From: Pseudanabaena sp. PCC 6802
GTDB lineage: Bacteria; Cyanobacteriota; Cyanobacteriia; Pseudanabaenales; Pseudanabaenaceae
Reading direction: 5' to 3'
Assembly: GCF_000332175.1 (NCBI RefSeq)
Contig: NZ_KB235914.1
Location: 1,371,966 to 1,435,965 of the forward strand
DNA: 64,000 nucleotides
Shown here piece after piece: positions 1 to 64,000 of the stretch (position 1 is its first letter; every line of letters begins with the position of its first letter). Made by a program: the position numbers and the translations under genes. Below the pieces are notes generated by a model. That model was not told where the DNA came from. It was given only the letters and a program-made list of their open reading frames with translations, and made no database searches.

Positions 1-2335
1 GCTTGAGCAGGTAAGCAATCCGCTCTTGGGTTTTGGGTTGCCCCAGTAACGGCACGAATACCTCTCGCTCCAATCCCAACAGATAGTTTTCACGAACTGG
101 AGTGGGAGCGGATAAATTACCGCCCGACATCACGTAAGCGAGGCGATTTGCGAGGTAGCGATCGTATTCCGAAATCGCGCCACCCTGGTGGACGGTGTAG
201 GCTGTCAGTTCCATTTGGGCTAGAGCCGGACGACCCAACACCACGATCGCATGGCGTTCCGGTGGTGGTAGGTAGCCAGAGCGAGCTAGATTAATTACCT
301 CCTGCTTGGCAACATACAGGCGGCGATCGCCATTCATGACAATCCTGGCTTTGGGTGGGAGAAATCCCAGCGCCTGCGCTTCGGAGGCACTGCTGGAAAC
401 CTTCGCCATTGCGATCGTTTCAAATGCTGTTTTTAAGAACGGTTGAATGTGGGCGGCAGTATCCGTAGCGGCGCGTTCGGCAGCGCGTGCCACCATGCGC
501 ATCACGCCACCTGCACCAGGAATGAGACCGACACTCAATTCCACCAGACCGATGTAAGTTTCCGCTGCCGCCACCACCTGCGGACAGGCCATCACCAACT
601 CGCACCCACCGCCAAGGGCGCGTCCTTGCACTGCTGCCACAATGGGCTTGCTGGCGTAGTAGATGCTCTGAAATGTGGTTTGGAACTCCCCTAGCAATTT
701 CCCAATTACCTCAAAGTCACCTGCCGCTGCCAGTGCTCCCATCTCAGCCAGATTAGCTCCACCCGAGAAATTGGCACTGTCGTTACCAATTACCAAACCT
801 CGATAATCCTTCGTCTCCAGAACCTGCAAGGCAGCAGATAAACCTTCCATTACCTTGTAGCCCAATGTATTGCCTTTTGAGTGGAATTCGTATAGCAGAA
901 CGCCATCATCGAGATCGAGTAACGTGGCATCGGAGTTTTGCCAAAGGATGCGACCGGGATCGGCTTTTAGCGCAGCGATACTAATTTCATCCTCGGGTTG
1001 TTGCAGTGGCAGGTATTGCTTTTGTGCGGGATTATAGATCTGTGTTGTCGGGGGAGAAAATTGATAGAAGCCAGGCTCTGTTGTCTGCGCTATTATTTCT
1101 ATCCAAGCAGGCACGGGTAGGCGGTCGGCCTTCATATCCGTCAATACGAGATGGAATCCCAGCCGATCCCACATTTCAAATGAGCCAATTTCCCATCCAA
1201 AGCCCCATCGCATTGCCCGATCGATCTCCGCCGGATTGTCGGTAATTTCTGGAACGCGACAGGCGCAGTAGCTGAGCAATTCCAAAGTCGATCGCCGGAA
1301 GAAAGCACCACCTCTACCAGAATCTCGATATAAGGCTCGCAGGCGATCGCCTAAATTCTCAATACTACTAATTGCTTCTAAATTGCCTAAATCCAATGGT
1401 TGAGGCAGCTCGTAGGTCAGGGTTTCCGGCTGCAAAGCCAGAATCTGCTGTTGCTCCTTTTTATAAAATCCCTGACCTGATTTTGCGCCCAGTCTGCCGC
1501 TACTTACTAGCTTTTGGAGCAGGTCGGGAACGCGAAAGCGATCGCGCCTCTCGTCATCTTCTACAGCAGTATAGAGGTGGTTGGCTACGTACATCAACGT
1601 ATCTAGCCCCACCAGATCGGCAGTGCGGAATGTGGCAGACTTTGGTCTTCCAATTAAAGTACCAGTTAGGGTATCGATTTCAGCGATCGTGTAGTCCCGA
1701 TCGGCGATCGCGTACAAACCCTGCATGGTTGCGAACATAGCAATGCGATTGGCAATGAAATTGGGAGTATCCTTAGCAACTACAATTCCCTTACCTAAAT
1801 GGATTCTCCCAAACCACTGCAATCGTTCCAATACCTCAGGTGCGGTTTCTACCGTTGGGATTAATTCTAGCAATTTGAGATAGCGGGGAGGATTAAAGAA
1901 GTGCGTCCCCAAAAAACGCTGACGCAGATCCTCAGAACACCCTTGAATAATTTCGCGAATCGGTAAACCACTGGTGTTAGTAGAAACAATGGCATCATTG
2001 CGGATCGAACCATCGAGACGAGCCATTAACTGCTGTTTAACCTCCAATTTCTCGACCACTGCTTCAATAATCCAATCGACCTTTGCCACCCGATCGAAAT
2101 TCTCGTCAAAGTTGCCCAAGATTATGCGCCGAGCTGCCTGTTCCGTAAATAATACGGGCGGCGACTGCTTTGAAGCCTTTTTGAAAGCGGTTTCAACAAT
2201 CTCATTTTTGCGATCGCCCGGTGCCGCCAGATCCAGGAGATGTACTGTTAACCCCACATTGGCAAGGTGTGCGGCAATCTGAGTACCCATTACTCCCGCA
2301 CCCAGAACTGCTACTGTACGAAATGGCTTAAACAT
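1..2335 (-). CDS. 3-hydroxyacyl-CoA dehydrogenase/enoyl-CoA hydratase fusion (FadN-like), 3' end outside window
   Basis: Read by hand on the minus strand: 778 codons are open from ATG at 2335 to the window edge, so the C-terminus is missing. The N-terminal half is an NAD-binding 3-hydroxyacyl-CoA dehydrogenase, with the Rossmann motif VLGAGVMGTQIA near residue 10, the catalytic-His motif GTHFFNPP near 140 and DTPNFIANRI near 190. The C-terminal half is a crotonase fold with GRALGGGCEL near residue 575 and the catalytic-Glu motif GLVELSVGLIPGAGG near 605. This domain order is that of Bacillus FadN, the reverse of Escherichia FadB. It would catalyse the hydration and dehydrogenation steps of beta-oxidation. 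Its start overlaps the stop of the acyl-CoA synthetase gene by 8 bases (ATGTTTAA), so translation is probably coupled. Family is confident; the substrate is not known. Confidence 0.88.
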   Translation of the reverse strand, partial: MFKPFRTVAVLGAGVMGTQIAAHLANVGLTVHLLDLAAPGDRKNEIVETAFKKASKQSPPVLFTEQAARRIILGNFDENFDRVAKVDWIIEAVVEKLEVKQQLMARLDGSIRNDAIVSTNTSGLPIREIIQGCSEDLRQRFLGTHFFNPPRYLKLLELIPTVETAPEVLERLQWFGRIHLGKGIVVAKDTPNFIANRIAMFATMQGLYAIADRDYTIAEIDTLTGTLIGRPKSATFRTADLVGLDTLMYVANHLYTAVEDDERRDRFRVPDLLQKLVSSGRLGAKSGQGFYKKEQQQILALQPETLTYELPQPLDLGNLEAISSIENLGDRLRALYRDSGRGGAFFRRSTLELLSYCACRVPEITDNPAEIDRAMRWGFGWEIGSFEMWDRLGFHLVLTDMKADRLPVPAWIEIIAQTTEPGFYQFSPPTTQIYNPAQKQYLPLQQPEDEISIAALKADPGRILWQNSDATLLDLDDGVLLYEFHSKGNTLGYKVMEGLSAALQVLETKDYRGLVIGNDSANFSGGANLAEMGALAAAGDFEVIGKLLGEFQTTFQSIYYASKPIVAAVQGRALGGGCELVMACPQVVAAAETYIGLVELSVGLIPGAGGVMRMVARAAERAATDTAAHIQPFLKTAFETIAMAKVSSSASEAQALGFLPPKARIVMNGDRRLYVAKQEVINLARSGYLPPPERHAIVVLGRPALAQMELTAYTVHQGGAISEYDRYLANRLAYVMSGGNLSAPTPVRENYLLGLEREVFVPLLGQPKTQERIAYLLK

Positions 2336-4586
2336 GTTTGACTCCCTCCGTTGTAAGTTTTTTGTTCCTGAGCCACACCCAGGTTGCTACTAATGGATTG
2401 GCTGACTTTGATGGATTGGATGTACGAGATGAACGGGACAGATCGAGGCTGTCTTGTGTCTCAGTTGGATGTTTTGGTGCTTGTATGGTTTGATAAGTAT
2501 TCGTTGGCTCGATCGCCCTGGTTATTTTTGGTGTTTCTGTCTCGCTCTCGCCATAGAGATCGTCTATTTCATTTGCAAAAGCCAGGTTTACGCGATCGCG
2601 ATCGATTGCTAAGTTTGCCGTAAATATATCGCTTTTAGCAGCAAGGGTAGCATGGAGAAGTTTGAAGCGCTTCACGGTTGACCAGGGTGGTAATGACTGA
2701 TTTGCGGCATCCACCAGGGTTTGATATAGAGCGACGATCTCAGGATGTTGAAGCAGTTGCTCGATGGATACCTCCAACCCAGATGGATCCGATCTGGATA
2801 CCTCCAATCCCATTTTCCAGGCGCGATCGCGTAAATTTTTGAGATTGGGGAAAATTAACATCGCGCAAAACTTGCGTTGGGAACCGACCGCGATCGCCTG
2901 CTCTACCAGATCGGATTGTTTTAACTGCGCCTCCAATGGTACCGGCGTAACGTATTTACCCGTTGACAGTTTAAACAGGTGCTTTTTGCAGCCCGTAATT
3001 CGCAGCAGCCCCTCGGCGGTGAACTCGCCCAGATCGCCAGTGTGCAGCCAGCCGTCGCGATCGAGAATTTGCCGCGTGGCAGTGGGATTTTTGTAAAAAC
3101 CCTGTGTAATGTAAGGGGCTTTTGCTAAGATTTCGCCATCGGGTGCGATCGCCATCTCCACGCCTGCAAGTGGAACTCCCACAGTGCCTGCCTGATTGAA
3201 TTCGCAACGATTGACGCAAATCACCGAACCGCTCTCGGTTAAGCCATATCCCTGCAAAATTCTAATTCCCGCCGCTGCAAATTGGTTGACAGTCTCGGCT
3301 TTGAGCGCCGCACCACCACAGAGCAAGAACTTCAGCCTGCCGCCAAAAATAGCTCGCCAGTGCGGAAATAGAAGTTTATCGGCAATTCCCAGTTGCAGAG
3401 CGTACAGACCTTGCGGCTTTTGCCCCAACTGGTATCGCTTGGCAAGGCGCAGCGACCAGTTAAAGGCAGTCTTGACCAAGTCCGCCCATAGGTTTCGATT
3501 ATGCCCGCGCTCTTTGCCCGTACCATGTTCGACCAGCTTGCTGTAAGCTTTCTCTAACAGCAGCGGCACAGTTGCCAGAATAGTGGGTCTAACTTCCTTT
3601 AGATGTTTGGCGACGCGGTTAGCAGTAGTGAAATAGATACTATGTCCGTAGTTAATATGGCCGTAGAGTAAAGATCTGGCAAAGACATGGTTGAGGGGCA
3701 GGAAAGAGAGCGCGATCTCGCGATCGCCAGATCCCAAATTCTCCATCCCCGTAAATGCAGCTAGAGCGTTGGCAGAGAGATTTTCATGGGTCAGCATTAC
3801 ACCGTGCAACTGCCCAGTAGCACTGGGAATGTAAATAATTGTAGCGAGCATCTGAGCGTGCAACGCTAAACGCATTTCCTCTTGCTTGTTTACTTGCGAT
3901 CGCAGAGATTCTCCTCTAATCTGGATCTCCTCCATTGAAAGAGCCTGTACGCATTGAGGTAACTGGGGACAAACCCGATCTACTCGACCTTGACACAGCA
4001 GCATGGGAATGCAGAGACAAGCGGTAGCAGGAATATCTACCTGGCTATTCGATCCCGATCCATCATCATTTGGGGTTTGACAGGCAAGCAGTTGCGATCG
4101 CGTTTGTTGCCAGTCCGATGCGACCTCAGCTACGATAATATGCTTGAGGTTGGGAGTATCCCATAGATACGGTACTACCTGATAGAGCAGATCGAGATTG
4201 GAGACAATCAGTGCTTCTGCTTCGGAATGCTGCAAAATAAATGTTATATTTTCTAGCGTCTGAGTTAAGTCGATGGGGACATCTATTAAACCTGCTAGCA
4301 GGCAAGCCATGTCAGCGATGCAGAAGTTCGCATTACTATGCATCATTAAAGCAATGCGATCGCCTTGTTTTAATCCCAGATCGTGCAATCCTAAGGCAAG
4401 CTCTTCTACCTTAGCGCGAAAATCCTGATTGGATAGAGATTGCCAGGTTCCCCCCGTCCACTGGTTAAATGCCATGTCATTAGGATGGCGATCGCATGCC
4501 TCATCTAGCAGTGAGGGTAGCGTTCTTCCTAAGATTATCTCCCCTGAATTGGGAGGCGATCTGTAAATCTTATTGAGATTTAACAT
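2328..4586 (-). CDS. AMP-dependent long-chain acyl-CoA (or acyl-ACP) synthetase
   Basis: 752-residue member of the ANL adenylate-forming superfamily, expected to activate fatty acids with ATP and then transfer them to CoA or ACP. The late motifs are clear: GGAALKAETVNQF and QGYGLTESG (A5 region) near 440-460, GWLHTGDLGEF (A7) near 535, and GCKKHLFKLSTGKYVTP (A8) near 550. The phosphate-binding loop near residue 255 is unusual: it reads YIPSATGQLHGVMLTHEN, where the family norm is Y-T-S-G-T-T-G-x-P-K-G-V. About 70 residues of poorly conserved sequence sit between residues 160 and 235, and a polar low-complexity tail follows residue 685. It is longer than the usual 640-700 residues. It is cotranscribed with the HAD/ECH fusion downstream. 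An Aas-type fatty-acid recycling role is the main alternative. Confidence 0.85.
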   Translation of the reverse strand: MLNLNKIYRSPPNSGEIILGRTLPSLLDEACDRHPNDMAFNQWTGGTWQSLSNQDFRAKVEELALGLHDLGLKQGDRIALMMHSNANFCIADMACLLAGLIDVPIDLTQTLENITFILQHSEAEALIVSNLDLLYQVVPYLWDTPNLKHIIVAEVASDWQQTRSQLLACQTPNDDGSGSNSQVDIPATACLCIPMLLCQGRVDRVCPQLPQCVQALSMEEIQIRGESLRSQVNKQEEMRLALHAQMLATIIYIPSATGQLHGVMLTHENLSANALAAFTGMENLGSGDREIALSFLPLNHVFARSLLYGHINYGHSIYFTTANRVAKHLKEVRPTILATVPLLLEKAYSKLVEHGTGKERGHNRNLWADLVKTAFNWSLRLAKRYQLGQKPQGLYALQLGIADKLLFPHWRAIFGGRLKFLLCGGAALKAETVNQFAAAGIRILQGYGLTESGSVICVNRCEFNQAGTVGVPLAGVEMAIAPDGEILAKAPYITQGFYKNPTATRQILDRDGWLHTGDLGEFTAEGLLRITGCKKHLFKLSTGKYVTPVPLEAQLKQSDLVEQAIAVGSQRKFCAMLIFPNLKNLRDRAWKMGLEVSRSDPSGLEVSIEQLLQHPEIVALYQTLVDAANQSLPPWSTVKRFKLLHATLAAKSDIFTANLAIDRDRVNLAFANEIDDLYGESETETPKITRAIEPTNTYQTIQAPKHPTETQDSLDLSRSSRTSNPSKSANPLVATWVWLRNKKLTTEGVKHV

Positions 4587-5292
4587 GTTTCATCGCAGCT
4601 TAAAGCTCTCCCTATGGTTTATGGTATGGCAGTTCTTAGATTGGAGCGATCGGGGGTAAGGGGTAGAACCCCTTCACCTCGCAAATAAATCTCTTTCTTA
4701 GTTGAAAGACGCTATAGCGCTCCAACTCTAATGAGTTGCAGATATCCTTCACCCCCCTTATTTCATCTCTTTGCTGGGATATGGAAAACCATAGCTGGAG
4801 CTATCGGTTTGGGCCGACGTTCCACGCACGCCCCCGCGATCCTTATGTGTAGGAGTAGAGGATTATATAAAAATGTCTCAGAACATCCCTAAACTAACGA
4901 AGCCCATTAGCTGACCTCATCAAAATGGGGGTAACCGTAAATATAAATCGAACCTTATCTCGGATAAAGGGAAGTTTATCGTACCCAACTTAAGTTGATA
5001 GTTACTTTTAGTAGAAACTTAGACTTGTAGCTACCCGTAGCTATTCGCTATCAACCCCTCCACACCTTTAACCTTTCTCGCTCTTAACTCTTAACCTTCT
5101 CATCCCAAACCCTGTTTATTTACCCCCTTTTACTCTAAGTCCGCCTTCGCGGACTTTGCTCGTGTAGCCGCGACCTTCAGTCGCCAGGCAACGTAGGGAT
5201 AATTGATGCGAATTTGGTATCAGTTATCTTAGGTATACGGCTAATATAACATATTCATATCGAAGTGTGTTTTACAGCACATTTTGCGATCG
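4587..5292. other. Intergenic region without recognisable gene
   Basis: About 700 bases between the acyl-CoA synthetase start and the hydrolase stop. It holds a decayed copy of the MITE-like family A (4625-4716) and a short perfect hairpin at 5137-5156 (AAGTCCGC, loop CTTC, GCGGACTT). The hairpin follows a pyrimidine-rich tract ending CCCCCTTTTA that is also found before the hairpin at 52185-52210. No open frame with convincing composition was found on either strand. The promoter of the minus-strand lipid operon should lie at the low end, near 4590-4700. Confidence 0.6.
4625..4716. repeat. Degenerate MITE-like element, family A
   Basis: Starts TATGGCAGTTCTTAGAT and ends GTTGAAAGACGCTATA, a worn version of the TATAGCGGTTTTCA...TGAAAACCGCTATA termini at 12874-12986 and 52211-52323. 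It keeps the second hairpin (AAGGGGTAGAACCCCTT) but has lost the GGGGGC/GCCCCC hairpin. Confidence 0.5.
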
Positions 5293-6189
5293 CTAAATCT
5301 TCGTACAGACTTCCATCATGGTTGAAGCTGTCAGGCCGCATGAGTTAGGACTGCTGTCTAAATGTTGCCGCAGCCAATGCTCTAGATCGGCCAGCACTTT
5401 CTGATAATTCAGATCGTGATGGATGTCATGATATCCCCCTTCATATTCATACTTTACCTTATCGGCACAGACTACTTGCTTGAAGAAGACGCGACTTGCT
5501 TGCAGTGGCGATATGCGATCTTCGCTACCGTGCATTAGCAAGAGCGGTACTTGCAGGCAGCAAGCATGGGTTTGCAACCATTCCGCCATCGTCAAAAATT
5601 CCGTCGCCAGACGCGCGCTACCCCTGGTATGTCGCAGCCGATCGCTGTCCGCCGCCGCTACGACCTCCGGATCGCGGGAAATGGCCGTGCGATCGATGCC
5701 AGTATTCAGCGTGAAATGCGGCCATACCTGCGAGAGCAACTGCCCAATTGCCAGTTTGAGCGGCGGTACGCCCACCTTTCCCAATGGCAAAGCGGTCGCA
5801 ACTACCCCCTGCAAGCCCTCAGGGTGGTGCAGGGCATAATCTAACGCGATCGCAGATCCTAAACTATGGCCTAGTAAAAAATGCGGCAGTAGAGGCTCCC
5901 GTTGCGTAACTAATTGCCAGAATATACCTAAGTCCGTACGAAACTCGCTCCACGCATTAATATGCCCCCGCTGTCCCTGCGATCTGCCATGCCCCCGCAA
6001 ATCAAACCCGTACACCGCGTAACCAAGCGGTACGAGGTAATCGATCGCCGTCTCAAACGTACCGCTATGACTGCCCAAACCATGCACCAGTATCAGAGTT
6101 GCGAGCGGCTTTGCCTGGGGATACCAGGACTGATAGTAAAGCTCTGCTCCGCGATCGCCCGTAAAACTCCCTTCCCAATGTTGAATCAT
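5293..6189 (-). CDS. Alpha/beta hydrolase, monoacylglycerol lipase / lysophospholipase type
   Basis: 298-residue serine hydrolase of the Hydrolase_4 (lysophospholipase/MGL) group. The oxyanion motif LILVHGLGSHSG lies near residue 33, the nucleophile elbow GHSLGSA near 108, the acid in LLMHGSEDRISP near 218, and the base in GGYHDIHHD near 250, so the triad is complete. FDLRGHGRSQGQRGH near residue 62 is typical of MGL-type enzymes. No signal peptide is seen, so it should be cytoplasmic. It probably releases fatty acid from monoglycerides or lysolipids. That fits the acyl-CoA synthetase and beta-oxidation-like genes on the same strand downstream, although a 700-base gap means separate transcription is likely. 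The start ATG is the first in frame. Confidence 0.82.
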   Translation of the reverse strand: MIQHWEGSFTGDRGAELYYQSWYPQAKPLATLILVHGLGSHSGTFETAIDYLVPLGYAVYGFDLRGHGRSQGQRGHINAWSEFRTDLGIFWQLVTQREPLLPHFLLGHSLGSAIALDYALHHPEGLQGVVATALPLGKVGVPPLKLAIGQLLSQVWPHFTLNTGIDRTAISRDPEVVAAADSDRLRHTRGSARLATEFLTMAEWLQTHACCLQVPLLLMHGSEDRISPLQASRVFFKQVVCADKVKYEYEGGYHDIHHDLNYQKVLADLEHWLRQHLDSSPNSCGLTASTMMEVCTKI

Positions 6190-6281
6190 AGGAACCTGCC
6201 TCTGTTTAGTTTTCAGCCTGAAACAAGCGGCGATTAAGAGTTGGGATACAGAGCGGTAATTAATATAATGATAGCAAATCC

Positions 6282-7127
6282 CTAATTAGCTGCTTTCCGT
6301 ACCATTTCAATATCCAGTTCCAATGCTTCGGCAATTTGCTCCACAGTCAAACCTAACTTTATCATTCGAGTTACCGCTTCTAGCTTGCCTTCTAGCTTGC
6401 CTTTCTCGCGTTCTTCGGCTGCAACTTCTTTTACAGCCTCTTTCACAGCTTCTTGCTTAATTTCTTGATATAGTCGTGTTTTTTTGACATCATCTAATGT
6501 AAACATAGCCTGTATCTCCTGAAGACTTTTATCGCCTAGTTTGTAAACAATGACTGCCTGGATTAATTTTAATATCTTCTCCTGAAAATTTGAACTGCCC
6601 GAATCCTCCTGCATCTGTTGCATGAGCTGCTTTGATTGCTCAACTGCTGCCTCGCGATCGGCCACAACCAACTCCGCCATTTTGACACCCAAGGATTGCC
6701 CTGGATCTATGGGCAACTCATCTAAATATACCTGTTGGACTTGCCCCGCCATGAGCAGAGCGCGATACTGCATCGGCACCCCAAGATCGATATTGCGGCT
6801 GGGATACACTACAACTGCTCGCCAATCGTGAGCGGGCTTGTATTGCTTCAGGTAAATAAAAATCTCGCCAAACAAGCGCCAGTAGAAGCCATCATCCTTT
6901 TGGAATTGCACCTCGACAAAATAAATTGGGTGACTTCGTATCGAATGCGTTCCGCCGCTCAATCCCTCTAACGGTATGAATACACCATCAATCCGAAACG
7001 ATAACTCTTTGACTTCGACGGACTTAAATTCATAGTCTCTGGCTGCATCAGCAGATTCACCAATCAGTTCAAATAAGGGGCCAGGTAGTGTCTGCAATAT
7101 TTGATAGAAGATGGTATCCGTTCTCAT
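6282..7127 (-). CDS. DUF2887 family protein (Rpn/PD-(D/E)XK nuclease-like)
   Basis: 281 residues of the DUF2887 family, which is related to the Rpn recombination-promoting nucleases (PD-(D/E)XK fold) and common in cyanobacteria. The candidate active site is FRIDGVF (Asp near residue 47) and IYFVEVQFQ (Glu-x-Gln near 74). The core continues with DGFYWRLFGEIFIYLKQY. The C-terminus is a charged helical stretch (EKGKLEGKLEAV, two copies of the four-residue repeat) followed by the small helix-turn-helix-like segment LTVEQIAEALELDIEMV. It lies 11 bases downstream of the TPR-CHAT gene and is probably cotranscribed with it. A truncated paralogue lies on the other side of that gene. Function in the host is unproven; nuclease activity is inferred from family only. 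Confidence 0.8.
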   Translation of the reverse strand: MRTDTIFYQILQTLPGPLFELIGESADAARDYEFKSVEVKELSFRIDGVFIPLEGLSGGTHSIRSHPIYFVEVQFQKDDGFYWRLFGEIFIYLKQYKPAHDWRAVVVYPSRNIDLGVPMQYRALLMAGQVQQVYLDELPIDPGQSLGVKMAELVVADREAAVEQSKQLMQQMQEDSGSSNFQEKILKLIQAVIVYKLGDKSLQEIQAMFTLDDVKKTRLYQEIKQEAVKEAVKEVAAEEREKGKLEGKLEAVTRMIKLGLTVEQIAEALELDIEMVRKAAN

Positions 7128-7138
7128 TTCTGTTTATA

Positions 7139-9841
7139 TTACCTGCCATTCCCAATCAGCATAAATGCCGACCAATAGTAGGGCTGGCTGGTATCTGGCT
7201 GCCCGGCGGCAGGCTTGCCGTTAATTAGTTGTAGTTGGGCTTGGTACAGAGCTTCGACTGTAGGCATACCTTGCTTAAGCGCTGGATAGAATTTATCCAT
7301 CAGGACTTGGGTGCCACCATCGTCAATTTCCCAGAGGGTGGCGATCGCTGATTTCGAGCCTGCTACTTGAAACTGGTAACCCAAGCCTAAAATCTCCACA
7401 CCGCTACCCAGACCGCCCAGTCCGGTTTGACAAGCACTCAAGACTACTAAGTCTACGTGCTTCAGTTGCCATTCTTTCACTTCGCGCAGAGTTACCTTAT
7501 CGCCATTGCCGAACAGGATAAACGAAGCATCGGGCGTACCATCGACAAATTGGGCATGGGTCGCTAGATGGAGAATATTATGCGTTTTCTGGTTATTTAT
7601 CTTTGATTCCAGTGCCTTACGGTTGAAGTCAGCTTCGATTAGCGTGATGGTGTTGGGTAGGTTTACGGCAATGTTCTGGACTTCGGGTATTGTGGCAGGT
7701 AAGCCATTAAAGTTAAAGCGCGTTTCCTTCTCTTTCCCACCAAACGCACCAGCCACTACACTCATTTGAGGTTGCGGCTTGGCATCAAAGTCTGTGAGAT
7801 TGTAGGAAACGATGTTATGGATGCGGTATTGCTGCACTAACCATTGCTTACCATCGTATAGAGCCGCGAGAGGAATGTAGCGTAACTTGCCGTCAGGCGC
7901 GTAGGTAATGGTTTGAGGCTTGATGCGATCGAGATCGGCTTTAATCGGTTCGATTATCCATTTGTAGAGCTTTTGGGCAGATGCTTTCACATCATCAGTA
8001 TCTTCAACAGATACTGGTCGGCGAGACAACTCGGTTTTAAAGGTTACAATCGCTGCTTCTAACTCTTCCTTCTTAACCGCAACGGAACGATGAACGGGTG
8101 GCGAACCTGGTGAGAATAGAACTAACTCCAGGCGATCGCCCAGAATCACAGGATAGAGCAATACCGAATTTTTGGGAATGTTCTTTAAGCTCTCTGGCAC
8201 GGGATTGAGTTCTGCTTGCGGAATCTGGCTCAGTTGCCTCACGAGAGTATTTACGGCAGGATTCTTGCTGAATTCTAAATCGGTAAATGTCTTGTGGGAG
8301 CTGAAAAAATGTTGTTCAGGTGGCAGCAACTTGACTCCCTGTGCGGTTTTCTCACTACCTTTCACATTTTTTAAATAATCCTCCAACTCCTGCACTTTGA
8401 GCAAATCCAATACCTGTAATGCTTCCATCACGCGATTTTGCTGTATGAGTAAATCCGCTAGTTTCCGATAACCCTTTGCTATGACATCGGTATATGTAGC
8501 TCGATCCTGTTTTCCTAAATTCTTTAAGTCTTGACGAATTGTCTCTGTGACATTGATAGATTGCTTCAAGTAGGCGATAGCTAATTCTGACTGCTTTTGT
8601 TTATCTAGGATGTTCCCAATATTACCAAGTACTATACTTTCTTCATCACGTTTGCCAAATTGTCTTGAAGCCATCAGTGCTTGCTGATAGAAATCTAACG
8701 CTTTAGCGTATTGGTTCAGATCTTCGTATACAGACCCAATATTGTTGAGTGTTGCGTCTGCAGGTCGATCTCCAACTTCTTTGCTGATTGCCAAGGATTT
8801 TTGTAAGAATTCCAGTGCCTTGGACGGTTGCTCAAGACTCTTGTAAGCAGTTCCAATATTGTTGAGAATTGTGTATTCGGTAGAGCGATCGCCGACCTGT
8901 TCGATCTTTACCCGTGCTAGCTGATAGAACTTTAGTGCTTCTGAGTGCCGCTTCTGATTACTGTAAACTTGCCCAATATTGTTGAGTACCTTGCCCACTC
9001 CAGCAAGATCGCTAATCTTTTCGTCAATTGCTAGACTTTGTTGGTAGAGATCTAATGCCTTAGAATATTGCCCTAGGATATTATAAAGTCCACCAAGATT
9101 GTTGATTACCGTGCTTTCGTCAGAGGGATAGTCTTTAGCGATCGCCAGAGCTTGCTGATAGGACTTCAGTGCTCTTGAATATTCTCCCTGACTCTTATAA
9201 ACTTCTCCAATATGGTTGAGAATATTTCCTTCAGCACGGCGATTGCTGGTTTCCCTAGCTATCACCAACGCTTGTTGAGAGAACTCCAACGCTTTTGGAT
9301 ATTCTCTCCGACCTAAATAAACTGTACTAATATTACTGAGCGTGATTCCCTCACTATATCTATCTCGCAATGCTTGACGGATTTTTAATGCCCGATGCAA
9401 GAATTCTATAGCTTCAGAGCGCTGACCGAGACTGTTATAAACTTCACCAATATTGTTCAGGGAAATACCTTCCCCGGCACGATCTCCCAATGCCTGAAAA
9501 ATTTGCAGTGCCTTTTGATAGGACTCAATCGCCTCCTTGTACTGGGCAAGATTTCTGTGAATTATTCCAATATTGACGAGTGCCATGCCTTCAAAAGAAG
9601 GATTTTTAATTTGTCTGGCAATATCTAAGAGTTTTCGGAATGTCTCAAGTGCTTTTCTAGGCTGACCTCTATCCCTGAGTTGAGTCCCCTTTTCAAATAG
9701 CTGTAATGCCTCGTTTAACCTATCATTATTAGTTTGAGCTGATAGTGGGAATAGGAAGTGGGGAACAGATGTTGGAGCAGAAAATAGAGAAAATAGGAGA
9801 GTTGCAGTTACAAAAACGCAGTGTGGTAGGCGAAATGACAC
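7139..9841 (-). CDS. TPR-CHAT protein (caspase-like protease domain)
   Basis: About 900 residues. An N-terminal hydrophobic stretch (signal peptide or membrane anchor, roughly residues 5-35) is followed by about ten TPR units of around 40 residues with the recurring motif LNNIGxVYxxLxxYxxAL. A C-terminal CHAT domain follows. The catalytic pair is visible: His in NILHLATHAQF near residue 760 and Cys in LVVLSACQTGLGG near 800. CHAT domains are caspase-like cysteine proteases, and TPRs bind protein partners. The longest frame opens at GTG 9871, but GTG 9841 has GGAGG nine bases upstream and places the signal-like segment at the N-terminus, so I prefer 9841. It is flanked on both sides by DUF2887 genes in the same direction. 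Target and trigger are unknown. Confidence 0.87.
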   Translation of the reverse strand: MSFRLPHCVFVTATLLFSLFSAPTSVPHFLFPLSAQTNNDRLNEALQLFEKGTQLRDRGQPRKALETFRKLLDIARQIKNPSFEGMALVNIGIIHRNLAQYKEAIESYQKALQIFQALGDRAGEGISLNNIGEVYNSLGQRSEAIEFLHRALKIRQALRDRYSEGITLSNISTVYLGRREYPKALEFSQQALVIARETSNRRAEGNILNHIGEVYKSQGEYSRALKSYQQALAIAKDYPSDESTVINNLGGLYNILGQYSKALDLYQQSLAIDEKISDLAGVGKVLNNIGQVYSNQKRHSEALKFYQLARVKIEQVGDRSTEYTILNNIGTAYKSLEQPSKALEFLQKSLAISKEVGDRPADATLNNIGSVYEDLNQYAKALDFYQQALMASRQFGKRDEESIVLGNIGNILDKQKQSELAIAYLKQSINVTETIRQDLKNLGKQDRATYTDVIAKGYRKLADLLIQQNRVMEALQVLDLLKVQELEDYLKNVKGSEKTAQGVKLLPPEQHFFSSHKTFTDLEFSKNPAVNTLVRQLSQIPQAELNPVPESLKNIPKNSVLLYPVILGDRLELVLFSPGSPPVHRSVAVKKEELEAAIVTFKTELSRRPVSVEDTDDVKASAQKLYKWIIEPIKADLDRIKPQTITYAPDGKLRYIPLAALYDGKQWLVQQYRIHNIVSYNLTDFDAKPQPQMSVVAGAFGGKEKETRFNFNGLPATIPEVQNIAVNLPNTITLIEADFNRKALESKINNQKTHNILHLATHAQFVDGTPDASFILFGNGDKVTLREVKEWQLKHVDLVVLSACQTGLGGLGSGVEILGLGYQFQVAGSKSAIATLWEIDDGGTQVLMDKFYPALKQGMPTVEALYQAQLQLINGKPAAGQPDTSQPYYWSAFMLIGNGR

Positions 9842-9951
9842 GATCGCTATCCTCCAGGAAGGTGTTTCCACGATTATATGCTCGTATTGCTAGCCGCCAG
9901 CCAATTTAAACCTATTTTTAAGGATGAACGAGCAATCTTAATAGCTATTGT

Positions 9952-10686
9952 TTATTCAGCCCCCCGATTAGCAACTTTCCGCACGATCTCAACATCTAGC
10001 TCTAACACTTCTGCAACTTTCTCCACAGTCAACCCCAAATTTAGCAGTCGTGGTACTGCTTCAAGCTTACCCTCAAGCTTACCCTCAAGTTTGCCCTCAA
10101 GTTTGCCCTCAAGTTTACCCTCAAGTTTGCCCTCAAGTTTGCCCTTCTCCCGTTCTTCGGCAGAAACCTCTTGAAAGTAGCGCGTTTTCTTTAACTCTTC
10201 CAGACCAAACATAGCTTCTAGCTCCTGACGACTTTTATTTGGCAGCTTGTAAATAATTATCGTTTCAATTAATTCTAATACTTTTGCTTGAGTAGATGGA
10301 TCGGCTAAATCCTGCTGCGCTTGCTGCATTAATTGCATGGCTTGCTCCAATGCCACTTCCTCCTTAGCCACCACTAACTCAGCAACTTTGATACCCAAAG
10401 ACTGCCCTGGATCTAGGGATAACTCATTTAGATATACCTGCTGCAATTGTCCTGCAAGCACTAGCCCGCGATACTGCATCGGCACGTCTGAATCGATATT
10501 GCGACCTGGATACACCACAACTGCTCGCCAATCGTGAGCGGGCTTGTATTGCTTCAGATAAATGAAAATCTCGCCAAACAAGCGCCAGTAGAAGCCATCA
10601 TCCTTTTGGAATTGCGCCTCCACAAAGTAAATCGGGCGATCTCGTAGTTGATATGCATTGGTTTTAGCTCTATCGACAATAATCAA
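9952..10686 (-). pseudogene. N-terminally truncated DUF2887 paralogue
   Basis: The 244-residue frame matches the DUF2887 protein at 6282-7127 only from about residue 66 of that protein onward (PIYFVEAQFQKDDGFYW here). The first 65 or so residues, including the IDGVF Asp, are missing. They are replaced by about 15 unrelated codons that run into the start of the neighbouring small membrane gene (17-base overlap). It therefore looks like a 5' deletion product. The C-terminal linker is expanded to seven GKL units, against two in the intact copy. It could still make a protein, but half the proposed active site is absent. Confidence 0.7.
10061..10144. repeat. Seven-unit 12-bp minisatellite inside the DUF2887 copy
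   Basis: Seven tandem 12-base units of TCAAG(C/T)TT(A/G)CCC on the plus strand, encoding Glu-Gly-Lys-Leu repeats on the minus strand. The unit length is a multiple of three, so unit gain or loss preserves the frame. The intact paralogue at about 6385-6410 has only two such units. Confidence 0.92.
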
Positions 10687-10954
10687 AAACCTGATACTCC
10701 CGTTCTACCCTTTCACCGCGATCGTTAATTGGAATTTCCTGCACCCTTTTGCGAAAGACAGGCGTGCCTCCCTTCTCTTTACATGCCCTGATTTCTGCAT
10801 TCTCGCGATCGCTACCAATTGCTAAGCCCACCATGCTAAGCCCTAAAATCAATACAAACACCACGATTGCCCGATTGCTTGGCGATCGCAGGAATGGATG
10901 CTTTGCTATCTTTTGCACTACTTTCCGGCATAATTGAGACAGTCGATACGCCAT
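10670..10954 (-). CDS. Small membrane protein of unknown function
   Basis: 94 residues with a basic N-terminus (RLSQLCRKVVQKIAKH), one strong transmembrane segment at about residues 29-47 (AIVVFVLILGLSMVGLAIG) and a charged C-terminal half with two cysteines (RACKEKGG and DYCR). This predicts an inside-positive, single-pass protein with the Cys-containing part outside. No family recognised. Its 3' end overlaps the start of the truncated DUF2887 frame, and it follows the amidase gene closely (27 bases) in the same direction, so it may share the amidase transcript. Confidence 0.55.
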   Translation of the reverse strand: MAYRLSQLCRKVVQKIAKHPFLRSPSNRAIVVFVLILGLSMVGLAIGSDRENAEIRACKEKGGTPVFRKRVQEIPINDRGERVEREYQVFDYCR

Positions 10955-10981
10955 ATTAATCCCTATTGAATCCGAGAGAAA

Positions 10982-12817
10982 TTAGAGAGATGGCCTAAAC
11001 CATTCCGCAATAGCGTTAGCAAGCGTATCAGCCAGTAGCTTTTGTTGTTGTGGGTCGATAATCCACTCAAACTCCTCTGGATGGATCGTAAAACCTAATT
11101 CTAGCAAAACTGCTGGTGCCACAGTCGGACGCACCAGCGCCAGATTCCCCCAATATACGCCATAGGAATTGCGATTAAGGTTTTTGACCAGATAATCGTG
11201 TAGAAACTGCGCTAGATCGTGACTCTGGGGATGATACCAAAACGTACCGATTCCCTTCGTATTCTCCGCATCACCATCGTCGGGCAGAGCGTTATAGTGG
11301 ATGCTCAAGGCGATCGCGGGTTCTATTTTCTCAATCGCCGCCACTCGTCCCTCCGGCAGAATGTCATCATCGCCCTCGCGAGTCAGATAAACCTTCGCTC
11401 CCATTTGTACCAGGCGATCGCGCAGTAATTTAGAAGTAATCAGCGTGACATCCTTCTCGGGATAGCCCGTCGGCCCGCGTGCGCCGTAATCTTCTTTGCT
11501 GCCATGTCCTGGATCGAGGAGAATAGTCACGCCCGTCAATGGTTTGGGCGGCGGAACGCGTTCGGTACGAAATCGCTCTTGCGAATTCGAGAGAGATTTC
11601 CGATCGACTAAAAATTGAGGTGGATGTTTTAACGATAGGACTAAAGATGTGCCCTGATATCTCACTTTATATCCCCACTGCCGATCGCTTTTTAGCCCGA
11701 TCTCGTACTCCACCGTATCGGGATCGAGTTGATGCCAGTCTAAACGGGAAATAATGGGGTCATTATCGACCAAGATAGTGTCCGTTTGCGCCGTCACGTT
11801 GTGCAACTTCAGTTTAAAGATGCGATCGCTTTGCTCGATCGCGATCGGGACTGGTACTTGTAAAGGAATTACAATATCCGTCCAATCCTTCCTAGTTCTG
11901 CTACTCAAACTACGTACGATCGAACGCGGTGACTCGTTTGCATCCCTAATCTTTGTGGATTTGCCATTAATCCACACGCTTCGATCTGCTCCATAACTCA
12001 GACGCAGCCATTCTCCTTCTCTTGCGTTAATTAATGCCCGAGTTCCTTTTGGCAAGGGAGTGAGGCGGGAAAAGTCCGAACTCGGGCCGGTGCGAGTCAC
12101 GCCCGACTCGACATTTACCTCCGCCACTTGCAGGCGATCGCTGGAGAGAATTTCTAAGCTACCTTTAGCTTTTTGCTTGACGGAGTTACCATTCAAGCTA
12201 ATTTCATATTCCGGTTGACCTAACTGGGCGGAGGTTGCAAATGCACTACATCCCTCATAGCGTCCGGCAACTGGTTCCTCAAGCGGTTGATTTGATTTTG
12301 TCAGCACCGCCGAGTTAGCTGGCAGTTGCACGTTTGCTGCTTTGGGTGCGAGCGCTATAGTTCTATCTCCCAGCCTGAGCGAAAGAGTTGCTCCTGGTGT
12401 AGCGATCGCTTGGAAACAGATGCGTTCGTTTGGCATTCTCGCAATATCCACTGTTGGGTAAAGCGAATCAGAGATAAATCCCAATTCCTTTGGTGGTTGG
12501 ATTTGGCGCGGCGATCGCGTCACTTTGACAGTAATAGTGCGATCTTTATATCTAAGTAAAAATGAATTTTCACCTATTTGGAGTGGGAGGCTAGGGGCAA
12601 AATGTCCGAATATGCTGCGCCGGATCGGGCGATCGTTAATCAGCACATCGCCATCCTTAGGGGCAGTACCGATAAAAAAGATTTTGCTACTGGTGGTTTG
12701 ATGCTGCGCGGGCGGATAGGTAAGGTGGAGCGACTCGGGTCTATCCTGCGCTCCTACCGATCGCATGACACATACTGTTACTGCGAATAATAGCAGAAAA
12801 ACTAAAACACGTCTCAT
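10982..12817 (-). CDS. N-acetylmuramoyl-L-alanine amidase (Amidase_3, AmiC-like)
   Basis: About 611 residues. It has a signal peptide (VLVFLLLFAVTVCVM then GAQ), an SH3-like segment near 230-290 (NVESGVTRTGPSSDF ... RSVWING), and a C-terminal zinc amidase domain from about 430. The four zinc/catalytic residues are visible: His in LLDPGHGSKED near 436, Glu in GYPEKDVTL near 450, His in ALSIHYNALPD near 510 and Glu in VLLELGF near 574. It would cut the MurNAc-L-Ala bond of septal or peripheral peptidoglycan in the periplasm. The longest frame opens at GTG 12826; ATG 12817 puts the basic residues directly before the hydrophobic stretch and is preferred. Confidence 0.9.
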   Translation of the reverse strand: MRRVLVFLLLFAVTVCVMRSVGAQDRPESLHLTYPPAQHQTTSSKIFFIGTAPKDGDVLINDRPIRRSIFGHFAPSLPLQIGENSFLLRYKDRTITVKVTRSPRQIQPPKELGFISDSLYPTVDIARMPNERICFQAIATPGATLSLRLGDRTIALAPKAANVQLPANSAVLTKSNQPLEEPVAGRYEGCSAFATSAQLGQPEYEISLNGNSVKQKAKGSLEILSSDRLQVAEVNVESGVTRTGPSSDFSRLTPLPKGTRALINAREGEWLRLSYGADRSVWINGKSTKIRDANESPRSIVRSLSSRTRKDWTDIVIPLQVPVPIAIEQSDRIFKLKLHNVTAQTDTILVDNDPIISRLDWHQLDPDTVEYEIGLKSDRQWGYKVRYQGTSLVLSLKHPPQFLVDRKSLSNSQERFRTERVPPPKPLTGVTILLDPGHGSKEDYGARGPTGYPEKDVTLITSKLLRDRLVQMGAKVYLTREGDDDILPEGRVAAIEKIEPAIALSIHYNALPDDGDAENTKGIGTFWYHPQSHDLAQFLHDYLVKNLNRNSYGVYWGNLALVRPTVAPAVLLELGFTIHPEEFEWIIDPQQQKLLADTLANAIAEWFRPSL

Positions 12818-12873
12818 CACAGTCACTTAGTCCAACTTCAGCCAGCAGTTTAGCAGACTCGATCGCAATATGT

Positions 12874-12986
12874 TATAGCGGTTCTCAGATCGGAAAGAGT
12901 AGGGGGTTTGGGGGCGTTGCCCCCAAGAAGGGGTGGAACCCCTTCACCCCAAAAATAAAACCCGTTCTCAAGTGAAAACCGCTATA
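12874..12986. mobile_element. MITE-like element, family A (113 bp)
   Basis: Terminal inverted repeats start TATAGCGGTTCTCAG on the left and, read inward from the right, TATAGCGGTTTTCAC. The interior holds two hairpins: GGGGGC-GTT-GCCCCC and AAGGGGTGGAACCCCTT. It has no coding capacity and TA at both ends. The termini match those of the IS630-type element at 53223-54244. Confidence 0.8.
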
Positions 12987-13007
12987 GCTGCGATCGCCCC
13001 AATAAAA

Positions 13008-13151
13008 TTACGAGTTTTTGTAACTTTTGAGCTTCATGGCAATCAGAATCACCACTGCCAATATTGCCAGTATCGCGCAACGCGAAAAGTCGTGGCGAAA
13101 ACTCACAATTAACCCAAAAATACCAATCAGGAGTAATTTAAGTGCGTTCAT
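13008..13151 (-). CDS. Possible 47-residue membrane miniprotein
   Basis: ATG at 13151 to TAA at 13008 encodes two hydrophobic segments, NALKLLLIGIFGLIV and CAILAILAVVILIAM, joined by a short charged loop (FRHDFSR) and ending KLKSYKNS. The amphiphilic layout (two helices, basic tail) is what a real small membrane protein would show. No strong ribosome-binding site is evident and no family is recognised. It ends 22 bases from the adjacent MITE. Confidence 0.4.
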   Translation of the reverse strand: MNALKLLLIGIFGLIVSFRHDFSRCAILAILAVVILIAMKLKSYKNS

Positions 13152-13271
13152 TTGGTATTACGTAGAAGCGAAACGAATGGGATTAAGGGTTTGCAATTCC
13201 ATTGGTCGGAGATTTTGGCAGTGAAGCACGCTGCTTCAGGGATCTGTGATATTCCTCGCAAATATAAACAG

Positions 13272-16200
13272 TTAATCGATCGCGGGTTTTGTGAGATTCA
13301 CGATAGTCTCCAGGTTAAAGTTATCAATCAATACTTTCAGCAAATCAGCCACTTGGGAGTAGTTGGAAGGCACTTGCTCCAGCAACTCTACCAACGCTTC
13401 CTCATCCGCTATGCGTGCCGCTCGATGCAACTGATGCAACCACACACCTGGCATCACTGCTAAATCTTCCCTGCTGAGGGTCTGCCGCTTTTCTGTCCCT
13501 GCGGCCACACCATTCAGCGTTACTTCCTCGGCATAGAGATACTGCACGCCTAAATATTTGACTAACTTCTCCAGAATCACCTCCTCTGATGCCGGCTTGA
13601 TCGCGAGGTCGTCGCAGCCCGTCGCCAGGATGCGCGCTCGTTCCTCCTCAAACGCACTGGCAGTGAGCGCAATAATTACGGTCTTTTTCGCAGTGCTCTG
13701 GTTTTGCTGCTGTTGGACGATCGATTGGGTGGCCTCATAGCCATCCATGACTGGCATGTGGATGTCCATCCAGATCAGGTCTGGTTGCCACTGCTCCCAT
13801 CGCTCGATCGCTTGCTGGCCGTTCTCCACCGTTTCTACGGCAAATCCCAATGGCTCCAACATCTGCACCATCAGTTGTCGATTTGCCACATTATCCTCTG
13901 CAATCAGAATCCGAAAAGTCGGTTGATTGGGAGCTAGATGCAAAACCCGATGTCTGGTAACTTGGGCTGGCATGTCTTCTGCCATTACCACCTCGATGGG
14001 AATGTCAAATTCAAAACTACTACCTATCTGTGGCAGGCTGCTAACTCGAAGCTCTCCCCCCATTAGTTCTACGAATTGGTAGCTGATGGCTAAACCCAAA
14101 CCCGTTCCGGTTTTGGCTGCCTTGCCAGACCGAGTTTGCACGAAGGGTTTGAATAGATAGGCGAGTTCGTTGGCATCAATGCCAACTCCCGTATCCTTGA
14201 CCTTAAAGTGCAGGCGTGTTCGCTGAGATTCTAAGGCATCGGAAATGACATCGATCTCTAGACTCACGCTGCCACTATCGGTAAACTTAACCGCATTGCT
14301 CAGTAGATTAATCAGAACCTGGCGGAGTTTGTTCTCATCGGCGCGGACGAAGCGCGGTACTGTATCCTGTCGCTCGATTTGCAACGCTAACCCTTTTGAT
14401 TTGGCTTTGAGTGCAAACATTTCTTGTAAATTTGCGATTGCAGTGTAAAGGTCGAAGTTAATGGGCAAGAGCGAGATCTGTCCTGCCTCAATTTTAGACA
14501 TTTCCAAGATATCATTGATCAGGTGCAATAGGTGCTCGCCGCTACGGTTGATAATACCCAGTTGTTGCTGTTGCTCCGTGCGGAGCGCATCATCGCGCCC
14601 CAACAGTTGACTGAAGCCGAGAATGGCGTTGAGCGGGGTGCGCAACTCGTGGCTCATGTTGGCCAGGAAGGTACTCTTGGCCCGATTTGCTGCTTCGGCT
14701 ACTTCTTTAGCTTCTCGCAACTCGGTTGTACGCTCCTCCACTCGCATTTCAAGCTCGGCATTGGCTTGGCGCAGGGCCTCCACTGCTTGCTTGCGATCGC
14801 TGATGTCTTGAATTACGCCGATAAAATACTCTGGTTCCCCAACCAGATTCCGCACTAATGAAACGCTCAGGTTAACCCATACGATTTTGCCATCCTTGCG
14901 GATGTAGCGCTTTTCCATCGCGAACGTGCGGTCATCCCCAGCTAGCAAACGACTAACGTGTTGCCTATCTCGTTCTAGATCGTCCGGGTGGGTAATTTCC
15001 CCAAATACTTTGGTCAAAAGCTCTGCTTCAGGATAACCGACAATATCGCAGAACTTCTGGTTGAGTTTGACGAATCTCCCTTTTAAGTTAGCCTGAACTA
15101 TGCCGACGGCTGCTTGCTCGAAGGTGGCGCGGAACCGTTCTTCGCTTTGGCGCAGGGCTCCTTCTGCTTGCCTGCGATCGCTAATATCGAAAGTCGTCCC
15201 GATCAGGCGATAGATTCTGTCGTTGGTGTCTTTGAGTGGGTATATCGTCGTCAACCAAAAGGTTTCCCGACCCTGGAACATTAGGGATTCTTCATAGGTT
15301 ATGGAGTTGCCCGTTTCTAGACATTGCCTTAGCCGTTGGCGTTCGTAACTACCCGCATCAGAACCATAAATTTCTTCCGGGATTTTACCGACAATATCTA
15401 TAGCTTTCCATCCACTGGCTTTTTCTGCGGCTCTATTCCAGTCAGTATAGCGAAACTCGCCATCTGCGGTAACATCGATCACAAAAATGGGATTATCAAC
15501 CCCCTCATAGATGCTGCGCAGAAACTGCTCTTTATCCTGTAAATCTGCTTCCGCAAGTTTGCGCTCCGTAATATCCTCAGCAATTCCAGCAATTCGATAA
15601 ACTTGACCAGAGCGATCGGCAATTGGGAACGCCCGATCGCGAATCCAACGTATTTTACCATCTGATAGGAGGAGGCGATACTCTTCGTTATATTCCCCTA
15701 GGGCTTGTTTTGGGAAAGCCGCAACGACGCGATCTCGATCTTCAGGGTGAATGCGATCTACGAAGGAAAAGCTATTCTGTATTACACTATCGCATGATTG
15801 CCCCCACAATTCCTCATACTTGTGGCTAATGTAAATAATTTGTCGTTTTGATAGATCGGTCATCCAGAAGACAGCATCGATATTTTCGGCGAGTTGACGG
15901 AAGCGTTCTTCTTGATCCTGCAATATCTGTTGGGATTGGAGCAAATCTTGAGTACGCTCCTGAATTCGGGATTCCAGTTCTTCGTTCAGTTCCTGCAACG
16001 CTGCTTCTGTCCGTTTGCGCTCGGTAGTGTCGAAACGAATAGCGAGGTACTGAAATGGTTTACCGCGCTCGTCTAAAAAAGGAACGATAGTCGTATCTAC
16101 CCAGTAAAGCGTGCCATCTTTGGCATGGTTGGCGATTTCCCCGTGCCAGACGTTGCCTGCTGAAATCGTATGCCAAAGATCTCGATAAAACTCAGGGGGG

Positions 16201-17642
16201 TGACATCCAGATTTGACAATGCGATGCGTTTTTCCGATCAACTCGCTGCGATCGTATTTTGAAATCTGACAGAACCGATCGTTGACATAGGTAATGATGC
16301 CCTGGCGATCGGTAATCGCTACGATTGCAGCTTCATCCAGCGCCCGTTTCTGAACCTCCAAAGATTGTAAGGTGCCGTGGAGTGCGATTTCCGTGTGCTT
16401 GCGATCGGTAATATCCAGCACTGTACCGTACAGCTTTACTACTTGACCCTTAGCATCCCGACTTATCTCTCCCCGCCCTTCATGGTAGCGAATCGAACCG
16501 TCTGGCAGGATTGCTCTGTAGTCAATGATGTAGGGCGTTCCGCTGACGATCGCCTGCTCCACGCACTGCTGCAATATAAGTCGGTCGTCGGCATGGATTT
16601 TTTGAAGATATTCAGAATAGGGAGGTACGGCTTGGGATGGATCTAGTCCGAACATGCGATAGGTTTCCGCCGACCAGGTAATTGCTTGGGTTTGCAAGTC
16701 AAATTCCCAACTGCCCAGATGGGTAACTTGCTGAGCCATGACCAGCAGGGCTTCCCTGTCCCTTAGAGCAATTTCCGATTGGATGCGATCGGTGATAACT
16801 TCGTTAAAGATAATGATGCCGCCAATGGTATTTTCTTCGTCATACCAGGGACGTATTTCCCACCGTATCCACTCCTGCCTTCCATCCAGACGGATGTAAA
16901 GATCTCGTTCGCTCTTCTCCACAGCTCCGCTTAAGCAGCGTTGATGAATCTCCCGCCAGTAATCGGAGACTCCAGGAAAAACATCGTAGTGCGATCGCCC
17001 GCAGATGGATTCATTACCCAGGTCATAGTCCTTTATCCAACGCTGGCTGGCAACCAGGTAATTCATCTGGAGATCGAACATCGCTACTGCTACAGGAGTA
17101 TGTTCGACGAACAACCGCAGTTGCTGCTCGTTGCGACGCAGTTGTTGGGTGCGCTCCTGGATCTGTTGTTCTAGTCCGGCATTCAACACCGCTAGTTCGC
17201 GGTTAGCTTGCTCTAGCGCTGCTTGTTGTTGGGCTAGTTGTCGGTCTTGCTGGTAGCGTCGCAGTGCCTCGGTCACTGTCAAGTTTAGATCTGCCTCATT
17301 CCAGGGTTTAGCAATAAAGCGATAGAGGTTACCCCAGTTGACGGCATTACCCACTTCTTCTGCCTTGGCTTGTCCCGTGAGCATCACTTTCAGAATCTGG
17401 GGATGGCGCTTGTTTAGTTCGATTAGCAATTCATCGCCTTTCATCCCCGACATGATCTGGTCGGCAATCACCAGCGGAACTTCCGTTCCCTCGGCTACGA
17501 GATTGTCGACGAGTTCTAACGCCTCAATGCCACTCTCAGCAATTTCAACCGCATAACTGGGGAAATGCCGCATTAATTGATTCCTCAGCGTGAGTAAGAC
17601 GTTACGCTCGTCGTCGACGCAAAGGATCGTGGGGTTACTCAT
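13272..17642 (-). CDS. Hybrid sensor histidine kinase: REC-PAS(x6)-HisKA-HATPase-REC
   Basis: 1456 residues. The N-terminal receiver is at 1-125 (VDDE, phospho-Asp in LVIADQIMSG, Lys in FIAKPWNEA). A coiled linker follows, then about six PAS/PAC units between 170 and 950, each closing with a DITDRK-type motif. The HisKA H-box SHELRTPLNAIL lies near 995, the N-box VLINLLSNAVKF near 1114, GTGLGLAISYQF near 1185, and a C-terminal receiver has phospho-Asp in IWMDIHMPVMDG near 1292 and Lys in DLAIKPAS. No transmembrane segment is seen, so it is a cytoplasmic phosphorelay hub. It is the last gene of the signalling block, 80 bases after the 2284-residue kinase. Its 3' 1.37 kb is almost identical to that of the gene at 24561-29831. 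The sensed signal is unknown. Confidence 0.93.
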   Translation of the reverse strand: MSNPTILCVDDERNVLLTLRNQLMRHFPSYAVEIAESGIEALELVDNLVAEGTEVPLVIADQIMSGMKGDELLIELNKRHPQILKVMLTGQAKAEEVGNAVNWGNLYRFIAKPWNEADLNLTVTEALRRYQQDRQLAQQQAALEQANRELAVLNAGLEQQIQERTQQLRRNEQQLRLFVEHTPVAVAMFDLQMNYLVASQRWIKDYDLGNESICGRSHYDVFPGVSDYWREIHQRCLSGAVEKSERDLYIRLDGRQEWIRWEIRPWYDEENTIGGIIIFNEVITDRIQSEIALRDREALLVMAQQVTHLGSWEFDLQTQAITWSAETYRMFGLDPSQAVPPYSEYLQKIHADDRLILQQCVEQAIVSGTPYIIDYRAILPDGSIRYHEGRGEISRDAKGQVVKLYGTVLDITDRKHTEIALHGTLQSLEVQKRALDEAAIVAITDRQGIITYVNDRFCQISKYDRSELIGKTHRIVKSGCHPPEFYRDLWHTISAGNVWHGEIANHAKDGTLYWVDTTIVPFLDERGKPFQYLAIRFDTTERKRTEAALQELNEELESRIQERTQDLLQSQQILQDQEERFRQLAENIDAVFWMTDLSKRQIIYISHKYEELWGQSCDSVIQNSFSFVDRIHPEDRDRVVAAFPKQALGEYNEEYRLLLSDGKIRWIRDRAFPIADRSGQVYRIAGIAEDITERKLAEADLQDKEQFLRSIYEGVDNPIFVIDVTADGEFRYTDWNRAAEKASGWKAIDIVGKIPEEIYGSDAGSYERQRLRQCLETGNSITYEESLMFQGRETFWLTTIYPLKDTNDRIYRLIGTTFDISDRRQAEGALRQSEERFRATFEQAAVGIVQANLKGRFVKLNQKFCDIVGYPEAELLTKVFGEITHPDDLERDRQHVSRLLAGDDRTFAMEKRYIRKDGKIVWVNLSVSLVRNLVGEPEYFIGVIQDISDRKQAVEALRQANAELEMRVEERTTELREAKEVAEAANRAKSTFLANMSHELRTPLNAILGFSQLLGRDDALRTEQQQQLGIINRSGEHLLHLINDILEMSKIEAGQISLLPINFDLYTAIANLQEMFALKAKSKGLALQIERQDTVPRFVRADENKLRQVLINLLSNAVKFTDSGSVSLEIDVISDALESQRTRLHFKVKDTGVGIDANELAYLFKPFVQTRSGKAAKTGTGLGLAISYQFVELMGGELRVSSLPQIGSSFEFDIPIEVVMAEDMPAQVTRHRVLHLAPNQPTFRILIAEDNVANRQLMVQMLEPLGFAVETVENGQQAIERWEQWQPDLIWMDIHMPVMDGYEATQSIVQQQQNQSTAKKTVIIALTASAFEEERARILATGCDDLAIKPASEEVILEKLVKYLGVQYLYAEEVTLNGVAAGTEKRQTLSREDLAVMPGVWLHQLHRAARIADEEALVELLEQVPSNYSQVADLLKVLIDNFNLETIVNLTKPAID
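13354..14719. repeat. 1.37-kb near-identical kinase/receiver module, copy 1
   Basis: This stretch matches 24679-26044 at a constant offset of 11,325 bases with roughly fifteen substitutions by eye and no indels. It covers the end of the coiled linker, HisKA, HATPase, the receiver and most of the C-terminal segment. Outside it the two genes diverge abruptly on both sides. Confidence 0.93.
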
Positions 17643-17722
17643 AAGTCATCTCCAGGTCGGGATCGCAATGGGCAAATGTTCGATCGACGTTCGATCGCAG
17701 AACCACGAAATTTCTACATCGC

Positions 17723-20700
17723 TTACTCGCTTGTTGATAGTGGCAGGCAAACCGTGAAGGTCGTGCGACCCTGCTGGCTGCGAACCTGTACCTCTCCGTG
17801 ATGCTTCTGTACGATTTGTCGGACAATATCCAGCCCCAGTCCACTACCTTCCCCCCTTGGCTTGCTTGTAAAAAATGGCTCAAAAATCCTTGGCTGCAAA
17901 TCAACCGGGATACCGCTTCCAGAATCCGTCACCTCCACAACTACACGATCGGCTTGCTGAGCGATGTCGATTTCTAGTGTGCCTTCTTGACCCATTGCAT
18001 AGATAGCATTGTCAATTAAGTTTACCCAAACTTGCGTTAGCTCGTCCTGGTTGCAGAAAGTTTCTGGCACCTTGGCATAGTGGCGGATCGTATTAATTCC
18101 ATGTTTGAGACGATTTTGGTAGAGCGTTAAGGCAACTTCAATGCTATCGGTAATTGGGGCGAGAGTTTTCTCGGCATTCTCACTGCGATGGCTATAGGTT
18201 TTGAGCGCAAACACGATCTTGGCAGCGCGATCGACTTCCTGTTGAATGCTTTGTGAACTTTGGTGTTGCAGCACCAGGTGATAGGCTATCTCTAAAATAT
18301 CCAGGCAGTTGGGAGCTTGCAGGATAGATGCGTAGAGATGGAGATCTGAAACCAGACGTAAAAGCACTAACTGAGATGCGATCTTCTCTGCATTGGCGAT
18401 GCCCCGATCGGCTAGTTCGATGTTGAGTTGCCGACGCAGTTGTCGTTCTTCTTTGGAAGACAGAGAATGCTGTTGCTTCATCGCTGTATCGATCAGGGCG
18501 AAAAAATCTAGCTGCTGTTGGGGGGAGAGACTTTGCAAAAGTGCCGGCAACTGCTGAAGGGAAGCCCTAAAGTTGGCCATAATATTGCTCGTGGCGGCGC
18601 GAATTACACCGAGGGGAGTGTTGATTTCATGGGCAATGCTGGCGGTGAGCTGACCGAGGGCTGCCATTTTCTCGGATTGAATCAGTTCGTGTTGAGTCGT
18701 TTGCAAGTCAGTTAAGGTTCGTTCTAAGGTTTGGTTGATCTGCTCCAGAGCCGCTTCCGCTTGCTTGAGGTCGGTGATGTCGGTGATGCAGCCTACATAG
18801 CCAACAATATTGCCCTGAGTATCTTTTTCCGGTTGAGCTTGACAGTAGACCCACTTAATCGTTCCGTCAGACATCTGCAGACAGGATTCAATATAGTGAT
18901 GCGCTCCTTCTTGAATGATGTACTCCCATTCATTCAGGAGGCGATCGCGCCAATCGGGATGCACGCATTTGAGCCAACCATTACCCATTCCTTCTGCTTT
19001 AGTTAGTCCAGTAATCTCATGCCAACGCTGATTGGCATAGATCATGCCACCACTTCCGTTATTCCTGAAAATTCCCACAGGTGAGGTTTCTGCTAGCGTG
19101 CGATAGCGCTCCTCACTGATTTGTAGGGTTTGGGTGCGCTCTGCGACTTGCTGCTCTAGAGTTTGGGAATACTCAGCTAACTGAAGATTTGCTCGTTCTA
19201 GTTGTTGAGCTTGATGTTGGAGTTGGGCTTCAGCAGCTTTGCGATCGCTGATATCGTCATAGCACCCCAGAATCCCAATTACATCTCCCTGGCTGTTGGT
19301 TAAGGGGATTTTGCTGCTACGTATCCATATCTGCTCGCCGTTTAAATTATTGGTTGGCTCCTCATAATTCAGTTTAGGTGTACGAGTATTTATGACCATT
19401 ACATCATCAGCTCGATAGAGGTGCGCCCACTCTGCCCAAGGTAATTCCAGGTCGGTTTTGCCAACAATTTCCTCATCGGTTAGTTGATAGTCATTAGCAA
19501 ATGCAGGATTGCAACCTAAAAACCTCGACTTGCGATCTTTCCAAAAAACTCGTTGAGGAATGGTGTCCAGCACGAGTTTCAACATATTGCGAGATTCTTG
19601 TAATTCCCGTTCAGCCCGTTTGCGTTCGCTGATATCTATTGCAACACCATCCCACACCAACAAACCATCTGGCTGCCGTTCGGGTTGGGAGGCAACTTGA
19701 AGCCATTTCACCTTACCCGATGGCGTAATAATACGAAATTCCTGATGAAAAGGGGTGAGATGCTCTGCCGATCGGCGAGTGGCTTGCATAATCATTGCGC
19801 GATCGTCCGGATGTTCGAAATCACGCAGGTTATATTGTCCTGAGATCGTCGCTTCGGCGGTTACTTCATAGAGTTCATAACACCCCGAACTGATGTAGGG
19901 CATGAAAGAAGATCCATCTTCGGGATTGATGCAAATTTGATAAATCACACCCGGAATATTATTTGAGACTTTTTGGAACTGGGCTTTACTGAATCGTAGC
20001 TCTTTTAGAGATTCTTCCAACTGGCGTACATAGAACTGCGATTGTTGATACAGGCGGGCATTTTCCAGGGAAATAGCAGCCTGAGCGCAGAGCAATTTGA
20101 GCAACTCTACGCGGTCATCCGTAAAGGCGTTAGAGGTGATGGAATTTTCCAGATACAAGATAGCCATCAACTGTCCTTGATTGAGAATCGGCGTACAGAG
20201 AAGGCTTTTTGGTTGGTATTGGAGAAAATAGGGATCGTTGATAGTACTGGGATGTTTTTTGCCGTCTGTAATCACCGTTTCTAAGGTGCGCTCGACGTAA
20301 TGAAGCAGGGTAACTGGGACAAATTGACAATCATCTACTGACTTGCGTTCCATAGATTGAACGGCATTGTCAATGTACTTGATGCCCAATTGCAATGAGC
20401 CGTCATGGTTGAGGAATAGGGCGGCTTTATTTGCTCCAGCATTGGTGATAATTATCTGAATTAGGGCTGGCAGCAGGCGATCGAGTTGAATTTCGCTAGA
20501 TAGGGTTTGATTGGCTTTGAGAATGGTGTTTAAATCCAGGATCGCTGAGAGATTGTCAGAGTTTTGGGATGAAGCAATCGTATCTCCAGGCAGTATTGGG
20601 TTTGGTATCTGCTTTGAGATCGATGACAGTAGTTGTGGGTAGCGTTGCGCTAAATCATCTGTTTTGGCTCTTGCTCCCCAACGGGCATAGCAGGAATATG

Positions 20701-23700
20701 CTTCTTGCATATAGCCCTGCGCCGCCTTTTCTTTACCCCAGCCCAGATAAAATTTAGCCGCTAATTCGTTAGCAAGGGCTTCTTCTTGAATGTAATTGGT
20801 TTCTTTAGCTCCAGCAATACTGCGATCGTACAGTTCTATTGCTTCTAAATATTGGCCCAGCACTCGATACCTTTCAGCCTCCACCAGATCGAATTTATGT
20901 TGATAATTCATGGGAGCATGCGCCGCCCATACCTTCATTTTTTGCTGGTTGGCGGCCACTTGTTGCAAACTATGCGATCGCTCCTGAATTGGCATCTCCA
21001 AATATTGTGCCAGCAACGACAGCGAACTATAAAAATTGTGGGCAGCCAGCATGAGCAGACCTAAAGCAGCTTCTTGATATTCCTCTGCCTTGGCAGCACT
21101 TGTCAGAGCGCAATTGTACTCGCCGAGAAGGTAGAAACCGATCGACTTAGCAACATGAAAGGCAAATAAGGACTGATAACAGTCATGGGTTTCAAAGTAA
21201 GGCAGGATAACTTCTTCGTTGAAGAAATCTTCCGCCCACTTTAACGGATGAGGGGTGCTTCTTTGAAGGCTCAAACTCAGTTGCAGCCAGATTTTAGCAT
21301 CGTAGATGGGATGTTCTTGTTTTAGCTTGAGGATAAGATCGAAATAGCTATTGCGATCGGCATTTAGTAGTTCCAGGTGTTCTCCCCGCAAAAACAAGTA
21401 GTTGAGATAGGCAAGGATGCAGTAGCTGCTATGCTCGATGTCTCCCGTGTCAATGCCTGCGTCAATACCAGTTTTCAATGCAGCTAGAGATGCGGTAATG
21501 TGCTCTCGGCACGGACAAACAAAAACCCCAAACACCAAATTCACCTTGGACGCAATAGACTTGGCGTTATATCGATTCAACAAGCTTAGACCTAACTTAC
21601 CTGCGTCATAGGCTGCAACCAAATCCTGTTTGACCGACCATAAATAGAAGCCGTAGAGTTCATAGGCATAGGCCGCCAATTCCGAATAACCAAAGCGAAT
21701 ACATAGTCCCATCATTGCTTGCACGATGCCTGGAAAGAGTTCGGGCCTCGAACGATGCACGGGCGGTGTTATCGCGATCAAAATCCTAAAGGCTGCTAGC
21801 TTCTCCGGATCGGTCATGGAAGGGGCTCGATCCAACTCTTGTGGGGAAGGGAGCAAGAACTCAAACGCTCGAGTTTCTACCTCACTCGATAAATGAATTC
21901 CCAATCTGGAGAGAAAATCCAACCCGGTTTCGATGGCTTTGAGTTGTTGACCTTGAGCCATATATATCTGAATCGCTAGTTCTGATGATGCGATCCGATC
22001 TAGAAAACAAGTTGCCTGTTGCCAGATAACTGTTACCAAAGTTTCTGCCTGCTCAAAGTGGGTATTGAGATATGCCACTTCCGCAGTTTCCTCATGCAGT
22101 GCTAGGGTCAAGGCATACTGAGTTTGCCAACTGTCGGGAGCTAATAGCTCTAACCCCATATTCAAATAGGCGATCGCCGCTGCGTAGGCAGTAGCTAGCT
22201 TTGCTTTGCGTCCAGCCATTAGGTTTAACTGGGCTAGTTTGTTCCGCTCCGCTGGATCGACAATTGACTCGATACATTGGTTCAACTGATAGGTAATTTC
22301 AAAAATTCTTGCTTCCTGCTTGCAATCTGGGGTATTAGCTAACAACAGTCGCCCGATTTTGAGGTGGGTTGCTTGTTTTTGCTCTAGAGGAATGAGGGTA
22401 TAGGCAGCTTGCTGAATGCGATCGTGTAAGAAGCGATAGGCGATCGCCTGTCCCTGAGCCAGAACATCGACAAGTTCATTGTCATTCAACATCTGAGGCA
22501 AGCGATAGCCTTCACCGACAGGTACGAGCAACCCCGTTTGAATGGCTTCCCACAACTCCTGAGCCGTCTGACTCAGGGATCGTTCGCCCACTATAGCGAG
22601 CGTCTGTAAGTCAAACAAATTGCCAATGCAAGCGGCTAACCGCAATATGCGCTGGGTCGGTTCTGAGAGTTTAGTGATTTTACCAATCATCAGTTCAACC
22701 ACGTTATCGGCAATGTCCCGTTGTTGAATCTGCTCGAGATCCCATTGCCACCCGCCCCCATTGTTATCCTCCCCTGGTAAGGGGTGACAGAGGAGGGGAG
22801 CCTCAAACCAGATCGAGCCATCCTCATATAGCGATTTGAGCAACTGGGTTAGGAAAAAGGGATTTCCCGCCGATTTCTCAAACAGCAGCTTCGCTAGATG
22901 GATAACGGACATTGGTGAGGTATGGAGCGTCTCGGCTACCAGTTGGGTTACATGTTCTAACTCCAGTGGCTCTAGATTAATCTCGGTAATCTTTGTACCC
23001 GCTTGTCGAAGCACCTCAACGGTTTGCATTAACGGATGGGCAGGGCTGACATCGTTATCTCGATAGGCCCCAATTATGAGAGAATAGTGACTCTCTCTAT
23101 TAGTCATGAAGGATTGTAAAGACTGGAGAGAAGCTATATCTATCCACTGCACATCATCCATGAAAACGATCTGGGGATGGCCTGGCCCCTGGAAAGCGTG
23201 AGAAAATTGATTAAAAGTACGAACTAAACGGTTCGCTGATTCGAGCGCCCCCAACTCTGGGACAGGCGGTTGCTGACCCACGATCGGTTCCAGTTCTGGA
23301 ATGGTGTCAATAATCAGTTGGGCATTAGCCCCCAGGTTGTGTAGGAAGCGATCGCGCCAATAGTGCAGACGCTCCGTACTTTCGGTCAACAATTGGCGAA
23401 TTAATCCACGAAAAGCCTGCATCACAGCGGACAGTGGAATATTTCGCTGAAATTGGTCGAATTTACCCGATGCAATATAGCCTTTATAGCGGGTTAATTG
23501 CCTCAGAATTTCATGCACGAGCGCAGTTTTGCCGATACCAGAATAGCCTCTTACCAACACCAGTTCGCAACTACCTTGACTGACGCGCTCAAAGGCTTCC
23601 GACAGCATTCTTACCTGAGTTTCCCTTCCATAGAGCTTTTGCGGAATGTTGAATTGGGTAAGGTCGTCCACCTGTCCCAGCCGAAATTCGCCAATGGTTC

Positions 23701-24577
23701 CAGTTGCGGTGTATTGCTCTAGACAGATTTCCAGATCTGCTTTTAACCCCAAAGCGCTCTGATAGCGATCTTCAGCATTCTTCGCCATCAACTTCAGCAC
23801 AATATCCGAAACAGCCTGCGGAATTTTTCCTTTTTCCTTTTCACTTTTTCCTGCGCTCAAAGGCGCTGGTTCCTTAGCCAAATGACAATAGACCAACTCT
23901 AACGGGTCGTCACTATGGAAGGGTAACTGCCCAGCCAGCAGTTCGTAGAACGTGACACCCAAGGAGTAAAAATCACTGCGGTAGTCGATGCCTCGATTCA
24001 TCCGTCCCGTTTGCTCTGGGGAGATGTACGCCAGAGTTCCTTCTAGGAGGCTCGGACTCTGAATCTCTTGGGTTTCTTGGGAGAGCAAAGAAGATACGCC
24101 AAAGTCGGTCAGCACAATCTGTTTGATTGCAGGCTGAATGAGGATGTTTTGCGGTGTGATATCTTTGTGGATAATACGATTGCGATATAGCCTATCGAGA
24201 ATATCCGCCAGTTGTATCGCAATCTGCAAAAAATCAGCCAAATTTAGAGGATGAGAGGAGGTATAATCCTGGAGGGATATGCAATTATCGTCCGGCATAA
24301 CCAGAACTAACCCATTGCCAACGGTTTCTAAACCAAGGGATCGAACTACCCCTGATATATTCAGATTCTTGGTAATTATATAGTGGTTGCGGAGTCGCAA
24401 CAGGTCGCGATTTGAAGGGCGATCGCTCCTGAGCAATTTCAGGATCGCGGGTTGCCCATCTGTAGATCGAACACCTCGATAGACAAGAGTTTTGCTGCCA
24501 GTATAAACCATCTGGGTGATGGAATAGCCAGCGATTGTAGGAAAGCGATCGCCGGGACTGTTAGTTTGCTCCTTCAT
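17723..24577 (-). CDS. Ser/Thr kinase-AAA ATPase-GAF-PAS-sensor histidine kinase
   Basis: 2284 residues with the cyanobacterial multifunctional layout. A Hanks-type kinase spans 1-280 (Lys in AILKLLRSD, catalytic loop IIHKDITPQNILI, DFG in LTDFGVSS). An AAA/ORC-like ATPase follows from about 320 (Walker A RGYSGIGKTALVHEIL, Walker B VFMDDVQWID). A long helical TPR-like region spans about 700-1330, GAF about 1350-1510, and three PAS units about 1540-1930. HisKA has the H-box ASIAHEINTPLGVI near 1985, with HATPase N-box WVNLIDNAIYAMG near 2190 and GEGSGLGLDIVRQIV near 2240. Both Ser/Thr and His phosphotransfer should be possible. Its ATG lies 17 bases inside the upstream hybrid kinase gene, so coupling is likely. 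Family is clear; stimulus and targets are unknown. Confidence 0.93.
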   Translation of the reverse strand: MKEQTNSPGDRFPTIAGYSITQMVYTGSKTLVYRGVRSTDGQPAILKLLRSDRPSNRDLLRLRNHYIITKNLNISGVVRSLGLETVGNGLVLVMPDDNCISLQDYTSSHPLNLADFLQIAIQLADILDRLYRNRIIHKDITPQNILIQPAIKQIVLTDFGVSSLLSQETQEIQSPSLLEGTLAYISPEQTGRMNRGIDYRSDFYSLGVTFYELLAGQLPFHSDDPLELVYCHLAKEPAPLSAGKSEKEKGKIPQAVSDIVLKLMAKNAEDRYQSALGLKADLEICLEQYTATGTIGEFRLGQVDDLTQFNIPQKLYGRETQVRMLSEAFERVSQGSCELVLVRGYSGIGKTALVHEILRQLTRYKGYIASGKFDQFQRNIPLSAVMQAFRGLIRQLLTESTERLHYWRDRFLHNLGANAQLIIDTIPELEPIVGQQPPVPELGALESANRLVRTFNQFSHAFQGPGHPQIVFMDDVQWIDIASLQSLQSFMTNRESHYSLIIGAYRDNDVSPAHPLMQTVEVLRQAGTKITEINLEPLELEHVTQLVAETLHTSPMSVIHLAKLLFEKSAGNPFFLTQLLKSLYEDGSIWFEAPLLCHPLPGEDNNGGGWQWDLEQIQQRDIADNVVELMIGKITKLSEPTQRILRLAACIGNLFDLQTLAIVGERSLSQTAQELWEAIQTGLLVPVGEGYRLPQMLNDNELVDVLAQGQAIAYRFLHDRIQQAAYTLIPLEQKQATHLKIGRLLLANTPDCKQEARIFEITYQLNQCIESIVDPAERNKLAQLNLMAGRKAKLATAYAAAIAYLNMGLELLAPDSWQTQYALTLALHEETAEVAYLNTHFEQAETLVTVIWQQATCFLDRIASSELAIQIYMAQGQQLKAIETGLDFLSRLGIHLSSEVETRAFEFLLPSPQELDRAPSMTDPEKLAAFRILIAITPPVHRSRPELFPGIVQAMMGLCIRFGYSELAAYAYELYGFYLWSVKQDLVAAYDAGKLGLSLLNRYNAKSIASKVNLVFGVFVCPCREHITASLAALKTGIDAGIDTGDIEHSSYCILAYLNYLFLRGEHLELLNADRNSYFDLILKLKQEHPIYDAKIWLQLSLSLQRSTPHPLKWAEDFFNEEVILPYFETHDCYQSLFAFHVAKSIGFYLLGEYNCALTSAAKAEEYQEAALGLLMLAAHNFYSSLSLLAQYLEMPIQERSHSLQQVAANQQKMKVWAAHAPMNYQHKFDLVEAERYRVLGQYLEAIELYDRSIAGAKETNYIQEEALANELAAKFYLGWGKEKAAQGYMQEAYSCYARWGARAKTDDLAQRYPQLLSSISKQIPNPILPGDTIASSQNSDNLSAILDLNTILKANQTLSSEIQLDRLLPALIQIIITNAGANKAALFLNHDGSLQLGIKYIDNAVQSMERKSVDDCQFVPVTLLHYVERTLETVITDGKKHPSTINDPYFLQYQPKSLLCTPILNQGQLMAILYLENSITSNAFTDDRVELLKLLCAQAAISLENARLYQQSQFYVRQLEESLKELRFSKAQFQKVSNNIPGVIYQICINPEDGSSFMPYISSGCYELYEVTAEATISGQYNLRDFEHPDDRAMIMQATRRSAEHLTPFHQEFRIITPSGKVKWLQVASQPERQPDGLLVWDGVAIDISERKRAERELQESRNMLKLVLDTIPQRVFWKDRKSRFLGCNPAFANDYQLTDEEIVGKTDLELPWAEWAHLYRADDVMVINTRTPKLNYEEPTNNLNGEQIWIRSSKIPLTNSQGDVIGILGCYDDISDRKAAEAQLQHQAQQLERANLQLAEYSQTLEQQVAERTQTLQISEERYRTLAETSPVGIFRNNGSGGMIYANQRWHEITGLTKAEGMGNGWLKCVHPDWRDRLLNEWEYIIQEGAHHYIESCLQMSDGTIKWVYCQAQPEKDTQGNIVGYVGCITDITDLKQAEAALEQINQTLERTLTDLQTTQHELIQSEKMAALGQLTASIAHEINTPLGVIRAATSNIMANFRASLQQLPALLQSLSPQQQLDFFALIDTAMKQQHSLSSKEERQLRRQLNIELADRGIANAEKIASQLVLLRLVSDLHLYASILQAPNCLDILEIAYHLVLQHQSSQSIQQEVDRAAKIVFALKTYSHRSENAEKTLAPITDSIEVALTLYQNRLKHGINTIRHYAKVPETFCNQDELTQVWVNLIDNAIYAMGQEGTLEIDIAQQADRVVVEVTDSGSGIPVDLQPRIFEPFFTSKPRGEGSGLGLDIVRQIVQKHHGEVQVRSQQGRTTFTVCLPLSTSE

Positions 24578-27500
24578 GACTGCACCTCACACTCAATGAA
24601 TCGATCGAAGGACTTGTGAGGTTGACGATTAGCTCCAGGTTGAAGTTGTCAACCAGCTCTTTGAGGGAACTGGCTAAGTGGGAGTAGTTGGAAGGCACTT
24701 GCTCCAGCAACTCTACCAACGCTTCCTCATCCGCTATGCGTGCCGCTCGATGCAACTGATGCAACCACGCACCTGGCATCACTGCTAAATCTTCCCTGCT
24801 GAGGGTCTGCCGCTTTTCTGTCCCTGCGGCCACACCATTCAGCGTCACTTCCTCGGCATAGAGATACTGCACGCCCAAATGTTTGACTAACTTCTCCAGA
24901 ATCACCTCCTCTGATGCCGGCTTGATCGCGAGGTCGTCGCAGCCCGTCGCCAGGATGCGCGCTCGTTCCTCCTCAAACGCACTGGCAGTGAGCGCAATAA
25001 TTACGGTCTTTTTCGCAGTGCTCTGGTTTTGCTGCTGTTGGACGATCGATTGGGTGGCCTCATAGCCATCCATGACTGGCATGTGGATGTCCATCCAGAT
25101 CAGGTCTGGTTGCCACTGCTCCCATCGCTCGATCGCTTGCTGGCCGTTCTCCACCGTTTCTACGGCAAATCCCAATGGCTCCAACATCTGCACCATCAGT
25201 TGTCGATTTGCCACATTATCCTCTGCAATCAGAATCCGAAAAGTCGGTTGATTGGGAGCTAGATGCAAAACCCGATGTCTGGTAACTTGGGCTGGCATGT
25301 CTTCTGCCATTACCACCTCGATGGGAATGTCAAATTCAAAACTACTACCTATCTGTGGCAGGCTGCTAACTCGAAGCTCTCCCCCCATCAGTTCTACGAA
25401 TTGATAGCTGATGGCTAAACCCAAACCCGTTCCGGTTTTGGCTGCCTTGCCAGACCGAGTTTGCACGAAGGGTTTGAACAGATAGGCGAGTTCGTTGGCA
25501 TCAATGCCAACTCCCGTATCCTTAACTCTAAAGTGCAGGCGTGTTCGCTGAGATTCCAAGGCATCGGAAATGACATCGATCTCTAGACTTACGCTGCCAC
25601 TGTCGGTAAACTTAACCGCATTGCTCAGTAGATTAATCAGAACCTGGCGGAGTTTGTTCTCATCGGCGCGGACGAAGCGCGGTACTGTATCCTGTCGCTC
25701 GATTTGCAACGCTAACCCTTTTGATTTGGCTTTGAGTGCAAACATTTCTTGTAAATTTGCGATTGCAGTGTAAAGGTCGAAGTTAATGGGCAAGAGCGAG
25801 ATCTGTCCTGCCTCAATTTTAGACATTTCCAAGATATCATTGATCAGGTGCAATAGGTGCTCGCCGCTACGGTTGATAATACCCAGTTGTTGCTGTTGCT
25901 CCGTGCGGAGCGCATCATCGCGTCCCAACAGTTGACTGAAGCCGAGAATGGCGTTGAGTGGGGTGCGCAACTCGTGGCTCATGTTGGCCAGGAAGGTACT
26001 CTTGGCCCGATTTGCTGCTTCGGCTACTTCTTTAGCTTCTCGCAGCTCAGCCGTGCGTTGTTCGACGCGCTCTTCGAGTTCCAGTTTGGACTGATGCAGG
26101 GCTTCCTCTACGGCTTTACGATCGCTGATGTCTGTATGGGTTCCCATCATACGGAGGGGTAACCCATTTTCCCAAGCAACAATTTTGCCCAGAGAAAGGA
26201 TCCACTTCCAGTCTCCGCTTTTCGTCTGTTGGCGAAATTCCACTACGTAATCAGAAAGCTCGCCGCGAACGTATGCTTGATAAACGCTGGCAACCCTCTC
26301 CGCATCTTCTGGGTGCATCCGCTCGAGCCACTTTGCGTTTGTTTCGTGAAATTCATATGGATCGTACCCTAGCATCGTGGCATATTCAGGACTGACAACC
26401 ACCTCGCCAGTTTGCAGGTTGCGATCGTATAGTCCTTGATTAGCAGCTTTCAAGGCTAGTCGCAGGCGTTCTTCGCTATCTCGTAATTCTGCCTCTGCTT
26501 GTTTGCGATCGGTAATATTTTGATAGGTCCCAAGCAAACCAACCACCTCACCATTAAGGTTATATAAAGGCAGTTTGTTCGTTTCTAACCAGATCGTCGA
26601 TCCATCTGTTTGAATTTGGGTCTCGATAATTCCTAGTTTGGCAGTACCAGATTCGATCACCTGGAGATCGTCCGCACGATAGAGATCTGCTTCCGATCTG
26701 CCCCAAGGCATATCATAATCATTCTTTCCGATAATCTCAGTTGATGATGCTAAACTAGCATCCTTCGCAAAATTTTGATTGCATCCTAAATAACTCGATT
26801 CTCGATCTTTCCAAAATACTGAGAGAGGAAAGGTGTCAAGCACGGTTTGGAGAAATCGCTCGGACTCTTGCAGGGCAATTTCAGCTTGTTTGCGATCGCT
26901 AACATCTCGACAGACGCAGATCAGATCTCCATCCTCTGTAATAATCAACGAAACTTCCTCATCAAAGGTCGTCCCATTTTTTCGCTTTGCTGTCACCTCA
27001 CCTCGCCAGTGCTTCTGTTGCATCAAAACGGGAAAGACTTCCTGTTCGAAGAATTGCAGCTCTTTGGGGTAATAAAGTCCTCGCCAGCTTTTGTTCAACA
27101 ACTCTGCTGGCGAGTCATAACCAAAAATACGGGCATGAGCCTCATTCAGATAGATGTAGGTATCTCCATTGACAATAGCAATACCATCTAGAGCTGCTTC
27201 TACTGTGGCAACTTGTCGGCGCAGTAACAGTTCTGTGTGTTTGCGATCGCTAATATCTTCGGCAATCCCGGCAATGCGATACACCTGACCGGATTCATCT
27301 CGAATTGGAAAGGCGCGATCGCGAATCCAGCGAATCTCTCCATCAGGCCGAAGGATACGATATTCGCAATCGTATCCAGCTTCAATGGTTGCCTCCAGTT
27401 CCGCTCTCATGGGATCGCGGTCTTCTGGGTGGATGGTTTCTAGCCAGAGCATGGGCGAGCGGTAGAGTTCTTCACAAGCACGTCCCCAAATTATTTCAAA

Positions 27501-29831
27501 AGCTGGACTGACATAGAGTACCTGGCTATAATCTGAATTGGCAAGCCAAAAAACTCGATCGATGTTTTCAGCAAGCTGGCGGAAGCGCTCTTCACTCTCT
27601 TGTAATATATGTTGCGATTGCACTAATTCCTTAGTGCGCTCCTGAATTAGAGATTCCAGTTCTTCGTTCAATTTCTGCAACGCGGCTTCTGAGTGCTTGC
27701 GATCGGTAATATCTTCAGCAACTCCAGTAACCCGACAGATATTACCGGATCGATCGCAGACTGGGAAGGTTCTTACTCTCAACCAACATACACTACCATT
27801 GGGTTTGACGATCCGGTACTCTTCATCAAAATTCTCACCCGCTAGCTGCTGCTGAAAGGCTGCATTGACGCGATTGCGATCGTCAGGATGAACGATTTCC
27901 TGCCACAGCATTGGATTCTCGTAGATAGATTCTTCGGGAATACCTATAATCTGCTCAAAGGTTGGACTAATATAGAGCAACTCGTAAGATTTGGCATCAT
28001 GAATGAAGAAAATCTCTTGAATGCTTTCCGCCAGTTGCCGAAATTTCTCTTCGCTTTCACGCAAGGCTATTTGAGTTAGTGTAGATTCCGTAATGTCCTG
28101 AGTAATGCCAAAGAGTTTGATTACCTGCCCGCGATCGTTGAAAACTGCCTCACCTTTACTGATGGCATAACGTATGGAACCATCCGGGCGAATCACACGA
28201 TGTTCGATTTCGTAGGGAATGCCATCGGAAATTGCCCGACTGATTGCCCGTTCTAATGGCTCCCAATCATCTGGATGAACTTGTTGTTGGAATTCGAGAT
28301 AGGTAGGTTGCCACTCGGCAGAATTTCGCCCATAAATCGGGAACAGTCCCTCTGACCAGGTAACGACTTGGGTCGCCAGATCGAATTCCCAATTGCCTAC
28401 ATGGGCGATGCGTTGAGCCGCCGCCAAACTGGCTTCGCTCTTTTGCAGCAATTCTTCCGCCTGCTTGCGTTCGCGAAGTGCAGCTTGCTGTTCGCTAATA
28501 TCGCGGCATACGGCAACGATCGCGGTTATCTCTTCATTCTCGTTGCGAATTGGCGATTTGATCGTACTGAATTGTCGTACTGCGCCGTCGTAACGGGTTA
28601 CGTTTTCTTCCGGGATCTCCAGCATTTGCCCCGTGGTAAAGACAAAGGCATCATCCCTGATATATTGGAGCGTATAGTCCGGTTCATTAAATGGAGCATC
28701 GATAATTCCCTGTAGTTCCTCCTGAGTCATGCCATAGTAATCTCGGAATGCCTTATTTGCCCACACGAGGCGGGAACCTGCTTCCTTCACAATTACCATA
28801 TCAGCAATGGAGTCCAGGATTTGGCGATATCTGAGTTCTCTCTCTCGCAGAGTCGCTTCTGCTCGTTTGCGATCGGTAATGTCCGCGATCGCCGCTAGCG
28901 ATTGCACCACCTGCCCCGACTCATCGCGTTCCACAAAGGCCGACAGCAGCACATCTAATATGCCACCATCCTTACGCGTAAATTGGAAGGGAACATTCAA
29001 GCAAATGCCCGTTCGGAAAAATTGCGGCAGGACGACCTCTTCAGCGTAGTGGCGGGAATCCTCCGTCAAAAATTCCGTGGATTTGCGACCGATAACCTCT
29101 TCACGACTATAACCCAGCTTTTCCAACCAATAGTTGTTGACTTCGATCAGCCTACCGTAGCGATCGATCGAATGCAGCATAATGGGAGTATTTTCGTATA
29201 ACTGCTCGTAGCGCTTCTCATTTTGCTGGTGCTGGTACGCCTCTCGCTCTAAGTTGCGAGTGCGTTCTTGTAACTGTCCTATCGAGGTACGCAGTTCGCT
29301 CTCCAGTTGTTGGTGGCGTTGAGCATTTCCCAGAGCTATTGCTGTCTGAGTGCAAGCGATCTCGAGCAAGGCAATGCATTCCGGCGCAAACGCCCCGATG
29401 GTTCGCTCGCGTTCTAGATATAAAACACCGATGACCTGCGCCTGAGCGATCAATGGCACGCACAACAGCGACTGAGGTCGGCATCGCAGGATGTAAGGAT
29501 CGGATGCCCACCGCTCTGTTGTGGCGCAGACATCATCAATTGCCACGATCTTGCCCGTTTGGTATGCATCCCGAATAGGGGTGGCGGGCAGATCGGCACT
29601 GGCTGCGCTCGGCAGTAACCGTCCGTTACAGGGGCGATCGCTGAGGCGATCGCAAGCCAGCACGAACTGTTCCCCATCGTTCAGAACAATTGCTCCCTTT
29701 TCTGCTTCCCCACTTTCAAGCGCAATCCGCATCAGGTTATCTAGCAAGGACTCTGAGTGCAGATCGCCATCGAGCGACTGGAGCAGTCCAACGATCTGGG
29801 TACTTGTAAAGGTTGGGAGGGAGTTGCTCAT
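24561..29831 (-). CDS. Hybrid sensor histidine kinase: GAF-PAS(x8)-HisKA-HATPase-REC
   Basis: 1756 residues. The N-terminal GAF domain at 20-170 contains IRDAYQTGKIVAIDD and SLLCVPLIAQAQVIGVLYLE. Roughly eight PAS/PAC units follow from 205 to 1230, each ending in a DITDRK/DISDRK-like motif. HisKA has the H-box SHELRTPLNAIL near 1287, followed by an HATPase and a C-terminal receiver with phospho-Asp in IWMDIHMPVMDG near 1582. No membrane segment is seen, so it is soluble. It overlaps the downstream Ser/Thr-kinase gene by 17 bases and sits 17 bases after the GGDEF-EAL gene. The HisKA-to-REC part is nearly identical in DNA to the other hybrid kinase of the block. The GAF and the PAS array suggest small-ligand or redox/light input, but no chromophore-attachment Cys could be assigned. 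Confidence 0.93.
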   Translation of the reverse strand: MSNSLPTFTSTQIVGLLQSLDGDLHSESLLDNLMRIALESGEAEKGAIVLNDGEQFVLACDRLSDRPCNGRLLPSAASADLPATPIRDAYQTGKIVAIDDVCATTERWASDPYILRCRPQSLLCVPLIAQAQVIGVLYLERERTIGAFAPECIALLEIACTQTAIALGNAQRHQQLESELRTSIGQLQERTRNLEREAYQHQQNEKRYEQLYENTPIMLHSIDRYGRLIEVNNYWLEKLGYSREEVIGRKSTEFLTEDSRHYAEEVVLPQFFRTGICLNVPFQFTRKDGGILDVLLSAFVERDESGQVVQSLAAIADITDRKRAEATLRERELRYRQILDSIADMVIVKEAGSRLVWANKAFRDYYGMTQEELQGIIDAPFNEPDYTLQYIRDDAFVFTTGQMLEIPEENVTRYDGAVRQFSTIKSPIRNENEEITAIVAVCRDISEQQAALRERKQAEELLQKSEASLAAAQRIAHVGNWEFDLATQVVTWSEGLFPIYGRNSAEWQPTYLEFQQQVHPDDWEPLERAISRAISDGIPYEIEHRVIRPDGSIRYAISKGEAVFNDRGQVIKLFGITQDITESTLTQIALRESEEKFRQLAESIQEIFFIHDAKSYELLYISPTFEQIIGIPEESIYENPMLWQEIVHPDDRNRVNAAFQQQLAGENFDEEYRIVKPNGSVCWLRVRTFPVCDRSGNICRVTGVAEDITDRKHSEAALQKLNEELESLIQERTKELVQSQHILQESEERFRQLAENIDRVFWLANSDYSQVLYVSPAFEIIWGRACEELYRSPMLWLETIHPEDRDPMRAELEATIEAGYDCEYRILRPDGEIRWIRDRAFPIRDESGQVYRIAGIAEDISDRKHTELLLRRQVATVEAALDGIAIVNGDTYIYLNEAHARIFGYDSPAELLNKSWRGLYYPKELQFFEQEVFPVLMQQKHWRGEVTAKRKNGTTFDEEVSLIITEDGDLICVCRDVSDRKQAEIALQESERFLQTVLDTFPLSVFWKDRESSYLGCNQNFAKDASLASSTEIIGKNDYDMPWGRSEADLYRADDLQVIESGTAKLGIIETQIQTDGSTIWLETNKLPLYNLNGEVVGLLGTYQNITDRKQAEAELRDSEERLRLALKAANQGLYDRNLQTGEVVVSPEYATMLGYDPYEFHETNAKWLERMHPEDAERVASVYQAYVRGELSDYVVEFRQQTKSGDWKWILSLGKIVAWENGLPLRMMGTHTDISDRKAVEEALHQSKLELEERVEQRTAELREAKEVAEAANRAKSTFLANMSHELRTPLNAILGFSQLLGRDDALRTEQQQQLGIINRSGEHLLHLINDILEMSKIEAGQISLLPINFDLYTAIANLQEMFALKAKSKGLALQIERQDTVPRFVRADENKLRQVLINLLSNAVKFTDSGSVSLEIDVISDALESQRTRLHFRVKDTGVGIDANELAYLFKPFVQTRSGKAAKTGTGLGLAISYQFVELMGGELRVSSLPQIGSSFEFDIPIEVVMAEDMPAQVTRHRVLHLAPNQPTFRILIAEDNVANRQLMVQMLEPLGFAVETVENGQQAIERWEQWQPDLIWMDIHMPVMDGYEATQSIVQQQQNQSTAKKTVIIALTASAFEEERARILATGCDDLAIKPASEEVILEKLVKHLGVQYLYAEEVTLNGVAAGTEKRQTLSREDLAVMPGAWLHQLHRAARIADEEALVELLEQVPSNYSHLASSLKELVDNFNLELIVNLTSPSIDSLSVRCSHEGAN
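24679..26044. repeat. 1.37-kb near-identical kinase/receiver module, copy 2
   Basis: Partner of 13354-14719. Protein differences within the module are few, for example HFRVKDTG here against HFKVKDTG, KHLGVQ against KYLGVQ, and MPGAWLH against MPGVWLH. Confidence 0.93.
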
Positions 29832-29848
29832 GCTATTTACGTTGTCGT

Positions 29849-31579
29849 TTACGTCTGGCTCAAAAACTGGCTGGCCGACTGGCTATCGATCGGCCTGGAA
29901 ATCAGGTATCCCTGGATAAAGTCGCATCCTAGCTGCTTGAGTCGATCGAGTTGCTCCATGGTTTCTACCCCTTCAGCCACTACGTTCATGCCCAGGCTGT
30001 GAGCCAACGTGACGATCATTTGGACGGTTTCCAGATTCTTGCCGGAGTTGAGATCCATGCGCTTGATAAAGGAGCGATCGATCTTCAACGTGTCAATGGG
30101 AAATTCGTGCAAGCGACTTAAGGAGGAATAGCCCGTACCAAAATCATCAATGCACAGGTGAATGCCCAGTTCTTTCAATCTTCGCAAGGTTTCGACTGAA
30201 GAAGCCGCGTTCTCAAGCAGATAGCTTTCGGTGATCTCCAGGTTGAGACTCTTACCCTCAAGACCCGTAGCGGCCAGAATCTGTTGCATCTGTTCGACTA
30301 CATTAGCCTGTTGGAGTTGAATGGCGGAGAAATTAATATTTAGCTTGGGAGAGACATGTCCGGGACACTGTTGTTGCCAAAGGCGCAATTGTTCGCAAGC
30401 GGTACGCACGACCCACCAGCCCAAGGGAATAATCAATTTGGTTTCCTCCGCCAGGGGAATAAACTTAACTGGCGGGATCGATCTGCCAGAATGATGCCAG
30501 CGGATTAACGCCTCAAAACTACTGAGCAGATCGGTGGCAGAACAGATAATAGGTTGATAATGAAGGCTTAATTCTCCCCGATCGATCGCCTTACGCAGGT
30601 CATTTTCCAGTTGCAAACACTCTCTCACCTTAATTTGCATGATCGGGTCGAAGACTTCGTAGCGCCCTTTGCCCTGAGCTTTGGCCCAGTTCATCGCCAC
30701 ATCTGCATCGTGCAGCAATTCTTCAGAACGTTGGTAATTTTGAATCCCTAAAGCAATACCGATGCTGGCTTCAGAAAATATCTCCAGTCCCTCCAGATTG
30801 AATGGCTGCGCCAGCAACTCCTGAATGCGTTTGGCAACGGCGATCGCACAATGGCTGTCCTTGACATTTTCCAGCAAAATACCAAATTCATCACCCCCTA
30901 AACGCACGACAGTGTCTGGCTCGCGCAAGCAAACTTTGAGCCGTTCGGCGACTTCCACCAGCAGAGCATCGCCGATCGCGTGCCCCAAACTATCATTGAT
31001 CAGTGTGAAGCGATCGAGATCGATAAATAGCAGTGCATATAACCGATCCATACCTTGATTTGTTTGTTCGATCAGCCGAGCAATACATTCTGAAAACCAG
31101 TTACGATTGGGTAATCCGGTCAATGCATCGTAATATGCTGCGTGGAATAGCTCCTCCTGCGCTTTTTGGATCTGGTATAGTTTTTCCCTAGATTGGTGTA
31201 CGCATTCCAGCGTCTTCTGAATCGTCACTTCCAGATCTTGAAAGTCAATTGGCTTCGTGAGGAAATCAAAGGCACCCCGATTCATTGCTTTCCGAATATT
31301 GGGAATATCGCCATAGGCGGATATCACTACTGCCTTGAGGGTTTCATCAATTTCAGATAGCCTGCCAATTAGCGTTAAGCCATCCATTTTGGGCATATTA
31401 ATGTCCGTTAGCACCATATCCACCTGCCGATCTGCTTTTAGCTTTTGCAAGGCTTCTAGTCCATCAGGTGCGAATAGGAAAGTAACTTCTTGCGCCCTAA
31501 TTTTTTTTCTAAACCGCTGTTCGATCAGACGCTGGAGTTCTATCTCATCATCTACGACTAGAATTTTGATTGGTGCCAT
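29849..31579 (-). CDS. Response regulator with GGDEF and EAL domains
   Basis: 576 residues: receiver at 1-125 (VVDDE, phospho-Asp in VLTDINMPKMDG, Lys in FLTKPIDFQD), GGDEF at about 150-315, and EAL at about 325-570. The cyclase motif RLGGDEF is intact, with the inhibitory site REPD five residues before it. The EAL part has EALIRWHHSG, NFSAIQLQQ, ESYLLE and CIDDFGTGYSSLSRL, so a working phosphodiesterase is plausible. It can therefore make or break cyclic-di-GMP under phosphorelay control. Seventeen bases separate its stop from the start of the downstream hybrid kinase. Its receiver is strikingly similar to those of the next two genes upstream. Which activity dominates cannot be read from sequence. 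Confidence 0.93.
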   Translation of the reverse strand: MAPIKILVVDDEIELQRLIEQRFRKKIRAQEVTFLFAPDGLEALQKLKADRQVDMVLTDINMPKMDGLTLIGRLSEIDETLKAVVISAYGDIPNIRKAMNRGAFDFLTKPIDFQDLEVTIQKTLECVHQSREKLYQIQKAQEELFHAAYYDALTGLPNRNWFSECIARLIEQTNQGMDRLYALLFIDLDRFTLINDSLGHAIGDALLVEVAERLKVCLREPDTVVRLGGDEFGILLENVKDSHCAIAVAKRIQELLAQPFNLEGLEIFSEASIGIALGIQNYQRSEELLHDADVAMNWAKAQGKGRYEVFDPIMQIKVRECLQLENDLRKAIDRGELSLHYQPIICSATDLLSSFEALIRWHHSGRSIPPVKFIPLAEETKLIIPLGWWVVRTACEQLRLWQQQCPGHVSPKLNINFSAIQLQQANVVEQMQQILAATGLEGKSLNLEITESYLLENAASSVETLRRLKELGIHLCIDDFGTGYSSLSRLHEFPIDTLKIDRSFIKRMDLNSGKNLETVQMIVTLAHSLGMNVVAEGVETMEQLDRLKQLGCDFIQGYLISRPIDSQSASQFLSQT

Positions 31580-31607
31580 AGTTACTCAACTCAACACTAA
31601 TTTTTTC

Positions 31608-32573
31608 TTACACTATCGTCTCAATTTTTCCAGGTACGCTCTGGTCAAAGACCACATAACAGCCTTTGCCCTCGGATTTAGCAACATACATAGCGACATC
31701 CGCATTATGCAGGAGGTCGTCGGGTTGCCGATCCTCTGGGCTGCTCAAAGCGATACCGATGCTCGCTCCACTCGATACCTGGCGATCGCCCAATTTGAAA
31801 GGGCGCTGCAAGCTTGCCTGGATTCGCTTGGCTACAATGGTGGCACTGTCAATATCTCCCCCTTCAAGAAATACCACAAACTCATCGCCGCCCAGTCGCG
31901 CTACGCTATCTCCTTCTCGCAGGGAATGCTTCAGGCGTTGAGCCACATACTTGAGCAACTCATCCCCCAACAGGTGTCCCAGTTCGTCGTTAATTTCCTT
32001 AAACCCATCAAGATCGATGAATAATAGAGCGTATAATGGTTCTTGCGATCTTGACTGCTGCTCGAAGATTTCAGTGAGGCGATTGCTGAGCCAGGCGCGA
32101 TTGGGCAACCCGGTCAGCGGATCGTGGAGCGCTGCATGGAGCAATTCATCTTGAATTTTCTGGGTTTGGTCTTGCTTATGTTTGAGATGGTGGACGAACT
32201 CTACAGTTTTCTCGATCGTTCTCTCCAGATCCTGAAAATCAATTGGCTTTGAGAGGAAATCAAAAGCGCCTCGATTCATGGCCTGACGGATGTTAGCTAT
32301 ATCGGTATAGGCAGATATCACAACTGCCTTGAGGTTTTCGCTAATTGTGGGCAAGCAGCCAAGCAATGCCAGACCATCCATCTCAGGCATGTTGAGATCG
32401 GTCAGTACCATATCTACATGGTTGTCACCCTGCAATTTTTCGAGAGCCTCTACGCCATTAGCTGCAAAAATAAACTCTAGCTCCTTGGCTCTGATCCGCT
32501 TTCTAAAGCGCTGTTCGATCAAGCGCTGGATTCCCAACTCATCATCTACAACCAAAATTTTGACTGCATCCAT
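31608..32573 (-). CDS. Response regulator with GGDEF domain (diguanylate cyclase)
   Basis: 321 residues: receiver at 1-125 (phospho-Asp in VLTDLNMPEMDG, Lys in FLSKPIDFQD) and GGDEF at about 150-315 with RLGGDEF intact and the I-site REGD five residues upstream. It should make cyclic-di-GMP when its receiver is phosphorylated, with product inhibition. The longest frame opens at 32585, but the Met at 32573 gives an N-terminus (MDAVKILVVDDE) that aligns with MAPIKILVVDDE and MVPVKILVVDDE of the flanking paralogues, so I take 32573. It is 28 bases upstream of the GGDEF-EAL gene and in the same operon. Confidence 0.92.
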   Translation of the reverse strand: MDAVKILVVDDELGIQRLIEQRFRKRIRAKELEFIFAANGVEALEKLQGDNHVDMVLTDLNMPEMDGLALLGCLPTISENLKAVVISAYTDIANIRQAMNRGAFDFLSKPIDFQDLERTIEKTVEFVHHLKHKQDQTQKIQDELLHAALHDPLTGLPNRAWLSNRLTEIFEQQSRSQEPLYALLFIDLDGFKEINDELGHLLGDELLKYVAQRLKHSLREGDSVARLGGDEFVVFLEGGDIDSATIVAKRIQASLQRPFKLGDRQVSSGASIGIALSSPEDRQPDDLLHNADVAMYVAKSEGKGCYVVFDQSVPGKIETIV

Positions 32574-32602
32574 AGCCTGCAACATCTAAGTGTAAGTAGA
32601 AT

Positions 32603-33775
32603 TTATGAGATACTTTGAGCGACGCGTTTTGCGATCGGCAATCGGATCGTAACTGTCGTCCCCATTTTTTTGCAGCTTTCAATCGCAAATTCGCCCCCAT
32701 AGAAGTCAACAATTCGCTTGACAGTAGCTAACCCTAGTCCCAAACCTTGCTGTTCGTAAAATTCGCGATCGAACTGCATATAAGCACCTAAATTAGCAAT
32801 CTGCGCCTTGGTCATCCCCCGTCCGCGATCGCGAACGTACATAACGAACTGCTCGTCTACAATTGAGCTGACCAGCAGCACCCGCGTACCTATCTCAGAG
32901 AACTTAAAGGCATTGTCTAATATCTCCTCTACCACCGTCTTTAAAAAAGGCTCATAAATCCATAAAGTCCCATCTGCGATCCCTAAATGCAGATCCCGCT
33001 CGCGGTTATACTCCCTTGCTTTTCCCTGAGACCATTCTTCGATCGAGAACCTTACAGAATTAGCTGACATTTCCTTCAGTTGTGCGGTTTGCTGTGGATT
33101 CGATTTCAGGAGTTCAAACTTTACGTAAAGCAAAAAGCTTTGGCAAACCTTATTAAGACGGGTAGCAGAAGTACGTATATCCTCGATAATTTCCAAGACC
33201 TCTTCTTGGGGCATAGAACTGTAGTATCGCGATAATAACTCTGTGAATCCCAAAATTCCATTCAAAGGTGTATTGATCTCGTGGGGAAGCGATAAACTGA
33301 TACTTTTACGCAGAGCAGACCTTTTGTAACGCTCTAACTGAATTAATTTCTCTTGAGCCTTACGTTCTTTTAGTTGTTTCTCTCTAACCTGATGGACAAA
33401 CCCTTTAGTCTTCTGGATGGTCTTCTCTAGATCTTGAAAATCAATAGGTTTCGCCAGGAAATCCACTGCCCCTCGGTTCATTGCCTGACGAATGTTTGGC
33501 ATGTCGCTGTAGGCCGACATCACCACTGCCTTGAGTGTTTCATCAACCTTGGTGAGCTGCTCGATCAGTGTTAAACCATCCATATGAGGCATATTGAGAT
33601 CGGTTAACACCATGTCCACATGACCGTTATCCTGCAGTTTATGTAGAGCCTCCACCCCATTAGCAGCAAATATAAATTCAAGTTCTTGAGCTTTGATCTG
33701 CTTTCTGAAGCGCTGCTCGATCAGACGCTCCATTTCTACCTCATCATCTACAACCAGGATTTTTACAGGTACCAT
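32603..33775 (-). CDS. Receiver-histidine kinase protein
   Basis: 390 residues: receiver at 1-125 (phospho-Asp in VLTDLNMPHMDG, Lys in FLAKPIDFQD), a short basic coiled linker, HisKA with H-box SLPHEINTPLNGILGF near 165, and HATPase with N-box EEILDNAFKFSE near 285 and GLGLGLATVKRIV near 345. The receiver comes before the kinase, so kinase output is probably gated by phosphorylation from another kinase of the block. It has no transmembrane segment. It lies 29 bases upstream of the REC-GGDEF gene. Confidence 0.92.
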   Translation of the reverse strand: MVPVKILVVDDEVEMERLIEQRFRKQIKAQELEFIFAANGVEALHKLQDNGHVDMVLTDLNMPHMDGLTLIEQLTKVDETLKAVVMSAYSDMPNIRQAMNRGAVDFLAKPIDFQDLEKTIQKTKGFVHQVREKQLKERKAQEKLIQLERYKRSALRKSISLSLPHEINTPLNGILGFTELLSRYYSSMPQEEVLEIIEDIRTSATRLNKVCQSFLLYVKFELLKSNPQQTAQLKEMSANSVRFSIEEWSQGKAREYNRERDLHLGIADGTLWIYEPFLKTVVEEILDNAFKFSEIGTRVLLVSSIVDEQFVMYVRDRGRGMTKAQIANLGAYMQFDREFYEQQGLGLGLATVKRIVDFYGGEFAIESCKKMGTTVTIRLPIAKRVAQSIS

Positions 33776-33871
33776 CTTTTACATACTCCAGAAAACTAGA
33801 AAACTTTTAAATCTAGAAGGTGGAAATTAAAGTCTAACTATTGAGCTTTTATCTCCACAAAAAGTAAATAT

Positions 33872-35242
33872 TTAGCTTGCTTCTATTGTTAGAGAAGCTT
33901 CACTCAAGGTGCTTTCACCCTTCCAAGTATTACCTGTATCGCGATCGCTCGCACTGCGACTTTGCAAAGGTAGAATTATGACAAATTCAGTATAAACATT
34001 GAGTTCGGTCTCCAACTTCAAAATCCCTCCGTGTTGATTGACAACGATATTGTAGGCGATGGATAAGCCCAAACCCGTTCCCTCCCCGACGGGTTTGGTT
34101 GTAAAGAAAGGTTCAAAAATTTTAGCCTGGGTTTCCGTGTCAATTCCCATCCCGTTATCGCGAATTCGTATTTCTACTTTATTGCCTAGCTTTTGGGTTT
34201 TAACCGACAACTTGGGCGCAAATTCCTCCCCCATTTTATCCCGTTTTTTTTGCGCGGCATAACAGGCATTTTCGATCAGGTTGATAAAGACCCGACTGAG
34301 TTCGCTAGGTAGCACGTCAATTTGCCCGATATCTGAGTCATAGCTCGTCTCGATCGCAATGTCAAATCCAGGATGCTGAACTCGCTTGCTATTATAAATC
34401 AGGTTTATGGCATCAGCTAGCAAAGAATTCAGATCGGTCAATTGAAACTTGCCCACTTCCGAGCGAGCATGCTGCATCATGCTGCTAATGATTTGTGCAG
34501 CCCGCAGTCCGTGCTGGCGTATTGTCATGGCATTTTCCTTAATGTCTGCCAAAATTTCCCGAATGGAACTAGCAGTTTCTGAATTCACATACTGCAGTTG
34601 GCCTTCTATCTCCTCTTTAATTTCCTCGGCTAATTCGATCGACCCCTCCGCATAGTTCTTGATGAAATTGAGCGGGTTCCGCAGTTCGTGGGCAATACCG
34701 GCGGTTAGCGTACCCAGCGAAGCCAATTTTTCTCTGGCAATGATTTGCTCTTGAGCCGTTTTCAGATCCTGCAAAGCCCTTTTCAAATCTGCTTCTACAA
34801 CTTTGCGTTGTTCGATCTCTTCTGACAAAAGAGAATTTTTGTGCTTGAGATCTCGATGCAAAGCCTGTATGTGCAGATGGGTTTTGACCCTAGCAATCAC
34901 CTCTTCTTTCTGAAACGGCTTGGTGATGTAGTCTACTCCACCTACAGAGAAAGCTTTTACCTTGTCTTCAATGTCGTCCAGAGCGCTTAAAAATATCACC
35001 GGAATTGCCTGAGTGCGTTTGTTAGCTTTCAGCATTTGACAAACCTCATAACCGTCCATCTCCGGCATCATGATGTCCAGCAAGATCAGGTCAGGCGGCT
35101 CAAGTTGAGCCGCATCTAAAGCGCGATTGCCATCCAATACTTTACGAACCTTATGACCTTCATCCGTTAAAATCCTGGACAAAAGCCTTAGATTGTCCGG
35201 TTTATCGTCGGCAATCAGAATATTACCTCGATTTTCCTCCAT
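33872..35242 (-). CDS. Receiver-histidine kinase protein, first gene of the signalling block
   Basis: About 456 residues: receiver at 5-125 (ILIADDKPDN, phospho-Asp in LILLDIMMPEMDG, Lys in YITKPFQKEE), coiled coil at 130-190, HisKA with H-box TAGIAHELRNPLNFI near 202, and HATPase with NLIENACYAAQ and GEGTGLGLSIAYNIV. The frame is open from 35320, but ATG 35242 is preceded by AGGGGGG a few bases upstream and starts directly before the receiver (MEENRGNILIADD). It is separated by 96 bases from the next gene, so it heads the block or forms its own unit. Its receiver is of a different lineage from the three paralogous receivers downstream. Confidence 0.92.
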   Translation of the reverse strand: MEENRGNILIADDKPDNLRLLSRILTDEGHKVRKVLDGNRALDAAQLEPPDLILLDIMMPEMDGYEVCQMLKANKRTQAIPVIFLSALDDIEDKVKAFSVGGVDYITKPFQKEEVIARVKTHLHIQALHRDLKHKNSLLSEEIEQRKVVEADLKRALQDLKTAQEQIIAREKLASLGTLTAGIAHELRNPLNFIKNYAEGSIELAEEIKEEIEGQLQYVNSETASSIREILADIKENAMTIRQHGLRAAQIISSMMQHARSEVGKFQLTDLNSLLADAINLIYNSKRVQHPGFDIAIETSYDSDIGQIDVLPSELSRVFINLIENACYAAQKKRDKMGEEFAPKLSVKTQKLGNKVEIRIRDNGMGIDTETQAKIFEPFFTTKPVGEGTGLGLSIAYNIVVNQHGGILKLETELNVYTEFVIILPLQSRSASDRDTGNTWKGESTLSEASLTIEAS

Positions 35243-35324
35243 TATCCCCCCTAAACATAAAATCCATTCCCCCCAAGGCAGCAGAAACTGAAGTCGGCAA
35301 AGCTGGTAGCGTGGATACAATTTT

Positions 35325-35406
35325 TATAGCTAAAGCCAGGAGATTAAGCCGGAGTGCAGGGGGTGCCCCCTGCACTCCCGTCCTAACAGATCTGCCTATG
35401 GCTATG
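35325..35406. repeat. Degenerate MITE-like element, family B
   Basis: Begins TATAGCTAAAGCCAGGAG and ends CCTAACAGATCTGCCTATGG, with a GTGCAGGGGG-TG-CCCCCTGCAC hairpin between. It is a worn copy of the elements at 35742, 36025 and 37806. Confidence 0.55.
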
Positions 35407-35741
35407 CCTAATTATATTTGTCACCAAATTTGTCACTAATAAAAATGAGCTTGCTTGCGGCAGTGCAAACAGCAGTATATTTAATTGCTAATGCCCGCAC
35501 ATTAGCTCCCTTACAAATCCCCCAACAAGCCAAGAACAGCGATGTAGTTTGCATGCCTAAAACAGCCAAACCATTCACCTGCAATCAATCCAGGGAATAC
35601 ATTCAGCTATAGTCCCTGCAACCGACCCAGCATCTTAATTATATACCTGACTTTCTACAAGTCTCATTATTCCCCAATTTGCTATTAAACTAACCTCGAT
35701 AGGACATTTTGTACGAACGGTTTGATAGTACCCTGACCAAA

Positions 35742-35853
35742 TATAGCCATGGACAGATCTGTTAGGACAGGGCGTGTCGGGTAACAGGGGCTGCGCCCCC
35801 ACGCAGGGGTTTCACCCCTGCACCCCGTCCTAAGCCTGTTGGCTATAGCTATA
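35742..35853. mobile_element. MITE-like element, family B
   Basis: Left end TATAGCCATGGACAGATCTG then TTAGGAC; right end, read inward, TATAGCTATAGCCAACAGGC then TTAGGAC. The core carries GGGGCTGCGCCCC and GCAGGGGTTTCACCCCTGC hairpins. It has no coding capacity. Confidence 0.72.
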
Positions 35854-35910
35854 TCGTCCTGGTTATCAACCCAAATCCGAGCAACCTGATACTGAAAGTT
35901 CTGATTTAGA

Positions 35911-36013
35911 AGCGATCGCTGGTTGACAGAAAACAAAGAGCGCGATCGCTCGGCAAATCTCGACAACTTCGCGAGCGATCGCTGGCTAACAGAAAACAAA
36001 GAGCGCGATCGCT
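35911..36013. repeat. Two 40-bp direct repeats bounded by HIP1 octamers
   Basis: Copies at 35911-35950 and 35974-36013 differ at two positions by eye. Each begins and ends with a GCGATCGC-containing palindrome and contains AGAAAACAAAGAG in the middle. Confidence 0.8.
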
Positions 36014-36024
36014 TGACTTGTATT

Positions 36025-36128
36025 TATAGCCGTAGACAGATCTATCAGGACAGGGGGTGTGGGGGCTGCGCCCCCATGCAGGGGTGAAACCCCTGCACCC
36101 CGTCCTAAGCCTATTGGCTATAGCTATA
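36025..36128. mobile_element. MITE-like element, family B
   Basis: Begins TATAGCCGTAGACAGATCTA then TCAGGAC and ends GTCCTAAGCC...GGCTATAGCTATA. The core has GGGGGCTGCGCCCCC and GCAGGGGTGAAACCCCTGC hairpins. Same orientation as 35742-35853. Confidence 0.75.
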
Positions 36129-36347
36129 TCTCTGTGCGATTAATTTTCTTCTCTTGGCGATCGCTTTGGTGCGATTGTTTCGTGGGCAGCGCCCACCCTA
36201 CTTCTAGCGATAATCTTAATTATCGCCAATTTATGCAGGAAAGCTATGGCTAACCTTACCGAGGGATTCATAAATAACGTCAACTTTTAGAAGTGTACGG
36301 GCTGATAGATAGGAAATATAAGTTATCCCTTTCTATGTCTCTAGCAA

Positions 36348-37148
36348 TTATTTCATGGGTTCCAAGCGAGCAAATCCGATCAACTGCAGGTGACCCTCAT
36401 TAACTTCAAACTTGAGGACGCGAGCAGTGATGCCACTGGATTCCAATTGTCGTAGATCGAGCAATCTATTCAGGGTGCGGACAAAAGCTTTCGTAATCTG
36501 ACTGGGGACATCTACGCCTTTGAAAAAAGCTTTCGGATCGGTAAGCTCCAGGCGCGTACCTCCCACCACATCCAGTTTGGTTTCGATCGCCACTACTAAA
36601 GGCTCAGCCCTGGTACCGCCAGAAGTTTTGATAATGGGCTGCACGGTTGCATTCAATCGCAGTCGATTGCCATCGAGGAAAGTAACTTCCGGATCGACCA
36701 GGTCAAACTCCTCCGCTTTTGTTCCACTAGCAATCGATGAGAGATCGGCTTTAATACCTTTAAAAGATTTTGCAATGGTTGGCGATCGCAGCGCCCGATT
36801 TAGATCCTCTGATTTTAAAACGACTCTGACAGCCGCTTGCAGTGGGCGCAGTAATTTTAGCTCTCCGGATCTAACGCGATCGGGATCGATACTGATGGAG
36901 TCAGTTTCCAGATCCAAACTATCGATGCGCAGAAATGGAAGGATATACAGCCCTCTACCCGCCATGCGGATGCGATCTACCTTGCCCTGAAGAATCTGAA
37001 AGTTGGGTGTATTATCTACTCTCACCTCTAATGTCTCGGCACTGACTAACTGACCGCGCAACAGATCGGCGGCGGTGCGATCGATGACGACACCGGGCGC
37101 GCCTGCCAGTCCTAATAAGCTCGTGAGTAATGCTGCTAGAAATTCCAT
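36348..37148 (-). CDS. DUF2993 (LmeA-like) lipid-binding domain protein
   Basis: 266 residues of the DUF2993 family, related to mycobacterial LmeA phospholipid-binding proteins. A short hydrophobic N-terminus (FLAALLTSLLGLAGAP) may act as a signal or anchor. The rest is beta-rich with the family pattern VRVDNTPNFQILQGKVDRIRMAGRG-type start, LDLETDSISID in the middle and RVLKFEVNEGHLQL near the end. It probably acts in or at a membrane compartment; its role is unknown. It starts 17 bases after folK ends, in the same direction, and is likely cotranscribed. Confidence 0.8.
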   Translation of the reverse strand: MEFLAALLTSLLGLAGAPGVVIDRTAADLLRGQLVSAETLEVRVDNTPNFQILQGKVDRIRMAGRGLYILPFLRIDSLDLETDSISIDPDRVRSGELKLLRPLQAAVRVVLKSEDLNRALRSPTIAKSFKGIKADLSSIASGTKAEEFDLVDPEVTFLDGNRLRLNATVQPIIKTSGGTRAEPLVVAIETKLDVVGGTRLELTDPKAFFKGVDVPSQITKAFVRTLNRLLDLRQLESSGITARVLKFEVNEGHLQLIGFARLEPMK

Positions 37149-37165
37149 ATTAGATGAGATAAGGA

Positions 37166-37765
37166 TTACTCTAAGGTATCTTCAGAATTTAACTTTTGTG
37201 GAGAGCAGATATATATATCGGGTGGATCGATCGCTAGTTTGCCGATCGTACTACCATTAATCGGGTGAATCCAGTCCGGCACGATTTCAGCTAATGGTAG
37301 CAGGACAAAGGCGCGATCGCACATGCGCGGGTGGGGAATCGTGAGATTTGGCGTATCGAGGACGAAATTTTCGTAGAGCAATATGTCCAGATCGAGCGTC
37401 CTGGCTCCCCAGCGTTCGCGCCGTTCGCGACCAAAATGTGCTTCGGTTGCCAGCAGTACTGCCAGCAAGCGATTGGGCATTAAGCTAGTCCGCAATAGCG
37501 CGCAGCCATTTATGTAATCCGGTTGAGTAACTGGACTGGCTTCGGTAGTTGAGCGATCTGAGTATAGTCCGGCGATCGCTTCAGTAACTGGTTTAGTGCG
37601 ATACCAGTGCGAAACTTCGACCACCTCAACCTCGGGGGTAGAGGCGAGATAGTCCAGTGCCGCTCGCACAATTGCGAGAGAATCGCCAAGGTTACTACCA
37701 AGCGCGATCGCGCACTGATATGACTTAATGTTCGAGCTTGTAGGGGAAGAAGTAGGCTTAACCAA
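37166..37765 (-). CDS. folK: 6-hydroxymethyl-7,8-dihydropterin pyrophosphokinase (HPPK)
   Basis: 199 residues. HPPK transfers pyrophosphate from ATP to 6-hydroxymethyl-dihydropterin in folate synthesis. Motifs are AIALGSNLGDS near residue 20, WGARTLDLDILLYE near 117 (the two Asp residues bind magnesium) and IPHPRMCDRAFVLLPLAEI near 140. An insertion around residues 58-80 (GLYSDRSTTEASPVTQ) makes it a little longer than the 160-residue norm. The only start upstream of the first strand is TTG at 37765, which is non-canonical. It is followed closely by the DUF2993 gene. Confidence 0.9.
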   Translation of the reverse strand: MVKPTSSPTSSNIKSYQCAIALGSNLGDSLAIVRAALDYLASTPEVEVVEVSHWYRTKPVTEAIAGLYSDRSTTEASPVTQPDYINGCALLRTSLMPNRLLAVLLATEAHFGRERRERWGARTLDLDILLYENFVLDTPNLTIPHPRMCDRAFVLLPLAEIVPDWIHPINGSTIGKLAIDPPDIYICSPQKLNSEDTLE

Positions 37766-37805
37766 GGTTGTTACGCGCTCCGAGACTTGAGCAAAAGTCT
37801 TTTAT

Positions 37806-37908
37806 ATAGCTACAGACAACAGGCTTAGGACGGGGTGCAGGGGTTTCACCCCTGCGTGGGGGCGCAGCCCCCACACCCCCTGTCCTAACAGATCTGTCTA
37901 TGGCTATA
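37806..37908. mobile_element. MITE-like element, family B (opposite orientation)
   Basis: Begins TATAGCTACAGACAACAGGC then TTAGGAC and ends GTCCTAACAGATCTG...TGGCTATA. It is inverted relative to 35742 and 36025, with the same double-hairpin core (GCAGGGGTTTCACCCCTGC then GGGGGCGCAGCCCCC). It lies between folK and the Uma2 gene. Confidence 0.75.
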
Positions 37909-37974
37909 ATTTGCATAAATTGTTTCACAAATGCCTGTCAACCAGTTTGCACGTATTTAGGAGATGGATGTCTG

Positions 37975-38553
37975 TCATTTAGAAGCAAAAGTCAATAAGC
38001 TAAATAAATCATTTGCAGATAGGTGCCAATCTTTTAACTCATCCAGAACAGGTAGGAGATCGTCTCCTTGTTTAATCTCAGGTAAGCGATCGCCTTGAAA
38101 TACAAGTACAGTCCGTTCTTCTGATGCAATTAGCCAGCCTAATTTCGTCCCATGCTTAATCGCAAACCCGATCTTCTCAATCGTCTGAATGGACGATTGG
38201 TCTGGCGAGAGAATTTCCACGATCCAGTCAGGGGCGATCGTAATTTTGTTAATAATCTCGCCTGCCTCATCTACAGGAATCCGCTCCCAGGTAAACACAG
38301 CTATATCTGGAACAATTGAGCGTCCTGAAAAAGTACAGCGTAACTCCGTCAGAGCATAAACACTACGATCTGCCTCACCTTTTTGATTAATCCACCCCGA
38401 GAGTCCAACCTGTAATTTACTATGTTTCCCTTGAGGCATGACTTTTTGGCAGATTTGTCCGTTGTTATACTCGCTTGCCGGTTTAGTTTCTGGTAACTCC
38501 AGAAACTCTTCTAGGGAGAGTATATGTTTTTCGGGTTGAGTAGCGATCGGCAT
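37975..38553 (-). CDS. Uma2 family (DUF820) restriction-endonuclease-like protein
   Basis: 192 residues of the Uma2/DUF820 family, a PD-(D/E)XK fold found in dozens of copies in many cyanobacterial genomes. Visible motifs are SLEEFLELPETKPASEY at the N-terminus, IVPDIAVFTWERIP near 85 (active-site Asp) and IAPDWIVEILSPDQS near 107 (active-site Glu). Length is normal. It stands alone between repeats. DNA cleavage is expected from the fold, but the cellular role of the family is not established. Confidence 0.85.
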   Translation of the reverse strand: MPIATQPEKHILSLEEFLELPETKPASEYNNGQICQKVMPQGKHSKLQVGLSGWINQKGEADRSVYALTELRCTFSGRSIVPDIAVFTWERIPVDEAGEIINKITIAPDWIVEILSPDQSSIQTIEKIGFAIKHGTKLGWLIASEERTVLVFQGDRLPEIKQGDDLLPVLDELKDWHLSANDLFSLLTFASK

Positions 38554-38673
38554 AGGTTATGTCTCCTTTGCGTATAGAACCAGTATTATTCTTTTTTAGG
38601 TATTTCGCCTACCTTCACCACAATTAAAAATATAAAAATATCCCCCACTAAGCCCTAGGTTAGCAGGGGGGTA

Positions 38674-38768
38674 TATAGCAATCCGAAATGATTTGTGAAA
38701 GCTAGCTAGCAGCGATCTGCGGTCGGCAGTCAGCGCAGAAATTTTACAATTCAGATAGGAGTGCTATA
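38674..38768. mobile_element. Possible third MITE-like element (95 bp)
   Basis: The left end TATAGCAATCCGAAATGATT and the right end read inward TATAGCACTCCTATCTGAAT agree at about 20 of the first 27 positions, and TA lies at both ends. It contains no reading frame and lies between murA and the Uma2 gene. Confidence 0.5.
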
Positions 38769-38799
38769 TCAAGTTCGCGATGAATCCCAATCGCTACAA

Positions 38800-40167
38800 C
38801 TAAGCTACAGGAGCCTCAGATGTGCGATAGATATTGGCTCCTAGCTGCCTAAGCTTATGTTCGATGCGATCGTAGCCGCGATCGAGGTGGTGTAAGCCCT
38901 TAATTTGGGTTTCACCTTGGGCTGCTAAACCTGCCAGCACCAGCGCCGCCGACGCTCTGAGATCGGTTGCCGTCACAGGCGCGCCCGACAGTGTTGGAAC
39001 GCCCGTCACCACAGCAATATTACCCTTCAAGCGAATATTGGCTCCCATGCGGCAAAGCTCGGCCACATGTTGGAGGCGGTTTTCAAATACAGTTTCTTTG
39101 ACTACGCTATTACCTTCGCTCAAAGTCAGCAAAGCCATAAACTGTGCCTGCATGTCCGTGGGAAACCCTGGATAAGGCAGAGTTTCTATATCAGTGCCGC
39201 GATGGCAGTCGCTGCCTTCCACGCGCAGACAGGTGGGCGATTCGTAGCTGACCTTCGCGCCGATTTCCTGCAATTTGGCAATTACTGCCGTCAGGTGATC
39301 GGGCACGACTGGTGATATATCCAGGATCGATTTAGTAATGGCAGCAGCCACCATAAACGTGCCTGCCTCAATGCGATCTGGAATAATGGCATATTCCGTG
39401 GCGTGCATGCGATCGACACCATCGATATAGATAGTCTTGGTGCCTGCACCCTGGATCTTTGCGCCCATAGCAATGCAGAAGTCGGCCAGATCGACTACTT
39501 CTGGTTCCTGAGCCGCATTCTCAATAATTGTCTCGCCCTCAGCCAGCGTTGCCGCCATCATTAATGTTTCAGTGGCACCAACACTGGGATAGTCCAGGTA
39601 AATCTTGGCACCGCGCAGTCTGCCACCGGGTTGGCGGGAATAAGCCTGCACAATACCATGCTCAATTTGTACGTCTGCACCCATAGCCTGCAAGCCGCGA
39701 ACGTGCAAGTCTACAGGTCTGGCTCCGATCGCGCAGCCACCTGGCAATGGTATGCGTGCTACGCCCAAACGTGCTAGCACTGGACCGATCGCAAAAAAGC
39801 TAGCTCTTAGTTTGCTGACCAACTCGTAGGGGGCGCTGGATTGCCCGATATGACTGGCATCAATATCTAAGGCATCACCATCGCGATCGATCTTAATGCC
39901 CAGGGCGGACAGGATATCGATCATGCGCTGTACGTCGGCTAAAGACGGCACGTTAGTAATGCGACAACCATCGGATGACAGCAACGCTCCTGCCATAATC
40001 GCTAAGGTTGAATTTTTAGCACCACTAATGGGGACGTGACCGCTTAGTCTGGAATTTCCTACAATGTGCAACACCGATGACTCTTGATCCTCATCATCCG
40101 GCTGCGTGGACTGCACACCATCTGTTTGTATAGTTGAAATAATAGCCCTAACCTCCTCACACATCAT
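38800..40167 (-). CDS. murA: UDP-N-acetylglucosamine 1-carboxyvinyltransferase
   Basis: 455 residues. It transfers enolpyruvate from PEP to UDP-GlcNAc, the first committed step of peptidoglycan synthesis in the cytoplasm. Motifs are [19 protein letters not shown] near 40 (the Lys and Asn bind substrate), [16 protein letters not shown] near 140 with the catalytic Cys, and [16 protein letters not shown] near 335. It carries about 30 extra acidic residues at the N-terminus ([18 protein letters not shown]). Two adjacent ATGs (40167 and 40164) are possible starts. It is divergent from a VanX-type dipeptidase gene across about 295 bases that hold no other gene. Confidence 0.95.
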
Positions 40168-40462
40168 TTTGGCTTAGATTCTACTGCAAACTTGCAAAAA
40201 CTCAATATGGAAAGACAAACTTACGCTTTTATTGCGTCCATATACCGATGAACCGCCTGATTCAGGAGATTCCTAGCAAATAAAATCCCCATAGGCGCAG
40301 GTTGTGTAGTTAATACTATGGCTGTGACCATATTTATTTAAGCTCAACCTGCCTGCATCAAGATGGTATCTTTACTCTCTGAGAAATCTTCTTAGAATCT
40401 TTAGCTCATTAAGTTAACTGGATGAATAAAAATAAACTACTAAGAGCTATTTCTTGGATCGA

Positions 40463-41200
40463 ATGTTCCCAAAAATTGAGACGCTAAAAGGCAAGCCTTA
40501 CTTAAGTATTTCTATCATTGAATGTGGCGAAAAGTTGGTAGCAATTCCGACGAATTTTGCCTTTACCACTCCCCATCCTTACCAATCGCTGGGCGCACAG
40601 TACGGAGATCGCTCTCCGTTTTCCCTGCGTGAAGGGGTGTTGCACTGCCTGGAGGCATCGCAAAAATACCTACGAAGTACTAAGCCAAATTGGTGCATCA
40701 AAATTTTTGATGCTTATCGCCCACTGCATATACAAAAATTTATGGTGGAACATACATTTTTGCAGCTAATTGAGTCAAGGGGCTGGGAGCGGGACAATCT
40801 TACCGCTGCTCAACGCGAAGAAATTATGGACTTGACTTTACAATTCTGGGCAATGCCCAGCGAAGATCCCAAGATGCCGCCGCCGCACAGTACTGGTGCT
40901 GCGATCGATGTAACGCTGCAAGACGAACGCGGGCAAGAAGTTAATATGGGTTCTGACATTGATGAGGTGTCGCCGCGCTCTTTCCCAGATTATTTCAAAT
41001 CGGTCGATTCCCCAGAAGCAAAACAATTTCATGCCAACCGCGAGTTACTATATGCAGTGATGTCGTCATCAGGATTTCAGCGCCATCCCAACGAGTGGTG
41101 GCATTTTTCGTTGGGCGATCAGATGTGGGCATGGCTGGTTAATCAGTCCTGCGATTCAGGCGATCGAAATCGGGTAGCACGTTACGGGAGGGTGGGGTGA
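40463..41200 (+). CDS. D-alanyl-D-alanine dipeptidase (VanX-like, M15D)
   Basis: 245 residues of peptidase family M15D. The fold markers are KIFDAYRPLHIQKF near 75, the zinc motif PPHSTGAAIDVTL near 133 (S-x-H-x-x-G-x-A-x-D form) and NEWWHFSLGDQ near 212 (catalytic Glu and third zinc ligand His). It would split D-Ala-D-Ala in the cytoplasm, a recycling or remodelling step. The longer frame uses TTG at 40454; ATG 40463 is the better start. No vanH/vanA ligase is visible nearby, so a housekeeping role is more likely than glycopeptide resistance. No signal peptide is present. Confidence 0.88.
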   Translation: MFPKIETLKGKPYLSISIIECGEKLVAIPTNFAFTTPHPYQSLGAQYGDRSPFSLREGVLHCLEASQKYLRSTKPNWCIKIFDAYRPLHIQKFMVEHTFLQLIESRGWERDNLTAAQREEIMDLTLQFWAMPSEDPKMPPPHSTGAAIDVTLQDERGQEVNMGSDIDEVSPRSFPDYFKSVDSPEAKQFHANRELLYAVMSSSGFQRHPNEWWHFSLGDQMWAWLVNQSCDSGDRNRVARYGRVG

Positions 41201-41335
41201 TGGAGTTTGGTGATGGGTGGTGGGGGCGCAGGGGTTTAGCATTTGTCATAAATTCTTGTGTTTGATGCCAAGACTGTCGCACAAATGCTAAACCCTTACC
41301 GAGGGTGGGGTGATGGAGTTTGGTGATGGGTGGTG
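41186..41335. repeat. Two 35-bp GT-rich direct repeats flanking a 15-bp inverted repeat
   Basis: Copies at about 41186-41220 and 41301-41335 read (G)GAGGGTGGGGTGATGGAG followed by TTTGGTGATGGGTGG. Between them lies the perfect 15-base inverted repeat at 41232-41246 and 41281-41295. Confidence 0.85.
41232..41295. repeat. Perfect 15-bp inverted repeat, possible terminator or minimal mobile unit
   Basis: GGGTTTAGCATTTGT at 41232-41246 and its exact complement at 41281-41295, with a 34-base spacer. It lies 32 bases after the dipeptidase stop. No T-tract follows, so an intrinsic terminator is uncertain. Confidence 0.6.
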
Positions 41336-41428
41336 AGGGTTGGGTGGTGGGGGCGCAGGGGGCACAGCCCATCAGGGAGGGGGTTAGGGGTTAGGGTTTC
41401 AGAATCTTGCGTGTAAGGTGGGTAAGTA

Positions 41429-42568
41429 ATGAATTTACAAACTAAGGTCAGCACATTTGAATTTCAAGTTGAGGCTCAATGCAGCAAAACCGGAGCAAGG
41501 GCAGGCACATTTTACACTCCGCACGGTAAGGTGCATACACCTCGGTTTATGCCTGTGGGAACGCTGGCAAATGTTAAAACCGTCACGCCCGATCAACTGC
41601 AAGCTTGCCAAGCCGAAATGATTCTAGCGAATACCTACCACCTGCATTTACAACCCGGTGAGGATTTAGTAGCAGAAGCGGGGGGCTTACATCGGTTTAT
41701 GCACTGGCAAGGCCCAATTTTGACCGATTCTGGTGGCTTTCAGGTGTTTAGTCTCAGTGAAATTCGCTCGATCGCCGATGAAGGGGTAACGTTTCGCTCG
41801 CCTCGGGACGGTCAGATCGTCGCCCTCACGCCCGAAAAGTCGATCCAAATTCAGAACCAACTTGGTGCCGACGTAATCATGGCATTTGATGAATGCGCGC
41901 CCTATCCCGCCACGCGAGAGCAAATTAGCCAGGCTAGCGATCGCACCACCCGTTGGTTAGAGCGCTGTGTCAAAGCCCACGATCGAAGCGATCGACAGGC
42001 ACTATTTGGCATCGTGCAGGGCGGTACGTTTCTAGATTTACGGCAGCAATCGGCTCGCGAGTTGGTGGCGTTTGACTTACCCGGCTATGCGATCGGGGGC
42101 GTAAGCGTAGGGGAACCGCCGGAATTAATTGCTAAGATCGTGCAAGCGACAACCCCACTGTTACCTGTCCATAAACCCAGGTATCTGATGGGCGTTGGCA
42201 CGCATCGGGAGATGTCGCAGGCAGTGGCAGCAGGAGTGGATCTATTTGATTGCGTCATCCCTACGCGCCTGGCCAGGCATGGTGCCGCTATTGTTGGTAG
42301 CGAACGGTGGAATCTCAAGAATGCGAAATATAAGCGGGATTTTACGCCCATTGACCCCAATTGCTCCTGCTATGCCTGTAGCAACTTCAGTCGCGCTTAT
42401 ATCAGCCATTTACTCAGAGCGCAGGAAATCCTCGCCTATACACTGATTTCTATTCACAACATTACAGAATTGGTACGGTTTAGCGATCGCATGCGGCAGG
42501 CGATTCTTGGCGATTATTTCTACGAGGAATTCGGTCATTTCCTCGCCCAGGAGCAGGCAGGCAATTAA
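41429..42568 (+). CDS. tgt: Queuine/preQ1 tRNA-ribosyltransferase
   Basis: 379 residues. It exchanges guanine-34 of GUN-anticodon tRNAs for preQ1. Motifs are [16 protein letters not shown] near residue 95 (the Asp binds the base), FGIVQGGTF near 195, and [15 protein letters not shown] near 270 containing the nucleophilic Asp. The zinc site [17 protein letters not shown] spans about 312-330, with the later His in LISIHN near 345. Full length. It is followed after 22 bases by the LapA-like gene on the same strand. Confidence 0.96.
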
Positions 42569-42590
42569 TTACGAGTATGAAAGGTGAACT

Positions 42591-42998
42591 ATGTTGCGAA
42601 TACTTGTTTATGGACTGCTGTGGGTTTTGCTAATGGGTGTAGCCATCTTTGCAACTCAAAATACGATGTTGGTGACAATTAAGTTTTTTACATTCGAGTC
42701 AATTAACTTACCTGTGGGGTTGGTTCTAGTGTTTAGTGCTGGCTTAGGAGCGATCGCCACCACAGTTTGGCAAAACATGGAAATGACAGAGGTTGAGGCA
42801 ACTACACCTGGGCCAGATACAACTAGTGCAACTAAGCAGCCCAGTAGTTACAGCGCTTACCGAGCCTCTGCTGCTAGCAAAAACAGCGAATCCAGCAAGT
42901 CCAGCGCCTCAAAAAGTAGCGGCGCATCTGCCAAGAACGCAACTAAAAGTGACAAATTCGACGATTTTGATGAAGAATGGGACGACGATTGGGGTTAA
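42591..42998 (+). CDS. LapA-domain (DUF1049) membrane protein
   Basis: 135 residues. Two transmembrane helices at about 4-24 (LVYGLLWVLLMGVAIFAT) and 42-63 (LPVGLVLVFSAGLGAIAT) with the LapA hairpin motif NTMLVTIKFF between them. A Ser/Lys-rich disordered tail follows (SASKNSESSKSS...) and ends in an acidic patch (DDFDEEWDDDWG). Function is unknown; LapA-type proteins in other bacteria associate with envelope assembly. It is likely cotranscribed with tgt. Confidence 0.75.
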   Translation: MLRILVYGLLWVLLMGVAIFATQNTMLVTIKFFTFESINLPVGLVLVFSAGLGAIATTVWQNMEMTEVEATTPGPDTTSATKQPSSYSAYRASAASKNSESSKSSASKSSGASAKNATKSDKFDDFDEEWDDDWG

Positions 42999-43004
42999 GT
43001 TAGT

Positions 43005-43034
43005 AAGGGGAACGCCTAAAGCCCCTTTTCTTTC
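43005..43034 (+). terminator. Candidate intrinsic terminator after the tgt-LapA unit
   Basis: AAGGGG at 43005-43010 pairs with CCCCTT at 43022-43027, followed by the T-rich TTCTTT. The position, 7 bases after the LapA-like stop, fits termination of the tgt unit. Confidence 0.5.
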
Positions 43035-43099
43035 CGTACTCATGTGCGGGAGTCCTAACTTAACAGCCATAGGGTCTGCACGAGTTAAGTCCAAACTAT

Positions 43100-44491
43100 A
43101 TGAGCCACGATCGCGAGAAATTGCCAAGCAGCATTACGATTGTTGACGATCCGATCGCCAACCTCCAACTGTTATCGACAATTTTAGTCAAACATGGCTA
43201 TCAAGTCAGGTGTTTTTCGTTTGAGCAAATATCCTTAGTCAAGGTAGAAGAACTTAAAGATCTAATTTTGCTTGCTAGTAGCGACGATCCAGAACGCAGC
43301 TACGCTTTCTACCAAAAACTCAGGAACGATCCGCTAACTCGTCAGATTCCCGTAATTTTAATCGACCCTTCCGAGCAAACGCTCGCCCAAATTCAAGCTA
43401 TTGCTGTAGGCAGCGCGGACTATATTACCAAGCCTTTCCACCACGTTGAGATTTTAACTCGGGTCGAAAATCAACTGAAGATCCTGCACCTGCAAAACCA
43501 ATTGCAAGATTGTCGCATTCAATTACAACAGGAGATATTCGATCACGACACCACAAAGCGGGCATTAAAGCGATCGCAAAAGGACTTTCGCGAAATTGAA
43601 GAATGCACGAACGCGCTACTCAATGCTATTCCAGACAAGATTTTCCGCCACCATATCGATGGTTCGTTCTTAGATATCAAAGGAAAGTCAGCCGATCTAA
43701 TTTTGCCGCGCGAAGCTTTAATTGAAAGCAATTTGCGCAATTTACCCATGCCTGAAGCTCTCAAAGCCGATTTGTTAGAGCGCATCCGCACTGCAGTGGA
43801 AACAGGAGAGACCCAGACCTTCGAGCATGAGTTGGCTAAACCGGATGGAATTTTTATCTACGAATCGCGGTTTGTCAAAAGTGGGGCTGATGAGGCAGTT
43901 TGTATCGTGCGCGATATTACGGAACGGCAGCGCATGGAAGCCGCCCTGCAACAAGCAAATCTGGAGCTAGAGCGCCTTGCTAACCTGGATGGCTTAACTG
44001 GAATAGCCAACCGCCGTCGGTTTGACGAATATCTAAATCGAGAATGGTTGCGACTAGCACGGGAGCAATTTCCCTTGTCGTTAATTCTGTGCGATGTGGA
44101 TTGCTTCAAACAATATAACGATACCTACGGGCATTTAGAGGGCGACAAATGCTTGCAACAGGTTGCCAAAGTATTTGCCGCAGTAGTGAAGCGTCCTGCC
44201 GATCTTGCTGCGCGCTATGGAGGAGAAGAATTTGCCCTACTGCTTCCCAATACCGATCTCTCAGGAGCCATTGTCTTAGCCGAGCAAGCTAGACTTGCGA
44301 TTAAATGCTTGTGTATCCGCCATGACACTTCGTCGGTGGGAGCGTACATTACCCTGAGCTTGGGCGTAGCTAGCACGATCCCGATCGTCGGGTCTCAACC
44401 CCAAGTCCTGATCTCTGCGGCTGATGCTGCTCTTTATAAAGCCAAATATGAAGGGCGAGATCGCATGTGTGCGGATAAAACAAAAGGGTAA
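43100..44491 (+). CDS. Diguanylate cyclase with degenerate receiver and PAS domain
   Basis: 463 residues: receiver fold at 10-125, coiled linker, PAS at about 165-275 ending VRDITERQRME, and GGDEF at about 300-460. The cyclase signature is ARYGGEEFALLLP near 375, with the inhibitory site RPAD five residues before it, so the output should be active. The receiver keeps IVDD near the N-terminus and Lys in YITKPFHHVE. The segment that should hold the phospho-Asp reads LILLASSDDPERS, with Ala at the expected position, so ordinary phosphoryl control is doubtful. It ends 27 bases before sdhB on the same strand. Confidence 0.9.
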   Translation: MSHDREKLPSSITIVDDPIANLQLLSTILVKHGYQVRCFSFEQISLVKVEELKDLILLASSDDPERSYAFYQKLRNDPLTRQIPVILIDPSEQTLAQIQAIAVGSADYITKPFHHVEILTRVENQLKILHLQNQLQDCRIQLQQEIFDHDTTKRALKRSQKDFREIEECTNALLNAIPDKIFRHHIDGSFLDIKGKSADLILPREALIESNLRNLPMPEALKADLLERIRTAVETGETQTFEHELAKPDGIFIYESRFVKSGADEAVCIVRDITERQRMEAALQQANLELERLANLDGLTGIANRRRFDEYLNREWLRLAREQFPLSLILCDVDCFKQYNDTYGHLEGDKCLQQVAKVFAAVVKRPADLAARYGGEEFALLLPNTDLSGAIVLAEQARLAIKCLCIRHDTSSVGAYITLSLGVASTIPIVGSQPQVLISAADAALYKAKYEGRDRMCADKTKG

Positions 44492-44518
44492 AATGGATGT
44501 TAAGCAACGGTTCAAATT

Positions 44519-45556
44519 ATGAAGATTTCCGTCAAAATTCAGCGTCAGGCATCTCGCTCTAGCAATCCTGTATATCAAACCTACGAAGTGGAAGCCGATC
44601 CTCAAGCCAACACTGTCCTGGATATTTTGAATAAAATCCAATGGGAGCAGGATGGCTCGTTGGTATTTCGTCGTAATTGCCGGAATGTTATTTGCGGCTC
44701 CTGTGGTATGCGCATCAATGGGGTCTCAGGTCTAGCCTGCCAGAAATTAGTCAGTGAAGTCTTAGAAATTCAGGGTTCGCTGCGCCACTCTCCCGCATCG
44801 ACGGAGAGCGATCTCAATCGCGATCGCGATCGCGTGCTTGTAATCGAGCCAATGCACAATTTGCCAGTGATTAAGGATCTAGTAGTCGATATGTCGAAAT
44901 TTTGGGACAACCTCTCTAGAGTCGATCCCTACGTTTCCACTGCGTCGCGGCAAATCTCTAACACCGAATTCTTACAAACTCCAGCGCAAAGGGAGAAGTT
45001 ACAAGCAGCGGCTAACTGTATCCTTTGCGGTTCCTGCTATTCAGAGTGCAATGCTACCAATGTCAGCGATCGCTTTGTCGGTCCCCATGCGCTGGCTAAA
45101 GCGTACCGCGTACTGGCAGATAACCGCGATGACCTTACCACCGAACGGGTTGCGAAATATAACGATCTCGACTTTGTTTGGGGTTGTACGCGCTGCTATA
45201 ACTGCAATGAAGTTTGCCCCGTGGGAGTACAGCCCCTGGATCGCATTTCTCAGATCAAGCAAGAGATTTTGCAGGATCGGGAGCTACCAGAATCAACGGC
45301 TCAACGCCACCGCCATACGATGGTGGAGTTAGTGAAGGAATCCGGTTGGATTGACGAAAGCAAGTTTGGGGTTAAGGTAGTTGGCAATAACTTCAGCGAC
45401 ATCAAAGGGATGTTGAGCCTCATACCGCTAGGTATCCGCATGATTCTCTCTAGGAAAATGCCCTGGCCTTGGGAGTTTAAGCCATCCGAGGCAAAACAAC
45501 AAATCAAAACTCTCATCGAGTCAGTACAGAAACGAGGTAAGGATGGAGGTAGTTAA
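44519..45556 (+). CDS. sdhB: Succinate dehydrogenase/fumarate reductase iron-sulfur subunit
   Basis: 345 residues. A 2Fe-2S site uses Cys 54, 59, 62 and 74 (C-x4-C-x2-C-x11-C, in NCRNVICGSCG to SGLAC). Two [Fe-S] cluster motifs follow: CILCGSCYSECNA near 167 and CTRCYNCNEVCPVGVQP near 223. About 100 extra C-terminal residues follow the usual SdhB fold. It passes electrons from a flavoprotein SdhA to a membrane acceptor at the thylakoid or plasma membrane. Its usual partner with two CCG domains lies at 46842-47735, separated here by three small genes. SdhA is not in the window. Confidence 0.92.
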   Translation: MKISVKIQRQASRSSNPVYQTYEVEADPQANTVLDILNKIQWEQDGSLVFRRNCRNVICGSCGMRINGVSGLACQKLVSEVLEIQGSLRHSPASTESDLNRDRDRVLVIEPMHNLPVIKDLVVDMSKFWDNLSRVDPYVSTASRQISNTEFLQTPAQREKLQAAANCILCGSCYSECNATNVSDRFVGPHALAKAYRVLADNRDDLTTERVAKYNDLDFVWGCTRCYNCNEVCPVGVQPLDRISQIKQEILQDRELPESTAQRHRHTMVELVKESGWIDESKFGVKVVGNNFSDIKGMLSLIPLGIRMILSRKMPWPWEFKPSEAKQQIKTLIESVQKRGKDGGS

Positions 45557-45558
45557 TA

Positions 45559-45699
45559 ATGGTTGCACAACTTCTCAACGAACCAGAAACCAGAATAAAG
45601 CAGGAGCAGTTTCATGAGAAAAGTATAACCAAAGCCATCAATGAGTTTCGCAAGGGCATATCTATTTCAATTAGTAATTCATCACAAAAGGATAACTAA
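45559..45699 (+). CDS. Small protein upstream of the nuclease/PIN pair, possible antitoxin-like
   Basis: 46 residues from ATG 45559, two bases after the sdhB stop, to TAA 45699, two bases before the next start. The charged, helical sequence begins MVAQLLNEPETRIKQEQ and ends in a Ser/Asn-rich tail. The tight spacing on both sides argues for a translated gene. No family is recognised; a role as a small partner of the next two proteins is inference. Confidence 0.5.
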   Translation: MVAQLLNEPETRIKQEQFHEKSITKAINEFRKGISISISNSSQKDN

Positions 45700-45701
45700 C
45701 A

Positions 45702-46169
45702 ATGAGACTGACAAATCCGGATCTAGATATAGCAGGTTATGATAAAAACAATCAACTAGTCTTAATTGTTGAAGTAAAGCAAAAATTGAGAGCTTCTTCA
45801 GAGTGGGTGACTAAATTGCGTCGTAATATGCTTGCGCACGGTTATTTCCCACAAACTAGTTTCTTTTTGCTAGTAACACCGGATCGCTTTTATTTATGGA
45901 AGAACGCTGGTGTTTTACCAGAGATTATTCAACCAGATTATGAAATCGATGCAACTCCGATTTTGCAGCCATATGCTGACAGAACTGGCGTACCAATAGA
46001 GCATATGAGTGGGAGAAGTTTGGAGTTGATTGTTGAGGCTTGGCTGGATGAGATTATGCGCTCGGATATCCCGCCCGCTAAATTGGGAAGCACCCAAAAC
46101 TGGCTATTTGAGTCTGGTCTATATGATGCAATTAAGGGCGGTCATGCTGTACTTGAGTTAGCAGCATGA
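45702..46169 (+). CDS. Restriction-endonuclease-like protein (HsdR-N-like fold)
   Basis: 155 residues. The pattern DLDIAGYDKNNQLVLIVEVK near residue 6 gives Asp, then Glu-x-Lys on a strand, the PD-(D/E)XK signature seen in HsdR N-terminal-like nucleases. It continues LRRNMLAHGYFPQ and LLVTPDRFYLWKN. The family recurs in cyanobacteria, often beside a PIN-domain gene. Its stop overlaps the start of the PIN gene by 4 bases (ATGA). Nuclease activity is inferred from the motif. A(T)-rich codon use compared with sdhB hints at a later arrival. Confidence 0.65.
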   Translation: MRLTNPDLDIAGYDKNNQLVLIVEVKQKLRASSEWVTKLRRNMLAHGYFPQTSFFLLVTPDRFYLWKNAGVLPEIIQPDYEIDATPILQPYADRTGVPIEHMSGRSLELIVEAWLDEIMRSDIPPAKLGSTQNWLFESGLYDAIKGGHAVLELAA

Positions 46170-46783
46170 AAATATATGTTGAGTCAAACTTTATTTTGGA
46201 AATGGTTCTCAGACAGGAGCAATATAGAAGTTGCGAAGCAATAGTCGCTATTTGTGAGGATCGAAAAGCGCAGCTAATTATTCCTGCTTACTGCGTAGTG
46301 GAGTCTTATACAACCATTCGCACTTTTGAGAACAAGAGACAATCTATACTCAATGGTGGAGTCAAAGCCGAGCTTAAGCAACTATCTCGTTCAGAAGTAT
46401 ATAAAGAGGGTGCTAATGATTTATTGCAGAACCTAACCAGCTTTTTAATTCGGAGCATTGAAGAAGAGAAAAACACACTGAGACTGACAATAGACAGAAT
46501 TTTGAGCGTAGCTGAAATTATATCTTTAGAGAAAGACATATTAACTGCTGCAACTAGATTTGAGACCGATCTTAGTCTTTCTCCACAGGATGCTGTCGTA
46601 TATGCATCCGTAATTAATCATTTGAGTATACCTAGCACAGCTAAGAAATGCTTTCTCAATCGTAATTCCAAGGACTTTGACGCACCCGATATTGTCGAAG
46701 CCTTGGATAAATATGGATGTAAGATGCTTTTTAGTTTTGAACAAGGCTATAACTATATTCAACATCAACTTCTTCAAGAGTAG
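46166..46783 (+). CDS. PIN-like domain protein
   Basis: 205 residues. The N-terminal strand MKIYVESNFILEMVL resembles the PIN start Y-V/I-D-T/S-N-x-L-L but has Glu where Asp is usual. Further acidic motifs are PAYCVVESYTTI near residue 43 and SLSPQDAVVYASVINHL near 140. PIN domains are metal-dependent RNases, commonly toxins. It is translationally coupled to the preceding endonuclease-like gene. The base composition is AT-rich relative to the neighbours. Activity and target are unknown. Confidence 0.65.
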   Translation: MKIYVESNFILEMVLRQEQYRSCEAIVAICEDRKAQLIIPAYCVVESYTTIRTFENKRQSILNGGVKAELKQLSRSEVYKEGANDLLQNLTSFLIRSIEEEKNTLRLTIDRILSVAEIISLEKDILTAATRFETDLSLSPQDAVVYASVINHLSIPSTAKKCFLNRNSKDFDAPDIVEALDKYGCKMLFSFEQGYNYIQHQLLQE

Positions 46784-46841
46784 TTTATAAATCGAACTTG
46801 TCTTACCTTAGCTAAATTATTTATTATTACGGTGTTAAATT

Positions 46842-47735
46842 ATGACGGAAACTAAAGAATTGAAATATGCATATTATCCTGGGTGCGTGGCAAAGGGAGC
46901 CTGTAAGGAACTTCATGCTTCGACAACGGCGATCGCAAAAGCCCTGGGTATCGAGTTAGTCGAATTACATAAGGCATCCTGCTGTGGTTCCGGCACGTTC
47001 AAAGAAACCGACGAGCTAATGGAAGATACGGTGAACGCTCGCAACATCGCCCTGGCGGAAGAGTTGAATTTGTCTGTCATGACGCAATGCAGTACTTGTC
47101 AGGGAGTGCTGGGCAGAGTAAACGATAAGCTGAAGTTTACTAATCCGGAACGACGCGAGCAGGTCAATCAGTTACTAGAGGCGGAAGGACATCATTTTCA
47201 GGGTTCTACAGAAGTGTTGCACCTGCTGTGGATTTTGCTGCGCGACTATGGCCTGGAACGGCTTCAAGAGAAGGTAAAGCGATCGCTGAGCAATCTCAAA
47301 TGCGCGGCTTTCTATGGCTGCTATCTTTTACGCGCCCAAACGGTAACGCGGTTTGACGATCCCTATAAGCCGGAGTCTTTGGAGAATGTGTTTCGCACCT
47401 TGGGAGCAACGCCAATTTATTATGCCGGTCGAGTGCAGTGCTGCGGTTGGCCGATCTCCAGTTATGCTACCAATGCTTCATTTTCAATGGCAGGACGACA
47501 TCTCAGCGAAGCGATCGATGCTGGCGCTGATTGTATTGTCACGCCATGCCCGCTATGTCATCTCAATTTGGACTCGCGCCAGCCAGAAGTGGAGCGGGTA
47601 ATTGGGAGAAAGTTAGGAATTCCCATCTTACATTTGTCCCAAGTAATCGGTTTGGCTTTGGGGATCGATCCCGTTACGCTCGGACTCGATCGCCATATTG
47701 TTTCTACGGCTCCCGTACTCAAAGCGTTGGGATAA
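46842..47735 (+). CDS. CCG-domain subunit of succinate dehydrogenase (HdrB/SdhE-like)
   Basis: 297 residues with two cysteine-rich CCG domains: YYPGCVAKGAC ... KASCCGSGTFKE (residues 7-50) and YGCYLLRAQ ... VQCCGWPISSY (about 165-205), then VTPCPLCHLNLDSRQ near 228. This is the heterodisulfide-reductase subunit B fold that serves as the membrane-proximal subunit in archaeal, campylobacterial and cyanobacterial-type succinate dehydrogenases. It binds noncubane Fe-S clusters. It should pair with the SdhB encoded 1.3 kb upstream on the same strand. It is full length. Confidence 0.9.
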   Translation: MTETKELKYAYYPGCVAKGACKELHASTTAIAKALGIELVELHKASCCGSGTFKETDELMEDTVNARNIALAEELNLSVMTQCSTCQGVLGRVNDKLKFTNPERREQVNQLLEAEGHHFQGSTEVLHLLWILLRDYGLERLQEKVKRSLSNLKCAAFYGCYLLRAQTVTRFDDPYKPESLENVFRTLGATPIYYAGRVQCCGWPISSYATNASFSMAGRHLSEAIDAGADCIVTPCPLCHLNLDSRQPEVERVIGRKLGIPILHLSQVIGLALGIDPVTLGLDRHIVSTAPVLKALG

Positions 47736-47739
47736 ATTC

Positions 47740-48954
47740 ATGCTGCCGAGCGAACTTCTGATCCAGAGGCGGAACGGAGAAACGATTATTCCTAAATGCT
47801 TGAAGTTAGACGTTCGGAATATCGCGATCGCCGCTGAATTGATTAATATTTTTCAATCCACCCGAGGCGAGCCGCAAAGAGAACTGGATCGCCAATTGCA
47901 GGAGTTGGAAGGCGATAGCCCTGACTATCGCATGAAACGGGGATTGGCTTATATCCTCCGCCATAGCTTCAGTACGTTTGAGATCGTCAGTCCCCTCGAT
48001 CCGCAGGATCTGCGCGCGCGCGTCTTCCAACTCTCGGCTCAATCTTTGCCATCTCTGTCTGCCACCCAACAAACTTTAACGAAATTAGCGGATGAATTAA
48101 CGCAGGAACTCAAGCGCGAGGTCTTACCCGCCCAAATTAGTGCCGGATTGTACGCCGATCTCGCCGAAAATCGCATTCTCACCCAGTTCGATCCGCCCAC
48201 ACCGGAAGCATTATTGCATCGCTACAATCTCTCCCAAGTACAGGGCATATTTTATCGTGCCAGCGATATCGTCTTGAACGTGCATCGCAACGATCCGGGT
48301 GAATATAAACTACTATTTCGCTATCTCAAGCTATTTCAATTAATGGCATATATTGAAGGCGACACGGAGCATGGTTTTACGATCGCGATTGATGGTCCTG
48401 TCAGTCTATTTAACAGCAGTACGCGCTATGGACTGGCGATCGCCAAGTTACTCCCCGCTCTCCTGCACGTCACAAAGTGGAATCTCAGAGCTAATCTAAT
48501 CGAACGCGATCCCTACAGCAAGCAGATGCGGAAAGGTCAATTCGATCTCGCCTCTGACTGTGCCTTAGTCAGTCATTACCCTCCAGGCAAAACCTACGAC
48601 AGCATGTTAGAAGCCTCGTTTGCCGATCGCTGGGATGCTCTCAACAGCGAGTGGAAATTAGAGCGCGAGGTGGAACTGATTCCCATTCCAGGCAGCGTGA
48701 TGATTCCTGACTTCCGGCTCGTGCATCCAGACGGGCGATCGTTCCTCTTGGAAATTGTGGGATATTGGCGACCGGAATACCTGCGCAAGAAATTCTCTCA
48801 GGTACGACAGTCGCAGTGCGAAAACTTAGTTCTGGCAATATCGGAGCGCTTGAATCTAGAGAAAGCAGGCGTGAAGGTAAGCGACACGCCAGCCAGGATC
48901 GTCTGGTTCAAAGATAAACTATCGCCAAAAGCTATCCTGGAGGCGATCGCTTAG
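47740..48954 (+). CDS. DUF790 family protein (Bax1-like nuclease)
   Basis: 404 residues of the DUF790 family, whose archaeal member Bax1 is a nuclease that binds the XPB helicase. The start at ATG 47740 is 4 bases after the CCG-subunit stop and gives MLPSELLIQRRNGETIIP. The frame is open further upstream, but 14 of those codons lie within the preceding gene. The C-terminal half has the endonuclease-like stretch SVMIPDFRLVHPDGRSFLLE then IVGYWRPEYL (Asp near 325, Glu near 337). N-terminal features include LAYILRHSFSTFE. Its usual helicase partner is not visible in this window. DNA repair is the likely process. Confidence 0.8.
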   Translation: MLPSELLIQRRNGETIIPKCLKLDVRNIAIAAELINIFQSTRGEPQRELDRQLQELEGDSPDYRMKRGLAYILRHSFSTFEIVSPLDPQDLRARVFQLSAQSLPSLSATQQTLTKLADELTQELKREVLPAQISAGLYADLAENRILTQFDPPTPEALLHRYNLSQVQGIFYRASDIVLNVHRNDPGEYKLLFRYLKLFQLMAYIEGDTEHGFTIAIDGPVSLFNSSTRYGLAIAKLLPALLHVTKWNLRANLIERDPYSKQMRKGQFDLASDCALVSHYPPGKTYDSMLEASFADRWDALNSEWKLEREVELIPIPGSVMIPDFRLVHPDGRSFLLEIVGYWRPEYLRKKFSQVRQSQCENLVLAISERLNLEKAGVKVSDTPARIVWFKDKLSPKAILEAIA

Positions 48955-49062
48955 GGAGATTGCCACGACACAAACAAAGTCCGCCTGCGCAGACTCCGAG
49001 AAAAAGGGGAAACCCAGGATTTGGGATCGGGGCGGTTGCGGGGGAGTTTAGGAAGAGGGATT

Positions 49063-49728
49063 TTAAGATTGCTTCGCAAAGACAACCGAGAGATTATTGG
49101 CTGGCATCGTGTAGGTTCGCAGGAATGAGAGATTGCGATCGCCAGCGATCGCAATTACATCCTCTAAGTTACGCACGCCCCACTCTGGGTTTTGTGCCTG
49201 CAAGCTGCGATCGAACGCGACATTGCTAGGTGCTGTATGCTGACCGCCTTGTTTGAATGGGCCGTAGAGATACAGGATACCTCCTGACGGTAAAATTCTC
49301 TGCGCGCCAGCCATTAAGCCCAAACAGGCCGTCCAGGGGGAAATATGAATCATGTTGATATTGACGATCGCTACAATTGGGGATTGCTTCGGGTCGAAAT
49401 TTGGTAGCAATAGATCCTGCTCGACCGGCCAAATGCGATCGGTAGCATCTATGGCGATCGGAGGGAATAAATTAGGTGCGGGGTGAACTTGTTGCCATGC
49501 CGATATGCTCGCCCGTGCTACGGGATTTGGATCGGAGGGGAGCCACTGGCGGGGATAAAGCTTTGGTGCCAGAAAAACCGCATGTTCGCCCGTTCCGCTA
49601 GAAACCTCTAACACCGTTCCTGTTGGTGGTAAAACTTGTAAGAGTACTTCTAGAATCGGTTCTCGATTGCGCTGAGTAGCTGGCGCGTACTGGCGTGCGT
49701 CCCGAGAAAAATCTGCCGACTCGCTCAT
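49063..49728 (-). CDS. DUF938 family SAM-dependent methyltransferase-like protein
   Basis: 221 residues. The DUF938 start DARQYAPATQRNREPI and the SAM-binding motif I GTVLEVSSGTGEHAVFLA near 37 are clear; LYPRQWLPSDPNP near 57 holds motif II, and VNINMIHISPWTACLGLM near 122 is characteristic of the family. Substrate unknown. Its ATG overlaps the stop of the GH5 gene by 4 bases, so the two are translationally coupled. It converges with the DUF790 gene across about 110 bases. Confidence 0.85.
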   Translation of the reverse strand: MSESADFSRDARQYAPATQRNREPILEVLLQVLPPTGTVLEVSSGTGEHAVFLAPKLYPRQWLPSDPNPVARASISAWQQVHPAPNLFPPIAIDATDRIWPVEQDLLLPNFDPKQSPIVAIVNINMIHISPWTACLGLMAGAQRILPSGGILYLYGPFKQGGQHTAPSNVAFDRSLQAQNPEWGVRNLEDVIAIAGDRNLSFLRTYTMPANNLSVVFAKQS

Positions 49729-50924
49729 TTTCGATCGCCTCCTTTCAGTCCTAATGCTTCTGCTACTTCCAGATCGATGCTTCGCTCCCGTTCTCCTTCT
49801 TTAGTTAAGCCAAAGCCGCCACTATATTCCCACATTGTCCAGCCGATATCGTACTTCTCAAACAGCGATCGCACGTCCCCAATCCAGTTGAGACGGTAAC
49901 TTGCTGGAGTTAGTTTGTAAACGCCAAACTCAGTCACTACTAATTTGGCATTGTGTTCCTTTTGCCAGACGGCTAGTTGGGCAATCTCTTTTTCTAATTG
50001 CGCCTTCCCCCAATTTTCTTTGCAGTACCACGCGATCGCGCCTCTAGATTCTGCTTTTAGCTGCGGCAGATTGCTCTGACATGCCTGGGAAGAGAAAGGA
50101 TAGGGAATATCCTGCAAATCTTTGAAGCGCTCGATCCAATCCGCTCTCTGATGAGTGAAAACCATTGGCTCGTAGAAATGGATGTTATAGATAACATTTT
50201 TGTCTGCGAGTAAGGGCATCTGGCGCAGATGCTCGATATTGCCAAAGTCGGCATCAGTGACGATTAGCGTATGCTGGGGAGCACTTTGGCGGATGGCTTT
50301 GACCAGTCTCTCTTGCACGCTCGCCCAACGTTTGACTGCTGTTTGTCGATCGGCAAACATGTAGGTAAACGCCGGTTCGTTCAATACCTCAAAAAATAAC
50401 AAATTAGGATCGTAGGAGGCGTAATGTTTGGCAAGACTACGCCAAAAATTCTCAATCGCCACTACAAAACTGTCATCATGGGCTAGTTTTTGCCTAAATC
50501 CATCGCCAGGGTGATGTAAATCGACGATTACCGCTAGATCGTTTGCCACAATTGTAGCGATCGCTCGATCTAGTTGCGTTAAATAGTCTGGATTGATGCC
50601 GCCAGGATTATTCTCATCCAAAAAATAAGTGGGATCGATAGGTAGACGCACGTGGGTAAAGCCCATGCTTTTGATCTTTCGGATATCCGCCTCTGTAATA
50701 AAGGTTTTAACGTGCTCTAGATCGCCACTTTTTCCCTGCGCAAACCAGTTACTGAGATTAATCCCTTTGCGCAATCTAGCAAGGCGCTCGGGGCCTGGTG
50801 GTAGATTCGACGCGCTCGATCGAACATCTGGTACGCCCACTAAACTCTTATTGGAATTGCTTATTTCGCCAAGCGAACAGCTTGCTAACAATAGCATTAA
50901 ACTAACAAAAATCACCTTGCTCAC
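49725..50924 (-). CDS. Glycoside hydrolase family 5 (cellulase-like) lipoprotein
   Basis: 399 residues. A lipoprotein signal sequence with lipobox LLASC (Cys near residue 16) predicts acylation and membrane attachment outside the cytoplasm. The GH5 fold follows: GINLSNWFAQGK near 54, FTHVRLPIDP near 90, VIVDLHHPGDGF near 138, acid/base Glu in FFEVLNEPAF near 181 and nucleophile Glu in LVVTEFGVYKLT near 330. It should hydrolyse beta-glucans or related polysaccharides, perhaps the cell's own. The start codon is GTG. It is coupled to the downstream DUF938 gene. Confidence 0.88.
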   Translation of the reverse strand: MSKVIFVSLMLLLASCSLGEISNSNKSLVGVPDVRSSASNLPPGPERLARLRKGINLSNWFAQGKSGDLEHVKTFITEADIRKIKSMGFTHVRLPIDPTYFLDENNPGGINPDYLTQLDRAIATIVANDLAVIVDLHHPGDGFRQKLAHDDSFVVAIENFWRSLAKHYASYDPNLLFFEVLNEPAFTYMFADRQTAVKRWASVQERLVKAIRQSAPQHTLIVTDADFGNIEHLRQMPLLADKNVIYNIHFYEPMVFTHQRADWIERFKDLQDIPYPFSSQACQSNLPQLKAESRGAIAWYCKENWGKAQLEKEIAQLAVWQKEHNAKLVVTEFGVYKLTPASYRLNWIGDVRSLFEKYDIGWTMWEYSGGFGLTKEGERERSIDLEVAEALGLKGGDRK

Positions 50925-51006
50925 AGGATTAACCAGTTATTATCAGCTAAACATCTGCTGTACTTCTATTGATATCTCTGGAAACGCAATTGGAGAAACT
51001 ATACCA

Positions 51007-51156
51007 TCAGTCAAAATGGTTTTGATGAGACACTCCCTCAGAAGCCATCAGCACTATTTCTCCCTTTAATAACTCAACTGGCCGGTCGTCAAAAACACCA
51101 GCTTCAATTGCCTGGTGGTAAGAGTCAGTCGTCCATTTGTAGGCTCCTACAGCCAT
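51007..51156 (-). pseudogene. Uma2 family fragment (N-terminal 49 residues)
   Basis: ATG 51156 reads MAVGAYKWTTDSYHQAIEAG, then VFDDRPVELLKGEIVLM and ASEGVSHQNH, the standard N-terminus of a cyanobacterial Uma2 protein. A stop follows after 49 codons. The remaining 140 or so residues are absent from the following sequence, so this is a truncated relic. It lies about 70 bases downstream of tRNA-Gly in the tRNA's direction of transcription. Confidence 0.75.
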
Positions 51157-51228
51157 AGCGATCGCCCCTACTCTATACAATCCGCCTCTTCTTTAGCTCT
51201 GCTTCCCTCATTTTAGGCTAGTTGACTA

Positions 51229-51299
51229 AGCGGGTGGCGGGAATCGAACCCGCAACATCTGCTTGGAAGGCAGGAGTTTTACCACTAAACTACACCCGC
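51229..51299 (-). tRNA. tRNA-Gly (anticodon UCC)
   Basis: 71 nucleotides on the minus strand. Acceptor arms are GCGGGTG and CACCCGC, the D arm contains AGTTTAGTGGTAAAACT, the anticodon loop is CTTCCAA with TCC, and the T arm is GCGGGTTCGATTCCCGC. All four stems pair. CCA is not encoded. Confidence 0.95.
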
Positions 51300-51377
51300 G
51301 TATTTGATTTGCGCGAAATTTGAGTGTAACATTAGCTGCTACACTTCGTTAAGCAAGTTTTACTTTTTCTTTGGCAA

Positions 51378-52121
51378 ATGGCACATCTAGCAGGACAGGT
51401 AGCAGTCGTAACTGGGGCATCAAGGGGTATTGGACGCGCGATCGCGATCGCGCTAGCCAATGAGGACGCTAAGGTCGTCGTCAACTACGCTAGCTCTAGT
51501 AACGCCGCTGACGAGATCGTGCAAGAAATTCAGGCGGCGGGTGGCGAAGCGATCGCCGTTCAAGCCAATGTTTCTCAACCAGATCTCGTCGATCGACTGA
51601 TCGAAGCAGCGATGACCAAATGGGGACGGATTGACATCCTGGTCAATAATGCGGGCATTACCAAAGATGCCCTGCTGCTGCGCATGAAACTGGAAGACTG
51701 GCAAGCCGCGATCGACCTCAATCTTACAGGCGTGTTTTTGTGCACTCGCGCCGTTGCCAAGATCATGCTGAAGCAAAAGTCGGGTCGGATCGTTAATATT
51801 GCCTCAGTAGCTGGACAAATGGGTAACCCCGGACAAGCAAACTATAGCGCTGCCAAGGCGGGCGTAATTGGTTTTACCAAAACCGTTGCCAAAGAGCTAG
51901 CCAGTCGCGGCATTACCGTGAATGCAGTCGCACCAGGTTTTATTACTACCGATATGACGGCTGGCTTGCAAGCGGAGGGAATTTTACAGTTTATTCCCCT
52001 CGGTCGTTACGGCACGCCTGCCGAAGTGGCAGGTATGGTGCGCTTTCTTGCTGCCGATCCGGCTGCCGCATACATTACCGGACAAGTATTTAATGTCGAT
52101 GGCGGCATGGTAATGGCTTAG
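51378..52121 (+). CDS. fabG: 3-oxoacyl-[acyl-carrier-protein] reductase
   Basis: 247-residue short-chain dehydrogenase. NADPH motif VTGASRGIGRAIA near 12, NNAG near 90, catalytic Ser in IVNIASVAGQMG near 142, and Tyr/Lys in NYSAAKAGVIGF near 155. The ending AAYITGQVFNVDGGMVM is typical of FabG. It reduces beta-ketoacyl-ACP in fatty acid synthesis in the cytosol. Full length. It is divergent from the tRNA-Gly gene and followed by a hairpin at 52185. Confidence 0.94.
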   Translation: MAHLAGQVAVVTGASRGIGRAIAIALANEDAKVVVNYASSSNAADEIVQEIQAAGGEAIAVQANVSQPDLVDRLIEAAMTKWGRIDILVNNAGITKDALLLRMKLEDWQAAIDLNLTGVFLCTRAVAKIMLKQKSGRIVNIASVAGQMGNPGQANYSAAKAGVIGFTKTVAKELASRGITVNAVAPGFITTDMTAGLQAEGILQFIPLGRYGTPAEVAGMVRFLAADPAAAYITGQVFNVDGGMVMA

Positions 52122-52184
52122 AAGGTTTTCCTCATAAATAAAATACCCAATCCCAAATCCTCCTGTTTAGTTACCCCCTTTTAC

Positions 52185-52210
52185 TTAAAGTCCGCGCAGG
52201 CGGACTTTAA
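52185..52210 (+). terminator. Perfect 11-bp hairpin downstream of fabG
   Basis: TTAAAGTCCGC, loop GCAG, GCGGACTTTAA. It may terminate fabG transcription. A related hairpin with the same leading pyrimidine tract is at 5137-5156, so it could equally be a dispersed short repeat. It abuts the MITE starting at 52211. Confidence 0.5.
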
Positions 52211-52323
52211 TATAGCGGTTTTCAGATGAAAACGAGAAGGGGGTTTGGGGGCGTTGCCCCCAAGAAGGGGTGAAACCCCTTCACCCCGTCAATAAAACCT
52301 GTTCTCAATTGAAAAACGCTATA
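52211..52323. mobile_element. MITE-like element, family A (113 bp)
   Basis: Left end TATAGCGGTTTTCAGATGA is identical over 19 bases to the IS630-type terminus at 53223. The right end, read inward, is TATAGCGTTTTTCAATTGAG. The core has GGGGGCGTTGCCCCC and AAGGGGTGAAACCCCTT hairpins. It has the same length as the copy at 12874-12986. Confidence 0.85.
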
Positions 52324-52431
52324 ACTATGGCAGAATGAAGCTAACGTCAAGTACCAAGAGTGTCAGAAACATATGATTACTGTACACGACTTGGAAGGTT
52401 ATATAAATATATCTAGATAGACAGTGTGAAG

Positions 52432-52551
52432 TTAAGCAAGCATAAGTACCTCCAAAGCCTGAGTCGTAGATCGGCCATTAGCAAACAAGGCATGAGCCAA
52501 CTCCAATAGTTGAGCAAGTGCTTCGCGCGAGAGGGAATAGAGGGGAGCATC
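52432..52551 (-). pseudogene. Possible C-terminal protein remnant
   Basis: Minus-strand frame ending at TAA 52432 reads LSREALAQLLELAHALFANG then RSTTQALEVLMLA, a well-formed amphipathic helical sequence with no start and an upstream in-frame stop at 52552. It lies beside the transposase relic and may be the tail of a lost gene. Not assigned to a family. Confidence 0.25.
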
Positions 52552-52654
52552 TCAACTTTGCACTGAGTAATAATGCTTAATATAGATGGGTAGCCAAAAG
52601 GGGGAAGAAATCAGAAGATAGGAATACGAGAAACCAACCCCAAGGAGAGCAACC

Positions 52655-53028
52655 ATGACTCCAGAGCAGGAAAAAGAAATGCAAGCGCACGTTCAAGCTA
52701 TTGCCGCCATCCTTTATCAGAATACACCATCGGAACAACTAACCAGCTTGGAAGGGATCGAAATCGCTGTGCGGCAGCAAATCCTCGAACATATCAGCCC
52801 AGAAATAGGGAGTTTTTTATCCGCACAGTTACGGGCACAGAAGCAGGACGCCACAGGCGAGTGCAAAGCAGCATCGGACAGCTCCACCTCACGCAAAAGC
52901 AAGCGCAGAAGCTCAAAGTAGCCCCCTATAGCCAGGTGAGCCCGTATGTGGAAAGATGTAGCCTGATCTTGAGTGCGAATGTATCCTACGAACAAGCCGC
53001 CAAAGACTTAGCCTGCCTCACCTCATGA
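52655..53028 (+). pseudogene. ISKra4-type transposase remnant (frameshifted, truncated)
   Basis: The first 66 or so codons read MTPEQEKEMQAHVQAIAAIL ... LEGIEIAVRQQILEHISPEI, the N-terminus of cyanobacterial ISKra4-family transposases. A frameshift near 52855 moves the homology to another frame, which continues QSSIGQLHLTQKQAQKL, VSPYVERCSLILSANVSYE and QAAKDLACL to TGA 53026-53028. The rest of the transposase is missing. A good Shine-Dalgarno (AAGGAGAG) precedes the ATG. It is inactive. Confidence 0.7.
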
Positions 53029-53268
53029 ATAATGCAGGTTAGATGGCACTTGTATGCTCTTGTGTGAGACGGGATAGCGAGAGGCAATGGTGGGAACTGT
53101 TAGCCTCTATGACGCTCAAGCCGACATTTCGCAGGCAGGGAAATAGAGGTAGGATATTTTTTGATGAGTTAGGACTTTCATCTTGAATATCCAAGTACAA
53201 GACTTGAATCATTTGGGGATCGTATAGCGGTTTTCAGATGAGAACAGCATGGTACGATCGTGAGAAAA

Positions 53269-53664
53269 ATGCCAAAAGGAATAACCATCTCCGAGGATTT
53301 ACGCGCACGAGTAGTGGCAGCCTATCAAAGTGGACAAACCACGATGCAGGCAGTAGCAGAGCGCTTTGCCGTCAAACGCGGTTGGGTAAACGAGATCGTG
53401 CAGAGGTATAAACGCACAGGCAACGTCGCCCCTAGTCCACGTGGCGGTGGAGCAATTGCTAAACTAGGCGAACAACACTACCCGGTGTTAGCAGACATTG
53501 TCGAACGGCAAAATGATGCCACATTAGCCGAAATCGCCGTCCAATTAGCCGAACGCACTGGCGTAAAAGTGAGCCCAGCGACAATTTGTCGAACTTTGCA
53601 GAAAATAGAGTTGAGTCGCAAAAAAAAACTGAGCACGCCGACAAACGAGATACAGAGGCAGTGA
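53269..53664 (+). CDS. IS630-type transposase, ORF A (DNA-binding part)
   Basis: 131 residues from ATG 53269; the frame is open from GTG 53260. Helix-turn-helix segments are [20 protein letters not shown] and [20 protein letters not shown], followed by a second winged-type motif near [14 protein letters not shown]. The protein reaches RKKK at the A9 tract and, without a shift, ends after about 11 unrelated codons ([11 protein letters not shown]). A -1 shift on the A9 tract joins it to ORF B to give the full transposase. Confidence 0.85.
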
Positions 53665-54233
53665 GAAACTTACGTCTGGAATACCAACTGCTGCTGTGGG
53701 CGATTGAGACTGATAACCTGGTATTTATTGATGAAGCCGGGGTAAACCTGAGCATGAGACGCACCCATGCCCGTGCAGCTAAAGGACAACGTGCTTATAG
53801 CAGCAAACCTGCACGTCGAGGTAAAAACCTGACTATGATTGCGGCACTGGCAATGTCTGGCATCATTGCCGCGTTGACGTTTCTCAGCAGCAATGACACA
53901 TTGACTTTCCTATTCTACGTGAGTGAGGTACTGGTACCACAGCTATGGGCAGGTGCGGTTGTGATTATGGATAATATCAATTTCCATGTTACTGATGAAG
54001 TGCGTCAGGCGATTGAGGATGCCGGTGCTACCTTAATCTTCCTGCCGACTTATTCACCGGAGTTATCGCCGATTGAATTGTTTTGGTCTAAGGTCAAAGC
54101 AATCCTGCGGTCTAGCGCTCCCAGAACCAAAGATGAGCTTGATGCTGCCATTACTGACGCTTTTAATGCTGTCTCTCATTCCGATATCTTAGGTTGGTTT
54201 GCTGAGTGTGATGCTCGTACTGTTCTCATCTGA
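53586..54233 (+). CDS. IS630-type transposase, ORF B (DDE catalytic part)
   Basis: Frame -1 relative to ORF A; real homology begins at the A9 tract (about 53620). DDE residues are Asp in [14 protein letters not shown], Asp in [10 protein letters not shown] and Glu in [14 protein letters not shown], in the usual IS630 spacing. The first 11 or so codons before the slip site are antecedent sequence only. The frame closes 11 bases before the right end of the element. Confidence 0.87.
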
Positions 54234-54265
54234 AAACCGCTATAGTGACCACATTAACCTTTCGC

Positions 54266-54381
54266 ACTTGCCAAACATTCAAAAAAACAGTTCGGGCATT
54301 GCGATAATGATTCACTTACGTAGAGGTTAGAAGCTCCTGAACTCATCTATCAGGGTAATTGGTAGAATTAGGTGGGTGCTA
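54266..54381. repeat. 115-bp direct repeat, copy 1
   Basis: Begins ACTTGCCAAACATTC, contains GCGATAATGATTCACTTACG and GAGGTTAGAAGCTCCTGA, and ends GGTGGGTGCTA. The second copy is at 55339-55453, about 90% alike by eye. It begins 21 bases after the IS630-type element. Confidence 0.85.
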
Positions 54382-54444
54382 GCGATAAAGGGGCGATCGC
54401 TCAGGGTAAAATGGAGGGGCAATGTTGAAACTGAGGGCAACCCT

Positions 54445-54591
54445 ATGACATTGCGTCAACGACGTTACAGCAAAGAAGAGTTAGCTCGACGCGGGCAAGA
54501 ACTCTATCGAAGTTTTGCGATCTTGCTGAAAGCGATCGGTGTGAGGAGCTATTTTTTGAGGAAACGAACAAACTTTTCGATAAACGTTTAG
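54445..54591 (+). pseudogene. Truncated small cyanobacterial protein fragment
   Basis: 48 codons from ATG 54445. MTLRQRRYSKEELARRGQEL then Y matches the start of a small (about 80-90 residue) protein family, possibly antitoxin-like, common in cyanobacteria. After residue 21 the family sequence is lost and the frame runs on through unrelated codons (RSFAILLKAIGVRSYF). It lies 22 bases upstream of the DUF433 gene and may supply its promoter region. Confidence 0.4.
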
Positions 54592-54612
54592 TATTGATGG
54601 AGGCTGTATCAA

Positions 54613-54837
54613 ATGTCAAACTTATTTGAACGAATCACAGTGAATCCTAGACAGTGTGGTGGTCGCCCCTGTATCCGTGGCATGAGAATCCGAGTATCTG
54701 ATGTTTTGGATCTATTTGCAGCAGGGCTGAGTGCTGAACAAATTTTGGAAGAACTACCAGATCTAGAAATGGATGACTTAAAAGCGGCACTTGCCTACGC
54801 TTCACGTAAACTCAATCACCCTGTTTTAGTCGCATGA
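54613..54837 (+). CDS. DUF433 antitoxin
   Basis: 74 residues: FERITVNPRQCGGRPCIRGM then RIRVSDVLDLFAAGLS and EELPDLEMDDLKAALAYA, the compact DUF433 (VapB45-like) winged-helix antitoxin. It should bind its own promoter and neutralise the toxin next to it. Its stop overlaps the toxin start by 4 bases (ATGA). Confidence 0.9.
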   Translation: MSNLFERITVNPRQCGGRPCIRGMRIRVSDVLDLFAAGLSAEQILEELPDLEMDDLKAALAYASRKLNHPVLVA

Positions 54838-55175
54838 CAACGATTTGGATCGATGCGCACTTGTCACCTGCGATCGCAACTTGGATTACAGACACATTTG
54901 GAATTACCGCAGTAGCTTTACGCGATCTCGGATTGAGAGATGCTGAAGATCCTGAAATCTTTGAAGCAGCAAAAGCTCAAGGCGTTATATTTATGACTAA
55001 GGATAGCGATTTCGTAGATCTAGTTGAACGTTTGGCAGCACCGCCACAAATTATTTGGTTAACTTGTGGAAATACATCGAACGCTCGGTTACGTGAAATT
55101 CTAAGCTCGACTTTACCTGATGCATTAGAGTTATTGAGTTCTGGCGAAAAATTAGTAGAGATTAGTGGAGATTAA
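54834..55175 (+). CDS. DUF5615 PIN-like toxin
   Basis: 113 residues of the DUF5615 (Mut7-C-like/PIN) family: IWIDAHLSPAIATWI with Asp near residue 6, VALRDLGLRDAEDPEIFEA and VIFMTKDSDFVDLVERL with the second acidic pair near 60, then IIWLTCGNTSNARLREIL. A metal-dependent RNase toxin is expected. It is coupled to the DUF433 gene upstream. The pair lies between two 115-bp direct repeats. Confidence 0.9.
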   Translation: MTTIWIDAHLSPAIATWITDTFGITAVALRDLGLRDAEDPEIFEAAKAQGVIFMTKDSDFVDLVERLAAPPQIIWLTCGNTSNARLREILSSTLPDALELLSSGEKLVEISGD

Positions 55176-55338
55176 CACAGCGGCAGAATTGGGTCGAGGA
55201 GAGATATTACTCTCTGCTCCTCCCAGTTAGATTAAGACCTGCGCGTTTCCGTGCGTCCGTATCCCAATATTCTGAGCTTTTGCTTTTGCTCATGTAGATG
55301 TAGTGGTAGGGTTGGCAGTTCCCACCTTGCCCCTTGGT

Positions 55339-55453
55339 ACTTGCCAAACATCCAAAAAGAAACGTTTGGGCATTGCGATAATGATTCACTTACGCAGAGG
55401 TTAGAAGCTCCTGAGCAATCTATCAGGGTAATTGGTAGAATAGGCGGGTGCTA
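55339..55453. repeat. 115-bp direct repeat, copy 2
   Basis: Partner of 54266-54381. Its last TA coincides with the first TA of the family-A MITE beginning at 55452. Confidence 0.85.
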
Positions 55454-55594
55454 TAGCGGTTTTCAGATGAAAACGAAAAGGGGGGGTGGCGGCGTTGCCC
55501 CCAAGAAGGGGAGGCAGGGCGGTCTTGGGGGTTCCCCGCTAGAGCTACTGCCGCGTTCCACCCCTTCACCCCGTCAATAAAACCTGTTTTCAAT
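55452..55594. mobile_element. Damaged MITE-like element, family A
   Basis: The left end TATAGCGGTTTTCAGATGA is intact; the core GGCGGCGTTGCCCCC is followed by an insertion of about 50 bases within the second hairpin. The right terminus stops at CTGTTTTCAAT without the final GCTATA. It lies between the toxin-antitoxin pair and the DUF2330 gene. Confidence 0.65.
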
Positions 55595-55659
55595 CAATTA
55601 TTGGATCGAACCATTTAAAATCACCGAACTCTTAGCCAGAGTGAGACCTTAAACTCGAT

Positions 55660-57039
55660 TCAACGCCAAATATTGCGCCAAAATGGCATGTTTGGGCTAG
55701 TTGTCGCAGTCACGCCTATTTTACGGCGGATATCCTGGATATCCCAGCCCGTGAGCGTGGCTAAGGTCTGAGCCTCCCGCTCGAAGCGCTTTGGTAAAGA
55801 TCGCTTATATTCTTTCCCAGCTTCGCAGCTTGCTTCACCCTTGAAGGCGTGACGCATCACGTACCGCCCTTGGAACTGTTCGCGATTGGAAGTAGATTTG
55901 AAAATCAAATCCTCGGGGAAGCGATCGCGGGTGTAACGAATATGCAGGCGCGTAATAAATACACCACCACTAAATTGGGGATTGGGAAAGGGACGACGGC
56001 GACGGAACGGTACGGTTAATCCAGCAGGAGCACCAGAGTCCAACCAGAATACACCAGCTTGGCGCAACTCCTCTGGTGTCAGGGGATCGGCAGAGCAGGG
56101 GTCGCAGCTACTCATATCCCAGGCATATTCCATAAATGCGACTTTTCTGTCTTCGCGATCGTAGGCAGTCTTGAACATGGCCTTGTAGAAGTCACCGAAT
56201 TCGTTTTTGACAAATACGGGAATCTCGTCGCCGGAGGGAACCTTAACCGTGCGATAGTTCGCTACTTCCACCTGTCCCTTCGGAGACAGCAGGTAGACGA
56301 TCAAGTCCTGGGCGGCATTGGCGTTGACCATACCCAGGCGAATCGGCAGCATGAAGCGAGGCGATTCATACGCCATCATCAGAGGACGCAACAACTGCGA
56401 ACCAGTTTTATCAAATTCCTTGAGATTCACCTTCGCTACGAAGAATTTCATGTTCTGGCGAATATAGGGTTGCAGCAATTGGCTTGCTCCTGCGGGAATG
56501 CGGTAGCCGTTTTCCGTCAGCCAGGTTTCCAGACCATCGGATTCCTTGGCACTGAGAATGAGAATGTCATATTCTCCTACAGTAAATCTCTCTTCGATGG
56601 TCACGCCCAATCCTCTTTCGTCCAACATACCTCTTGTTCCACCAGCAGTCCGTGATTGTAGCGGTGCATTTTTGAATACGCGATCGTATTCAACTATAGC
56701 ACAGGGATCGGAATCGTAATATTCTACTAATCGCGGCGCACTAAAGGCGTCGAGGCGATCGAGAATCTTCGATTCTCCGACGCGCACCTGTTCTTTTTTG
56801 AGTAGAGTCGGTACTGGTACCACGATCGCAAAGTCTTTGACATCGCCTTTATAGTCGTTTGCCATAGTAAGAATGGTGCGATTGCTATCGCGGGCAATAA
56901 TTACCTGTGATGCCTGGTTGTAGAGCTTCGTGTCGGCTTTGGCGACGTAGAAACCGCAGAACGCGGATGCTGGTAACGCAAAGGATAGGATTAATGCGAA
57001 CACTAGAATTATGCTAATTAAGATTCTTAGTGGTTTCAT
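55660..57039 (-). CDS. DUF2330 secreted/membrane-associated protein, copy B
   Basis: 459 residues with a signal peptide (LISIILVFALILSFALPASA, cleavage after ASA). The mature protein begins FCGFYVAKADTKLYNQASQV and is a DUF2330 domain with DFAIVVPVPTLLKKEQVRVG near 75 and RFTVGEYDILILSAKESDGL near 155. Cys pairs in SSCDPCSADPLTPEEL near 315 suggest an oxidising, extracytoplasmic location. Function is unknown. It is a close paralogue of the next gene upstream: the last 300 residues are nearly identical, while residues 115-145 differ strongly. It is separated from that gene by about 146 bases. Confidence 0.85.
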   Translation of the reverse strand: MKPLRILISIILVFALILSFALPASAFCGFYVAKADTKLYNQASQVIIARDSNRTILTMANDYKGDVKDFAIVVPVPTLLKKEQVRVGESKILDRLDAFSAPRLVEYYDSDPCAIVEYDRVFKNAPLQSRTAGGTRGMLDERGLGVTIEERFTVGEYDILILSAKESDGLETWLTENGYRIPAGASQLLQPYIRQNMKFFVAKVNLKEFDKTGSQLLRPLMMAYESPRFMLPIRLGMVNANAAQDLIVYLLSPKGQVEVANYRTVKVPSGDEIPVFVKNEFGDFYKAMFKTAYDREDRKVAFMEYAWDMSSCDPCSADPLTPEELRQAGVFWLDSGAPAGLTVPFRRRRPFPNPQFSGGVFITRLHIRYTRDRFPEDLIFKSTSNREQFQGRYVMRHAFKGEASCEAGKEYKRSLPKRFEREAQTLATLTGWDIQDIRRKIGVTATTSPNMPFWRNIWR

Positions 57040-57185
57040 GGCGATCGTTAATTTAGGAGTTTTCTCATAAATAAAATATCTATAGGGATCGTCTCCCTAG
57101 GGCTAACCAGATTATCCCCTAGGTTTGGGGCAGGCACGGGGGCGCTGCCCCTACAAGTATGGGTATGTTTCTAGTGGATATCTCC

Positions 57186-58574
57186 TTAGCGCCAAATATT
57201 GCGCCAAAATGGCGTGTTTGGAATGGTTGTCGCAGTCACGCCTATTTTACGGCGGATATCCTGGATATTCCAACCCGTGAGCGTGGCTAGGGTCTGAGCC
57301 TCCCGCTCGAAGCGCTTTGGTAAAGATCGCTTATATTCTTTCCCAGCTTCGCAGCTTGCTTCACCCTTGAAGGCGTGACGCATCACGTACCGCCCTTGGA
57401 ACTGCTCGCGATTGGAAGTAGATTTGAAAATCAAATCCTCGGGGAAGCGATCGCGGGTGTAACGAATATGCAAGCGCGTAATAAATACACCGCCACTAAA
57501 TTGGGGATTGGGAAAGGGACGACGGCGACGGAACGGTACGGTTAATCCAGCAGGAGCGCCAGAGTCTAACCAGAATACGCCAGCTTGGCGCAACTCCTCT
57601 GGTGTCAGGGGATCGGCAGAGCAGGGGTCGCAGCTACTCATATCCCAGGCATATTCCATAAATGCGACTTTTCTGTCTTCGCGATCGTAGGCAGTCTTGA
57701 ACATGGCCTTGTAGAAGTCGCCGAATTCGTTTTTGACAAATACGGGAATCTCGTCGCCGGAGGGAACCTTAACCGTGCGATAGTTCGCTACTTCCACCTG
57801 TCCCTTCGGGGAAAGCAGGTAGACAATCAAGTCCTGGGCAGCATTGGCGTTGACCATACCCAAGCGAATCGGTAGCATGAATCGAGGCGACTCGTACGCC
57901 ATCATCAGAGGACGCAGCAACTGCGAACCAGTTTTATCGAATTCCTTGAGATTCACCTTCGCCACAAAGAATTTCATGTTTTGACGGATATAGGGTTGGA
58001 GCAGTTCGCTAGCTCCTGCGGGAATGCGATAACCGTTCTCCGTCAGCCAGGTTTCCAGACCATCGGATTCCTTGGCACTGAGAATGAGAATGTCATATTC
58101 TCCTACAGTAAATCTCTCTTCGATAGTTACACCTAGCTTCCTCTCATCTCTAGCTCTACCTGTAGTGGCTGGTGCTACTGGGCGTGGAATAGCTTCATTG
58201 AGCCGATCGTACATCTCTACCACACAGGGATCGGAATCGTAATATTCCACTAGTCGCGGCGCGCTGAAGTCATCGAGGCGCTTCAGGATTTTTGCATCTC
58301 CCACCCGTACCTGTTCTTTTTTGAGTATGGTGGGAACGGGCACCACGATCGCAAAGTCTTTCACATCGCCCTGATAGTCGTTCGCCATAGTCAGAATCGT
58401 GCGATCGCCATCGCGGGCGATCGCTACCTGCGATGCCTGGTTGTAGAGCTTCGAGTCGGCTTTAGCAACGTAGAAACCGCAGAACGCGGATGCTGGCAGC
58501 GCCAAGGTCAGGACGAGCGCGATCGCCAGGACAATACTAGTTAAAGTTCTTGTTAAAGTTCTTGATGATTTCAT
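57186..58574 (-). CDS. DUF2330 secreted/membrane-associated protein, copy A
   Basis: 462 residues from ATG 58574, two bases after the RnfD-like stop (the frame is open to 58640). The signal peptide is LTSIVLAIALVLTLALPASA, then FCGFYVAKADSKLYNQASQV. It has the same architecture as the downstream copy, including the CDPC motif near 318. The variable window reads EMYDRLNEAIPRPVAPATTG here. It is very probably translated with the RnfD-like gene, so it may act with that membrane protein on the periplasmic or luminal side. Confidence 0.87.
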   Translation of the reverse strand: MKSSRTLTRTLTSIVLAIALVLTLALPASAFCGFYVAKADSKLYNQASQVAIARDGDRTILTMANDYQGDVKDFAIVVPVPTILKKEQVRVGDAKILKRLDDFSAPRLVEYYDSDPCVVEMYDRLNEAIPRPVAPATTGRARDERKLGVTIEERFTVGEYDILILSAKESDGLETWLTENGYRIPAGASELLQPYIRQNMKFFVAKVNLKEFDKTGSQLLRPLMMAYESPRFMLPIRLGMVNANAAQDLIVYLLSPKGQVEVANYRTVKVPSGDEIPVFVKNEFGDFYKAMFKTAYDREDRKVAFMEYAWDMSSCDPCSADPLTPEELRQAGVFWLDSGAPAGLTVPFRRRRPFPNPQFSGGVFITRLHIRYTRDRFPEDLIFKSTSNREQFQGRYVMRHAFKGEASCEAGKEYKRSLPKRFEREAQTLATLTGWNIQDIRRKIGVTATTIPNTPFWRNIWR

Positions 58575-58576
58575 AG

Positions 58577-59494
58577 TTATACCTGCCCGCCTAAACGCGA
58601 TAATGGAGGTGAAAAGTTCCGATCGGCAGACATTTCCCATGTGAAACGCCTTTCCGCCCAGATGCGATCGAGCCAGATGGTCAACGGCGAGAGCATAAAT
58701 AATGCCCAGAACATCGCTGTAGTAATAAAGAAGAAATTACTGAGGATAAATGTGAGAATAGCGATCGCTGCTGCCCAAATTAATCTTGCCGTTCGAGCGT
58801 TGGGAATCGAGCGCGGATCGGTAATCATAAACAGGGCGAACAGCAACAGGGAACCGCTCATCAGTCGATGTGCCAGGACATCCCAAGTCCAACCCAGATA
58901 GAGATTGCGGATCGTTTCCAGCAGAGCAAATGTCCCCAGGAATGCGACCGAAGTATCCCAGCGACCGACCCGCTTGAGAACTAAGCCACCGGCTCCAGCA
59001 AAAAGCAGGACGTACCAAATTTCGTCACCCCATTGTCCTGGCGAGACCCAAGCATCATTGGTCAGACACAGCGCGGCAATAATGCCAAAATTGCCTGGAT
59101 TAAACCAGTGTTTGCCATTGGCGGTAAAGATAAACTTGCTTAAGATCGCCAAACAGGCAGCCAGCATCATGGTTTGGGGATGGGGCGATCGCAGTAGTAA
59201 ACTCAAGCCCAAGGCAGTAATCGTAGCGCTACGCCAATTAAACTGCCAAAACTGCCAATGGAATTTTTGGGGGAGTACCTTCGTCCAAGGTGTCTTGCTA
59301 TTAGCAACTGAAGTTCGCCACTGCATCGCTTGCAGACCTAATTGGGCCAGCCATTGCGTTAGCCAGCAGGTAATGAACGTAGCGGCAATTGTTTCGGGAT
59401 GAAGCGTCCAATCTCTTGTACCTATGCCCAGGCAGAGAAAGGCAAGTAGGAATAGAATCTGATCGTCTCTAGCATCTTTTCTATGTAAAAGCAT
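58577..59494 (-). CDS. RnfD/NqrB-like membrane protein
   Basis: 305 residues with about eight or nine transmembrane helices, resembling the NQR2/RnfD/RnfE family (RnfABCDGE complex subunit D). The family-like central stretch is SKFIFTANGKHWFNPGNFG then ALCLTNDAWVSPGQWG; MITDPRSIPNARTARL near 235 also fits. The canonical flavinylation motif S-G-A-T was not found, so covalent FMN is doubtful. No other Rnf subunit is visible in the window. It heads a unit with the two DUF2330 genes and is divergent from a TPR-CHAT gene across about 130 bases. Confidence 0.78.
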   Translation of the reverse strand: MLLHRKDARDDQILFLLAFLCLGIGTRDWTLHPETIAATFITCWLTQWLAQLGLQAMQWRTSVANSKTPWTKVLPQKFHWQFWQFNWRSATITALGLSLLLRSPHPQTMMLAACLAILSKFIFTANGKHWFNPGNFGIIAALCLTNDAWVSPGQWGDEIWYVLLFAGAGGLVLKRVGRWDTSVAFLGTFALLETIRNLYLGWTWDVLAHRLMSGSLLLFALFMITDPRSIPNARTARLIWAAAIAILTFILSNFFFITTAMFWALFMLSPLTIWLDRIWAERRFTWEMSADRNFSPPLSRLGGQV

Positions 59495-59627
59495 AGTGCG
59501 TTAGGTAGATAACGTGTTCGATCAGTATATAAACTTGCTATTTGTTTTAGGGCGATCGTTGCGTTTTCTGTAACACTTGATTCTAGTGCTAACGTAATTT
59601 GCACTCGTCTCTGAGAATGACTTGCTT

Positions 59628-62279
59628 ATGCTAACCAAACTCTGCCGCCAGGTTTGTTCCTTCGTTTTAATCTTTGCGATCGGGTTGCTTCTGTGCGTTA
59701 AGTTTGACAATTTAATCGATGCTGCGATCGATCATCTGGCAAGCAACAAACAAAACGAACACTACGGGCAGGTCTTGGCGCAGCCGATATCTATCTCCCC
59801 CAGATCCCCATCGTCCCAAAATTTACTAGCACAGGGGATAAAGCTCTATCGGATGGGGAAATACAAGGCGGCGATCGCTCGGTGGGAACAAGCACTAGCC
59901 CTGCCTCTAACAGTTAAAGATAAAGCAGACATTCACAATAATCTGGCCCAGGCATATCGCCAGATCGGTCAAACGGAACTAGCGATCGCCCAGTGGCAGC
60001 AGGCGATCGCAATCTATCGCGCCGATAATTTTGCACGACCCACTAGAGATACTTTGCTTGCTGCCGCATTAATCGAGCAAGCTCAGATGTATAGCGATTT
60101 GGGACAGGATCGCAATGGCATTGCATTCGTGCAGGAGGCGATCGCGATCGCGCAACGGATACAGGATCGCAAACTAGAAGCGGCTGGTTTGGGAGTTCTG
60201 GGTAATGCTTACTGGCGATTGGGGCAATATGATGGTAGCGATCGCGATGACGATCGTATTGGCGATCGCGGCAGTAATAATATTCCTGCCAATGCTTTAG
60301 ATGCTCATACCGCCAGCTTGCAAATTGCCCGTCAACTTAGCGATCCAACCTATGCGATCGCAGCTTTAAACAATCGCGGTAATACGTATTTTAGAAGGGC
60401 TGAGCGCTATCGCTGGCGAGCAGAAGCTGCCGATCTAGCTGGGGAAACCAAATCTCACCAACGATTTCGTCAACTGGCTGAAGATGACGAACGGGCAGCA
60501 CGGCAGGATTACCAAGCCAGCGTGCAGCTAAGTCACCAAATTGGTGGTATGCCGGAAGTCCAAGCTTTGCTAGATCTCAATCAACTCTTGACTCGCACTG
60601 CTAATCCCGATCGCGTTGCCATCCAAACCAATCGCGATCGCATTTTGTCAATCGTACAAGCCCTGCCCGATTCTCAGGATAAAGCTTTTATCCTGACCAG
60701 GCTGGCGATGGAATTGCAACAGCAAAATCCCAATTCGAGCATCCAGTACCTTACTCAGGCGATCGCCACCGCCAGAAGCATAGAACACAAACGTGCGGAG
60801 TCTTTCGCGCTCGGCTCTCTGGGACATGTTTACGAAACCCTGCAACAGTACGATCGCGCTTTAGATCTAACGCGGCAAGCCCAGAATATCGCCCAAGTGG
60901 TAAATGCCAGCGATAGCCTCTATCGCTGGCAGTGGCAGGCGGGACGCATCCTCAAAAACACCAACGAATTAGAGGCGGCGATCTCTGCCTATCGCGGCGC
61001 GATCGCGACCTTGCAAACTATTCGCAGCGATCTGATTTCCGCCGATCGAGAGCAACAGTTTAACTTTCGCGACTCCGTGGAGCCAGTTTATCGGGAGCTA
61101 ATCGATCTGCTCCTCTCGGAAGTTCCCAGCAGCATCGCACCCAATCCAAACAGGATTAACGAAGCGTTGAATACTTTGGAGTTATTGAAGCTAGCGGAAC
61201 TGCAAAATTTCTTTGGCGATGAATGCGTGCAAGTAGCGAGAGATAGGGCAAAGGCTAGCAACCCGTTGCGCGATCCTAAAACTGCCATTATTTATTCTAT
61301 TGTCCTGGATCGGCATACCGTGCTAGTTTTGCGATCGCCAGGTACCGATCGATTGAAGCGCTACACCGTTAAAATTGCCGCCCGCGATCTGCGATCGCAA
61401 GTAGATCGATTGCGGCAACTTCTAGAGAATCAGGCAACGGAAGAGTATTTGCCAGTCGCCCAGCAAGTATACGATCTGCTGATCCGTCCTCTAGAGACAG
61501 ATCTGGCCGCAATTAAACCGGACACGCTCGTATTTATCCAGGATGGGGATCTGCGCAAGTTACCCATGTCCGCTCTGCATGACGGTCAGAAATTCTCGAT
61601 CGAAAAGTACGCGATCGCAACCACTCCTAGCTTAGAGTTGACCGCTTTGACTGCACCGACTTCGGATCGCGATCGCGCCCAAAGCCGTGCCTTGATTCTA
61701 GGTGTCACTGCCGCCAGTCCGCCCTTTGCCGCCCTGCCAAATGTAGCAATGGAAACCAGTCAGGTTCAACAAATTATGGGCGGTACCGCATTCATAGATA
61801 CAGAATTCACCCTGGAACGTCTGACTCAACATTTACGCAATGAAGACTACCGCATTCTCCATATTGCCACTCACGGTAAGTTTGGTGCCAGTCCCGCCGA
61901 CACGTTTCTGGTGGGAGGGAACAACACGCGCATTAACATTGTCGAACTCGATAAGCTGATCGGCGCGCGTAAATATAAACAGGCGATCGAGTTGCTGACC
62001 CTCAGTGCCTGCCAGACAGCCACAGGAGATAATCGCTCCACGTTGGGCATGGCAGGCATAGCAGTGCGCTCTGGTGCGGTCAGCGCGATCGCCACCCTAT
62101 GGTTTATCAACGATGAGTCTACGGTGCCGCTAATTGCCGAATTTTATCAGCAGTTTCGCCATGCTAACATCACTAAAGCCGAAGCCCTGAGAAGAGCGCA
62201 GATGAAATTAATTAGCGATCGCGACTACAATCATCCTGCCATCTGGTCGCCGTTTATTCTAATTGGAAGCTGGCTGTAG
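59628..62279 (+). CDS. TPR-CHAT protein (caspase-like protease domain), second copy in window
   Basis: 883 residues from ATG 59628; the frame is open from TTG 59622. N-terminal signal or anchor (CSFVLIFAIGLLLCV), TPR region at about 60-480 (for example YRMGKYKAAIARWEQALALP and FALGSLGHVYETLQQYDRAL), then a CHAT domain. The catalytic His is in RILHIATHGKFGAS near 748 and Cys in LLTLSACQTATGDN near 793. It is therefore predicted to be active, and probably exported or membrane-bound. It lies 105 bases upstream of the CHASE2-GGDEF gene, in the same direction. Confidence 0.87.
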   Translation: MLTKLCRQVCSFVLIFAIGLLLCVKFDNLIDAAIDHLASNKQNEHYGQVLAQPISISPRSPSSQNLLAQGIKLYRMGKYKAAIARWEQALALPLTVKDKADIHNNLAQAYRQIGQTELAIAQWQQAIAIYRADNFARPTRDTLLAAALIEQAQMYSDLGQDRNGIAFVQEAIAIAQRIQDRKLEAAGLGVLGNAYWRLGQYDGSDRDDDRIGDRGSNNIPANALDAHTASLQIARQLSDPTYAIAALNNRGNTYFRRAERYRWRAEAADLAGETKSHQRFRQLAEDDERAARQDYQASVQLSHQIGGMPEVQALLDLNQLLTRTANPDRVAIQTNRDRILSIVQALPDSQDKAFILTRLAMELQQQNPNSSIQYLTQAIATARSIEHKRAESFALGSLGHVYETLQQYDRALDLTRQAQNIAQVVNASDSLYRWQWQAGRILKNTNELEAAISAYRGAIATLQTIRSDLISADREQQFNFRDSVEPVYRELIDLLLSEVPSSIAPNPNRINEALNTLELLKLAELQNFFGDECVQVARDRAKASNPLRDPKTAIIYSIVLDRHTVLVLRSPGTDRLKRYTVKIAARDLRSQVDRLRQLLENQATEEYLPVAQQVYDLLIRPLETDLAAIKPDTLVFIQDGDLRKLPMSALHDGQKFSIEKYAIATTPSLELTALTAPTSDRDRAQSRALILGVTAASPPFAALPNVAMETSQVQQIMGGTAFIDTEFTLERLTQHLRNEDYRILHIATHGKFGASPADTFLVGGNNTRINIVELDKLIGARKYKQAIELLTLSACQTATGDNRSTLGMAGIAVRSGAVSAIATLWFINDESTVPLIAEFYQQFRHANITKAEALRRAQMKLISDRDYNHPAIWSPFILIGSWL

Positions 62280-62384
62280 GGAGATCGCCCGCCAATTCTG
62301 GGTAACTTTAAAAAATCTGTCTCCTTCAATTTCTGGGATTGGGAATTCATCAAGAAGCATTGGCAGGTAAAAAACGCATCGAGT

Positions 62385-64000
62385 ATGGCACGCGCAATTA
62401 GGCAGACGATGGCGAGATGGCTGCCAGTTTTACTGGCTGCTACTGGTGTCACAGTCTCGATTCTGGTGCTGCGTTTGTTGGGCTGGCTGCAAGTGTGGGA
62501 ATTAGGTATGTTCGATCGCTTTATGACACTGCGTCCCCCAGAAACCAAAGACGATCGCATTCTGATTGTGGGCATTAATGAAGCCGATCTGCGCAAAATA
62601 GGCAGATGGCCGGTATCCGATGCCGTCTTAGCCCAGGCGATCGCAAAGATCGAGCAAGCCCAACCCAAAGCGATCGGACTGGATCTCTTTCGCGATCTCC
62701 CCGTCGAGCCGGGTTATGCCGAACTGCAGCGCATATTCCAAAATACGCCTAATCTAATTGGTGTAGAGAAGAAGGTGGGCGACACTTATAGTGCTACTGT
62801 CGCGCCGCCGCCGCTTTTAAAACAGCAGGGTAAGGTAGGTTTAGCGGATGCCGTCCTCGATCCTGATGGTAAGCTGAGGCGAGGCTTGCTTTATCTTACC
62901 GATGCCGACGGTACATTTCATGAAAGCCTGGGTCTTCGCTTAGCTCTAATTTATTTAGCAGCGCGTAACATCGAACCGGAGGCAGGAGTAAACCATCAGC
63001 TAAAGCTGGGTAAAGCCACGTTTCGGCAATTTAAAACCTATGATGGTGGCTATGTCGAGGCCGATGATGGTGGTTACCAAATTCTCATCAATTGGCGCGG
63101 CCCCGCCCGTAGTTTTACAACCGTATCGCTCACACAAATCCTGGAGAACCAGGTTGCCGCCCACCTCATCCGCGATCGCGTTGTTTTAATCGGTAGCAAT
63201 GCTACTAGCGTAAAGGATGTTATCTTCACACCCTATAGCATAAATTCAGGCGCTTACATGCCAGAACACATGACCGGGGTAGAAACCCAGGCAAACTTAA
63301 CCAGCCAGATTATCAGCGCAGCCCTCGATGGACGTAGTGCTATTAACTACTGGGACGAATGGCTGGAATGGGTATGGATTTGGGGTTGGGCGATTGGTGG
63401 CGCTGCCTTAAGTTGGACTTTGCGATCGCCATTTGCGATCGCGACTGTCATCTCGTTTGCTGGAGCTGGTTTAACGACCGTTTGCTATCTTGCCTTTGTC
63501 GCAGGGTGGTGGCTCCCAATTGTACCCACTAGTATGACTTTAGCTGGTGCCGCGATCGTAGTCATGGCTTACAAAAACCAATCCCTACACCATCGCAATC
63601 GACAATTGCAAGCACTGGCAACCGTTGATAGCCTGACGGAATTAGCCAACCGCCGCCGCTTTGACGAGTACCTGAATCAAGAATGGCTGCGTCTATTGCG
63701 AGAAGGAGGCGGGCGATCGCTGGCATTAATTCTTGGCGATATCGATCGCTTCAAAGCCTATAACGATAACTACGGTCACCAGGCTGGGGACTTATGTTTG
63801 AAACGAGTTGCCCTTGCGATCGCAGGCGTATTGTATCGACCTACAGACTTAGCTGCACGCTACGGTGGCGAGGAATTTGCGATCGTGCTGCCCTATACGG
63901 ACATGAACGGGGCAATAAAGATTGTAGAGGACATTAGAAAGGAGCTTAAAGTTTTGGCAATTCCCCATGAAACTTCAGCGAGCAAATATGTCACAATGAG
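62385..64000 (+). CDS. CHASE2 domain diguanylate cyclase, 3' end outside window
   Basis: Read by hand: 538 codons from ATG 62385 to the window edge, no stop. N-terminal helix at about 12-32, an extracytoplasmic CHASE2 domain at about 40-320 (RILIVGINEADLRKIGRWP then AIGLDLFRDLPVEPGYAEL near 95), three helices at about 325-405 (WIWGWAIGGAALSW, FAIATVISFAGAGLTTV, LPIVPTSMTLAGAAIVV), and GGDEF from about 430. The cyclase core has LGDIDRFKAYNDNYGHQAGD and ARYGGEEFAIVLP near 495, with the inhibitory site RPTD five residues earlier. It should make cyclic-di-GMP in response to an external signal. The last part of the GGDEF domain is cut off. Confidence 0.9.
   Translation, partial: MARAIRQTMARWLPVLLAATGVTVSILVLRLLGWLQVWELGMFDRFMTLRPPETKDDRILIVGINEADLRKIGRWPVSDAVLAQAIAKIEQAQPKAIGLDLFRDLPVEPGYAELQRIFQNTPNLIGVEKKVGDTYSATVAPPPLLKQQGKVGLADAVLDPDGKLRRGLLYLTDADGTFHESLGLRLALIYLAARNIEPEAGVNHQLKLGKATFRQFKTYDGGYVEADDGGYQILINWRGPARSFTTVSLTQILENQVAAHLIRDRVVLIGSNATSVKDVIFTPYSINSGAYMPEHMTGVETQANLTSQIISAALDGRSAINYWDEWLEWVWIWGWAIGGAALSWTLRSPFAIATVISFAGAGLTTVCYLAFVAGWWLPIVPTSMTLAGAAIVVMAYKNQSLHHRNRQLQALATVDSLTELANRRRFDEYLNQEWLRLLREGGGRSLALILGDIDRFKAYNDNYGHQAGDLCLKRVALAIAGVLYRPTDLAARYGGEEFAIVLPYTDMNGAIKIVEDIRKELKVLAIPHETSASKYVTM

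What the first reader, a model, noticed from the sequence alone, without database searches (positions are those of the whole stretch)
35742..37908. Two MITE-like families with different termini share one double-hairpin core
Family A (12874, 52211) ends in TATAGCGGTTTTCA and family B (35742, 36025, 37806) in TATAGC..AGACAGATCTG, yet both contain the same middle: a GGGGGC/GCCCCC hairpin, then an AGGGGTGAAACCCCT hairpin, then CACCCCGTC. Terminal repeats have been swapped around a conserved core, which suggests that the core itself is selected, perhaps as RNA structure.
Basis: seen in the sequence. Interest (0 to 1): 0.58.

Follow-up and report, generated by a model that had tools for sequence, protein, structure and literature searches.

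The report
Shared hairpin core of cyanobacterial MITEs
Hundreds of tiny jumping DNA elements in this cyanobacterium, with different ends, carry the same two-hairpin middle, which recurs across the wider group, looks like an exchangeable module of the elements rather than a functional RNA of the cell, and in this species is itself invaded by a 44-base insert.

Summary
In an unbiased 864 kb, 126 paired-end elements were found (A 65, B 44, others C, D, E, F), 1.8% of the DNA. The same 49-nt core (outer stem plus two hairpins) lies in elements with unrelated ends and in 45 of 291 genomes of the class. An IS630 with family A's ends lies in the window at 53223-54244 and lacks the core. Ends do get swapped: A/F chimeras occur in both directions, and the halves of A assort almost freely. 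Pairing is kept by compensatory changes between genomes. The step to selected RNA is not supported: resident copies mutate as fast in stems as elsewhere, without compensation, and gene context shows no bias. Loops occur in both orientations, a footprint of template switching, which can itself mimic covariation. A 44-nt hairpin, X (129 copies), sits in hairpin 2's loop, always one way round. Best reading: modular MITEs with an exchangeable core, kept by template switching plus selection on propagation. New variant of a known kind.

The parts
12874..12986 (+). Family A MITE, 113 bp, core without insert
35742..35853 (+). Family B MITE, 112 bp; extra 8 bases before hairpin 1; hairpin-2 loop inverted relative to the next copy
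36025..36128 (+). Family B MITE, 104 bp
   Evidence: RNA fold z -4.5
36053..36101 (+). Core of that copy: outer stem, hairpin 1, hairpin 2
   Evidence: alignment A2, structure counts
37805..37908 (-). Family B MITE, 104 bp
52211..52323 (+). Family A MITE, 113 bp
   Evidence: RNA fold z -5.6
52239..52287 (+). Core of that copy
   Evidence: alignment A2
53223..54244 (+). IS630 element with 25-bp perfect terminal repeats equal to family A's ends; no core inside; likely mobiliser of A (inference)
53260..53664 (+). First transposase frame of the IS630
53586..54233 (+). Second, overlapping transposase frame (NF033545 over cut-off); A9 run in the overlap suggests frameshifting (inference)
55452..55594 (+). 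Family A MITE with insert X in hairpin 2; right end lost
55512..55555 (+). X, the 44-nt hairpin inserted in the loop of hairpin 2

Best explanation
These are non-autonomous DNA transposons (MITEs) built from interchangeable parts. Family A's ends match an IS630-type element, whose transposase most likely moves them; the other families' ends come from elsewhere. The middle is a common G/C-rich cassette: an outer stem enclosing two hairpins. SHOWN: the same core in elements with unrelated ends; no core in the IS630 that shares A's ends; no free-standing core in the sample; chimeras with one A end and one F end in both directions; loops of both hairpins in both orientations; pairing kept across lineages but not in resident copies. 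INFERRED: the nearly identical hairpins of different elements act as switching points during replication, so that polymerase or recombination jumps exchange ends around the core, invert loops and re-copy one stem arm from the other. The stems are therefore partly self-maintaining; the rest is selection on copies that still transpose, perhaps because the folded core brings together the two ends of a ~110-bp element. That last benefit is a guess.
For: Core shared and ends not: mean z 9.6 for cores against 1.0 and 1.4 for left and right flanks over 45 family pairs. IS630 with A's ends and without core. 129 cores, 14 outside recognised pairs, all 14 decayed or edge-cut elements. Chimeras L107 and L120 (A left, F right) and L372 (F left, A right). 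Linkage r2 in A 0.37 and 0.25 within halves, 0.072 across the core. Reverse-complement loop pairs 9 against 1.5 expected, 0 of 100000 trials. Across genomes 94.2% of cells paired, 8 of 20 pairs with double change, 0 of 500 shuffles. Private mutation rates equal in stems and elsewhere. Template switching is known to give arm homogenisation and spacer inversion (PMC8604942).
Against: Flanks of some families are related (B-H z 3.9 and 5.9, A-B right 5.1, D-K 3.5 and 3.8), so part of the diversity is plain divergence. Linkage across the core is weak but above the permuted mean (0.072 against 0.019), and B is uninformative. All three A/F chimeras carry X, so the switch point may be X rather than the core. 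No transposition, switching event or empty site was observed (one search gave tandem dimers only). No compensated pair was seen within a family, where template switching should also leave some. Parents of B, C, D and F were not found.
Confidence: 0.55

Rival explanations
1. All families are one old MITE lineage: the ends diverged quickly along with their transposases while the core changed slowly, and nothing was swapped.
For: TATA-ended families show residual flank similarity (B-H, A-B, B-C, A-F right); all TATA families start TATA.
Against: D/K, E and I flanks are not detectably related to the TATA group; A/F chimeras in both directions; C-type left ends with a different middle, about 8 of 16; weak linkage across the core.
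Confidence: 0.2
2. The core is itself a mobile hairpin pair that inserts into existing MITEs, REP-like or with a single-strand transposase.
For: Same core in unrelated elements; patchy spread over 33 of 130 genera; the IS630 with A's ends lacks it.
Against: No solo core among 129 in the sample; no element was found that is clearly a pre-insertion form: the one core-less B copy, L096, keeps a palindromic outer stem and reads as a deletion. RAYT/Y1 genes were not searched.
Confidence: 0.13
3. The core is conserved because it acts as an RNA structure useful to the cell or as a regulator of neighbouring genes.
For: Strong predicted RNA folds (z -4.5 and -5.6); covariation.
Against: Resident copies decay in stems as elsewhere, 53 broken and 0 compensated cells; G.U 21 against A.C 14, and 10 against 10; no neighbour-gene bias; no Rfam match at gathering score in the window except a tRNA.
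Confidence: 0.07
4. Convergence: G/C-rich hairpins arose separately and look alike because they are made of G and C runs.
For: Runs of G and C dominate the core.
Against: Composition-preserving shuffles give core z 6.4 to 15.1 in all 45 pairs; single bases between and beside the stems (T before hairpin 1, A after it, CA before the last C run) are kept in 90% or more of rows.
Confidence: 0.05

Closest known systems
MITEs moved by IS630/Tc1-mariner transposases (ISY100 of Synechocystis, PMC2170065, passages read; Nezha of cyanobacteria, seen only as a citation)
   Same: Short, many copies, terminal repeats shared with an IS630, TA at the ends, mostly intergenic
   Different: The middle is not IS-derived and is shared with elements of other end types
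Type II MITEs without matching insertion sequence, Anabaena sp. 90 (PMC3542288, passages read)
   Same: Folded MITEs whose parent is not found, as for B, C, D and F here
   Different: No shared core between families was described in the passages read
Small dispersed repeats of Nostoc (Elhai 2008; not held; described from recall)
   Same: Very small hairpin elements nested inside minitransposons, like X
   Different: Recalled as 21-27 nt; X is 44 nt and sits in one hairpin loop only
REP/REPIN elements (PMC3733652 and PMC3116915, passages read)
   Same: Hairpin pairs at high copy number, non-autonomous
   Different: No GTAG or CGTC tag of the described kind was established; the core is always inside terminal repeats
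Template switching at inverted repeats (PMC8604942, PMC8794818; passages read)
   Same: Arm homogenisation and loop inversion
   Different: There in yeast genes and RNA genes; here in dispersed bacterial elements, with both loop orientations common

Membership tests
MITE | Short, no coding capacity, many copies | tested here: met
   A 107-118 bp without X and 143-159 bp with it, B mostly 99-112 and 145-149 bp, 126 paired elements in 864 kb
MITE | Terminal inverted repeats | tested here: met
   Ends of A and B in alignment and in the window copies; imperfect in several families
MITE | Target-site duplication on insertion | tested here: inconclusive
   TATA or CTAG at both ends, but only tandem dimers as empty-site evidence
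IS630-derived MITE (family A) | Ends shared with an IS630 of the same genome | tested here: met
   25-bp repeats at 53223 and 54244; NF033545 match
IS630-derived MITE (family A) | Internal sequence derived from the IS | tested here: not met
   The IS has no run of five G or C and no core
IS630-derived MITE (B, C, D, F) | Ends shared with an autonomous element | tested here: inconclusive
   None found in the loci held or at the 25 D and 30 F ends looked at
Structured RNA | Compensatory changes in stems | tested here: met
   8 of 20 pairs, 32 cells, 0 of 500 shuffles; can also come from template switching
Structured RNA | Constraint on resident copies | tested here: not met
   Equal private mutation rates, no compensation within families
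REP/REPIN | GTAG or CGTC tag at the hairpin foot and a RAYT gene | not tested
   No search for RAYT or Y1 genes was made
Small dispersed repeat (for X) | Length of 21-27 nt (recalled) | tested here: not met
   X is 44 nt

The most novel reading that the evidence does not exclude
The two-hairpin core is an assembly hinge used across the cyanobacteria: a cassette through which MITE families keep exchanging ends, so that new families arise by putting new ends on an old core. In this species the core has become the landing site of a 44-nt hairpin, X, that enters one hairpin loop in one orientation many times independently, which would put it among the smallest loop-specific mobile DNAs. Signs that X moves on its own: 129 copies, X differs by 0.029 between copies while its A hosts differ by 0.115, it is nearly unlinked to host sites (r2 at most 0.12), and the identical X is followed by different loop remnants in A, B and A/F elements.
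Probability: 0.2. Interest if true: 0.75.

Novelty: new variant of a known kind. Interest (0 to 1): 0.55.

Why it matters
If right, it explains how MITE families without a matching insertion sequence can arise (end exchange around a shared core), and gives a natural system with hundreds of copies in which loop inversion and arm copying by template switching can be measured. It also warns that covariation in repeated hairpins is weak evidence for a functional RNA.

Tried and rejected
Host RNA function: rejected as best reading. Intrinsic terminator: by eye neither hairpin is followed by a T run in A or B; not scanned with the tool. Core derived from the IS630: rejected, the IS has no run of five G or C. 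Free-standing core: none among 129. Empty sites: only tandem dimers. Parents of B, C, D, F: not found. The DNA fold of the X-bearing window copy is unremarkable (z -1.5), as is the RNA fold of X alone (z -1.9) or with flanks (z -1.3). X elsewhere: in 1 of 291 class genomes, its own, and no exact 40-mer match in genome contigs, from which the own genome may be left out. Literature: ten searches listed no paper that by title or abstract describes a core shared between MITE families; Elhai 2008 was not held, so a description there cannot be excluded.

Counts to read with care: the 16 C-type left ends include one chance match beside the IS630 and some right ends of the same elements; 'about 8 of 16' is read from that listing. 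One of the 57 X copies (L108) is a deletion derivative joined to an A left end. X counts in A differ by one between scripts (24, 23); 23 is used. In one search one B element picked up by the X pattern carries no X and was dropped. The match lists were cut by the tool; totals given are those of its tallies, and the per-genome core counts are capped at 150 and 20. One search's 57 rows were chosen by best-scoring strand from 52 loci, five fewer of the weaker or duplicate hits being used, plus six cores of this genome.

Full report
What is there. The window belongs to an unnamed 5.62-Mb genome in 6 contigs. A further A copy, with an insert, lies at 55452-55594.

Sampling. A core profile found 140 cores at E up to 0.1, 129 below 1e-3. 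End-anchored search paired 126 elements: A 65, B 44, D 6, C 4, F 4, E 1, and two mixed pairs, of which A/F is a real chimera while the 207-bp C/B pair is two neighbouring elements. They make 1.76% of the sample; 121 of 126 are intergenic, 4 partial, 1 inside an ORF, and the arrangement of neighbouring genes follows the background. By proportion this is about 800 in the genome. Fourteen of the 129 cores were outside recognised pairs; all 14 look like decayed or edge-cut elements.

The core. It is 49 nt: outer stem GGGGT/ACCCC, hairpin 1, hairpin 2. On 33 cores of this genome 96.5% of cells pair and 4 of 20 pairs have double changes, chiefly one C-G/A-U exchange between B-like and A-like cores. 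The covariance model found the core in 10 of 39 genomes (own and relatives) at E up to 1e-3 and in 45 of 291 class genomes at 1e-5, 33 of 130 genera, patchily. On 57 cores from many genomes (54 distinct) 94.2% of cells pair, 8 of 20 pairs have double changes in 32 cells, and 0 of 500 shuffles reach this; I chose the rows by best-scoring strand, so the choice leans towards the structure. A pattern scan of named genomes stopped at its limit with 120 stretches; the 80 titles shown are all cyanobacteria.

Ends. Flanks of the core differ: TATA-ended types (A, B, C, F, H, M), CTAG-ended types (D, K), and types E and I. Over 45 pairs of ten family sequences that I wrote from these listings, core z averages 9.6 with all 45 above 3, against 1.0 (6 above 3) for left and 1.4 (10 above 3) for right flanks. 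So some TATA families are related to one another, and D to K, but at least four end groups look unrelated. The shuffles keep base composition only.

The mobiliser of A. Of 16 DDE_3 hits in the genome, the one in the window is an IS630 (NF033545) whose 25-bp perfect repeats at 53223 and 54244 match A's ends. Two overlapping frames near an A9 run suggest programmed frameshifting (inference). It has no core. ISY100, an IS630 element, needs only its transposase and duplicates TA (PMC2170065, passages read), so A is very likely moved by this IS, but that is inference. No parent was found for B, C, D or F.

Swapping. Two elements have an A left and an F right end (L107, L120) and one the reverse (L372); all three carry X. 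Within A (65 copies, X removed) mean r2 is 0.37 and 0.25 within the halves and 0.072 across the core, against a permuted mean of 0.019; it falls from 0.58 at 1-5 bp to 0.06 at 16-30 bp. B has too few sites to judge (its 3 left-right pairs average 0.25). About half of the C-type left ends continue into a quite different middle, one of them in the window near 38674.

Selection or self-copying? In 39 A and 30 B copies without X, private mutations (in at most 2 copies) hit stems at 0.017 and 0.031 per site and copy, against 0.013-0.031 in ends and spacers; 53 stem cells are broken, 16 changed on one side to a standard pair, none compensated; C>T and G>A are 16 each. Shared variants, common in ends and loops, are nearly absent from stems. 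So resident copies are unconstrained, while the lineages that spread keep their stems. G.U is 21 against A.C 14 across genomes and 10 against 10 here, so no RNA strand is clearly favoured. Loops come as reverse complements of each other within one family, for example hairpin-2 loops GGA and TCC at 11 and 12 among A copies without X. There are 9 such pairs among the distinct loops against 1.5 expected, 0 of 100000 trials, while plain reversal gives 1 and plain complement 2. Template switching at inverted repeats produces arm homogenisation and spacer inversion (PMC8604942) and has been proposed to create and maintain hairpins (PMC8794818; passages read).

X. A 44-nt hairpin sits between GGGG and the loop remnant of hairpin 2. 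Its 40-mer has 129 copies with up to 3 mismatches; 122 places match the insert together with its hairpin-2 arms at the same tolerance. Of 57 copies with distinct flanks, 56 lie in hairpin 2 on both sides, one is a deletion derivative on the left, and all 57 have one orientation, although the arms of hairpin 2 are symmetric. X is in A, B and F elements, in 23 of 65 A. Copies of X differ by 0.029 while their A hosts differ by 0.115 (B: 0.028 and 0.046). X is nearly unlinked to host sites (r2 at most 0.12), and the same X sequence is followed by different loop remnants in A, B and A/F. Either X inserts repeatedly into this loop, or it is passed between cores by the same short switching; the single orientation and the correlation of X and host distances (0.59 in A, 0.55 in B) fit co-amplification after fewer events. 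It was found in 1 of 291 class genomes, its own.

Verdict. A real and more general feature than described: modular MITEs with a common two-hairpin core. Swapping of ends is supported; functional RNA is not.

Noticed in passing
window 38674-38768 (approximate): A short element with C-type TATAGCAATC left end and a different middle without G/C core; similar ones at L071, L073, L084, L098, L102 and L108.
   Followed up: partly
L096:11496-11559: A 64-bp B element that has lost both hairpins; the outer stem has become a perfect palindrome GGACGGGGTACCCCGTCC, as a template switch would leave it.
   Followed up: no
window 4620-4740 (approximate): A decayed family A element with hairpin 2 still readable at 4658-4678.
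   Followed up: no
G000, loci L171-L181: A second IS630 type in at least 11 near-identical copies with ends TATTGC..GCAATA; no MITE with these ends was looked for.
   Followed up: no
L084:5175-5283 and L106:3588-3793: Tandem D and C elements that share CTAG or TATA at the junction, as if one had inserted into the end of the other.
   Followed up: no
L163 (G029), core at 1501-1550: Core with a D-type end on one side and an unrelated CTAG-bearing end on the other, possibly another end-swapped element.
   Followed up: no
L122, X copy at 1499: X and hairpin 2 partly duplicated in tandem within one element.
   Followed up: no
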